A DNA stretch of 45,937 nt. Source: an uncultured Bacteroidota bacterium. GTDB taxonomy: Bacteria > Bacteroidota > Bacteroidia > Bacteroidales > CG2-30-32-10. This document shows positions 1-45,937 of the stretch, piece after piece; position 1 is the first letter of the stretch; each line of letters begins with the position of its first letter. The notes beneath the pieces are model-generated. The model worked only from the letters and a program-made list of their open reading frames with translations. It made no database searches and had not been told where the DNA came from. The stretch lies in NCBI GenBank assembly GCA_903889915.1, contig CAISZK010000296.1:1-45937 (forward strand). The letters run 5' to 3'. Both the position numbers and the translations under genes were made by a program.

Positions 1-447
1 CTTACATTGTCATTGCACGATGTCAACTTGTAATTGCTCTTTTTTCTCCTGTTTCAATTCATTCCTTGTTTGCTCCTGAAACATTTCTTCCCTTCTGTTT
101 TATTTCACCATCTCTTTTCAATTCAATAAAAATGTTATACCTTCCCAATTTTATTCAGGCTATTGGAATTTCCCTTTATCCGGTCAGTCGCTCGGTGCTC
201 AAACCAGTCAATGCATGTTCGGGTGTATCTGCTTTCATGTTCGCAAATCATTATTCTTTTGGGATCCGCAAAAAAAATCCTTTACTTTTGCATGTTGAAT
301 GCAGGCTTATATAAAGTAACAAAAACTGTCCGTTTTTGCATGGAAAAAATGAGAAAAAATTTGTCGAAGATTTTTCAGGATATTAAAAATATGAGGGTCA
401 GCAAAATTTCAGGGAAAATTTAACAAAATAATTTTCGAAAAGGCTTT

Positions 448-2167
448 AACCTGAATAATTCATAAACTCAAAAAATATTTCTGATAACTGATTTATTGGA
501 ACATTTTCTTATCCTAACACAATCATTTTCTTAAAATTTTATTTTTCAAACTTCATCTCAAGAAAATATTTTTTCAAAATTAATGGGAAATGATGAGTTT
601 TTTGGAATATAAACATAGCTATTCTAGTCCGCTGTTACAGAAAGAAAAATTTCACACAAGAAAAAGCTTTGATTTTTTGTTTCAGGAAGCTAACACCTCA
701 ATGTTTTAAATATACGAAGGCTTTTTTCAAATACTGATTTTGAGGGGAAATCAGCAGGCAGTTCAATGCGGATTTTTGTTTTCATTTCAGTTACCCTTGC
801 TGCAACTTTGATTATTTTGAGTTGTATGTTTTTCATTGTAGCATTGGCATATTCAGTACCACGAAGTACTTCTTTCTGTAAAGTATGAATAAGCACATAA
901 GCTGCAGAGTGTAGGAATAATCTGAATTGATTTGCAAGGAAACTATTGCACGACATGCGGTCTGATTGCAAAAATAGTTTGTGATCTTTTATCCGTAATT
1001 CCATATTTCCCCTTGCACAATAGCCTTTCTCATAAAGGTCCTGCGTCCTGTAGTCACGCATATCTGTAACAATGTAACGAATATTTGTACCCATAGAGTT
1101 TGCTTCGACTTTTACAATCACTCGTTGTGAATTTCCCCAGCTTCCTGCCTGATACTCGAATGAATGATATCGCCTGACTGCTCTGCCGTATTGTGCATAT
1201 TCTCTTTTTGCACTTTTTATAGTAACCTCAGCAAGTTTATGCAATACTGGGTTTCCGGTAAGACCACTGATGTGATGCACTTTTTCTTGAGAAGAACTCC
1301 AATCCATTAGGTCTTTGCAACAAAAATGGCTATCTCCACGTACAATAATGCGTGTGTTTTTCCAACTTTTACGAATTTCCAATATTAATCTGCGAAGTAT
1401 TCCATAGACATTAATGTTTTTACTTCTGCGTCCCGGCTTTAATATTGTTGTAATAAGTTTTCCTGTCATTCCATCGTATATATGCAAAGGCATAAAACAA
1501 TAGTCACCGTAATAATCATTGAACACGATCTCTTGCTGTTGTCCATAAGCAACACTGTCAGTATCATCACAATCTAAAATGATTACAAGGGGTTCCTCTG
1601 AATATGACTTTATGAAAATGTCAAATAACGCATATGCAATGTCATATAACTCTTTGCGTGTCGGCTTATTTTCCATCCGACACATCGTGGGTTGGGATGC
1701 AAGTGGCTTGCCTGTTACCGGCAATTGACCTGCACACATTTTTATTATGGCATCTTGCTTTAATGTGTCACAATCATTCGTGTCTTCATACCCTGCGGCG
1801 ATTTGAAATACTCGTTGACAAATCATGGATTCAATGGAGTGTTCTACATAACTTTGATGGCGTTCATCTTTAATGCAGCTTGCAAGTGCTTTGATGACAC
1901 CAATGTTTTTTTCCACTTCATTTAATATTAACAGACCACCATCTATAGATATTTCTTCGCTTGTAAAGCTTATCTCTACTGGTTTTTTATTTACTGAACT
2001 CAGGGGAAAAAGTGTCGGTTGTGGAAAAATAGCTGAGTTTACATTGCTCGATTCGGATTTTTTTGTAATTTTACTCACGGAAAAAGTTTTTTGTTTTGAC
2101 AAGTCAAAGGTACTGATTATCTTTGATATAACAAAACTTTTTCCTTTTTTTATGAATTATTCAGGTT
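448..2167 (-). mobile_element. IS1380-like insertion sequence, apparently complete
   Basis: Perfect 19-bp inverted repeat read directly: aacctgaataattcataaa (448-466) and tttatgaattattcaggtt (2149-2167), flanking a single transposase ORF. Core element likely starts at CCTGAATAATTC (about 450-2165). No clear target-site duplication seen (ttaa vs ttga). Confidence 0.88.
690..2102 (-). CDS. IS1380 family transposase
   Basis: 470 aa; motifs such as ISIDGGLLILNEVEK, LVIILDCDDTDSVAYGQQQEIVFNDYYGDYCFMPLHIYDG, IIVRGDSHFC and RGNMELRIKDHK typical of IS1380 DDE transposases; bounded by matching IRs. Confidence 0.9.
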   Translation of the reverse strand: MSKQKTFSVSKITKKSESSNVNSAIFPQPTLFPLSSVNKKPVEISFTSEEISIDGGLLILNEVEKNIGVIKALASCIKDERHQSYVEHSIESMICQRVFQIAAGYEDTNDCDTLKQDAIIKMCAGQLPVTGKPLASQPTMCRMENKPTRKELYDIAYALFDIFIKSYSEEPLVIILDCDDTDSVAYGQQQEIVFNDYYGDYCFMPLHIYDGMTGKLITTILKPGRRSKNINVYGILRRLILEIRKSWKNTRIIVRGDSHFCCKDLMDWSSSQEKVHHISGLTGNPVLHKLAEVTIKSAKREYAQYGRAVRRYHSFEYQAGSWGNSQRVIVKVEANSMGTNIRYIVTDMRDYRTQDLYEKGYCARGNMELRIKDHKLFLQSDRMSCNSFLANQFRLFLHSAAYVLIHTLQKEVLRGTEYANATMKNIQLKIIKVAARVTEMKTKIRIELPADFPSKSVFEKSLRIFKTLRC

Positions 2168-2442
2168 GAAAACATCAAAATTCAATAAAAATTTTGGCCT
2201 TCATTGGATTAAAAACTGCTGAAAAAAGCCGAATTTTCAAATTGGAATGCTGTTTTTATTTTCCCTTTTTTATCCAAATGAAAAACTTATTCTTAATTTT
2301 GCCTCTGCAATTTCATACACTTCATTGATTTGTACAAAAAATTATTGTTCTGTAAAATATAAACACTCAAAAACCCCAATGTTTTCAATGCTTTTGCAGC
2401 ATTACCGCAGCGCTGAAAATTTTGATGATCTGATATAATATC

Positions 2443-4152
2443 ATGAAAAAACTCCTGTTTATCATTTGCATGTTCACCGTTGCAGCCGCCAGCGCACAGC
2501 AGTGGGGCCTCTACACTTTGTACAGCCCCAAAGGCACAAACAAGGCTTACCTGGTTGACACCAACGGCGTGATCTTTAAAACATGGACGTTCCCGATTGA
2601 TAAAAAAACCTGCTTTTCGTCGTACCTCACCCGCGGCGACACGCTGGTGCGAACGGTGATATACCAGGGAATGATCATCACCGGCGGACCTATTTCGGGC
2701 GAAACGCAAAAGGTGGACTGGAACAACAATGTGGATTGGGATTTTATTTACTCCGATTCGAACCACGTTACGCACCACGACATTTGCCCCATGCCCAACG
2801 GCAACGTGCTGCTGATAGCCATTGATGTCAAAACCCCTGCCGAAGCCCTGCAGGCCGGAAGTTCGGTGACCGGCGAAAGATATTCTGAAAAGATACTGGA
2901 AGTGCATCCCACCGGCCCGGCTACCGGAAATATCGTGTGGGAATGGGATCTGTGGGATCATTTATGCCAGCATTACGATGCAACCAAGGACAATTATGTG
3001 ACCTCGCTTGTTCAAAACCCGCAACTGATCTGCCTCAACTACCGCACCGGGCAGGATTTTATGCACCTGAACGGCATTGATTACAACGCTGCGCTTGATC
3101 AGATCACTTTCAGCTCGCTCAAGTACAACGAAATTTATGTGATTGACCACAGCACAACCACTGCCCAGGCTCATGGCCACACAGGCGGAAACTCGGGCAA
3201 AGGTGGCGACCTCATTTACCGTTGGGGCAATGCCGCTGCCTACGGGGTGGCTGATGCCAACAATTTCGACGCGGTGCACGATGCCCATTGGGTGCCTGCC
3301 GACGATCCTTATTTTCCGAATTATTTGTGCGGCTTCAACAACAACGGCGGCACCGGCGGCAATTCATGCGTGGATATTTTTTGCCCGCCATACAACGGAT
3401 ATAATTACAACATCAATCTAGGCTCTGCCTACACTCCTGCAACTTATACGTCGCGCTACAACTCCACAATGTGGACGCAGAACGAAGGCAGCTCGCAGCA
3501 ATTGCCCAATGGAAATACTTTAATTTGCATGTCGTTTCGCGATACGATTTTTGAAATAAATCACGCCGGAACAATTTTGTGGAGCATGGATGCAGGAGGT
3601 GCGGTTTCCACGGCTTATCGCTATTCCAAATGCTTTGTGCGGGGACCTGTGGCAACGGCTGGCGCATCGGCAACAGAGATCGTGAGCGGCGCTGCGGTTA
3701 CATTGAATTCGTCAGCTGCATCGGTCACCGAAGCAAGCCCTGTTTACACTTATTCTTGGACATCGGTTCCTGCCGGTTTCGCATCAACGGCGCAGAACCC
3801 ATTGCTGACACCCGATTCCATAAGAAGATATTTTGTAACCATCACCGACACCACCGTTGGATGTTCCGACACAGCCTCGGTACTTGTGCGCGTTGACACA
3901 CTGACGGGCATCAGTGAATTCAAAAATAACGATGCGCAGCTTGTGGTTTATCCCAATCCTACCACCGGAATTGTAAACATCAGCGGTGAGTTTTTGAACG
4001 ATCAGAATAACGTGTTCATTGTTCACGATCCTTACGGGAAAACAATAAAAATGACTGAAAATAATTCCACACTCAACTTTTCAGGATTTGCAAAAGGCGT
4101 TTATTTCCTTACGGTAAAATCAGGACAAACATATAAAGTCATTTGTCAATAG
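2443..4152 (+). CDS. Secreted aryl-sulfate sulfotransferase (ASST)-like protein with T9SS type A sorting domain
   Basis: Signal peptide MKKLLFIICMFTVAAASAQQ; ASST-like beta-propeller text (HHDICPMPNGNVLLIA, HLNGIDYNAALDQITFSS, DAHWV, QQLPNGNTLICMSF); C-terminal VYPNPTTGIVNISG...GVYFLTVKSG T9SS domain. Confidence 0.85.
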   Translation: MKKLLFIICMFTVAAASAQQWGLYTLYSPKGTNKAYLVDTNGVIFKTWTFPIDKKTCFSSYLTRGDTLVRTVIYQGMIITGGPISGETQKVDWNNNVDWDFIYSDSNHVTHHDICPMPNGNVLLIAIDVKTPAEALQAGSSVTGERYSEKILEVHPTGPATGNIVWEWDLWDHLCQHYDATKDNYVTSLVQNPQLICLNYRTGQDFMHLNGIDYNAALDQITFSSLKYNEIYVIDHSTTTAQAHGHTGGNSGKGGDLIYRWGNAAAYGVADANNFDAVHDAHWVPADDPYFPNYLCGFNNNGGTGGNSCVDIFCPPYNGYNYNINLGSAYTPATYTSRYNSTMWTQNEGSSQQLPNGNTLICMSFRDTIFEINHAGTILWSMDAGGAVSTAYRYSKCFVRGPVATAGASATEIVSGAAVTLNSSAASVTEASPVYTYSWTSVPAGFASTAQNPLLTPDSIRRYFVTITDTTVGCSDTASVLVRVDTLTGISEFKNNDAQLVVYPNPTTGIVNISGEFLNDQNNVFIVHDPYGKTIKMTENNSTLNFSGFAKGVYFLTVKSGQTYKVICQ

Positions 4153-4277
4153 TCAATTAGTCAGTAGTCAATAGTCATAAGTCATTTGCCAATAGTCATT
4201 AGTCATAAGTCATAAGTCAATTGTCAATAGTCATTGTGCTGTCAGTGACCAATGACCAATGACCAATGACCAATGAC
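4152..4277. repeat. Heptamer-type tandem repeat tract (agtcaat/agtcata then ccaatga)
   Basis: agtcaat agtcaatt agtcagt agtcaat agtcata ... ccaatgaccaatgaccaatgaccaatgac; dominant 7-bp period. Confidence 0.85.
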
Positions 4278-5230
4278 TAGAACAACGTTCTGACAATTTC
4301 CACTATCGGCTTTGGATTACTCATAGTGAAGAAATGCAGGCAGGGCACCCCGGCTTGTAGTAGTTCCTTGCCCTGTTTGATCGCCCACTCAATACCAACC
4401 CTGACTGCAGAAGCATCATCTTTGCATTTCATGATTGCACAATTCAATTCATCCGGAATGTCCACATGAAACGTACTTGGAATTAATGCAACCTGTTTGC
4501 GTGTGGTAATAGGTTTCAACCCCGGAATGATCGGAACATTGATGCCTTTTTTGCGACACAATTCCACGAATTCGAAGTATTTTTTATTATCAAAAAACAT
4601 CTGGGTTACGATGTATTCAGCGCCACTGTCAACCTTTTCTTTGAGGTATCTTAAGTCTGACGACAAATTTGGCGCCTCAAAATGTTTCTCAGGATAACCT
4701 GCAATGCCAACGCAGAAATCAGTGTTGAAACCTTGCTTGATGTCCTCTTCAAGATAAATTCCTTTGTTGATATTCACCACCTGCTTCACCATTTCAATGG
4801 CATGAGTGTGGCCGTTAGGTTCGGGTTTAAAAGTGCGTTCATTCATCGGAGGATCGCCGCGAAGAACAAGAATATTTTTTATGCCTAAATAATGAAGGTC
4901 AATCAAAGCGTCTTCGGTTTCGTTTTTCGAAAACCCGCCACAGATCAGGTGTGCAACGGCATCCACTTTGTAACGAAACATGATGGAAGCGCAAATTCCT
5001 ACTGTTCCCGGCCTCTTGCGGATGCTCACCTTTTCAAGCAAACCGTTGGCTCTTTCCTTGTACGTGTATTCCGAACTGTGATAAGTAACGTTCAGAAAAG
5101 GCGGCTTGAATTCCATCAAAGGGTCGAGAATGCCATAGAGCGATTCGATGCTCTGTCCTTTCAGCGGCGGCAGTATTTCGAAGGTTACGTATTGTCTTGA
5201 ATGGCTATTTAGCGCGTCAATTACTTTCAT
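4277..5230 (-). CDS. metF: 5,10-methylenetetrahydrofolate reductase
   Basis: 317 aa; MTHFR motifs FEILPPLKG, NVTYHSSEYTYKER, ILVLRGDPP, DSGAEYIVTQMFFDN, PGLKPIT; adjacent to metH. Confidence 0.93.
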   Translation of the reverse strand: MKVIDALNSHSRQYVTFEILPPLKGQSIESLYGILDPLMEFKPPFLNVTYHSSEYTYKERANGLLEKVSIRKRPGTVGICASIMFRYKVDAVAHLICGGFSKNETEDALIDLHYLGIKNILVLRGDPPMNERTFKPEPNGHTHAIEMVKQVVNINKGIYLEEDIKQGFNTDFCVGIAGYPEKHFEAPNLSSDLRYLKEKVDSGAEYIVTQMFFDNKKYFEFVELCRKKGINVPIIPGLKPITTRKQVALIPSTFHVDIPDELNCAIMKCKDDASAVRVGIEWAIKQGKELLQAGVPCLHFFTMSNPKPIVEIVRTLF

Positions 5231-5253
5231 TGAATGATTTTAGTTTAAAGGTG

Positions 5254-5261
5254 CAAAAGTA
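5254..5261 (-). promoter_or_regulatory. Bacteroidota -7 box (TACTTTTG) upstream of metF
   Basis: CAAAAGTA on + strand = TACTTTTG on - strand (TAnnTTTG consensus), 24 bp before the metF start. Confidence 0.45.
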
Positions 5262-5393
5262 ATTCAAAGTATAATATCTTGTAACGAAAAACGAATCTTT
5301 TTCAATATCCGGGAATTTTCAGACCTTTGCAAAGTATTTCAAACAATAACAGGAACGAAGAAAATACAAGGGAATCTTTTAAAAAAGTTCTTC

Positions 5394-5500
5394 ATTATTT
5401 CATCGAAGTACGAACAAAAATACGAATATACGAACTACGAATCTCCAGGCATTTTCGTACTTCGTAAATTCGTAAAAGATTCTTACTTCGATGAAATAAT
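5394..5500. repeat. Palindromic intergenic element with perfect 17-bp arms
   Basis: attatttcatcgaagta (5394-5410) vs tacttcgatgaaataat (5484-5500), exact reverse complement; inner region carries tacgaat/ttcgtac sub-repeats. Confidence 0.85.
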
Positions 5501-5579
5501 ATGTAAAAAAAGTATTGACTGTCTTACCACGAAACTCAATATTGTCCCTTTCTTCGTTTATTTTTTTAAAAAAGAAACA

Positions 5580-8500
5580 ATGAATATCAAAGAAGCAATA
5601 AAACAAAAGATACTTGTCCTTGATGGCGCCATGGGCACAATGATACAGCGCCACAAGCTGAATGAACAGGACTTCCGTGGAGCGAGATTTAAAGATCATC
5701 CCGTGGATGTGCGCGGAAATAACGACCTGCTTTCGCTGACAAAACCTGACATTATTGAGAATATTCACAAAGATTTTCTCGAAGCCGGCGCCGATATTAT
5801 CGAAACAAATACCTTCAATGCAAATGCCGTCTCCCTCAGTGATTATAAGATGGAAAGCCTGGCTTATGAACTGAACAAAGCCTCTGCCATTCTTGCAAAA
5901 GAGATGGCAAATAAATATTCCACACCTGAAAAACCCAGGTTTGTTGCAGGCTCCATAGGGCCTACCAACAGGACTGCTTCCATGTCGCCCGATGTGAACA
6001 ATGCAGGTTTTCGCTCCGTAACTTTCGATATTCTTAAGGATGCATATTCCGATCAGATACGCGGATTGATTGATGGCGGTGTTGATGTGCTGCTCATCGA
6101 AACGGTTTTTGATACGCTGAATTGCAAGGCTGCAATATTTGCTGCGATGGATGTTTTTGATAAGAAAGGTGTAGAATTACCCCTGATGATTTCAGGAACC
6201 ATTACGGATGCCAGCGGTCGCACGCTTTCCGGGCAAACCCTCGAAGCTTTTTATGTTTCCATTTCTCATGCAAATATTTTCAGCGTTGGGTTGAATTGTG
6301 CTCTTGGCGCTGCACAACTGAAGCCATTTGTCAGCAGTTTATCGCGCATGACCAACTGCTATGTGCATGCTTATCCCAATGCAGGTTTGCCTAACCAGTT
6401 TGGTGGTTATGATGAATCAGCATCACAGATGGCCGGCACTGCTGACGGATATCTGAAGGAAGGTTTGGTAAATATTATTGGCGGATGCTGTGGAACCACT
6501 CCCGAATATATCCGTTTGCTTTCGCAGATTTCAAAACAATATAAGCCGCGCGAGCTTCCTCACATTGAAAAGTTATTACGTCTTAGCGGACTTGAGCCTC
6601 TTGTTGTTTTCAAAGGAAGCAATTTTGTGAATATTGGCGAACGTACAAATGTTTCAGGTTCTAAAAAATTTGCAAGACTTATCAAAGATGAAAAGTATGA
6701 CGAAGCGCTTGCTGTTGCCCGCCATCAGGTGGAAGGAGGAGCACAGGTCATAGATATTTGCATGGACGAAGCAATGATTGATGCTGAAAAAGCAATGGTG
6801 AATTTTGTGAACCTTGTAGCTTCCGAGCCTGATATTGCTAAGGTTCCCCTGATGATTGATTCTTCGAGATTCAATGTTATTGAAGCCGCTCTGAAATGCG
6901 CACAAGGCAAATGCATCGTGAATTCAATAAGCCTGAAAGAAGGGGAGGAGAAATTTATTGAATATGCACAGAAGCTGCGAAAATTTGGCGCTGCTGTTAT
7001 TGTCATGGCATTTGATGAACAGGGGCAGGCCGATACTTTTGAAAGAAAAATTCAGGTTTGCAAACGCGCATATCAGATACTGACTGAAAAAGTACTCTTC
7101 CCTGCGGAAGATATTATTTTCGATCCCAACGTACTTGCCATTGCAACCGGTATCAGCGAGCATAACAATTATGCAGTGAATTATATCAAAGCCACAAAAT
7201 GGATCAAAGAAAACCTGCCTTTTGCTAAGGTAAGTGGCGGTGTCAGCAATCTCTCATTTTCTTTCCGTGGAAATAATCTTGTGCGTGGTGCAATGCATTC
7301 CGTTTTTCTTTATCATGCGGTTCAGGCCGGCATGGATATGGGAATTGTCAATCCTGCAGAAATGGAAGTGTATGACGAGATCCCCGCTGATCTGCGACTG
7401 CTGGTTGAAGATGCCATTCTGAACAGGCGAAAGGATGCCACAGAAAGATTGCTTGCTTTCGCAGAACAAAACAATGAAAATGCTGTTCAAAAAGAAGTAA
7501 AGGAACTTGAATGGCGCACCGCCCCTGTGAGCGAACGATTGACACATGCGCTTGTAAAAGGCATCACAGACTTTATTGATGTTGATGTGGAAGAAGCCCG
7601 TCAGCAATACAAAAAAGCGCTGAATATTATTGAAGGTCCGTTGATGGATGGGATGAATGTGGTTGGTGATCTTTTTGGTTCCGGCAAAATGTTCCTTCCG
7701 CAGGTTGTGAAAAGTGCAAGGGTGATGAAAAAAGCAGTGGCCATTCTTTTGCCCTATATTGAACTGGAAAAAGAAGAAGGTACCAACTCTTCTGCAGGGA
7801 AAATCTTGCTTGCAACAGTCAAGGGCGATGTTCATGATATTGGTAAAAACATTGCCGGAGTAGTGCTTTCTTGCAACAATTTCGAAGTAATTGATCTTGG
7901 TGTGATGGTCCCCACTGATAAAATATTAAAGACTGCTATTGAAGAAAACGTTGATGTCATTGGTCTGAGTGGACTCATTACTCCCTCTCTTGATGAAATG
8001 GTTTACGTTGCCGAAGAAATGCAGAAAGCAGGAATGAAAATTCCTTTGCTGATTGGCGGCGCAACCACTTCGCCTGTGCATACTGCTGTAAAAATTGCAC
8101 CTAAATATAAAGGTGTCGTGGTGCATGTGAAAGATGCTTCAAAAAGTGTGGGTGTTGTTTCTTCATTATTATCTGATGAATTAAGAGATGCTTTCACAAG
8201 CCGTCATGATGAAGAGTACAATAAGATAAGGAGTCAATATGCCTCTTCTGTAAAGCAACCTTTGATCCCGCTTGAAGAAGCCCGCATCAACAAATTGAAA
8301 ATTGACTGGTCAAAAGAGACTATTGCAAAACCTGCCTTTACTGGCATAAAAGTTTTTAATAATTATTCACTTGACGAGATCGCCGATTTTATTGACTGGT
8401 CATTTTTCTTTCTCGAATGGCGCATCAGTGGCCGGTTTCCTGCAATATTTAATGATCCTGTAAAAGGAAAAGAAGCAGGAAAACTTTTTGATGATGCGCA

Positions 8501-9224
8501 GGAATTGCTGAAAATGATCATAAAGGAAAACTGGATCACTGCAAATGGCGCAATAGGGATTTTCCCTGCAAATGCAATGGGTGATGATATCATTATAAAC
8601 CCTGGAGAGGCATTAACTGAAACAACCTTTCATTTTCTGCGAAATCAACAGAAGAAACAGAATGAACCCAACCTTTGCCTTTCTGATTTTGTTGCTCCAA
8701 AAGAAACGGGAATTACCGACTATGTAGGCGTTTTTGCAGTTACTGCCGGTATGGGAATTGAAAAGAAAGTTGAGGAATTCAAAGCTGCAAATGATGATTA
8801 CAATGCCATCATGCTGAAAATTCTTGCTGACAGGCTTGCAGAAGCATTTGCGGAAGTATTGCATCTGAAAATAAGAAAAGAATTATGGGCCTATGCTCCT
8901 GAAGAAGACATGCCAATGGAGGATATTCATCTTGCGCATTATTCAGGCATTCGTCCAGCTCCCGGTTATCCTGCCTGTCCTGAACACACAGAGAAAAAAG
9001 AACTATTTGAATTGTTGAACGCAACAGAAAATACAGGTATTGAACTTACCGAAACATTTATGATGAACCCTGCTGCATCAGTGTGTGGATGGTACTTTGC
9101 AAATCCCAAAGCTTCTTATTTTAATATTGGAAAAATAAGCAGGCAACAACTGGAAGATTATGCAGGGAGAAAGGGAATAAGTATGGAGATCGCTGCTCAA
9201 CGGCTTAGTTCAGTACTGGAATAA
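5580..9224 (+). CDS. metH: Cobalamin-dependent methionine synthase (full length)
   Basis: 1214 aa; DGAMGTMIQ, pterin-binding [12 protein letters not shown]12-binding DVHDIGKNI, activation domain RISGRFP and [15 protein letters not shown]. Confidence 0.97.
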
Positions 9225-9260
9225 ACAATTGCTACTCCTCTTTGAGTTTTTTTGACTTTT

Positions 9261-10142
9261 TTAAGGAACAATGATGTTTAAAGATAAGGGGTGCACCTTG
9301 ATAATTGCTTCCTCAATTCTTCCGTCAGCATCGCCGTCAATGTGGCTCGATACCGGCTGTTCGCATCTTAATTTTGCTTCTTTTACTTTGTAAATTTCCA
9401 CGTACCTTGAATGATGGGCATTGTGCAGAAATAATCTTGGAATAACGAAAATTGACATAGCAAGAGGCATCTTGTGGATAATACAAAGATCAAGATAACC
9501 ATCGTCAATGCAGGCTTTGGGCGATATACGTGCATTGTAACCATATTGATCCGAATTGGCAAGGCTTATCATGGTTGACTTTCTTTTCAATTCCTTTCCA
9601 TTAAAAGTTATCGTGTATTCAAAACATCTGTACCTGATAAATTCAATCGCTGCAATTTTGCAATAAGAAAAAAATCCACGAAGTTTGCTGCGTTGAAATT
9701 TTTCAGCAACAAGTGCATCAAATCCAAGTCCTGCAATACTGACAAACAATTTGCCATTCATTGAAGCAGTGTCAATTCTTCTCACTTTAGTTCTGTTCAG
9801 TACTCTGATAGCATTGTTGATCCCTTCAGGGATTTTAAGGTAATGAGCAAGACCGTTACCAGAACCAACCGGAATTATCCCCATCATTGTATTGGTATGC
9901 GCAAGGGCTTGTGCAACATCATTTGCAGAGCCATCGCCACCAACTGACACGACAATATCAACACCTTTTTCAGATGCTTCTTTTGCAATGGTCACTCCAT
10001 GATGTGCATGATCGGTGTAGGCAACTTCGTAATCAAACTTTGTCTTGTCAAGCTTGCGACGCAGCTTTCCTTCAACAATTCTGGTTCTCCCGATACCTGA
10101 TGTGGGATTGATGATGAATAATATATTTTTCTTAGGCTCCAA
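9261..10142 (-). CDS. Diacylglycerol kinase-like lipid kinase (YegS/DagK family)
   Basis: 293 aa; FIINPTSGIGR, VSVGGDGSANDVAQAL, GIIPVGSGNGLAHYLKIP. Confidence 0.9.
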   Translation of the reverse strand: MEPKKNILFIINPTSGIGRTRIVEGKLRRKLDKTKFDYEVAYTDHAHHGVTIAKEASEKGVDIVVSVGGDGSANDVAQALAHTNTMMGIIPVGSGNGLAHYLKIPEGINNAIRVLNRTKVRRIDTASMNGKLFVSIAGLGFDALVAEKFQRSKLRGFFSYCKIAAIEFIRYRCFEYTITFNGKELKRKSTMISLANSDQYGYNARISPKACIDDGYLDLCIIHKMPLAMSIFVIPRLFLHNAHHSRYVEIYKVKEAKLRCEQPVSSHIDGDADGRIEEAIIKVHPLSLNIIVP

Positions 10143-10190
10143 AAGAATAATAAATGTTCAAAATTACTAAAATTCTTTTACAAAAATTAC

Positions 10191-12125
10191 TCACTTTATT
10201 ATCATGTCATTTTTTATCAATCGCTGATTATAGCTTTGAATAACGGCTTTCACTTTTTGCTCCAGTTCTTTTTTTATTGTCGGAGAATTTTCAATGAGAT
10301 TGTTTTTCATCAATGTGTCCCTGGTCTTGTCGTATAAAGAAACTCCTTTGGTTCCATCGAAAACCAGCGCATAGTTTTTATAAATTAGCTGATAGGTTTC
10401 ATTCACAAAACTGATGGCAAAATGATTTGCCGTACTTTCAAGAGCACTGTTTCCAAAAGCAACAAAAGGTTCATTGTAATTAAGGTAATCAAGTATTGTT
10501 GGTGTGATATCGGCCTGTTGTGTGACCACTTCATTGTTTCCTTTTAAAGAACTGTTGTGTTGATAAAAAATAATTGGAATGGTGTACATCCCCACGCGGG
10601 TTTCATATTGTGGAAAGCTCAATTCTGAAGTATGGTCGGCTGTAATTACAAAAAGTGTGCTGTCGAACCATGACATTTGTGATAGTTTCTTAAAAAATTT
10701 CCTCAAAGAATAATCAGTATAATAAATGCCTTGGTGAATTGGCAATTTCCCTTTTGGAAAAACATTAGCATATTTATCAGGTACCTTATAAGGATGGTGT
10801 GATGATAAAGTAAAAACTCCGGCTACAAATGGTTTCTTTGTTTGATTGAGCACATCGGCCATGTATTGCAAAAATGGTTCATCAAATATTCCCCACTTGC
10901 CATCATAGTCCTTTTCATTATTATACTCAGTGCGGCCATAATATTTATCGAAGCCTGCAAGTTTTGCAAATGCGTCAAAACCCATAGTGCCGTTAGTACC
11001 TCCATGGAAAAATGCCGAAGAATAATTGTTTTTCTTCAGGATACTTGCAATGCTGTTGATGTTATTCCCTGAATACATCGAGGTGATATACGCATCATTC
11101 ATCAGAGAGGGAATGCCAGCAAGCACTGCCGGAATAGCTTCAATGGAACGTTTCCCATTTGCAAATGCATTGGTGAAAACAAGACTTTCGTTCATCAGAG
11201 AATCAAGAAAAGGAGTATATCCTTTGTATCTGCCATTGTCAATAGTTTTGTTCAATCCACCAATATACTCCTTTGAAAAACTTTCAAGAATGATCACCAC
11301 AACATTGTTGAACCTTGTTGGTTTTCCTTTGCTGTAATAATTATGAACAGGGGAGAAGATGTTATCCAGAGTTTTTTTGTCAAAGTATTCAATGTTCCTT
11401 ATCCCGCTTTTGCCAAAGGTTCTGAATATTGTAAAAGGAGTATTTAGAACGAGTGATACATTTTTCGGATTGGTATATTCTCCTGCAGTCATAATGCTGA
11501 TGGGCCTTAATTGAAAACCACCTCTTATACCAATAACACCAAGACCGCAAACGATTATTAAAATGAATGTCTTTTTTAAATAAAGTAATGCACTGCCTCT
11601 GCCGACTGGTTGCTTTTCTTCAATTGCGACTTTTGTTCTTGTGAAAAAGAAAATGGTCATTATAATAAGGACTATCCAGATAAGGAAAAAATACCAGAAG
11701 TCCTTGAAATATGCAGGAAGCAAAGTCTTGACATCAGAACCGAGACCCAGAACGTGAAAGATATCTGCCGTAGATCTTGAAAGTGTGAAGGGGAAATATG
11801 CGGAATCAACAAGGTTGAAAGCAAGAGTCACAACGGTCGAGAGTGTGAAAAGTATAAGCAGTATCTTCTGATAAACTGGTTTTGACCTGAAATTGAAAGG
11901 CAATACTGAAAGCAAAATAAAAGGAGAGTACCAGAAAATACAAGCAGACAGGTCGAATCGAAAGCCATAGAATACTACAGCCATGAAGTCAGCAAAACCG
12001 ATATCATGAAAAAACTGATGATTGAAAACGTAAAGAAACATTCTGCCCAAGGTCAGCAATAAAAAGGCAAACAGTAATCTTAAGAAAAAGATATTATAAT
12101 ACCCGCCAGAAAAGAGTTTTTTCAT
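10191..12125 (-). CDS. LTA synthase-like membrane sulfatase/phosphoglycerol transferase
   Basis: 644 aa; N-terminal multi-TM then alkaline phosphatase-superfamily domain (VVVIILESFSKEYIG, NGKRSIEAIPAVLAGIP, FFHGGTNGTMGF, ITADHTSE). Confidence 0.88.
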   Translation of the reverse strand: MKKLFSGGYYNIFFLRLLFAFLLLTLGRMFLYVFNHQFFHDIGFADFMAVVFYGFRFDLSACIFWYSPFILLSVLPFNFRSKPVYQKILLILFTLSTVVTLAFNLVDSAYFPFTLSRSTADIFHVLGLGSDVKTLLPAYFKDFWYFFLIWIVLIIMTIFFFTRTKVAIEEKQPVGRGSALLYLKKTFILIIVCGLGVIGIRGGFQLRPISIMTAGEYTNPKNVSLVLNTPFTIFRTFGKSGIRNIEYFDKKTLDNIFSPVHNYYSKGKPTRFNNVVVIILESFSKEYIGGLNKTIDNGRYKGYTPFLDSLMNESLVFTNAFANGKRSIEAIPAVLAGIPSLMNDAYITSMYSGNNINSIASILKKNNYSSAFFHGGTNGTMGFDAFAKLAGFDKYYGRTEYNNEKDYDGKWGIFDEPFLQYMADVLNQTKKPFVAGVFTLSSHHPYKVPDKYANVFPKGKLPIHQGIYYTDYSLRKFFKKLSQMSWFDSTLFVITADHTSELSFPQYETRVGMYTIPIIFYQHNSSLKGNNEVVTQQADITPTILDYLNYNEPFVAFGNSALESTANHFAISFVNETYQLIYKNYALVFDGTKGVSLYDKTRDTLMKNNLIENSPTIKKELEQKVKAVIQSYNQRLIKNDMIIK

Positions 12126-12178
12126 TTTGCGAAAATAAGAATATTTATAGTAGAACTTCAGGGAGTCCGGGCGGAAAA

Positions 12179-12511
12179 TTATTTACAGTTTATTACCGTA
12201 ACTGTGCGGATAGCTTCTGTTGCTGCATTACCCGCTTTATCTGAAACATCGTATTTAACCTGGTACGTACCAATAGCAGCAGTGTCAACATTAGTTGTAA
12301 TAATTATCTTTGATGTGATATCACCATCTGTTTCATCATAAGCAGTCGCTCCCGGATCAATATACGTAGCATGAAGGCAATGATCAAGAATAGGATTAGT
12401 TCCCTTTATTGTTATGACAGGAGGTGTTGTATCTTTTTTGTCTTTTTTGCATGAGGATATCAGTGTAATTCCTGATAAAAGTATTGCTGAGAAAATAATG
12501 AGTGTTTTCAT
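12179..12511 (-). CDS. Small lipoprotein with DUF5011-type Ig-like domain
   Basis: Lipobox ...LISSCKKDKKD; TPPVITIKG..DPGATAYDETDGDITSKI..GTYQVKYDVSDKAGNAA typical of DUF5011. Confidence 0.85.
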   Translation of the reverse strand: MKTLIIFSAILLSGITLISSCKKDKKDTTPPVITIKGTNPILDHCLHATYIDPGATAYDETDGDITSKIIITTNVDTAAIGTYQVKYDVSDKAGNAATEAIRTVTVINCK

Positions 12512-12649
12512 AGATTTTAAAATTTGTCAATACAAAAGTAATCAAATATTGCCTTTTATCAGAAAGCAAAGTTGGAATATCATGAAAGAGACAATCACAC
12601 TCTTTAGGATTGTGATGATTTTTTACCGGAAAGTTTGTAATGATATAAG

Positions 12650-13324
12650 TTATTTCTTGGCGTAATCGCAAAATAAAGCAAGTATTTGAAATAATTCAAG
12701 AGATGCGTCCTCGGGATAAACAGAATGATTGCTGTCATTAGTACCACTGATAGAATATGTGAACAGGCTATAGTTTGAAGTATTAAAATCTGGTATCTTT
12801 GTTACCTTTGATAAGAGTTCCTTTTTTTCCTTTTCGTACTTTGCTATTTGGGCTTTTTCTTTTGGTGTGCTACCCGTATAGACTACGTTTCCTCTTACGC
12901 TCTGAGATTTGTCATAAAGGTTGGTAATTTGATATTTTTCGGGAAGCTGTCCGATGGCAGTATATAATGAGGGGTTCATATTGTTGGCAACTAAAATTCT
13001 TTCATAACTCCATCGTTTTTGATATTTCAGAATTAAGATTGTTGTCCCTTTTGAACCTTCTTTTTTTATTCGCTCTTGCTTGTCACTTTTGGATTCAGTC
13101 GTTTTTGTTGAATTAAACCTATTTTCATTTAGAATCCAGATCGAGTCCTTACGCACAAAGACAAACTCACTGTCATTAGTTGAAACTGTCCATCCTTTGG
13201 GAATAAGAGCACAAATTTTATTAAGAATACTGTCGTTTTTGATCATTGCAGTATCCAATTTCTGTGAGAATATGTGATTAGACAGAAAGAAAACAGAGAT
13301 AAATATTAGTGAAGACTTTTTCAT
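12650..13324 (-). CDS. Hypothetical secreted protein
   Basis: 224 aa ORF with N-terminal signal sequence MKKSSLIFISVFFLSNHIFSQ; no family recognised. Confidence 0.7.
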   Translation of the reverse strand: MKKSSLIFISVFFLSNHIFSQKLDTAMIKNDSILNKICALIPKGWTVSTNDSEFVFVRKDSIWILNENRFNSTKTTESKSDKQERIKKEGSKGTTILILKYQKRWSYERILVANNMNPSLYTAIGQLPEKYQITNLYDKSQSVRGNVVYTGSTPKEKAQIAKYEKEKKELLSKVTKIPDFNTSNYSLFTYSISGTNDSNHSVYPEDASLELFQILALFCDYAKK

Positions 13325-13365
13325 ATCAATTTGTAGTTTCTTGTTGATGTTACAATAATAATACC

Positions 13366-13403
13366 AAAAAAAAAGAGATACAAAATGTATCTCTCTTTTT
13401 TTT
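13366..13403 (-). terminator. Rho-independent terminator downstream of the 13414-14085 gene
   Basis: aaaaaaaaagagatac-aaaat-gtatctctctttttttt; stem gagatac/gtatctc, A/T tracts on both sides. Confidence 0.75.
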
Positions 13404-13413
13404 AATGTTGGAA

Positions 13414-14085
13414 TTACTGTTTAGTCCAAACTTCATGGCTAACATCAGCAGGACCACCTGTGTCATAAGTCCAGGTATAATCCAAAGAAGTAATAGCAAA
13501 TCCGCTTACTGTATAAGTTCCTGCAGAACCTAAAGCAGTTCCTTCGCTTCCGGCTGGAACGCCAGATGGATGTTGAGAAGGAACGGTAATGGTATTGCCG
13601 TTTACAAGAATGTTGACAGAAACAGCAGTACCCCATGCGTCAAAATTTGACACAATTAATTTGTTGTATTCAGTACTTGATTGAGTAACTGTAACAGTAC
13701 CTGTCCAACCTGGTGCACCAGGTCCACCGGTAATTGTAGCGTCAACAGCGTAGGTGCCTGCTAATTTATTACTTCTTACAGTTACTGTTCTTGTTTGTTG
13801 AGCTGAATTACCAGCTGCATCAGAAACAGAATAGGTGAGCGTGTAAATACCAACCTGACTTGTATTCACAGTGCCTGATACAACAATACTGCTGGTAATA
13901 GTTCCATCAGTATTATCAGTTGCTGTTGCACCCGGGTCTGTCCATGTATCTCCCAGGTCAAGTGTCATAGTAGATTGTCCGGTTAATGCGATAACAGGAG
14001 GTGTAGTGTCCGTTTTAGAACATGATGATGATGTTAAGCCAAAATACAATGCGATGGCTGCTAATGGTAATACCAATTTTTTCAT
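13414..14085 (-). CDS. Lipoprotein with DUF5011-type Ig-like domain plus C-terminal domain
   Basis: Lipobox LTSSSCSK; TPPVIALTGQSTMTLDLGDTWTDPGATATDNTDGTITSSI..VSDAAGNSAQQTRTVTV. Confidence 0.85.
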   Translation of the reverse strand: MKKLVLPLAAIALYFGLTSSSCSKTDTTPPVIALTGQSTMTLDLGDTWTDPGATATDNTDGTITSSIVVSGTVNTSQVGIYTLTYSVSDAAGNSAQQTRTVTVRSNKLAGTYAVDATITGGPGAPGWTGTVTVTQSSTEYNKLIVSNFDAWGTAVSVNILVNGNTITVPSQHPSGVPAGSEGTALGSAGTYTVSGFAITSLDYTWTYDTGGPADVSHEVWTKQ

Positions 14086-14229
14086 AATAATTTTTTTTAG
14101 TTAATAAATGATTCGTTTTTTCTTAATTGAATTTGGCCACAAATGTAATATTTTTTTTCAAACAAAAGTTCCTGATGAAAATTAAAAACTTTTTTTTTGT
14201 GTTTTTTTTCTTGCTTATATAATTTTTAT

Positions 14230-14237
14230 TACCTTTG
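14230..14237 (+). promoter_or_regulatory. Bacteroidota -7 box TACCTTTG for the 14267 lipoprotein gene
   Basis: Matches TAnnTTTG, 29 bp before ATG. Confidence 0.55.
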
Positions 14238-14266
14238 CGGCCAAGTTAACCAAAAAAACCAAAGAC

Positions 14267-14602
14267 ATGAAAAAAGTATTAGCATTATTAGTTGTTGCCG
14301 GAATGGTAGCATTCGTTGCTTGTGGACCAAGCCAAAAAGACAAAGATGCAGCAGCAAAGAAGAAACAGGATTCTATTGATGCAGCAAAAAAAGATCAAAG
14401 AACTCATGATTCACTTGCTCAGATTCGCAAGGATGATTCGCTCAAACAGGTTCGCAAAGATGATTCTCTTGCAAAATTAAAGAACAAACCGGGTGGCAGT
14501 TATGCACCAGCTCAAGGCAACGGTGGTAATCAAGCTCCAAAAGGAACAGCAACTACTCCTATTCCAAAAGGAACAAGACCTGGTGGAACAAAAAAAGGTT
14601 AG
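14267..14602 (+). CDS. Small lipoprotein with DS/K-rich repetitive helix
   Basis: 111 aa; lipobox VAFVACG; internal repeat IRKDDSLKQVRKDDSLAKLK. Confidence 0.8.
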   Translation: MKKVLALLVVAGMVAFVACGPSQKDKDAAAKKKQDSIDAAKKDQRTHDSLAQIRKDDSLKQVRKDDSLAKLKNKPGGSYAPAQGNGGNQAPKGTATTPIPKGTRPGGTKKG

Positions 14603-14653
14603 TATGAGTTCTTAGGAAAACAAGAGTTTTCTTAAATGAATTAATTATTTTGA

Positions 14654-14683
14654 GGCTATTGTTTAATTACAATAGCCTTTTTT
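14654..14683 (+). terminator. Rho-independent terminator
   Basis: ggctattg-tttaatta-caatagcc followed by ttttttatt. Confidence 0.8.
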
Positions 14684-14868
14684 ATTGATCATTTTATTGC
14701 GTGAAATTAAAATCAGTGGAAAATGCGAGTTTTTTTTAGCTTAAATTTGTTTCAATAATCTTCTTGTTGTTAAGTGATTGCGATCGTATTATTCGTTACT
14801 AACAATAAAATGTTGAAAAAAAAGTGATTTTTTTTCAATTTTTTTTGCTCTGAAATATAAATAATGTT

Positions 14869-14876
14869 TACTTTTG
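14869..14876 (+). promoter_or_regulatory. Bacteroidota promoter: TTTG (14844-14847) plus TACTTTTG
   Basis: TTTG, 21-nt spacer, TAnnTTTG, then ATG at 14906. Confidence 0.6.
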
Positions 14877-14905
14877 CGCATAATTAAACCAAAAACAAAA
14901 AGCAC

Positions 14906-15169
14906 ATGAAAAAATTATTCGTATTATGCATCGCTGTTGCCATGATTTCATTTATGGCTTGCGGTGGTGGAAAAGACAAAGCAAAAGAAGCTAAAAGAAT
15001 TGCTGATTCAACAAGAGTTGCTGACTCAACTGCTAAAGCTCAAGCTGACACCTTAGCTGCTCAACAAGCTAGAGATAAAGCTGCTGCTGATGCAAAAGCA
15101 AAAGAAGATTCAGCTAAAACAAAAAAAGACGGTAAAAAAACTGATGCTAAAAAACCAGTTAAGAAGTAA
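14906..15169 (+). CDS. Small helical Ala/Lys/Asp-rich lipoprotein with Lys C-terminus
   Basis: 87 aa; lipobox ISFMACG; ADSTRVADSTAKAQADTLAAQQARDKAAADAKAKEDSAKTKKDGKKTDAKKPVKK. Confidence 0.8.
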   Translation: MKKLFVLCIAVAMISFMACGGGKDKAKEAKRIADSTRVADSTAKAQADTLAAQQARDKAAADAKAKEDSAKTKKDGKKTDAKKPVKK

Positions 15170-15183
15170 TTTCATTTTTACTG

Positions 15184-15218
15184 AAAAAAAAAGAGTGCAT
15201 GTGCACTCTTTTTTTTTG
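15184..15218 (+). terminator. Rho-independent terminator (near-symmetric)
   Basis: aaaaaaaaa-gagtgca-tg-tgcactc-ttttttttt; perfect 7-bp GC-containing stem extended by A/T tracts. Confidence 0.88.
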
Positions 15219-15259
15219 ATTTTTTGTAATTTTACTCATTGAAATTTCACACCCATTTT

Positions 15260-15574
15260 ATGAAGAAAATGTTTTTTTTTATTGCAGGAGTACTACTGTT
15301 ATCAATAGTTTCGTGCAATTCTGGCAATAACAAAGAGAGAGAAAAAAGAATTAAAGATTCAATGGTTGCTATTCAAAAGTTAAATAAAGAATCAGACTCT
15401 CTGGATAAAATTTTTAAAGAACACCGAGCAAAAGATTCTTTGGCCAATATGGAAAAAAACAAAAGTGCCAACTCTCCTGTTCAGCCAAATGCAAAATCAA
15501 AAGAAAACAATGGAAATGTTCCAATCCATGTTAATCAGGATGGAGGCATTCATCTTGGACAACCAGGGAATTAA
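15260..15574 (+). CDS. Small DS/K-rich lipoprotein
   Basis: Start at internal Met (MKKMFFFIAGVLLLSIVSCN) gives a clean lipobox; KRIKDSMVAIQKLNKESDSLDKIFKEHRAKDSL resembles the two upstream lipoproteins. Confidence 0.75.
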   Translation: MKKMFFFIAGVLLLSIVSCNSGNNKEREKRIKDSMVAIQKLNKESDSLDKIFKEHRAKDSLANMEKNKSANSPVQPNAKSKENNGNVPIHVNQDGGIHLGQPGN

Positions 15575-15588
15575 CAAACAATTTTAAT

Positions 15589-15595
15589 AGGAGGT
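15589..15595 (+). promoter_or_regulatory. Shine-Dalgarno sequence AGGAGGT before citDE
   Basis: aataggaggtataATG; unusual strength compared with other starts in the window. Confidence 0.7.
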
Positions 15596-15598
15596 ATA

Positions 15599-16819
15599 AT
15601 GACAACAATAGGAATTGTCGGTAATAAAGGAAAAGGAGTGAAATCTGACTGCTTTATTACTTTTGAAATTACTGAAAAAGGAGGAATTGAAATTATCCTT
15701 GAAAGTAAAGTTAAAGTAATGTATGGTGATAGCATTATTAAACTTGCAAATGAAATTCTCAAATTCTTTAATATTGAAAATGCAAAGCTAAGCATTGAAG
15801 ACTCCGGTGCTTTGCCATTTGTAATTGCTGCCAGAATTGAAGCAGCAATCAAATTGGTCGTCAAGTCTGAGAAGGAGTTCCTTACTTTATTATTAGAGCA
15901 AAATAATTATCAAACAGCCAGAGATAAATTCAGATTTTCACGCTTATATCTGCCTGGAAACACACCAAACCTAATGATAAATGCAGGTATTCACAAACCT
16001 GATGGGATTATTCTTGATCTTGAAGATGCCGTAGCTTTTGATAAAAAATATGAAGCAAGGTTTGTTGTGAGAAATGCCTTGCGTAGTGTTGATTTTTATA
16101 GAGCAGAAAGAATGGTAAGAATAAATCAGGTTCCTGAAGGACTCAACGATCTTGATTTTATTGTTCCGCATAATGTAAACCTTATTCTTGTACCTAAATG
16201 CGAAAGTGCAGAACAGATACATAAGGTCAATGCAAAAATTGAGGAAATAAAAAAGAAGCGAAATATTAGTGGTGATATTTGGTTGATGCCAATTGTTGAA
16301 AGTAGTTTGGGTGTTATCAAAGCTTATGAAATTGCTACTTCTGCAAATAATGTGGTAGCAATGGCTATTGGCCTTGAAGATTACACTGCCGACCTTGGCA
16401 CAAAAAGAACCAATGAAGCAACAGAATCCTTTTATGCACGATGCCAGGTTGTGAATGCTTGCCGTGCTGCAGGGATACAGCCAATAGATTCGGTATTTTC
16501 TGACATTGCCGATCTTGAGGGATTAAAACAGAATGTTATTAAATCAAAGGGACTGGGCTTTGATGGTATGGGATGTATTCACCCCCGTCAAATCAAAGTT
16601 ATCCTTGAAAATTTCGCACCTGATAAAAATGAAATTGAAAAAGCTAAAAAAATTGTAAATGCATTTTTTGAAGCTACAGAGAAAGGACTTAGTGTAGTTT
16701 CTTTAGGAACAAAAATGATAGATCCGCCTGTGGTTAAGCGGGCACAGCGTACAATTGATATTTCTATAAAAATGGGTATTCTAAATTCAAATTGGAGGGA
16801 AGAACAAAATGCAGGATAA
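15599..16819 (+). CDS. Citrate lyase acyl carrier (CitD) - beta subunit (CitE) fusion
   Basis: Residues 1-~97 resemble CitD (GNKGKGVKSDCFITFEI..., IEDSGALPFVIAARIEAAI; candidate prosthetic-group Ser16), followed by CitE/HpcH-HpaI aldolase domain (RFSRLYLPGNTPNLMINAGIHKPDGIILDLEDAVAFDKK..., MAIGLEDYTADLGTKR, GFDGMGCIHPRQI). Confidence 0.87.
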   Translation: MTTIGIVGNKGKGVKSDCFITFEITEKGGIEIILESKVKVMYGDSIIKLANEILKFFNIENAKLSIEDSGALPFVIAARIEAAIKLVVKSEKEFLTLLLEQNNYQTARDKFRFSRLYLPGNTPNLMINAGIHKPDGIILDLEDAVAFDKKYEARFVVRNALRSVDFYRAERMVRINQVPEGLNDLDFIVPHNVNLILVPKCESAEQIHKVNAKIEEIKKKRNISGDIWLMPIVESSLGVIKAYEIATSANNVVAMAIGLEDYTADLGTKRTNEATESFYARCQVVNACRAAGIQPIDSVFSDIADLEGLKQNVIKSKGLGFDGMGCIHPRQIKVILENFAPDKNEIEKAKKIVNAFFEATEKGLSVVSLGTKMIDPPVVKRAQRTIDISIKMGILNSNWREEQNAG

Positions 16820-18362
16820 ATTTGTAAAAAATGCTATAGGTCGTTTAGTTCCTACTGAAGTTAATGGTCGTCTTCAGATTCCTTATATGGGCGTTGGTAA
16901 ATACCACCCGGAAGGTAATAAATATGCGCCTCCTATTGTTAGTTGTTCCGATTTTCCAGCCGATGGAAACAAATTGGTAGCAACATTAAAAGATGCACTG
17001 ATCAAAGCTGGCTTACGTGATGGTATGGCTATTTCAACTCATCATCATTTCAGAAATGGTGATCTTGTAGGAAACCAAATTTTCGAAATAGCCGCAGAAC
17101 TTGGAATAAAAAACCTGACCTGGGTGCCATCTGCTTCTTTTGAATGTCATGCACCACTTGTAAAGTATCTTGAAGATGGAACCATACATCATATTGAAGG
17201 TAGTATGAATGGATCTTTGGGTAGATTCACTTCTACAAAAGGTATGAAGGGGCTGGGTATTCTCCGTTCTCATGGAGGCAGGTATCAATCAATACAGGAC
17301 GGTGAAGTAGTAATAGACATTGCTGTGATTGCCGCGCCTACGGCGGATTTCTTTGGAAATGCAACAGGTGATCGTGGTCCGGCTGCTTGCGGTTTACTTG
17401 GTTTTGCACTTGCAGATTCTCAGTATGCCAATAAAGTAATTGTTGTTACTGATAACCTTGTGCCTTTTCCGTGTTTTCCCTGGCAGATACAGGGGAATTA
17501 TGTGGATTATGTAGTAAAGGTAGATAAAGTTGGTATTCCTGAAAAAATTGTATCAGGAACAACTGAAGTAACAAAAAGCCCTGACAGATTATTGCTGGCT
17601 GAATGGACAGCCCAGTTTTGTAATGAAGCAGGTATAATAAAGGACGGATTTTCTTTTCAGGCCGGTGCCGGGGGGACTGCATTGTCAATTGGAATTTACT
17701 TTGCAGATATCTTACGTGATAAGGGAATGAAAGCACGCTTTGCACGTGGTGGCAGCAATAAATACCTTGTACAAATGCTGGAAGAAGGCCTTACTGATTT
17801 TATTCTCGATGGTCAGACATTTGATCTGGAAGGGGTAAGATCAATGAGGGAAAACTGGAATCATGTAAATACAAGTCCGTTTACCAGCTATAACTATCAT
17901 GGCAAGGGCAACTTTGCTTCAATGTTAGATGTTGTAATACTAGGAGCAACAGAAGTGGATACGAGTTTTAATGCAAACGTCGTTACTCATTCGGATGGAA
18001 TGTTACTGCATGGAATAGGAGGGTGGCAAAATTGCATTTTCTCAAAATGTACAATTCTTCCTGTTCCTTTGTTCCGTGATCGTATTCCAATAATAAAGGA
18101 TGATGTTACCACTATTTGCGGACCGGGCGAATTGATTGATGTTATCGTTACAGAAAGAGGAATTGCAATCAATCCTTTAAGAACCGACCTGATTGAAGCA
18201 ATGAAAAATTCAAAGCTTCCTGTTAAAACAATACAACAGTTAAAGAAAGAAGCAGAAGACATTTGTGGAGTGCCTGATAAAGCAAAATTTACTGATGAGC
18301 CTGTTGCTGTCGTTAAATGGGTTGATGGTACAGTGATTGATACTGTCTGGAAATTGGCTTGA
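16809..18362 (+). CDS. citF: Citrate lyase alpha subunit (citrate CoA-transferase)
   Basis: 517 aa; AISTHHHFRNGD, SFQAGAGGTALSIG, ARGGSNKYLVQMLEEGLTDFILDGQTFD, VVTHSDGMLLHGIGGWQN, TICGPGELIDVIVTERGIAINPLR; overlaps the upstream gene by 11 bp. Confidence 0.92.
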   Translation: MQDKFVKNAIGRLVPTEVNGRLQIPYMGVGKYHPEGNKYAPPIVSCSDFPADGNKLVATLKDALIKAGLRDGMAISTHHHFRNGDLVGNQIFEIAAELGIKNLTWVPSASFECHAPLVKYLEDGTIHHIEGSMNGSLGRFTSTKGMKGLGILRSHGGRYQSIQDGEVVIDIAVIAAPTADFFGNATGDRGPAACGLLGFALADSQYANKVIVVTDNLVPFPCFPWQIQGNYVDYVVKVDKVGIPEKIVSGTTEVTKSPDRLLLAEWTAQFCNEAGIIKDGFSFQAGAGGTALSIGIYFADILRDKGMKARFARGGSNKYLVQMLEEGLTDFILDGQTFDLEGVRSMRENWNHVNTSPFTSYNYHGKGNFASMLDVVILGATEVDTSFNANVVTHSDGMLLHGIGGWQNCIFSKCTILPVPLFRDRIPIIKDDVTTICGPGELIDVIVTERGIAINPLRTDLIEAMKNSKLPVKTIQQLKKEAEDICGVPDKAKFTDEPVAVVKWVDGTVIDTVWKLA

Positions 18363-18444
18363 TTTTGGCCCTTGTACTATTGGAGACATACAGTTTAATA
18401 AATTTCTGTTGTCTCTTTATTATTATTTTAACTATAACTCTTTA

Positions 18445-18482
18445 GCCATACTATACGTATAAAGTATTGTATGGCTTTTTTA
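18445..18482 (+). terminator. Rho-independent terminator after citF
   Basis: gccatactatac-gtataaa-gtattgtatggc then tttttt; 12-bp stem with one mismatch. Confidence 0.8.
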
Positions 18483-18496
18483 ATGCCACTATAATT

Positions 18497-19834
18497 ATGC
18501 GAAAATTTAAGAACTTTTTTACTAGGATTTATCATTTTATCACGCATGAAATCTGGCAAATCAGAATGGAAGACCTTCCTAAAGCCAAGGCAATTCTCGT
18601 AAGACAATTAAAGATAATTGTACTTGCTGTCAAAGGTTTTAAAGAAGATGAGTGTTCACTGAGGGCATCAGCTTTGACTTATTATGCAATGATGTCAATA
18701 GTGCCAATTGTAGCCATGACATTTGCGATTGCAAAAGGATTTGGTTTTGAAAAAAAGCTTGAAGACCAGATAACAAAATCATTTAATGGTGATGTTGAGA
18801 TTATAAAAATGGTTATAAAATTTGCCAACAACCTTATCGAAAAAGCACAGGGAGGACTCATTGCCGGTGTTGGACTTATCGTATTATTGTGGGCTGTGAT
18901 GGAAATGCTCAGTAATATGGAAGAATCCTTCAACGAAATTTGGGAGCAGAAAGAATCGCGGCGCTTTTGGAGAAAATTCAGTGACTATTTTTCGATGATG
19001 CTGATTGCTCCAATTCTTATTATAGTTTCAAGCAGTGCCACTGTTTTTGTGTCGTCTGCTGTTAGCACCATGTCGAATGAATATGCACTAATTGGTGTTG
19101 TTGGACCATTTATCTCTTTTCTTTTAAGATGGTCACCTTTTATAATTTGCTGGGTATTGTTCACTCTCGTTTATATTGTAATTCCGAACACAAAAGTAAA
19201 ATTCCGTTCAGCTCTGATAGGTGGTATTATTGCAGGAACAATTTATCAGTTGACACAAATGGGATATTTTATACTTCAACTTGAACTGATAGATGTGAGT
19301 GCTGTATATGGTAGCTTTGCTGCACTTCCCTTACTTTTTGTTTGGTTAAGGGTCAGCTGGATTGCATTGTTATTGGGTGCTGAGATTGCTTATGCAAACC
19401 AAAATGTTCATAAATTTCAACACGACCTTGATGTTGCACATATCAGTGCAAGATATAAACGAATAATTTCTTTGCTTATCACACATCTCCTGATAAAGAA
19501 TTTTTCAAAAGGAGAGAAACCTATGACAGATTCAGAAATCTCGCAAAAGCTTGCAGTTCCCGTACGAGTAATAAGGCAGGTGATTTATGAATTGAAGGAA
19601 TGCGGAATTGTTTCTGAGTTGAGAACCCACACTGAAAAAGAATTTGCCTATCAACCTGCTTTGGACATTCATCAAATGACAATACAGTTTGTTGTTGAAA
19701 AGCTGGATGACAGGGGAGAATTTGAAATGAAGCTTCATCCGACACAATCTTATAAGGCTATTACGGAGTCTATGAACGATTTCAGTAAAATGATTGAAAA
19801 CTGTGGAGCAAACAGACTTTTAATGGACATTTAA
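18497..19834 (+). CDS. YihY/BrkB family inner-membrane protein
   Basis: SLRASALTYYAMMSIVPIVAMTFAIAKGFG, PNTKVKFRSALIGGIIAGTIYQL, YGSFAALPLLFVWLRVSWIALLLGAEIAYANQN. ORF-track start at 18467 overlaps the citF terminator, so the internal Met (18497) is preferred. Confidence 0.9.
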   Translation: MRKFKNFFTRIYHFITHEIWQIRMEDLPKAKAILVRQLKIIVLAVKGFKEDECSLRASALTYYAMMSIVPIVAMTFAIAKGFGFEKKLEDQITKSFNGDVEIIKMVIKFANNLIEKAQGGLIAGVGLIVLLWAVMEMLSNMEESFNEIWEQKESRRFWRKFSDYFSMMLIAPILIIVSSSATVFVSSAVSTMSNEYALIGVVGPFISFLLRWSPFIICWVLFTLVYIVIPNTKVKFRSALIGGIIAGTIYQLTQMGYFILQLELIDVSAVYGSFAALPLLFVWLRVSWIALLLGAEIAYANQNVHKFQHDLDVAHISARYKRIISLLITHLLIKNFSKGEKPMTDSEISQKLAVPVRVIRQVIYELKECGIVSELRTHTEKEFAYQPALDIHQMTIQFVVEKLDDRGEFEMKLHPTQSYKAITESMNDFSKMIENCGANRLLMDI

Positions 19835-19845
19835 AATAAATCAAA

Positions 19846-20772
19846 ATGAAAATTGCAAATAGTGTTTTAGAGTTAATCGGTAAAACCCCGATAGTAAAAT
19901 TAAACAAATTTTCAGATGGTTGTTTTGGCAGCTTGTATGGGAAGTTAGAATTCTTTAATCCTGCATCATCTGTCAAGGACCGGATCGCCTTAGCAATGAT
20001 TGAAGATGCGGAAAAAAAAGGCTTGATTGGAAAGAACACCGTGATCATTGAGCCCACAAGTGGTAATACCGGCATTGGGCTGGCTATGGTTTGTGCAGTG
20101 AAAGGGTATAGACTTATACTGACTATGCCCGAAAGTATGAGCATGGAACGACGCAACATTCTCAAAGGATTTGGTGCACAATTGGAGCTGACTCCTGCCC
20201 CTCAGGCAATGATGGGTGCTATCGCAAAAGCAGAAGAACTACGCAAAACGATAAAGGATTCTTTCATGCCCCAGCAATTTGATAACCCTGCTAACCCCGG
20301 GATACACAGAAAAACCACCGCTGAAGAAATATGGAATGATACTGATGGTAAAATTGATTTCTTTGTTTCCGGTGTAGGTACAGGAGGCACAATAACAGGT
20401 GTTGGGGAAATTTTGAAATCAAGAAAGCCGGCATTAAAAACAATTGCTGTTGAACCGGCAAACGCTCCTGTACTGTCAGGTGGAACATTTTCATCTCATA
20501 AAATACAAGGGATTGGAGCTGGGTTTATTCCTCAAATATTGAATAGGGATGTAATTGATGAAGTAATCACAGTTACAAATGAAGATGCATTTGATTCAGC
20601 AAAAAGGTTGATTAGAGATGAAGGTATTCTATGTGGTATTTCTTCAGGGGCTATTGCCTGGGCTGCAAAACAAGTTGCTTTGAGACCCAAAAATAAAGGC
20701 AAAATGATAGTGTTTATGGTTTGCGACACAGCAGAAAGGTATTTAAGTACGGATCTGTTTAAATTTGACTAA
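19846..20772 (+). CDS. cysK: Cysteine synthase A
   Basis: 308 aa; [62 protein letters not shown]. Confidence 0.95.
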
Positions 20773-20773
20773 A

Positions 20774-21664
20774 ATGAAAAAACATTCTGATTACAAAATG
20801 ATGATTGCTTCTGTTGTTACAGAACTAAACAACTTCAAAGAATATAGTTGGCTGCATCATAATTCACCGGAAATGCCCTCAATTGAAAAAGTTGATCAAA
20901 TCATGCTGCTTTTGAAAAAGACTATTTTTCCAGGTTTTTTCGGACATTCCAATGTTAGTGGTGATTTGTTGAATTATTTTTTGGGTGCCGATATTGATAA
21001 TATTTATCGAATGCTTTCAGAACAAATTAAAAGAGGATTTTGCTTTGATTGTAGTGATGATTCTAAAAATTGCGCAGGTTGTGAAGTGAAGGCTGTTGAT
21101 CTGGCTTCTAAATTTATTTTGCAGCTTCCGAAAATAAAAAGAAATCTTGCAACTGATGTTGTTGCCGCCTACAATGGCGACCCTGCCGCTATGAATTATG
21201 CCCAAACTATTTTTTGTTATCCAAGTATTTTGTCACTGACCTATCACCGGATTGCACATGAATTGCTGAAGTTGGGAGTGCCATTACTTCCAAGAATTAT
21301 TTCTGAAATGGCTCATTCGAAGACAGGCATAGATATACATCCGGGAGCTTCAATTGGTGAATATTTTTTCATTGATCACGGAACTGGTGTTGTGATTGGT
21401 GAAACTGCCATTATTGGCAATAATGTCAGGTTATATCAGGGTGTCACTCTGGGTGCAGTTAGTTTTCCATTGGATGAAAACAAAAAACCAATCAAAGGAA
21501 TTGTTCGCCATCCTATTGTTGAAAATGACGTGATAATTTATTCAAACTCGACTTTGTTAGGACGCATTACTATTGGCAAAGGTGCAGTTATTGGAGCCAA
21601 TATGTGGATCACCCATGATGTGCCTCCCGGTGCAAAAGAGATGAAAGAAAACAAGACAAAATAA
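20774..21664 (+). CDS. cysE: Serine O-acetyltransferase (EpsC-type long form)
   Basis: Hexapeptide repeats GIDIHPGASIGEYFFIDHGTGVVIGETAIIGNNVRLYQGVTLGA; follows cysK; ATG at 20774 preferred over upstream TTG. Confidence 0.92.
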   Translation: MKKHSDYKMMIASVVTELNNFKEYSWLHHNSPEMPSIEKVDQIMLLLKKTIFPGFFGHSNVSGDLLNYFLGADIDNIYRMLSEQIKRGFCFDCSDDSKNCAGCEVKAVDLASKFILQLPKIKRNLATDVVAAYNGDPAAMNYAQTIFCYPSILSLTYHRIAHELLKLGVPLLPRIISEMAHSKTGIDIHPGASIGEYFFIDHGTGVVIGETAIIGNNVRLYQGVTLGAVSFPLDENKKPIKGIVRHPIVENDVIIYSNSTLLGRITIGKGAVIGANMWITHDVPPGAKEMKENKTK

Positions 21665-21666
21665 GG

Positions 21667-21701
21667 TTATTCTTGAATCCCCTTTTTTTGTTCAAGAATA
21701 A
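21667..21701. other. Intergenic hairpin after cysE (possible terminator)
   Basis: ttattcttgaa (21667-21677) / ttcaagaataa (21691-21701), perfect 11-bp arms; the T-run lies in the loop, not after the stem. Confidence 0.5.
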
Positions 21702-21976
21702 ATTGAGTTACGCATGATGAATTCAATCTAATTTGGGCCCATGCGGACTATTGATCAGTGATGATTTCTTCTGAGTCAAAAGAGGATTAGCGTACTAGAT
21801 ATTCCATAGGTTTTTCCTTTCCAAAGATCAATAAGTTTTTTTGTTAATAACATCTTAAAAGTTTTTATCATCTCTTAAGTCTTATGAATTTTTGATAATT
21901 TTGAATGATCAAATTAATCCGAAATCTTTAACCAATATTTTTTATCCAAGTTAAATTTTATCAAAAAACTTAAACT

Positions 21977-22780
21977 ATGAAAAAGACAGCCATTTTACCA
22001 ACCCTTTTCCTTGCATTTATCATTGCCACATTAAATTCTTGTACAAAAACTGGTCCTGCAGGACCACAAGGTAATACAGGTGCAACAGGTCCAAATCTTT
22101 CCGGCACTTTACAAGGATATGTGCAGCTTTATGATCAATATGGTTATAGAATATACACTCCCCAGGATTCATCACTTTTGCAGGTAGGGACAAACTCAAT
22201 TCGTACAGATTTGAATGGAAAATATTCTTTGACATTAACTACAGGTACCTATGATATAAATATCACATCAAGACCTGGTGGTAATTATGGCGCATCCAAA
22301 ATTCAGGGGTTACAATTTACTGGTGGTGGAACATTAGACAGGGATGCAGCTTTATCACAAGTCCCAACATTTTCGGTAATCTCAGTCACAGCCAAAGACA
22401 CCGCTTTTCCAGCAGCGAACCCTGTACACTATATTAAAATTACCGGTACTGTAAACTCAACGGATACCAAGCCCAGAACTGTTGGAGTTTTCTTTAATAC
22501 AACAGCGAACGTTTCATCAGTTCCTGCAAATTATTTATATGCTTATGATCCTACCAACCCTGTGGTTGCTGCTAATAGCACCACATTTTCTTTTAATGTG
22601 AAATCTCAAAACATTTATCTAATGACAGACCTCGTTCCCACACAGACAGTATATCTTGCAGTTTATCCTGCTGCTGTTAATTGGAACAGTACGTCCAATT
22701 ATCTGGACTATGCTTCAGACAAAAAAATCTATACTGCAATTGGATCAACTCCTGTAAATGCAAGTGCAGTGATGCAATAA
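21977..22780 (+). CDS. Lipoprotein with short collagen-like stretch and carboxypeptidase-regulatory-like domain
   Basis: Lipobox TLNSCTK; GPAGPQGNTGATGP; SIRTDLNGKYSLTLTTGTYDINIT. Confidence 0.75.
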   Translation: MKKTAILPTLFLAFIIATLNSCTKTGPAGPQGNTGATGPNLSGTLQGYVQLYDQYGYRIYTPQDSSLLQVGTNSIRTDLNGKYSLTLTTGTYDINITSRPGGNYGASKIQGLQFTGGGTLDRDAALSQVPTFSVISVTAKDTAFPAANPVHYIKITGTVNSTDTKPRTVGVFFNTTANVSSVPANYLYAYDPTNPVVAANSTTFSFNVKSQNIYLMTDLVPTQTVYLAVYPAAVNWNSTSNYLDYASDKKIYTAIGSTPVNASAVMQ

Positions 22781-22816
22781 TTGGTTCATTTTTTTATTAC
22801 AGTCTTTTTTGAGATT

Positions 22817-24037
22817 TTAATTACAGATCTTCGCAGATTGTTCAATAGCTTCTTTTAATCCCATTTGAGCAGCAGTTTTCAGGTCGGCACATGCACCTGC
22901 AGTATCTTTGTTCATGTCTTTAATGGCGCCTCTCAGGTAATAAGCTTCCGCTGTGGGTTTGAATTTTATTGCATTATTCAGGTCGTCCAGTGCCAGTGTA
23001 TATTTTTTTTGATCAAAATAGAGTGAGCCTCGTTTCTCGTATGCTAATCCATTATTCGGATTTATTGTAATGGCCTTGTTATAGTCTGCTATTGCACCTG
23101 TTGTTTTTTTGAGTTTTTCATTCGCCAAAGCCCTGTAGATATAAGGAGTTTCGTCCTTTGAGTTTAGTGTAATTGCTTTTGTGAGGTCTTTAATTGCCAG
23201 ATCATAGTTGCCCAAATTGTCATAACATATTCCGCGATTAAGAAAGTCTTTTGCTTCTTTCGATTTATAAGTGGTTATCAGAACAGTATAATCTGCTGCT
23301 GCCTCCTTGTATTTTTCACTCGTCAAATAAGCTTTCGCCCGACTTGAATAAATTTTCTCATCTGCAATTTTAAGATCTATTGCAGCAGTAAAATCTTTTA
23401 TAGCTTCAGTCGTTTTTAAAAGTGAATCATTCAAAAGCCCCCTGTAATAATAAGCGTTTGCGTAATTTTTATTCAATTGAATGGTTTTGCTAAAGTCGGA
23501 AATTGCCAGATCTGATTTTTGGTATTTCATATCAGCATAACCACGCAAATAATAATAACGGGCGCTGTCAGGCTTTAGCGTAATACAAGAAGTATAATCA
23601 GCAATTGCCAGTTTATACTTTCCTTCTCTGACATAGATCTCAGCCCTTCTCAGGTATGGCGGAATGAATTTTGGCTTTATTGTAATTGCACTTGTATAGT
23701 CTGCCATTGCAGATTTATCATCGTTTTGATTAACATAAAAATTTCCTCTGTAATAAAATGCCTGGTAATAATCGGGTTTCTTTTGAATAGCCATTTTATA
23801 GTCTGCCAGTGCAAGATCAGTCTTATTCAATGTGTCATAACAGCGGCCTCTGTCGAGCCATGCATCATAATAATAAGGGCTTTGTACCACAACTTTCGTA
23901 TAAAGAACAATGGCGCCATTGATGTCGCCACGTTTCATTTTAGCCACTGCAGAATCATACATGTCATTTGCAGTCTGGCCAAAAACTTCATTAAATAGAA
24001 GCATTGTAAAAAAGAGGAGGAAAATGTTTTTCTTCAT
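22817..24037 (-). CDS. Secreted tetratricopeptide repeat protein
   Basis: About 10 TPR units (e.g. AYYYRGLLNDSLLKTTEAIKDFTAAI); signal peptide from internal Met MKKNIFLLFFTMLLFNEVFGQ. Confidence 0.88.
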   Translation of the reverse strand: MKKNIFLLFFTMLLFNEVFGQTANDMYDSAVAKMKRGDINGAIVLYTKVVVQSPYYYDAWLDRGRCYDTLNKTDLALADYKMAIQKKPDYYQAFYYRGNFYVNQNDDKSAMADYTSAITIKPKFIPPYLRRAEIYVREGKYKLAIADYTSCITLKPDSARYYYLRGYADMKYQKSDLAISDFSKTIQLNKNYANAYYYRGLLNDSLLKTTEAIKDFTAAIDLKIADEKIYSSRAKAYLTSEKYKEAAADYTVLITTYKSKEAKDFLNRGICYDNLGNYDLAIKDLTKAITLNSKDETPYIYRALANEKLKKTTGAIADYNKAITINPNNGLAYEKRGSLYFDQKKYTLALDDLNNAIKFKPTAEAYYLRGAIKDMNKDTAGACADLKTAAQMGLKEAIEQSAKICN

Positions 24038-24078
24038 GTTCACTTTTAATATTAATTTAGCCATACAAAATTAATGAA

Positions 24079-25368
24079 ATGAATCTAACAAAACGCGATC
24101 GTGAAATAATCTGGCACCCGTACACCCAAATGAAAGATTCATCAGTGATTGGAATTGTGAAAGGGGAGGAGGCTTACCTTTTTGATGAGGAAGGAAACAA
24201 GTATATTGATGCTGTTTCTTCATGGTGGGTGAACACACTCGGACATTCAAACAAATATATTGCTGAAAAAATTTCAGAACAACTTTATACACTCGAACAT
24301 GTAATTTTCGCCGGGTTTACGCATCCCAAAGCAGTTGAGATTGCTGAACGATTGCTGAAACACCTGCCTGCAAACCAGAAAAAAATATTTTTTTCTGACA
24401 ATGGTTCTACAGCCATTGAAGTAGCATTGAAAATGGCAATTCAATATTGGGAAAATAAAAAGATCGGGAAGAATAAGATCATTGCTTTTCGGGATGCATA
24501 TCATGGCGATACTTTCGGAGCAATGTCAGTGAGTGGACGTGGCGTTTTTACACAACCATTTAACAGGTTTCTTTTTGATGTGGAATTTATTGACACTCCT
24601 GTAAAGTTGAAAGAAAACGATTCTTTCAGACAATTGGAGAAGGCAGTTGTATCCGGGAATATCGCTGCATTTATTTTTGAACCTCTTGTATTGGGTGCCG
24701 GTGGTATGATCATGTATGAACCCGAAATACTGGAAAAGATGATCAGTTTCTGTAAAGCGAATCATGTTATTACCATTGCCGATGAGGTTATGACAGGATT
24801 TTACAGGTCAGGTAATTTTTTCGCAACTGATATTATTGCTGAGAAGCCCGATATTTTCTGTCTTTCAAAAGGAATAACAGGTGGAGTGATGGCAATGGGA
24901 GTAACATCCTGTTCACAAGAAATTTTTGATGCTTTTCTTTCGGATGATAAAACAAAAACTCTTTATCATGGCCATTCTTACACTGCCAATCCCATTGCCT
25001 GCACTGCTGCAACTGCAAGTATGGATTTGTATGAGGAACCTTCTTGTTATGCAAATATCAAAAGAATTGAAGAGAAGCATAAAGTGTTTTTTGAGAAGAT
25101 CAAAAATCATTCGTCTATCCTTGACATTCGTCAAAAAGGTACTATTATAGCTTTGGAATTATATGCTGATGAAGACACATCCTATTTGAATTCTTTGCGC
25201 GATAAAGCTTATGCTTTCTTTTTAAACAAAGGAATTATTCTTCGCCCGCTTGGGAACATTATTTATGTCCTTCCACCATATTGCATAAGCAATGATGATC
25301 TCGATTACATTTATCAGTCAATTGAAGAATTTTTAAATACCCAAATAAAATCAGGGAAAAGAACATAA
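24079..25368 (+). CDS. bioA: Adenosylmethionine-8-amino-7-oxononanoate aminotransferase
   Basis: 429 aa; IWHPYTQMKDS, SSWWVNTLGHS, FSDNGSTAIEVALKMA, ADEVMTGFYRSG, LSKGITGG, YHGHSYTANPIAC. Confidence 0.95.
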   Translation: MNLTKRDREIIWHPYTQMKDSSVIGIVKGEEAYLFDEEGNKYIDAVSSWWVNTLGHSNKYIAEKISEQLYTLEHVIFAGFTHPKAVEIAERLLKHLPANQKKIFFSDNGSTAIEVALKMAIQYWENKKIGKNKIIAFRDAYHGDTFGAMSVSGRGVFTQPFNRFLFDVEFIDTPVKLKENDSFRQLEKAVVSGNIAAFIFEPLVLGAGGMIMYEPEILEKMISFCKANHVITIADEVMTGFYRSGNFFATDIIAEKPDIFCLSKGITGGVMAMGVTSCSQEIFDAFLSDDKTKTLYHGHSYTANPIACTAATASMDLYEEPSCYANIKRIEEKHKVFFEKIKNHSSILDIRQKGTIIALELYADEDTSYLNSLRDKAYAFFLNKGIILRPLGNIIYVLPPYCISNDDLDYIYQSIEEFLNTQIKSGKRT

Positions 25369-25402
25369 TATTTGGCGGGTTTTTGCGTTATTCAAATAGA
25401 CC

Positions 25403-25921
25403 ATGCAAACGGATTATTATAAAATATTAGGTTTGACACCATCGGCTACACCTGAACAGATCAGGCAAGCTTACAGGACCAAAGCCAAACTTTACCATCC
25501 TGATATCAATAATAATCCAAATGCCAAAGTTCTTTTCCAGCTGATCAATGAGGCATATCAGGTATTGGTGAATCCTGACAAGAAAAGATGGTATGATTTT
25601 AAGTTAAAATATCCAACAACAACGGGTATCAAGCCTGAACCTGCGAGAAGGAGGGCTGCTACTTACGAATCATATTACCGGGCACAAACGCGTGCTGAGC
25701 AGGAAAAGAAGGAGGAAAAAGAGTTTAGAAAATACAGGAAAACCTTTCTCGATAATTTTTTGTTCTATTTTCTTGTTGTAGCAGGAGCAGTCGCAATTTT
25801 GTTTGATGTCATAAATTTCTTTGATGACAAGGTAAGCCAGAAAAGTGTGGCTGGAATTATTTTCGGTGTGTGGTTTTTGTTCCTTTTATTTTACGGTTGG
25901 AATTTGATGAGTAAAAAATAA
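25403..25921 (+). CDS. J-domain (DnaJ-like) membrane protein
   Basis: DYYKILGLTPSATPEQIRQAYRTKAKLYHPDIN; two C-terminal hydrophobic segments. Confidence 0.88.
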   Translation: MQTDYYKILGLTPSATPEQIRQAYRTKAKLYHPDINNNPNAKVLFQLINEAYQVLVNPDKKRWYDFKLKYPTTTGIKPEPARRRAATYESYYRAQTRAEQEKKEEKEFRKYRKTFLDNFLFYFLVVAGAVAILFDVINFFDDKVSQKSVAGIIFGVWFLFLLFYGWNLMSKK

Positions 25922-25938
25922 AGGTATTCTTCGCATTT

Positions 25939-26700
25939 CTATTTTCTGGTTTCTTCTTCATTCCAGATTTGCCATGATTTTTCAGCCTGAAGATACAGCA
26001 TTTGTAAGCCATTGCTTACTGTTGCTCCTTTTTCAATTCCTTTTTTCATGAAAAGAGTTTCTGTAGGATTATAAACCAGGTCGAATAATAAATGCTCGTT
26101 TGTTAGAAACTGATAAGGGATTTCTGGCGCTTCATTTATGTTGGGAAACATGCCCGCAGGTGTAGTGTTGACGATAAGGGTATGTGATGAAATAATATCT
26201 TTTGTCAGGTCCGAATAGTTTAAAGCATTTGGCGATTTATTAGTGTTTCTTGTTACAGAAATAAATTGAATGTTCAGTTTTTTTAGAACAAAAGCAACGG
26301 CCTTCGAAGCTCCCCCTGTTCCAAGAATTATTGCTTTCTGATGTTGTTTTTGCAGAAGTGGTTTCAGGCTTTCTTCAAATCCGAAAATATCAGTATTAAA
26401 ACCTTTGAGTGAAATGTCTTCATTTCGTGTAATCCTGATACAGTTGACAGCGCCTATGTTTTCAGCAAGAGGATCAATAGAATTCAGGTATTGTATTACA
26501 CTTTCCTTGTAGGGTATAGTTACACTCAAACCCTGCAATTCCGGAGTGATTTTGATCAGTTCAGGAAGTTTGTTCAGATCTGTTAAGGGGAAAAGTTCGA
26601 AACGGACATCATGAATGCCTTCCCTGTAAAACTTTTCTGAAAAATATTGCGCGGAAAAGGAATGAGAGAGTGGATAACCGATCAATCCATATTGAATCAT
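25939..26700 (-). CDS. aroE: Shikimate dehydrogenase
   Basis: YGLIGYPLSHSFSAQYFSEKF, GLSVTIPYKE, AVNCIRI, GFNTDIFGFEESL, ILGTGGASKAV, NTTPAGM. Confidence 0.94.
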   Translation of the reverse strand: MIQYGLIGYPLSHSFSAQYFSEKFYREGIHDVRFELFPLTDLNKLPELIKITPELQGLSVTIPYKESVIQYLNSIDPLAENIGAVNCIRITRNEDISLKGFNTDIFGFEESLKPLLQKQHQKAIILGTGGASKAVAFVLKKLNIQFISVTRNTNKSPNALNYSDLTKDIISSHTLIVNTTPAGMFPNINEAPEIPYQFLTNEHLLFDLVYNPTETLFMKKGIEKGATVSNGLQMLYLQAEKSWQIWNEEETRK

Positions 26701-26829
26701 TCCCTGGTATCTTTAATTTTTATTGAAGTTTGTTGGCGTCAGTTAAAAGGAATGTGATATTCTTTTGAGTAAGGATAGGCTGAAATTAAGAGTATCCTCT
26801 ATCCGTTATACTATCACGCTTCAATAACT

Positions 26830-27456
26830 CTATGCCCGAATTTTACTGTTAACTTTTGCCTTGTAAAGTTTATAGCCTGCGTAAACAATGATGAGGAATA
26901 GTCCAACTACAACAACCATATCAATGGCGCTGCTGTATTTTAGAATTTCATCCCAGTTACTCTTCAGCGTGATGCCGACATAAGTCAGAATGGCGTTCCA
27001 GCAGGCTGCACCTATAATGGTGTAAAGGCAAAACTTCCAGATTTTCATTTTTCCCATCCCTGCCGGTATGGAAATAAGATGTCTTACGACAGGTATAAAA
27101 CGGCAAATTAAAATTGTAAGGTCGCCTTTTTTCTGAAAATATTTTTCTGTAAGGTCAAGGTGGTGTTTGTCGAGCAATAAATATTTCCCAAATCTTTCCA
27201 CCAGTGGCCGACCACCATAATAACCCACATAGTATGAAATCAGTGATCCCACAATACTGCCAAGTGTGCTGAAAAAAACTATTCCGATAAAAGAAAAGTG
27301 TCCTCCTGCGATCAACATTCCTGCAAAAGGCATTACTGCTTCGCTGGGGACAGGAGCCACCATGCTTTCGAGTGCCATGAGAATGAAAATGCCGGCATAG
27401 CCGATGTTTCCTATAAATGCTGTGATGATAGGAACCAGAAATTTTGTTATACCCAT
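26830..27456 (-). CDS. DedA/SNARE-associated family membrane protein
   Basis: VPSEAVMPFAGMLIAGG, STLGSIVGSLISYYVGYYGGRPLVERFGKY, RFIPVVRHLISIPAGMGKM. Confidence 0.9.
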   Translation of the reverse strand: MGITKFLVPIITAFIGNIGYAGIFILMALESMVAPVPSEAVMPFAGMLIAGGHFSFIGIVFFSTLGSIVGSLISYYVGYYGGRPLVERFGKYLLLDKHHLDLTEKYFQKKGDLTILICRFIPVVRHLISIPAGMGKMKIWKFCLYTIIGAACWNAILTYVGITLKSNWDEILKYSSAIDMVVVVGLFLIIVYAGYKLYKAKVNSKIRA

Positions 27457-27468
27457 ACTTTATTTATG

Positions 27469-27545
27469 ATTTAAGATTTTTGATTTGAGATTTACCTGGA
27501 ATTTGGAATTTGAGACTTGGAATTTGGAACTTGGATCTTTTACTT
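27469..27545. repeat. Heptamer tract (ttggaat/ttggaac/ttgagat)
   Basis: tggaatttggaatttgagacttggaatttggaacttgg in the dedA/comA intergenic region. Confidence 0.75.
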
Positions 27546-28343
27546 TGAATCTGGTTTAATTCTCAAATTCTGGAATTCTTCCGGCAGAAACTGGAAGAAA
27601 GTGTCGCCCCTTAGTCCGATGCGTAATGTCTCAAGTGGAATTGCTTCGTTGGGTGCAATATTTCCGAGATTCACATTGGCCCCAAGCATTTTTACAAACC
27701 AAACTTGTTGTGATTTCAGGGGAGCTTCCCAAAGAATCTTGTCCTGGTCAACTTTTGCAACGATCTTGTTCACCAAAGCCACATGTGCATTCCCGTTTGG
27801 CCTGTAGATTCCAACTGTTCCACTTTCTCTTGCTTCAGCAATTACAAAGGAGGAGCCGGCATTCAATTCAGCTTGCATCATTGATATCCATTTGTTAGGC
27901 GCTGTAATGATGCCTGCTTCTTTGGAGCCTACTTCAGAAAGGACTGTATAGTCTTCTGATAATTTTTTGATGTATTCACATTTATCGTCCTGTTCCATTA
28001 AAATTGAACCATCAGAAACTTCAATAGCATCAACTTTAAATTTTTCAATCAGCTTGCGGTATTCTTTGAATTTATCGCGGATGATATAGGCTTCGAAGAG
28101 TGTGCCCCCGAAATATACTTTTATGTTTGCCTCTTTATACAACTGTATTTTTGTCATCACATCTTTTTCGCTCATAACGAAAGAAGTTCCAAAACCCAAC
28201 TTTGCAAAGTCAGTATATTCGCCGCCCGTTGCTATAAAATCTTCGGTCTCGCGAATGCTGAGTCCTTTATCCATTACCATAGTTACTCCGCTCTTTCTTG
28301 GTTTGCAAGGTCTGTCCGGAATATAATTAAGAAGAGATTTCAT
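27540..28343 (-). CDS. Phosphosulfolactate synthase-like protein (ComA family)
   Basis: 267 aa; PRKSGVTMVMDKGLSIRETEDFI, DFAKLGFGTSFV, YFGGTLFEA, DAIEVSDGSI, SEVGSKE, IAEARESGTVGIYRPNG, WEAPLKSQQVWFVKMLGANVNLGNI. Confidence 0.85.
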   Translation of the reverse strand: MKSLLNYIPDRPCKPRKSGVTMVMDKGLSIRETEDFIATGGEYTDFAKLGFGTSFVMSEKDVMTKIQLYKEANIKVYFGGTLFEAYIIRDKFKEYRKLIEKFKVDAIEVSDGSILMEQDDKCEYIKKLSEDYTVLSEVGSKEAGIITAPNKWISMMQAELNAGSSFVIAEARESGTVGIYRPNGNAHVALVNKIVAKVDQDKILWEAPLKSQQVWFVKMLGANVNLGNIAPNEAIPLETLRIGLRGDTFFQFLPEEFQNLRIKPDSK

Positions 28344-28358
28344 TGGTGTAGTATTATT

Positions 28359-29765
28359 TCATTTTTTATAAAGTTCAATAAGATCCATTATCTGCTGATT
28401 TGTTGATAATGCCGGATCATATTCAAGAAATTCATTGTGTTTATTGTAGTCAGTTTGTAATGCCAATTCTAAAGTTATGTAACCTTCTTTTTCTTTCCTG
28501 TCAAGGATTAAATAATTTGCCAACCTGTATAGCAGGCTTACATTTTCAGGTTGAATGTTGATTCCTTTTTGAATTATTTCTGAAGCAATACCCGGCTTAT
28601 TCTTTTTTTTGTAAACATCCGAATAATCAAGCCATATTTCATCGTTTTTGGAATCGGATTCGCTCACCTTTTCATAAGATTCAATGGCTTCGTCAAGCAT
28701 ATTCAGCTTTACCTGGATATCGCCAAGCATGTATGTGAATTCGGAATTTTTCAGATCCAGTGAGCAGGCTTTTTGCATGTAGGGCAATGCTTCTGCGGGT
28801 TTTCCCTGATCATCAAGCACGCTTCCAATGCCCATCCACACATCGGCTATTGAATCGTCAATCTTTCTCGCTTTTTGATAATAATCCAGTGACAAATCGT
28901 AGTTCTTCAGTTTCTCATGACATTCTCCAAGATAATAAAATGAGTAAGCGTCACCGGGTTCCAGAGCAAGTGTGGTTTCAAAGGCTTCGATGGCTTCATT
29001 ATATCTTTCAAGACAGATAAGTGAGTTGCCTTTGTTGAAATATGCCGGAGAAAAATTCTCGTCAATTGCAACTGCATAATCAAATGCATCAACAGATTTT
29101 TCAAAAAGTTCAAGCATGTTATAGGCAATCCCTAAGTTGTACCAGGCAACCTGCGAATAAGGATTCCGGTCAATTAATGAATTGTAATATTCAACAGATT
29201 CTGCAAGTTTATCCGCATTCTCAAAACAAAAAGAAATCTCATACAAAGCGGCATCATGATCAGGATCTGAATCGAGAATTTTCTTTAGATACTCAATAGC
29301 AGTATCCCATTGGCCCAGGTTTTCGTATTCAAAAGAAATGCTGAGATAAATGTCTTCAATATCGTCAGCATTTTTCAGCGCTTTCTTATATTCTTCTATT
29401 GATTTTTCGTGTTTCTTGGTCTGACTATAAATGGCACCTTTTATAAGGAAGATTTGTTGATTGTCAGGTTCCATATTCTCGGCACGTCTCAACACCTCAA
29501 TAGCTTTCGGTATCTTGTCAGTATAAGCATAAAACTGTGCTTCGCGAAGTATGAATCCAATGGATTCAGGATGCAGTTGAATAGCCATTTTAACAGCTCT
29601 GAGTGCTCTCTTTAAATTGTCGGAAACGAAATAAAAATCAATAATGTCTTCAAATTCTTCTACATCGAAATACTGACTACCACCACTTCTGAGCATCTCC
29701 TCAAAACGTTCAACCAACAACGCCACCTCTTTATCTTCGTACTTATCCGAATCACTCTTTGCCAT
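28359..29765 (-). CDS. Tetratricopeptide repeat protein
   Basis: Many TPR units; start at MAKSDSDKYEDKE preferred because the upstream 45-residue extension translates a heptamer repeat. Confidence 0.88.
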   Translation of the reverse strand: MAKSDSDKYEDKEVALLVERFEEMLRSGGSQYFDVEEFEDIIDFYFVSDNLKRALRAVKMAIQLHPESIGFILREAQFYAYTDKIPKAIEVLRRAENMEPDNQQIFLIKGAIYSQTKKHEKSIEEYKKALKNADDIEDIYLSISFEYENLGQWDTAIEYLKKILDSDPDHDAALYEISFCFENADKLAESVEYYNSLIDRNPYSQVAWYNLGIAYNMLELFEKSVDAFDYAVAIDENFSPAYFNKGNSLICLERYNEAIEAFETTLALEPGDAYSFYYLGECHEKLKNYDLSLDYYQKARKIDDSIADVWMGIGSVLDDQGKPAEALPYMQKACSLDLKNSEFTYMLGDIQVKLNMLDEAIESYEKVSESDSKNDEIWLDYSDVYKKKNKPGIASEIIQKGINIQPENVSLLYRLANYLILDRKEKEGYITLELALQTDYNKHNEFLEYDPALSTNQQIMDLIELYKK

Positions 29766-29822
29766 AACCCCTGCACTCCTAAAAATAAACCTGCAAATGT
29801 AGTGAAAAAATGAATGCGGAAG

Positions 29823-29860
29823 GGGAAATGAAATTGGAAATTGGAAATTGGAAATTTGGA
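29823..29860. repeat. Heptamer tract (ttggaaa)
   Basis: gaaattggaaattggaaattggaaatttgga. Confidence 0.75.
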
Positions 29861-29907
29861 GTGGCAGTGGTAGTAACAACAAACAACAAACAACTAACAA
29901 CTAACCC

Positions 29908-30504
29908 TTACTTCGGGTCTCTTTTCATAAACCAAACGCTGACTCCTTGTTCATCAACTTTCCATGTGTTATAAACTTCAAAACCGAATCTCTGGTAAAC
30001 TATCCTGTTCTGAGGAATTGTGGTTTCGAGAAAGATCGGCAACTTCAGGTCCTTCGAAAGTTTGTAAATATCCTTTTGCAATTCAAAAGCGCCGCCATGG
30101 CCTTTGCCTTCGTCGGAGGCGCCATATAACCAGAAGTAAAGAAAATTTCCTGAAGGCGGCTTCTGACTTTTAAGATAGGCCTGACGCTTCAACACTTCGG
30201 GTATTTTGCGAAAACCAATTGCCCTCAGCATAAGCCGCAATTCATGATAGAGAACCAAAAGTTTGTTGAATTTGGTGTTATACCTGAAAATAACGGCCAC
30301 TGCATTATGGTCCGATGAAAGGTAAACTCCTTTTTTTGCCAGTCCCACATCAAAAAGATATTCAGCAAGGGCTTTGAGTCGTTTGTCTTTTTTGCTGTCG
30401 TTCTTCACAACCCACGTCACACTAGGGTTTCCTTTGAAAGATTCCTCAATTATTTTTACAACTTTGGCTTTATCTTTTTTTGTTGCTGTGAGCATAGAGG
30501 ACAA
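29908..30504 (-). CDS. GNAT family N-acetyltransferase
   Basis: YFWLYGASDEGKGHGGAFELQKDIYKLSKDLKLPIFLETTIPQNRIVYQRFGFEVYNTWKV. Confidence 0.8.
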   Translation of the reverse strand: MSSMLTATKKDKAKVVKIIEESFKGNPSVTWVVKNDSKKDKRLKALAEYLFDVGLAKKGVYLSSDHNAVAVIFRYNTKFNKLLVLYHELRLMLRAIGFRKIPEVLKRQAYLKSQKPPSGNFLYFWLYGASDEGKGHGGAFELQKDIYKLSKDLKLPIFLETTIPQNRIVYQRFGFEVYNTWKVDEQGVSVWFMKRDPK

Positions 30505-30572
30505 ATGTACAAAAACTATAAGAAATGGGAATAAATAATTTGGGAAGGGGGGGGATAGATTTTATTATTTTT

Positions 30573-31259
30573 TCATTTACAATATCCAATTTGATAACCT
30601 AAATGAAATGTAATAATACCGTATGAATGATTAACATGATATGGGTATGCAGGATGTGGTAAAGGAGATGTTGAATCCTTGTACAAGTCTTCATAAACTT
30701 CATCACTTAACAATTTATATCTGAAACCAATGCCCAGATAAAAATCCTTTAACAATTTTTCATGCTCGAGTGTCCATCCTGTTTTAAAAAATAATTCAAA
30801 ATCATTTTTGTTACGTGTCACGACATAATGAAATCCATCATCCTGATATGAGGCGTCTCCTTTATTAAAATGTCCATAACTATATGAGAACATTAATCCC
30901 AGATAATAACGGTGTGTTAAGTATTTTTTCAAACCCACCCGAATCTGAGCTCTTCCGTAATAAAAAAACGGATCATAAAGTCCCAGTGAGTAATTATCAT
31001 TAATTCGACTTTTCTCTCCATAAGGTATGCTATACGAAAGCATTGACTCGAAGTATTTCTCGTTACTTATTCTATGAGTAAAAGTAATTTTAACGTCTCT
31101 AAAGATTAATGCTTCAAGATTTATTGTATAAGCATTTTGAAAAGTTGTAGTGTCTCGGTTTTTTTTTCGATAATAATTTTGGTAGTATGTGGTAAATCTT
31201 TTTTGACCAAAAGTAGTTAATGAAGAAAGCATTAATATCAAAAATATGATTCGGTTCAT
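30573..31259 (-). CDS. Hypothetical secreted / outer-membrane beta-barrel-like protein
   Basis: 228 aa; signal peptide MNRIIFLILMLSSLTTFGQ; alternating aromatic strands. Confidence 0.65.
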   Translation of the reverse strand: MNRIIFLILMLSSLTTFGQKRFTTYYQNYYRKKNRDTTTFQNAYTINLEALIFRDVKITFTHRISNEKYFESMLSYSIPYGEKSRINDNYSLGLYDPFFYYGRAQIRVGLKKYLTHRYYLGLMFSYSYGHFNKGDASYQDDGFHYVVTRNKNDFELFFKTGWTLEHEKLLKDFYLGIGFRYKLLSDEVYEDLYKDSTSPLPHPAYPYHVNHSYGIITFHLGYQIGYCK

Positions 31260-31301
31260 GCTATGCCTTTATAAATAATAGCTTCGATTGGTGTTGTTGA
31301 T

Positions 31302-31544
31302 TTATTTCTCTGTTATCCATTTGTCAATTTCCATTTCTACCTGTTCATTTGTGAAATATTCTCCTTTGGCAATTTGTTCTTTACCTTCTTTGATCTTCTT
31401 TTGTTGTCCAGGAGTGGTATTGTAAATTGTGGTTTCTGTTTTGGTTTCAATTATCGTATTAATGACCGCAAGAAAAGACTTGTCATTAGTCTCCGCAAAT
31501 CTGTATAATAATATTTTTTTCAATTTAAAGGTTGCTATAATCAA
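31302..31544 (-). CDS. Small antitoxin-like protein (no toxin partner recognised)
   Basis: 80 aa; TPGQQKKIKEGKEQIAKGEYFTNEQVEMEIDKWITEK resembles C-termini of Bacteroidota addiction-module antitoxins. Confidence 0.55.
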   Translation of the reverse strand: MIIATFKLKKILLYRFAETNDKSFLAVINTIIETKTETTIYNTTPGQQKKIKEGKEQIAKGEYFTNEQVEMEIDKWITEK

Positions 31545-31680
31545 AAACTTTAATGCAAAGTTACTAATTTGAATAGAATTGACAATTTTTAGAAAGGTGT
31601 TAATTCTTCATGATATGTTGTTGATTTTTATTGAATGAAGATAATCTAAATAACTTTTTGGGAAATCAACGCCAACAAAG

Positions 31681-31915
31681 AGTGAAAGCAAAATACATCG
31701 TTTGCCTCACCTCCTAACAGGGAGTGAAAGCAAAAGACATCGTTTGCCTCACCTCCTAACAGGGAGTGAGGCAAAAGACATCGTTTGCCTCACCTCCTAA
31801 CAAGGAGTGAAGGCAAAAGACTTCGTTTGCCTCACCTCCTAACAGGGAGTGAAGGCAAAAGACATTGTTTGCCTTACCTCCCAACAAGGAGTGAAGGCAA
31901 GTAACTTTTTTCGCT
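31681..31915. repeat. 42-bp tandem array (5+ units) of two 21-bp near-inverted halves
   Basis: Anchor agtgA at 31681, 31723, 31765, 31806, 31848, 31890 (period 42, one 41). Unit agtgaaagcaaaagacatcgt|ttgcctcacctcctaacaggg; aggagtgaaggcaaa pairs with tttgcctcacctcct. Confidence 0.93.
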
Positions 31916-31995
31916 CTCTAAAACAAAAGCCTTGATTGTGAAAGACAAATAAATTACACACTTTTGCCATTCTATTTTTGATAAAAGAAAAGAGA

Positions 31996-32315
31996 ATGTG
32001 AACGAGGTGTTATGATATAATGTAGAGGTATTACTACAGTTAGTTGAGGTATAACCGGAAAATGCCTCAGCAAAATAGGGGAATGACGATGCCAAATCGG
32101 TTTTTGCTGAAGCAACAATTGATTTTGCTGATGCATTATCGGTTTTTGCTGAAGCATAAATGATTTTTGCTGAGACAAGATTGGTTTTTGCTGAGGCAAT
32201 ATCTAATCTTGCTGACGCATTATTGGTTTATGCTGAAGCCAAAATGATTTTTGCTTAAGTATAAATCATTTTGGCATCAGCATTAGTGAATCTTGCAGAG
32301 ATGTTTTTGTATAAT
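31996..32315. repeat. Degenerate 21-bp tandem array (about 15 units)
   Basis: gctgaagc-type anchors at 32106, 32127, 32148, 32169, 32190, 32211, 32232, 32253, 32274, 32295 (exactly 21 apart); weaker in-phase units at 32085, 32064, 32043, 32022, 32001. Confidence 0.9.
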
Positions 32316-32410
32316 ATTGAGGTTTGTGGTTGACGGTTAAAGTGTGAATAGGGTTGTGAAAATCAATGGATAGATGGATTTTAAACATTAAACTTTGAAC
32401 AAAATCTTAA

Positions 32411-32448
32411 AAAAAAAAGACGAAGCCATCTGCCCCGTCTTTTTTTAT
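32411..32448 (-). terminator. Rho-independent terminator downstream of M13 peptidase (symmetric)
   Basis: aaaaaaagacg-aagccatctgccc-cgtcttttttt. Confidence 0.75.
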
Positions 32449-32469
32449 TGAATGATTCTCTGTTTTCTT

Positions 32470-34518
32470 CTACCAGATCTTCACCCTTTTGTTTTCGTCT
32501 CTCCACATTTTATCACCTTTTTTAATGCCAAAGGTCTTGTAAAATTCGGGCATGTTTTCAAGTGGTCCCAGAACGCGGAATTTGGCAGGCGAATGTTCGT
32601 TGCTTTTCACCTGGTTTGCTACTGCTTCGGGGCGCTCGTTGATCATCCATGAGAATGCATAACCAAGGAAAAACCTCTGGTCAGGGTTCAATCCTGCCAC
32701 CATGGTATTGTTTTTATACTGATCGGTTTTCTTATAAGCTTCGTAAGCCATGATGATCCCGCCAAGGTCGGCAATGTTTTCGCCCTGTGTCAGCGAGCCG
32801 TTGATGTGCAGTGTGTCAACAGCAACAAACTCGTTAAACTGGTCAACGATCATTTTTGTTTTGCCATAGAACTTGGTGCTGTCTTCAGGAGTCCACCAGT
32901 TGCTGAGGTTGCCAAGTTCGTTATATTTGCTGCCCTGGTCGTCAAAACCGTGGGTGATCTCATGACCGAAAGTAGAGCCAACAATTGAATAAAGCAGGGC
33001 ATCGTCGGCCATTTTGCGCTCATAACCAGGGATAATAATATTGCAACCGGGAACAACGATCTCATTGTTCGATGGGTTGTAATAAGCATTGTAGGTCTGG
33101 GGTTCCATGTCCCATTCAGTGCGGTCAACGGCTTTGCCAAATTTGTTGATCATGTAATTAAACTCCCATTTGTTGGCAGAAATCACATTCTTCACATACG
33201 AACTGCGGTCAATGATCATCGCACTAAGATCTTTCCATTTGTCGGGATAACCAACTTTCATAATTACTGAGCTGAGTTTTTTCAGCGCTTTTTCCTTGGT
33301 TGCAGCGCTCATCCAGTCGAGGTTTTTGATGCGTTGTGCATAAACTGTTTTAATGGCGTTTCCAATTTCAACCAGTTTTTCTTTGGTTCCTTTTGGCAGA
33401 TAATCGTCAACATAAACTTTGCCTATCAGTTCACCCAGTGCGCCGTCGGTTTGTTCAACTACGCGTTTCCATCTTGGTTTGGGTTCTTTAACCCCGCGAA
33501 GAGTTGTTGAATAAAAGCTGAAAATTTCCTTATAAGTTTTGTCGTCCATATAGCGGGAAAGGCCTCTGACAAATTGGTATTTCAGGTAATCTTTCCATTC
33601 GTCAATTGAATAGGATTTCAGGTAGCCATTCAAAGCCTTTAGGAATTCGGGCTGACCCACAACAACGGTGTCAACATTTTTCAAACCCACTTCTTTGATA
33701 AAAATATTCCAGTCGAGGTTAGGAGTTGATTCCGAAAGTTTCTTTAAAGTCATTTTATTGTAGTTTGCCAATGGGTCGCGTGTGTCTTCGCGTTTGCGCG
33801 ATGTTTTGGCAATTGCAGTTTCGAGTTTCATGGTTTTATCAGCGGCGGCAGTTGCTTTGGCGTCATCATAACCCATGATCTCAAACATGTTTTTAAGATG
33901 CGTGATGAACTTGGCGCGGATGCTTACAGCCCTTTCGTCGTTGTCAACATAAAACGTGCGATCGGGGAGACTCAGTCCACCCTGTGCAACAAAAACAGCG
34001 TATTTGCTGCTGATCTTATCATCCTGGCCTACGCCAAAACCAAACAGCGGAGAGCCGGAAACAGTGTGTATGTATGCTGCTTCTTTCACAACTCCGTTGA
34101 TGTCCTTGATAGCATCAATGGCATCGAGGTCGCTTTTCAAATCGGTAATACCTTTTTTATTCAGGTTTACACTGTCCATACCTGTAGAGAAAAAGTCGCC
34201 GATCTTTTGTTTGTTCGAACCCTTTTCGGCGTCTTTGGTTGCCGATGATGTTTCGCAGATATGGCGTATCTGAGCATTGATAGTGTCGCCAATCATTTGC
34301 CACAGGCCATTGCTTTGTTCGCTGGCAGGAATAGGGTTGTTTTTAAACCATTTGTTATTTGCATAAAGAAAGAAATCATCGCCGGGTTTGATAGTCGAGT
34401 CAATGTGCGACACAAGTGCATCGGGCGCTTCGGCTTCTTTTGTTGCATGCTTGCATGATGTGATAGCGAATGCTGCTGTTGCAACAATGATCGCTGAGTA
34501 AATGAAACGTTTTTTCAT
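32470..34518 (-). CDS. M13 family (neprilysin/PepO-like) zinc metallopeptidase lipoprotein
   Basis: 682 aa; lipobox AITSCK; VPAGC-like N/I region; GSTFGHEITHGFDDQG zinc motif; GSLTQGENIADLGG. Confidence 0.95.
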   Translation of the reverse strand: MKKRFIYSAIIVATAAFAITSCKHATKEAEAPDALVSHIDSTIKPGDDFFLYANNKWFKNNPIPASEQSNGLWQMIGDTINAQIRHICETSSATKDAEKGSNKQKIGDFFSTGMDSVNLNKKGITDLKSDLDAIDAIKDINGVVKEAAYIHTVSGSPLFGFGVGQDDKISSKYAVFVAQGGLSLPDRTFYVDNDERAVSIRAKFITHLKNMFEIMGYDDAKATAAADKTMKLETAIAKTSRKREDTRDPLANYNKMTLKKLSESTPNLDWNIFIKEVGLKNVDTVVVGQPEFLKALNGYLKSYSIDEWKDYLKYQFVRGLSRYMDDKTYKEIFSFYSTTLRGVKEPKPRWKRVVEQTDGALGELIGKVYVDDYLPKGTKEKLVEIGNAIKTVYAQRIKNLDWMSAATKEKALKKLSSVIMKVGYPDKWKDLSAMIIDRSSYVKNVISANKWEFNYMINKFGKAVDRTEWDMEPQTYNAYYNPSNNEIVVPGCNIIIPGYERKMADDALLYSIVGSTFGHEITHGFDDQGSKYNELGNLSNWWTPEDSTKFYGKTKMIVDQFNEFVAVDTLHINGSLTQGENIADLGGIIMAYEAYKKTDQYKNNTMVAGLNPDQRFFLGYAFSWMINERPEAVANQVKSNEHSPAKFRVLGPLENMPEFYKTFGIKKGDKMWRDENKRVKIW

Positions 34519-34864
34519 AATTTAATTGTTTTTGAATACGCAAAAGTATTAAAATAATTGAAGCTTTGGCGGATTACTTCCTGAGTAAAAATAGTTAAAT
34601 CTACAACGCCAGCAAATCGGAAGGTGTCATGGAAATTTTAATCGGTAAATGGGAGAGAGAAGGGAAGATGGAAAAATAAGACAGAAAACAGAAAAGAAGA
34701 TGAGCATATTTTCTCTTTTATTTACGTAGAGAAAATTGCAATATTTTTTTCAATTATTGAAATTTTGCATTAGCATTATTTTTTATAGTGATTGGAATTT
34801 TGATTAATCGCAATATACCAGTATAAAAGTCACTGAATTGTTATTAATAAATCAAAATAATTGA

Positions 34865-35025
34865 TTTCGAATAACCTTATTTTTTTTTATTTTCAACCTT
34901 AGTAGAAATGTAAAAATCAAGAAAATCAACCTTATTACCTTATTTCAGGAACAATAAGGTCATAAGGTCGAAATGCCTGTGTTTACCCTTACTACTAAGG
35001 TTTAAAAAGTGTCAAATAAGGTTTA
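34865..35025. repeat. Nested inverted-repeat region (CCTTAT/ATAAGG-rich)
   Basis: aaccttagtag (34895-34905) / ctactaaggtt (34992-35002) perfect; inner aaccttattaccttattt / aataaggtcataaggt; outer ataaccttattt / aaataaggttta. Confidence 0.75.
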
Positions 35026-35092
35026 TTTTCGTTTTGTTTTTTTTATTTTGAAACAACCAAACTGGTACAATAACGGATATTCAAATTATAAT

Positions 35093-35410
35093 TCATATCC
35101 GCATGCTCTCCTTCATTACAAAATGATAGAACGGTGTAATTTTATATTTTGAATTCCATTCATTTTCGGAATAGATCATTGGGCTTATTACCTCGCCTGA
35201 TTCAAATTCAAAATCATAAAGAGGGTGCGTTAATTCCTTTTCAACTTCATAAGTAATTTTATCTTTATCAAGAAGAATCAACAAATCCCAGTCTGAATCT
35301 TTTTTTGATTTACCTCTTGCACGTGATCCATAGAGATAGATCTTTGCTGTGGGTTCTTTCTCCAGGATAATTCTTTTTATTTGTCCCAATATGTCAGGAT
35401 GAACTTTCAT
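35093..35410 (-). CDS. MNT-type nucleotidyltransferase domain protein
   Basis: KIYLYGSRARGKSKKDSDWDLLILLD (GSxxxG..SDxDL); start at MKVHPDILGQ preferred. Confidence 0.88.
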   Translation of the reverse strand: MKVHPDILGQIKRIILEKEPTAKIYLYGSRARGKSKKDSDWDLLILLDKDKITYEVEKELTHPLYDFEFESGEVISPMIYSENEWNSKYKITPFYHFVMKESMRI

Positions 35411-35457
35411 AATGCAAATATAGAAAAATAAACTCAAAGTAAAATTTCTTATAATGT

Positions 35458-35511
35458 GGCTTAAGCCTAAGAACTCTATTCTTTGTTGCCGTCAGTTAAA
35501 ACTGACGGCAA
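35458..35511. repeat. REP-like palindromic element
   Basis: ggcttaagcc palindrome followed by ttgccgtcagtt-aa-aactgacggcaa (35486-35497/35500-35511) perfect 12-bp arms. Confidence 0.75.
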
Positions 35512-35663
35512 TAGATATTCGCCAAGAGAATTCAAACTTATTTTCTAATTTCGCAAACCAATAAAGAAAGGAATACGAAGGAAGGTAAATAGGTATTTGG
35601 GAATTGAAAAGGGAGTATCCCACATCTAACATCCAACATCCAATATCTTTTTTCAAACTACAC

Positions 35664-36593
35664 ATGAAACCCGTCATCGAAGTCAAAGGAGTTCATAAAT
35701 CTTTCAAGACCGTAAAGGCTGTGAGGGGAATTGACCTGTGCATTAATGAAGGTCAGTTTCTGGCTTTGCTTGGACCCAATGGCGCCGGCAAAACCACTCT
35801 TGTGGAAATGATCGAAGGCATCCAGAAACCTGATAAAGGCGAGATACTTATCATGGGCAAGAAGTGGAAAGGCAACGAAAACGAACTTCACCAACTGATT
35901 GGACTTTCGCTACAGGAAACTTATTACACCGATAAGCTGACAGTGCTTGAAACACTGAAATTGTTTGCAAGTTTTTACAATCTCCCTGTTGAACGTTGCC
36001 TTGAGATCATGGACATCATCAGGCTGACTGAAAAAAGAAAAGCTTATGTCGTTAATCTTTCGGGCGGGCAACGTCAGCGGCTTTCACTTGGCATTGCGTT
36101 GCTCAGCAACCCTAAAATACTTTTGCTTGATGAACCTACAACAGGATTGGATCCTCTTGCACGCCGCGAAGTGTGGGAAATATTGCTTGACCTGAAAAAG
36201 AAATCAAACACTTCAATGATCCTCACAACGCATTATATGGAAGAAGCCGAACAACTTTGTGATTATATTGTGATCATTGATAACGGGGAAATATTAAAAG
36301 AAGGAACCCTCAAACAATTGTTGGAAGACAACAATGGCGAAAATATTGTAAATTTTACACTGGAGGAAGTGCACATTTCACCTGAGCTTTTAATAGGAAA
36401 TAAACGGTTCAACATTCAATGGGATGCCGTGACGGGTAGGGGAGAAGTGGTGCTTTCGCAACTGGAAAATGAGCTGCCTGAATTCCTCGGATTTCTTCAT
36501 ACAAATAATTTGCGCATCAAACATCTCGAATGTCAGCGAAAGACACTCGATGACCTGTTCACATCTTTAACAGGGAGGCATCTGCATGAATAG
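35664..36593 (+). CDS. ABC transporter ATP-binding protein
   Basis: Walker A GPNGAGKTT, signature LSGGQRQRLSLGIALL, Walker B ILLLDEPTTGLDP; start at MKPVIEVKGVHKSF. Confidence 0.95.
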   Translation: MKPVIEVKGVHKSFKTVKAVRGIDLCINEGQFLALLGPNGAGKTTLVEMIEGIQKPDKGEILIMGKKWKGNENELHQLIGLSLQETYYTDKLTVLETLKLFASFYNLPVERCLEIMDIIRLTEKRKAYVVNLSGGQRQRLSLGIALLSNPKILLLDEPTTGLDPLARREVWEILLDLKKKSNTSMILTTHYMEEAEQLCDYIVIIDNGEILKEGTLKQLLEDNNGENIVNFTLEEVHISPELLIGNKRFNIQWDAVTGRGEVVLSQLENELPEFLGFLHTNNLRIKHLECQRKTLDDLFTSLTGRHLHE

Positions 36594-37713
36594 TTTTTTC
36601 AGATACAAACAACTGCTTCAACTGATCATCACTAATTTTAAAGAAATAGTGAGGGAACCGGGTGTGTTGTTCTGGGGAATTTTGTTCCCAATACTGATGT
36701 CTGTTGGTCTCGGACTTGCTTTTACACAAAAAGTAAATGTAGTGCGAAAGGTAGCGATCATTGAAGAAAAATCATCTTCAGCCCTACATCATGACAGCAT
36801 TTCTCTAAAACAGTATTTTCAAGATGCATCCCTTGCAGCAAGAGATACCGTGGTTGACGGAACGGCAGGATTTACCTACACTTTGCTGAATGACAAACTG
36901 GGCAACACCACTTTTATTTTTCTGAAAACAAACTGGGACAATGCCATGATATGGCTTAAACAGGGCTATGTAAATGTGATCATGAAGGAAACTAATGGCA
37001 AAGTTGACTATCACTTCGACCCTGCCAACAGTGATGCTAAGCTCAGCTACATTCTTCTCTCCGGAAGCAATGACAAAGAAAACGCTGACCAGATAAAACC
37101 ACTTACACTGTCAGGAACAAGATACATTGATTTTCTGATTCCCGGACTCATCGCTATGGGCATCATGATGTCGTGCATGTGGGGATTGAGCTATTCAATG
37201 ATCGAGAAAAGGTCTAAGAAACTTCTGCGTCGTATGGTTGCAACACCCATGAAAAAATCACATTTCCTGATTGGCATGATCACCGTAAGGGTAGGGATGA
37301 ATTTTGTTGAATCATTCCTGCTTTTCATTTTTGCCGCTTTCGCTTTTGATATTAGGATACAGGGGAATTTGCCTGCACTGTTCACAATTTTTATTGCAGG
37401 CAATATTGCTTTTTCAGGAATAGCAATTTTTATGTCATCAAGAACTTCAAAAACCGAGATCGGAAACGGGTTAATAAATGCCGTGGTGATGCCGATGATG
37501 ATACTTTCAGGAATATTTTTCTCTTACCACAATTTCCCGGATTGGGGTATCATGATTATTCAAAAACTTCCACTTACCATGGTTGCTGACGGCATCAGAA
37601 GTATTTTTATTGAAGGTGGAGGATTTGCTGAAATTGCTGTTTCTTCCTTAATCCTGACAACAATCGGGATCGTATTTTTTGTAACAGGTTTGAAGATTTT
37701 TAAATGGCACTAA
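36586..37713 (+). CDS. ABC-2 type transporter permease
   Basis: 375 aa; EPGVLFWGILFPILMSVGLGLAF, large extracytoplasmic loop, IDFLIPGLIAMGIMMSCMWGLSYSMIEKRSKKLLRRMVATPM; overlaps the ATPase gene. Confidence 0.93.
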   Translation: MNSFFRYKQLLQLIITNFKEIVREPGVLFWGILFPILMSVGLGLAFTQKVNVVRKVAIIEEKSSSALHHDSISLKQYFQDASLAARDTVVDGTAGFTYTLLNDKLGNTTFIFLKTNWDNAMIWLKQGYVNVIMKETNGKVDYHFDPANSDAKLSYILLSGSNDKENADQIKPLTLSGTRYIDFLIPGLIAMGIMMSCMWGLSYSMIEKRSKKLLRRMVATPMKKSHFLIGMITVRVGMNFVESFLLFIFAAFAFDIRIQGNLPALFTIFIAGNIAFSGIAIFMSSRTSKTEIGNGLINAVVMPMMILSGIFFSYHNFPDWGIMIIQKLPLTMVADGIRSIFIEGGGFAEIAVSSLILTTIGIVFFVTGLKIFKWH

Positions 37714-37769
37714 AGAAATAATGAATAGAGACAGTTGCTCATCTCAATCAGTTTCCATCAATTTCTTTT

Positions 37770-38195
37770 TTATTTCTCAATCCTGAATCCAGTGATAATT
37801 TCAACATTCCCTTTCAACATCGCCCAGACAGGACAAAGTGATTCTTCCGAAATATTGATTGCTTTTTGAAGATCGGCATCGGCAGTATTGTCAGAATTCA
37901 AAACAAAATCCAGGTTAATGGTATGGAACGAAGTTGGGTGTTGTTCCCGCCTTATTCCTCTTGCATTGACTGAAAAACCCCTGATGTCCTTATTCATTTT
38001 TCTCAGCAAGCCAACAATGGATGTTGCGCTGCAAGAAGCAAGACTCATCAGGAGTAGCTCAAGTCCTGTGTAGCCTTCACCATCCCCAAAAGGAGGGAAG
38101 TAATCCATTACGATCTCAGGGTTCGATCTTGCTTTTCCGGTAAATTTGATCTTTTGATTGGTGAGATTGAGAGAAACTTCTAACTGGCTGTTCAT
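37770..38195 (-). CDS. OsmC family protein
   Basis: 141 aa; GYTGLELLLMSLASCSATSIVGLLRKM, AINISEESLCPVWAML. Confidence 0.88.
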   Translation of the reverse strand: MNSQLEVSLNLTNQKIKFTGKARSNPEIVMDYFPPFGDGEGYTGLELLLMSLASCSATSIVGLLRKMNKDIRGFSVNARGIRREQHPTSFHTINLDFVLNSDNTADADLQKAINISEESLCPVWAMLKGNVEIITGFRIEK

Positions 38196-38305
38196 ATTGC
38201 TTGAGAATTATTCATGGTGTTACAAAGAGACCACAATGGCGTCTCTGAATTGTACAATAAAACAGAATTTGAGGTTTGTGAAATAAGAAGAACAATTCGC
38301 TCAAT

Positions 38306-38773
38306 TTACTTTACTGGCGGCTTTGCCGGTATTGTGTTTTCAATTTCACTATGCCTGATCTTTCCTCCGGTCAGTGAAGTCATCACAGCAAGGTAAGAAG
38401 TAAGCAATAAAAGAATAAAGACGATGACCGTGAATTTGTGCAGAACTGAAGTGGATGCACGCGAAAGGAATAATCCAACAACTGCCATTACTCCCACAAC
38501 AATGAGAGATATCAGGTAGAACATGGCCATCATTTCATGAAATTCAATTTGGGTGTCAGATATTCCCGGTATTTTTTTTACGATTTCTTCGGCACTGTCG
38601 CCTGTCATAAAAGTAACAAGGGCTGAAATGCCGGTGAAGAAAGTAAACCATAATGCTGTTCGTTTTAATTCTTTGTTTTTTTGAATAAGTGCAAAGATGA
38701 ATAAAAGAAGCGTGAAAAATCCGCCAATAGGCGCTACATGGCTTAATAATAGATGAAGATGTGCTCCGTTCAT
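38306..38773 (-). CDS. Four-TM hypothetical membrane protein with conserved-looking His residues
   Basis: 155 aa; HLHLLLSHVAPIGGFFTLLLFIFAL, HEMMAMFYLISLI; resembles DUF2231-like predicted membrane proteins. Confidence 0.65.
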   Translation of the reverse strand: MNGAHLHLLLSHVAPIGGFFTLLLFIFALIQKNKELKRTALWFTFFTGISALVTFMTGDSAEEIVKKIPGISDTQIEFHEMMAMFYLISLIVVGVMAVVGLFLSRASTSVLHKFTVIVFILLLLTSYLAVMTSLTGGKIRHSEIENTIPAKPPVK

Positions 38774-38964
38774 GATTGTAATTTTTTACAAATATAGTAA
38801 CATTTCAATAGTTGAGTAATTGATTGCGAAAAGTATTTTGGAAATTAACGGTATTATAAGAAAAAGGTATAGAAATATAAGGAGATTAGGCTGAGACCTG
38901 GGATCCTTATACCCTATACCTTTATGTCTTATTAACAGCGGATTTTTTTCTCCCTGTTATTAGA

Positions 38965-41196
38965 TCAGAATTTCACCTTCAGACTACCGAATATCTCTCT
39001 TCCCGGTGCAGGTTGATAGCTGTTGTAGTCAGCACCGTTGTTAGGCTCTGTGAAGCCGAAGTAATGTTGTCCGAAAATATTCTTCACATACACACTGATG
39101 TCACCTTTTAGCTTTCCTAATTTCCAGTTGTAGCATAAATTGGCGTTGTAAATGTTGAAGCCATATTTAAGCGGATTGTTGTTTTTATCATAAGCTGTAA
39201 CCGTTGAGCTTTGAGTGCTGCCCGGTTGATAATATGTTGCACCTATCTGATAATTGTAATAAAGTGAGTCATAAACCTGAAGTTTCCAGCTAGACTCATA
39301 TTCTGTAGAAAGCGTGAGTGTGAAATTTTTCAGGAATTTCACTTCAACTTCTGCTGTCAACATGTGTTGAGGACATTCAGGAATGAAATGAGTTTTTACA
39401 AGACTGTCCGAAGGATAGGTAAAATGAGAATAAGTGTAAGCAGCATCCACCACTACTGATTTAACAGGAGAATATGAAACAAAAGCTTCGAGGCCGTATT
39501 TGTTTTCACCGATATTGCCGAAGAATGCAGTGTTATTGCCTCTTCCCGGAATACTGTAACGATAGAATCCATTCTTGGTAGTTTCGGTGAAGCCGGTAAT
39601 ATCATAATAGAATTGTTTGCCAATATCGCCTCTGACACCAATTTCTCCACCATTTGATTGTGCAGGTTTGATCGAGGTGTTTAAACCACCAAAGAAACTT
39701 GGGTTATTGAATAATTCGTCGTTTGTCGGTACGAGGAATCCTGTGCCGTAATTGGCATGGATGTTCGCATATTTGCAAACGTCATAAGCCAAACCTATAC
39801 TGTAGGTAGCCTGCTTAAAAGTTCTTGTTCCTGATAATGACAATGAATCCGGCATTGGAATATCATTGATCACCTGGTTATAGACATAATCAAAACGTCC
39901 GTTAGCAGTAACATAAAGCTTTTTGCTGATGTCAATTTTGTCAATTGCATAAGCACCAAAACTTCTTTGTTTGATGATCTGATTGATCAGTATGGTGTTG
40001 AGATCAAAACTCTGTTGGCTGAAATGACCGTCATAGTTGTTTCCCTCAACCCTTGCTGAATCTCTTTCATATTCACCGGGAACTGCATATTCATGTTCAT
40101 TTGTCCTCTCAGTTTGGAAGTCTGCACCAAGACTAAAATGATTTTTTAGATTTTCTTTTCCGCAAGTAAGGTTGTATTGAGCAGTAACACCAGGGTTGAT
40201 AAAAGGTTTATAGTCGTCGCCACCATTGGAAGTTTCCCTGTAATTGTTCATCCTGTAATAACCTTTCAGAGTAATATCCTGTCCTTTTGCAAAATTATAA
40301 TTGACCACAGTGGCTCCGGTGAGACGCTGAGTTAGGTGAAATTCGTTGAAGGGAACAGCATCGTTGTTTGAAGCCTGCCATCCCATATTGTTTGATTGTA
40401 GCCCGATGATTGAATCTTTTATTCTTGCCAGGTTCATTCCTTCTGAATTCTGATTGAAATAATTGGTGTACATGAGCAATTGGGTTACTTTTATTTTATT
40501 TGAAGGAGTCCAATTGAGTTTTTCACTAAAGTTATCACCCATGAAAGCCTGGTGAGCACGATAACCGTGACCCTGATCATGTGAATATGAAATCCTGTAG
40601 TTCACATTGCCTATTGTTCCATCAACCTGATCCATGGTTTTCCAGAAACCATAAGAACCTGCGGAACCGTAGAATGTTTCATTAACAGGTTTGTCGCCGC
40701 CATTTTGGGTAGTTATATTTACCACACCGCCGGTTGCACAGCCCCCGTATAATGAAGTTGCCAGTCCTTTTTCTACTTCAACATTTTTAACGGTTGTCCA
40801 ATCCACATCATACAGATCGGGGCAGTACCCGCCGGGATCATTTACTGAAATGCCATCAATGAAAACAGCGATTCCTCTGAAACCTGTTTCTGACAATACA
40901 CCCTGTCCGCGAATGTACAGGTGTACCCTTGAACCGTCAGTTCCATTATCAACTTTTACTCCGGGAACAAGTCTTAATACTTCGTCGGCAGCAATGGTTT
41001 TGGTGGTTGATATCTGTGCCGGGTTTACGATCGAAATTGAAGAAGGCAATTGGTTCAGTGGTACATTGTTTCTTGAAGCTGAAATGATCACCTCGTTCAT
41101 GTTTATTACTTTTAATGAATCTTTTTTAACCTGCGCCTGCGTCATTTGTGCAAAGACAAGCAGCAAAGCGAACAGCATAATAATATTTTTTTTCAT
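38965..41196 (-). CDS. TonB-dependent outer membrane receptor
   Basis: EVIISASRNNVPLNQLPSSISIV plug domain, VEKGLATSLYGGCATGGVVNITTQNG, C-terminal barrel; start at MKKNIIMLFALLLVFAQMTQAQ. Confidence 0.93.
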   Translation of the reverse strand: MKKNIIMLFALLLVFAQMTQAQVKKDSLKVINMNEVIISASRNNVPLNQLPSSISIVNPAQISTTKTIAADEVLRLVPGVKVDNGTDGSRVHLYIRGQGVLSETGFRGIAVFIDGISVNDPGGYCPDLYDVDWTTVKNVEVEKGLATSLYGGCATGGVVNITTQNGGDKPVNETFYGSAGSYGFWKTMDQVDGTIGNVNYRISYSHDQGHGYRAHQAFMGDNFSEKLNWTPSNKIKVTQLLMYTNYFNQNSEGMNLARIKDSIIGLQSNNMGWQASNNDAVPFNEFHLTQRLTGATVVNYNFAKGQDITLKGYYRMNNYRETSNGGDDYKPFINPGVTAQYNLTCGKENLKNHFSLGADFQTERTNEHEYAVPGEYERDSARVEGNNYDGHFSQQSFDLNTILINQIIKQRSFGAYAIDKIDISKKLYVTANGRFDYVYNQVINDIPMPDSLSLSGTRTFKQATYSIGLAYDVCKYANIHANYGTGFLVPTNDELFNNPSFFGGLNTSIKPAQSNGGEIGVRGDIGKQFYYDITGFTETTKNGFYRYSIPGRGNNTAFFGNIGENKYGLEAFVSYSPVKSVVVDAAYTYSHFTYPSDSLVKTHFIPECPQHMLTAEVEVKFLKNFTLTLSTEYESSWKLQVYDSLYYNYQIGATYYQPGSTQSSTVTAYDKNNNPLKYGFNIYNANLCYNWKLGKLKGDISVYVKNIFGQHYFGFTEPNNGADYNSYQPAPGREIFGSLKVKF

Positions 41197-41403
41197 TTTT
41201 TTGATTTTTAAATTAAAGAAATAATTGATTGAAAGCTTACCATTAATTTCACCAAATGCTTTAATTCTGATAAGTCTGCAGCAAATCATAAACATTGTTT
41301 CTTTTTAATGATATTGCTTCAGGCATACCGGAAATCCAAACGCAATAAAAACTATATTGCAGTCTGGGCACGGAAAAAATGATAAGTGAAATAAAATTTG
41401 CTG

Positions 41404-41952
41404 TTAGGCTTTGGGAGGAGGCGTGAACAGGGGGATGTATTGTTTCACTAAAGATTGATGGTTCTCATTAAAGACTATTTTTGATTCCGTCAGTGTAAAC
41501 AAACCTGTAGCATTATGCGGAAGAGCTTCTTTTACCATACCTTTCACCAACTTCTCAGTCTGGTTTCTGCCAGGGACATTTTGGTCATTATTTCGCTGCA
41601 GATGTTCATTGAATTTGGCAATGAGCCGTTCTTCATTTTTGTCATTGATACAATAAAACACGGTGTTGCTGCCATCATTCATTGATTGTGCAATATCATA
41701 AAGCCGCCCGTTGAACACGAATTCTTTGTTGTCGTCCAGATACCTGAAACCCGATGCTCCTGTGTTGATAACTGCATTTGAAATAACGACTTTTTCAATT
41801 TCCGGAAGGCTGATGTTCTTATTGATATAGGCATTCATCTCTCGCTTTGCCGAGTATTGCTCAACTTTGAAAATAACAAAGAAACCGGCCATGTTATAGA
41901 GAAAAACCAGCAGGAATAATATGGAAAATGCCTTTTTCATTAATGGCATCAA
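41404..41952 (-). CDS. Hypothetical membrane-anchored/secreted protein next to TonB receptor
   Basis: 182 aa ORF, N-terminal TM, C-terminal FTPPPKA tail; no family recognised. Confidence 0.7.
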   Translation of the reverse strand: MMPLMKKAFSILFLLVFLYNMAGFFVIFKVEQYSAKREMNAYINKNISLPEIEKVVISNAVINTGASGFRYLDDNKEFVFNGRLYDIAQSMNDGSNTVFYCINDKNEERLIAKFNEHLQRNNDQNVPGRNQTEKLVKGMVKEALPHNATGLFTLTESKIVFNENHQSLVKQYIPLFTPPPKA

Positions 41953-42076
41953 ATGTAAACATTATTTTAATTGCCGGAAGCAAAAAATGAAAATTTTCTT
42001 CACAGTAGATTGATGAATATTGTGACATTTTCTTTGTCAATATTCCTTTTTTGAATAATCTCCATAAATTTGCAGC

Positions 42077-42595
42077 ATGAATATCATGGAACTTCTTAGC
42101 GACAGCTCAAAACTGACAGCCATCCACGCAGGTAATGTGGCTATGCAAAAGCCTGAGATTATTCCTTTGATCTTAAAGCTGGCGTTGGAAAACAAGCACC
42201 AGTATTCAATGAGGGCTGCAAATACGATTGAAAAGCTCGATTTTAAAAGACCTGAACTGGTAAAACCATTTTACCCGGAAATTATTGAAGCACTGCCTGC
42301 CATTGAAATACAGGGAGTGCAGCGTTGTTTCTTAAAACTTCTGGTACGACATACGAACATTAAAAATGAAGAAACCCTTTGTTCGCTGCTTAATTTTAGT
42401 TTCGATAAACTTTCTTCGCCCACTGCCGAGGTTGCTGTAAAGGTTTATGCAATGGAAATTCTTTATCACATTTCCAAAGTTGAACCTGATTTAAAAAATG
42501 AATTGGTTTCCGTCATAAAAGCACAGATGACGGATGGTTCATCAGGATTTAAATCCTGTGGTAGCCGGATAATCAAAGCTTGCCAGAGACTTTAG
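42077..42595 (+). CDS. Hypothetical protein, HEAT-like helical repeats
   Basis: 172 aa all-helical; PEIIPLILKLALENKHQYSMRAANTIEKL. Confidence 0.7.
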   Translation: MNIMELLSDSSKLTAIHAGNVAMQKPEIIPLILKLALENKHQYSMRAANTIEKLDFKRPELVKPFYPEIIEALPAIEIQGVQRCFLKLLVRHTNIKNEETLCSLLNFSFDKLSSPTAEVAVKVYAMEILYHISKVEPDLKNELVSVIKAQMTDGSSGFKSCGSRIIKACQRL

Positions 42596-42627
42596 TTTTT
42601 TTTAGTCAACTCCGATTAGTCTATTTT

Positions 42628-42728
42628 GCCACTAAAACTCCAAAACGCGAAAACCACAAAAGATGTGTTATTAATAATTTGTTTTTTAGTGTAATTTTGT
42701 GCTTTAGTGTTTTTGTGGTAAAAATGAC
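42628..42728. repeat. Imperfect inverted repeat of CCACAAAA/TTTTGTGG type
   Basis: ttttgccactaaaactccaaaacgcgaaaaccacaaaa versus ttttagtgtaattttgtgctttagtgtttttgtggtaaaa; approximately 40-nt imperfect arms. Confidence 0.6.
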
Positions 42729-42759
42729 TTTTCGGAGTGTGCTCAAATTTAAAAAGCAA

Positions 42760-42767
42760 TATCTTTG
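42760..42767 (+). promoter_or_regulatory. Bacteroidota -7 box TATCTTTG before the DUF2807 gene
   Basis: TAnnTTTG match, approximately 72 bp before ATG. Confidence 0.45.
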
Positions 42768-42838
42768 CCAAAGGTTTTAAACTAACTATTGTTTAACTGT
42801 GAAATATCCATTGTGTTTTAAATCCCACCAAACTATTA

Positions 42839-43573
42839 ATGATGAAATCTTTTAAACTAACTTCATTCCTGCAACCCCTTTTCCTTCTTGGCTTTTGCAC
42901 CCTTTTATTTTCAGGTTGTCTGAATTTTAATTGTAAAAGAGGCAATGGAAAAGTTGTTAAACAGAACAGAAAAGTCACGGGTTTCAACGCGATTGATATT
43001 TCCGGCAGCTATGAGGTGATATTGATACAGGGCAACACAACTTCATTGATCGTTGAGGCCGATGATAACCTACAATCGGTTATTAAAACAAAGGTGGAGA
43101 ATAAAAAACTCATCGTTGAAAATGAAGAATCTATTTGTGACTCAAAATCTCTGAAATTGTACATCACGACCCCTGATATCAAGAGTGTTTCGCTTTCAGG
43201 TGTTGTTGATCTGAAAAATGTGGACACCATCAGAACCAAAATGCTTGCTATTGATGTCAGCGGGGTTGCTGATATTCATTTTGCAATTTCGGTTGAAAAA
43301 CTTTCGCTCAGTTGCAGCGGATCAGGAACGATTGCACTGAAGGGCAGGGCAGGGGATATGGATGCTGAAATTTCCGGTTCGGGAGAGATCAATGCATTTG
43401 GGCTGCTGACCGACACATGCAGTCTTTCAAGTTCCGGTGCTGGCAAGGCAAACCTGAATGTTTCACAAAAGCTTGATGTGGATATCTCCGGTACGGCCAC
43501 AGTTAAATACAAAGGCAATCCAAAAGTAAAACAGGATATTTCCGGTGTTGGTTCTTTTGAAAAAGTGGAGTAG
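42839..43573 (+). CDS. Head-GIN domain (DUF2807) lipoprotein
   Basis: Lipobox LLFSGCLN; FNAIDISGSYEVILIQGN, LSGVVDLKN, ISGSGEINAFG, ISGTATVKYKGNPKVKQDISGVG. Confidence 0.9.
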   Translation: MMKSFKLTSFLQPLFLLGFCTLLFSGCLNFNCKRGNGKVVKQNRKVTGFNAIDISGSYEVILIQGNTTSLIVEADDNLQSVIKTKVENKKLIVENEESICDSKSLKLYITTPDIKSVSLSGVVDLKNVDTIRTKMLAIDVSGVADIHFAISVEKLSLSCSGSGTIALKGRAGDMDAEISGSGEINAFGLLTDTCSLSSSGAGKANLNVSQKLDVDISGTATVKYKGNPKVKQDISGVGSFEKVE

Positions 43574-43575
43574 GA

Positions 43576-43705
43576 AAAATTCCAAATTCCAAATTCCAAA
43601 ATCCAAAATCCAAAATCCAAATTCCAAAATCTAAATTCCAAAATCCAAAATCCAAATTCCAAATTCCAAAATCCAAAATCCAAAATCCAAAATCCAATAT
43701 CCAAC
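43576..43705. repeat. Heptamer tract (ccaaatt/ccaaaat, about 18 units)
   Basis: aattccaaattccaaattccaaaatccaaaatccaaaatcc... strict 7-bp period. Confidence 0.95.
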
Positions 43706-43752
43706 TTCTAATTTCACCGGAATTGCCTACCTTCGCGCAAAATTGAACAGCG

Positions 43753-44238
43753 ATGCAAATTAAAGAGGAAAAAATTCTTATTCTTGGAATGGGTAATGAT
43801 ATTCTGACCGACGACGGAATAGGAATAAAGATCACTAAAGTCCTTCAAAATAAATTTTCTTTTCCAAACATTGTCTTTGATACTTTATCAATAGGCGGGA
43901 TGGAAATTATTGAATATCTCAAACCGTTCAAAACCGTCATCATTATTGATGCCATCAAAACGTTGAACGGCATTCCGGGCACTGTTTACCTCTTTGCCCC
44001 TGATGATTTTAAGGAAACTACACACATCTCAAATATTCACGACATTTCTTTCCTGAATGCTTTGAAACTTGGTAAAAAACTGAACATTCCTTCACCTGAA
44101 CATGTGCATATTATAGGCATTGAAATTGTGGAAGACATGGTTTTCAGCGATGATTTTACTCCCGAAGTTCAGGCCAAATACCCCGAAATACTCATTGAAG
44201 TTGAAGAGTTGGTGAGGGAACTTCTGGAAAAAAAGTAA
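43753..44238 (+). CDS. Hydrogenase maturation protease (HyaD/HycI family)
   Basis: 161 aa; ILILGMGNDILTDDGIGIKITKVL, DTLSIGGMEIIEYLKPFKTVIIIDAIK, HIIGIEIVE. Confidence 0.88.
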   Translation: MQIKEEKILILGMGNDILTDDGIGIKITKVLQNKFSFPNIVFDTLSIGGMEIIEYLKPFKTVIIIDAIKTLNGIPGTVYLFAPDDFKETTHISNIHDISFLNALKLGKKLNIPSPEHVHIIGIEIVEDMVFSDDFTPEVQAKYPEILIEVEELVRELLEKK

Positions 44239-44277
44239 CAACACTCAATTGTCTTTGAGGTCTGTTTCCTGTCTTGA

Positions 44278-45165
44278 TTAATCAGCAATTTTCAAACGCC
44301 ATGTAGTTTGAAATTTTCCTGCTTTTCGCAAATTTACGAGTTGTTTTATTGAAACACATTTCATAAAATATTTAAACGAACTCAGCTTGGATCGTTTCAC
44401 TTTTGCTTCCTTATCAATCACAAAACCCATTTTTTTGAAAAAGTTTTCTGCTTCTTCGAAACTTTCAAAACGGTTTTTTTCAATTTCGTGTTGTTCGAAA
44501 AACTCTTTTGTTTTGTCATCCAATATCAGGTTTAGTTTATCCTGTTTGTTTTTGATATAAATATCGGCTGTGATCCAGTAACCACCACGCTTCTGTAGTA
44601 TCTTATGAATGATCCTGCATAGTTTTTCTTTTTCTTTTGTGCTCAGATACATCAGCAAACCCTCATTGACAATGCAAATCTCTCCTTCAGGAAAACTGTC
44701 TGCTACCTCATTAAATTGCTTTTCATTCAGTGCATTTAAAGGAAGCATGTCTAATTTTCCTGTCATATCATAGCCTTCATTGAAAAAAACTTTCATGAAT
44801 TCAGGTTTTGTAGCAATGACATTGGTTAGATCAGTATCAATGTAGTAAACATCTTTTTGCCTGACCATTTCCAGGCCTCTGAATGAAAACCCTGACGACA
44901 GTTCAAGAACGTTTTTCACAGGTATTTTCTCCATCAACTGATCTATGCTCCAGTACCTGTTTTCAAAATGCAGGGTTCGTGCCCAGAATGTCAGGTCTTT
45001 ATTGTTGAAATCAGGAACATATTTGTTTGGGGATTCAATCAGTTCGGCAGTGCGGCGGGCAAATGGAATGTTGGTGCACCCCTTCATCAGCAACAAGGAT
45101 TTGGCTGAAGGACTGATGGTGCTGAAATCACGGTTTTCGCTGTTAGTTTGATCTGATGTTTTCAT
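44278..45165 (-). CDS. Class I SAM-dependent methyltransferase (leucine carboxyl methyltransferase-like)
   Basis: SPSAKSLLLMKGCTNIPFARRTAELI, VLELSSGFSFRGLEMVRQKDVYYIDTDL, ICIVNEGLLMYLSTKEKEKL. Confidence 0.78.
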   Translation of the reverse strand: MKTSDQTNSENRDFSTISPSAKSLLLMKGCTNIPFARRTAELIESPNKYVPDFNNKDLTFWARTLHFENRYWSIDQLMEKIPVKNVLELSSGFSFRGLEMVRQKDVYYIDTDLTNVIATKPEFMKVFFNEGYDMTGKLDMLPLNALNEKQFNEVADSFPEGEICIVNEGLLMYLSTKEKEKLCRIIHKILQKRGGYWITADIYIKNKQDKLNLILDDKTKEFFEQHEIEKNRFESFEEAENFFKKMGFVIDKEAKVKRSKLSSFKYFMKCVSIKQLVNLRKAGKFQTTWRLKIAD

Positions 45166-45552
45166 TATTGTGTTTAATTTGAATGTTTTATATTGGTTAT
45201 GATCTCATTAAAATCTCTACCAAACAGAAGCTTTAAAAAGATGTTTAAAATGCAGCTACAAATATAAGAAAATAAGATTTACGGTTGTGGAAATTTTGAA
45301 TTGAGTAAATAATTTTATCATCTGAGAGGGCCACTTCTTCTTGTCACCCAGCCAGTAATTACAAACGGATAAACAGGTGACTTTTTAACCGGGCGAAGTC
45401 ACCCCGTTACTCCTTACACTTTTTGGAAAAGGAATAATTACAGAAGAAACGAACACTACCGGCGAATAAAAGTGAAGAGAAAAGTTTGAAAACAGAGGTT
45501 AGAAAAAAAGAGGATAGAAATCAGAAGAGATGTGGGATTGAAAATCCGTGTT

Positions 45553-45579
45553 AAAAATGTCCGCCATCGGGACATTTTT
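45553..45579. other. Hairpin, terminator-like
   Basis: aaaaatgtcc (45553-45562)-gccatcg-ggacattttt (45570-45579), perfect 10-bp arms. Confidence 0.55.
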
Positions 45580-45694
45580 AGTGTACTTTCTGTAATAAAA
45601 AACAACCTGCTAAAAGCCTCCCTTTTTCCAAATGAACCATAAAAACTGTAATATTTTATGTTATTGATCCCGAATTTTTACCATTGATTTTTTG

Positions 45695-45937
45695 CTCCAA
45701 ACCAGTGCTGGTTTGAATCAAACCAGCACTGGTTTGATTCAAACTATGAGTAGAATGATTCAAACCAACACTGGTTTGATTCAAACTGCGAGTGGAATGA
45801 TTCAAACCAACACTGGTTTGATTCAAACTGCGAGTGGAATGATTCAAACCAGCACTGGTTTGATTCAAACTGCGAGTGGAACGATTCAAACCAGCACTGG
45901 TTTGATTCAAACTGCGAGTGGAATGATTCAAACCAGC
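45695..45937. repeat. 42-bp tandem array (21-bp half-units) running off the window edge
   Basis: Unit ttcaaaccagcactggtttga|ttcaaactgcgagtggaatga repeated about 5 times; first half is a dyad tcaaaccag-ca-ctggtttga. Confidence 0.93.

Follow-up and report, generated by a model that had tools for sequence, protein, structure and literature searches.

A degenerate 21-bp intergenic array and a possible class of repeats phased to two helical turns in uncultured Bacteroidota

In a non-coding gap of the window, which is the whole 45,937-nt stretch of DNA that was analysed, a long degenerate array repeats at 21-bp steps, and the question is what kind of element such an array could be. The earlier note, made from the letters, had offered a decayed coding repeat, a structured RNA, or a DNA element with a phase of two helical turns. 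The autocorrelation it had proposed as a check showed a 21-bp peak far above shuffled sequence, identity at lag 21 over 31996-32315 being 0.60 in comparison to 0.275 in 500 dinucleotide shuffles (z 12.9), and the harmonics at lags 42, 63, 84, 105, and 126 were high too, while no 7-bp signal was found in the array (z 0.2 at lag 7 and 1.0 at lag 14). The array was independently recovered by TRF; its coordinates and those of its surroundings are collected in Table 1.

With at most one mismatch, the motif TTGCTGA falls in a single phase at 32104, 32125, 32146, 32167, 32188, 32209, 32230, 32251, and 32293, and the unit TTTTGCTGA has a ninth forward copy at 32291 in addition to the eight of the core. 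The anchor, described before as ten units at 21-bp steps, thus consists of nine forward units in one phase, and the slot at 32270 holds the inverted motif. The inverted motif TCAGCAA, overlooked in the earlier note, is found at 32067 and 32277, a spacing of exactly 210 bp (10 x 21). The weaker in-phase units that had been reported on the left are present to about 32001, one of them (32060) being inverted, and similar units reach about 32332 on the right. Inverted units were detected by motif search, as the profile search is too strict for those of the focal array. When the 332 bp were aligned to a profile with slips allowed, 112 mismatches to the consensus and 0 phase slips were counted, which bears out the strict phase claimed in spite of heavy divergence. 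The focal array is a single occurrence within its own genome, and a search of 58 relatives with it gave one weak match of 32 bp. No plasmid or phage match was found for it either, and a phage or plasmid origin was rejected on the absence of database matches.

Table 1. Positions, strands, and properties of the arrays, units, and neighbouring features in the window
Feature	Position	Strand	Description
Focal array	32001..32332	.	~16 degenerate 21-bp units; consensus TTTTGCTGAAGCATTATTGGT; per-unit dyad TGCTgaAGCA
Core of focal array	32102..32269	+	8 consecutive forward units TTTTGCTGA, <=1 mismatch, at 32102 + 21n, exact 21-bp steps
Inverted unit on 21-bp grid	32060..32080	-	TGCCTCAGCAAAA
Inverted unit on 21-bp grid	32270..32290	-	20-bp hairpin with 32230-32256
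Second array, same gap	31680..31900	.	5.3 units of 41-42 bp
Third array of the class	45691..45937	.	21/42-bp units, palindrome AAACCAGCACTGGTTT, runs off contig end
Neighbour gene, M13-family metallopeptidase (PepO-like)	32470..34518	-	682 aa
Probable intrinsic terminator of M13 peptidase gene	32409..32449	-	between gene and array
Doubtful ORF	31302-31544		80 aa
Next convincing gene on the opposite side	30573..31259	-	228 aa, without Pfam match

The gap that holds the focal array is about 900 bp long and lies between the M13 peptidase gene and the short doubtful ORF. Within the second array of the same gap, the inverted repeats GTGAGGCAAA/TTTGCCTCAC and CTCC/GGAG have their centres about 21 bp apart. 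In the relatives of the order that were checked, the region 3' of the M13 peptidase gene contained neither an array or repeat nor an intact ORF, and the array was therefore rejected as a conserved partner of that gene. In a genome from another family of the order (G007), a 21-bp array was observed 5' of the M13 peptidase gene (L149:5124-5350).

The array is one of many. A lag-identity scan was carried out on 551 kb of the window's genome, picked regardless of arrays, and the results showed 17 arrays with a 21n-bp period, or about 31 per Mb in comparison to 1.8 per Mb in block-shuffled sequence; by extrapolation, the whole genome contains perhaps 150 to 170 such arrays. Arrays of the 7-bp type form a separate and abundant class in the same sample, at about 112 per Mb in comparison to 1.8 per Mb after block shuffling, and they are far rarer in the other sampled families of the order. 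A similar scan of 200 kb of E. coli K-12 gave zero arrays of period 21 or 41. The class extends to two further genomes from the family and to several more families within the order; its periods are 21, 41, and 42 in the congeners G199 and G096 and 22 in G169. Of the 69 arrays judged non-coding over all samples, with a fundamental period between 8 and 60 bp, 34 have periods of 20-22 bp and 17 of 40-43 bp, with a single array at 30-33 bp. It is this clustering of the sister arrays which makes a DNA element in step with two turns of the helix the best fit of the readings first proposed, and two and four helical turns would, judging from the lengths, be the simplest common factor of the periods.

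Several other common factors can be set aside. Because a period of 41 is a multiple of neither 3 nor 7, heptad coding and a heptamer origin both fail for the class, and descent from the 7-bp repeats of the genome was rejected on this ground as well as on the absent 7-bp signal, the mean lag-7 match of the 21-bp class being slightly under expectation. No A/T periodicity of 10-11 bp was found inside the units, so intrinsic curvature by phased A-tracts is not the common factor and was rejected. Nor is it the letters: in 39 arrays the observed mean similarity of units between arrays was 7.07 in comparison to 7.04 in the null, a few pairs excepted, and since the unit sequences are different at each locus, ordinary sequence-specific binding is not the common factor. 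Arrays which have a common step and unlike sequences point to a structure or process at the DNA level and not to a broken gene. Two 22-bp arrays of G169 (L144:7326-7501 and L145:11796-11998) have the motif TTAACTAGTTA / CACCG(C)GGTGAA in common, and for this reason the arrays of that genome look like one sequence family.

What the arrays do have in common besides the step is symmetry. Against a control in which the 21 (or 41-42) columns were permuted, a significant dyad (p<=0.05) was found in 31 of 52 arrays, the focal array having a p of 0.005-0.01, and about 40% of the arrays were without one. In the arrays with a significant dyad, double changes that keep the pairing numbered 138 in comparison to 96 in shuffles (the maximum of 200 being 117), a count uncorrected for the kinship of units. 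In G199, forward TTTAGGT blocks at phase 11 flank both sides of an ACCTAAA block at phase 2, and as the forward blocks share one phase across the inverted block, the grid is fixed while the orientation of the units is free.

As to indels, 17 phase slips were counted across the class against 5293 mismatches to consensus (1 per 311), in comparison to 3 indels and 106 substitutions in the non-coding flanks of the paralogous loci described below, a contrast which is suggestive of indel scarcity but biased, as regular phase was itself the basis of detection and duplications spanning several units raise the mismatch count. The proposal that indels are selected against is accordingly consistent with the class, and for the focal array by itself the data are not decisive. 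All 52 arrays fall outside called genes, genes having been called by ORF length only and arrays judged as coding having been removed beforehand. The neighbouring genes are convergent in 14 cases, divergent in 10, and tandem in 19, with no link to gene or orientation. Between arrays and the gene ends that face them, terminators were no more frequent (18 of 52) than in control gaps (35 of 108), and a role as terminator was rejected on this frequency and on the neighbours lying in every orientation.

The letters of the arrays change quickly. At the paralogous loci L045:16087-16523 and L112:6197-6614, which are a natural experiment in array evolution, the flanks are about 80% identical right up to the array, the array letters are largely replaced, and the 21-bp frame is kept with the dyad in the same place, the dyad of L112 being by itself not significant. 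Between G201 and G199, whose neighbouring genes are 82-93% identical, none of 8 arrays could be aligned in place in the queried regions. A segment of about 446 bp that includes one G199 array (L175:3190-3635, G199:C1) is cleanly absent in G201, where the flanks meet within about 8 bp, and CCCCAT stands near both of its edges in G199, so that either deletion by microhomology or duplication of a target may have occurred. Other G199 arrays lie at insertions or rearrangements relative to G201, some of their flanks themselves being unalignable, and some have partial relatives elsewhere in G199 or G201. Within genus g96 the arrays differ between species; one array 5' of a congener gene in both G199 and G096 has a common period of 41, with a unit similarity that is not significant in this one case. 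Two G199 loci (L173:7952-8222 and L177:19274-19351) are dispersed short repeats with many G201 matches, and they apparently stand outside the 21-bp class.

The class is thus non-coding, phase-locked, dyad-bearing, and fast-evolving, and its action would be at the DNA level. Our preferred reading, held tentatively, is that the array belongs, as a single locus, to a lineage-wide, DNA-level class of phased architectural sites made of two-helical-turn quasi-palindromes. Quasi-palindromes of about 21 bp would form a lattice of dyads at one-helical-turn spacing, along which putative two-fold symmetric proteins, of a nucleoid or architectural kind that reads shape over sequence, could stack on one face of the helix. 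Side-by-side stacking would retain the step and the symmetry while the letters drift, and the letters themselves may be made uniform through unequal exchange and through template switching between units (concerted evolution). The effect would probably be local, the DNA between transcription units being stiffened, looped, or insulated. Several observations count against this reading: even closely related genomes differ by loss or replacement of arrays, as would be expected of a dispensable element, the significant dyad is missing in about 40% of them, and neither a shared unit sequence nor A/T phasing within units is common to the class. A further reading, which we consider doubtful, is that selection keeps a dyad per helical turn over 300-450 bp, and not the letters, for a symmetric protein or a supercoiled structure at about 150 intergenic sites, and that the arrays are the bacterial counterpart of sequence-independent phased chromatin sites.

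The most serious competitor, nearly as probable, is that the arrays are a functionless by-product of mutation, in which hairpin-prone short repeats slip and duplicate, template switching in quasi-palindromes and unequal exchange keep both orientations alike, and arrays survive where they are harmless, between genes. The fast turnover, including the clean absence in G201 of the first G199 array, is what such a process would produce, and so are inverted units that stay in phase, unit sequences that are unrelated, and the lack of any tie to neighbouring genes or their orientation. Slippage, however, gives no obvious cause for periods of 20-22 and 40-43 bp with almost nothing between, and it leaves the scarcity of indels unaccounted for; the architectural site is placed slightly ahead because the preferred lengths are unexplained by slippage alone.

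Much less probable is that the arrays are mobile or recombination-associated, being sites that insertions and rearrangements target or the scars they leave. Several of them do lie at synteny breakpoints or insertion sites between relatives, and for a few, related copies are present at other sites of the genome, but shared ends, terminal repeats, and an associated enzyme are lacking, and an all-against-all comparison of flanks gave related flanks in the one paralogous pair only, without shared mobile-element ends, so that ends common to the arrays were rejected. Equally improbable is a structured RNA, in which the array would be transcribed and form long imperfect hairpins. The focal array does fold far better than shuffles (z -7.3, and -11.0 for the adjoining array at 31680-31900), and some of the changes are paired; fold scores, however, rise with dyads whatever the function, the genes around arrays stand in mixed orientations, divergent ones included, a terminator stands between the focal array and the upstream gene, and an Rfam search with the array gave no match at the gathering score, just generic hairpin models far below it. 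A decayed coding repeat, that is, what is left of a coiled-coil gene whose repeats were 7 residues long, is hardly credible: 21 is a multiple of 3 and the FAEA-like heptads of a plus-strand frame had been quoted correctly, interrupted by stops as claimed, but every frame of the focal array has stops, open frames over 27 arrays are near chance (16 in comparison to 11.2 expected from permuted columns), the peptides of different arrays are unrelated, sister arrays have periods of 22 bp and of 41 bp, the latter unable to encode heptads in frame, and the repeat-free 3' sides of the M13 peptidase gene in the order genomes examined revealed no intact homologous ORF that would make the array a pseudogene, and a coding origin was rejected on frames, stops, and peptides.

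Among known systems, the BIMEs (arrays of REP or palindromic units) of E. coli and its relatives are intergenic, multi-copy, and present in both orientations, with units of about 20-40 bp. Palindromic units in mixed orientation occur here as well, in the dyads and the inverted in-phase units; the key difference is that BIMEs follow one genome-wide consensus, while here each array has its own sequence, with unit similarity at the level of the permuted null in all but a few pairs, and it is the step length which is constant. Plasmid replication iterons, with tandem units of 17-22 bp, are likewise phased to about two turns of the helix, and they form one array next to a rep gene, whereas some 170 unrelated arrays are estimated here and no replication initiator gene was found beside the focal array, whose flanks are the M13 peptidase and the 228-aa protein.

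The class belongs among the bacterial intergenic minisatellites, the focal array consisting of head-to-tail non-coding units within the 10-100 bp range, and a step of two or four helical turns common to unrelated sequences is what sets it apart. Like bacterial minisatellites (VNTRs) and the unstable intergenic tandem repeats of freshwater Planctomycetota (PMC9426551), the arrays are degenerate, lie between genes, and change quickly among relatives, but the accessible part of that report describes neither clustering at two and four turns nor a dyad lattice. A literature search, covering mainly journals outside subscription, gave no report of arrays of unrelated sequence with a common two-turn period. 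Tandem repeats are usually classed by sequence, and here the step and the symmetry are common across loci and families with the letters left free. If the arrays are selected, they would be a DNA element that is recognised through its geometry; if they are mutational, the process by which repeats are made and kept in these bacteria would be tuned to the helical repeat.

Heptameric intergenic repeats, such as GGGAATC in Xanthomonas and GGGGA(T/C)T in Nostoc (PMC4692102), likewise form numerous intergenic tandem arrays, which vary among relatives and in some cases can form inverted repeats; they differ in having 7-bp units of one motif family, and the focal array has no 7-bp period. Tandem repeats of 7 bp also occur in the window, at 4137-4277, 27441-27577, 29792-29943, and 43577-43704 (AGTCAAT, TGACCAA, GAAATTG, and AAAATCC types).
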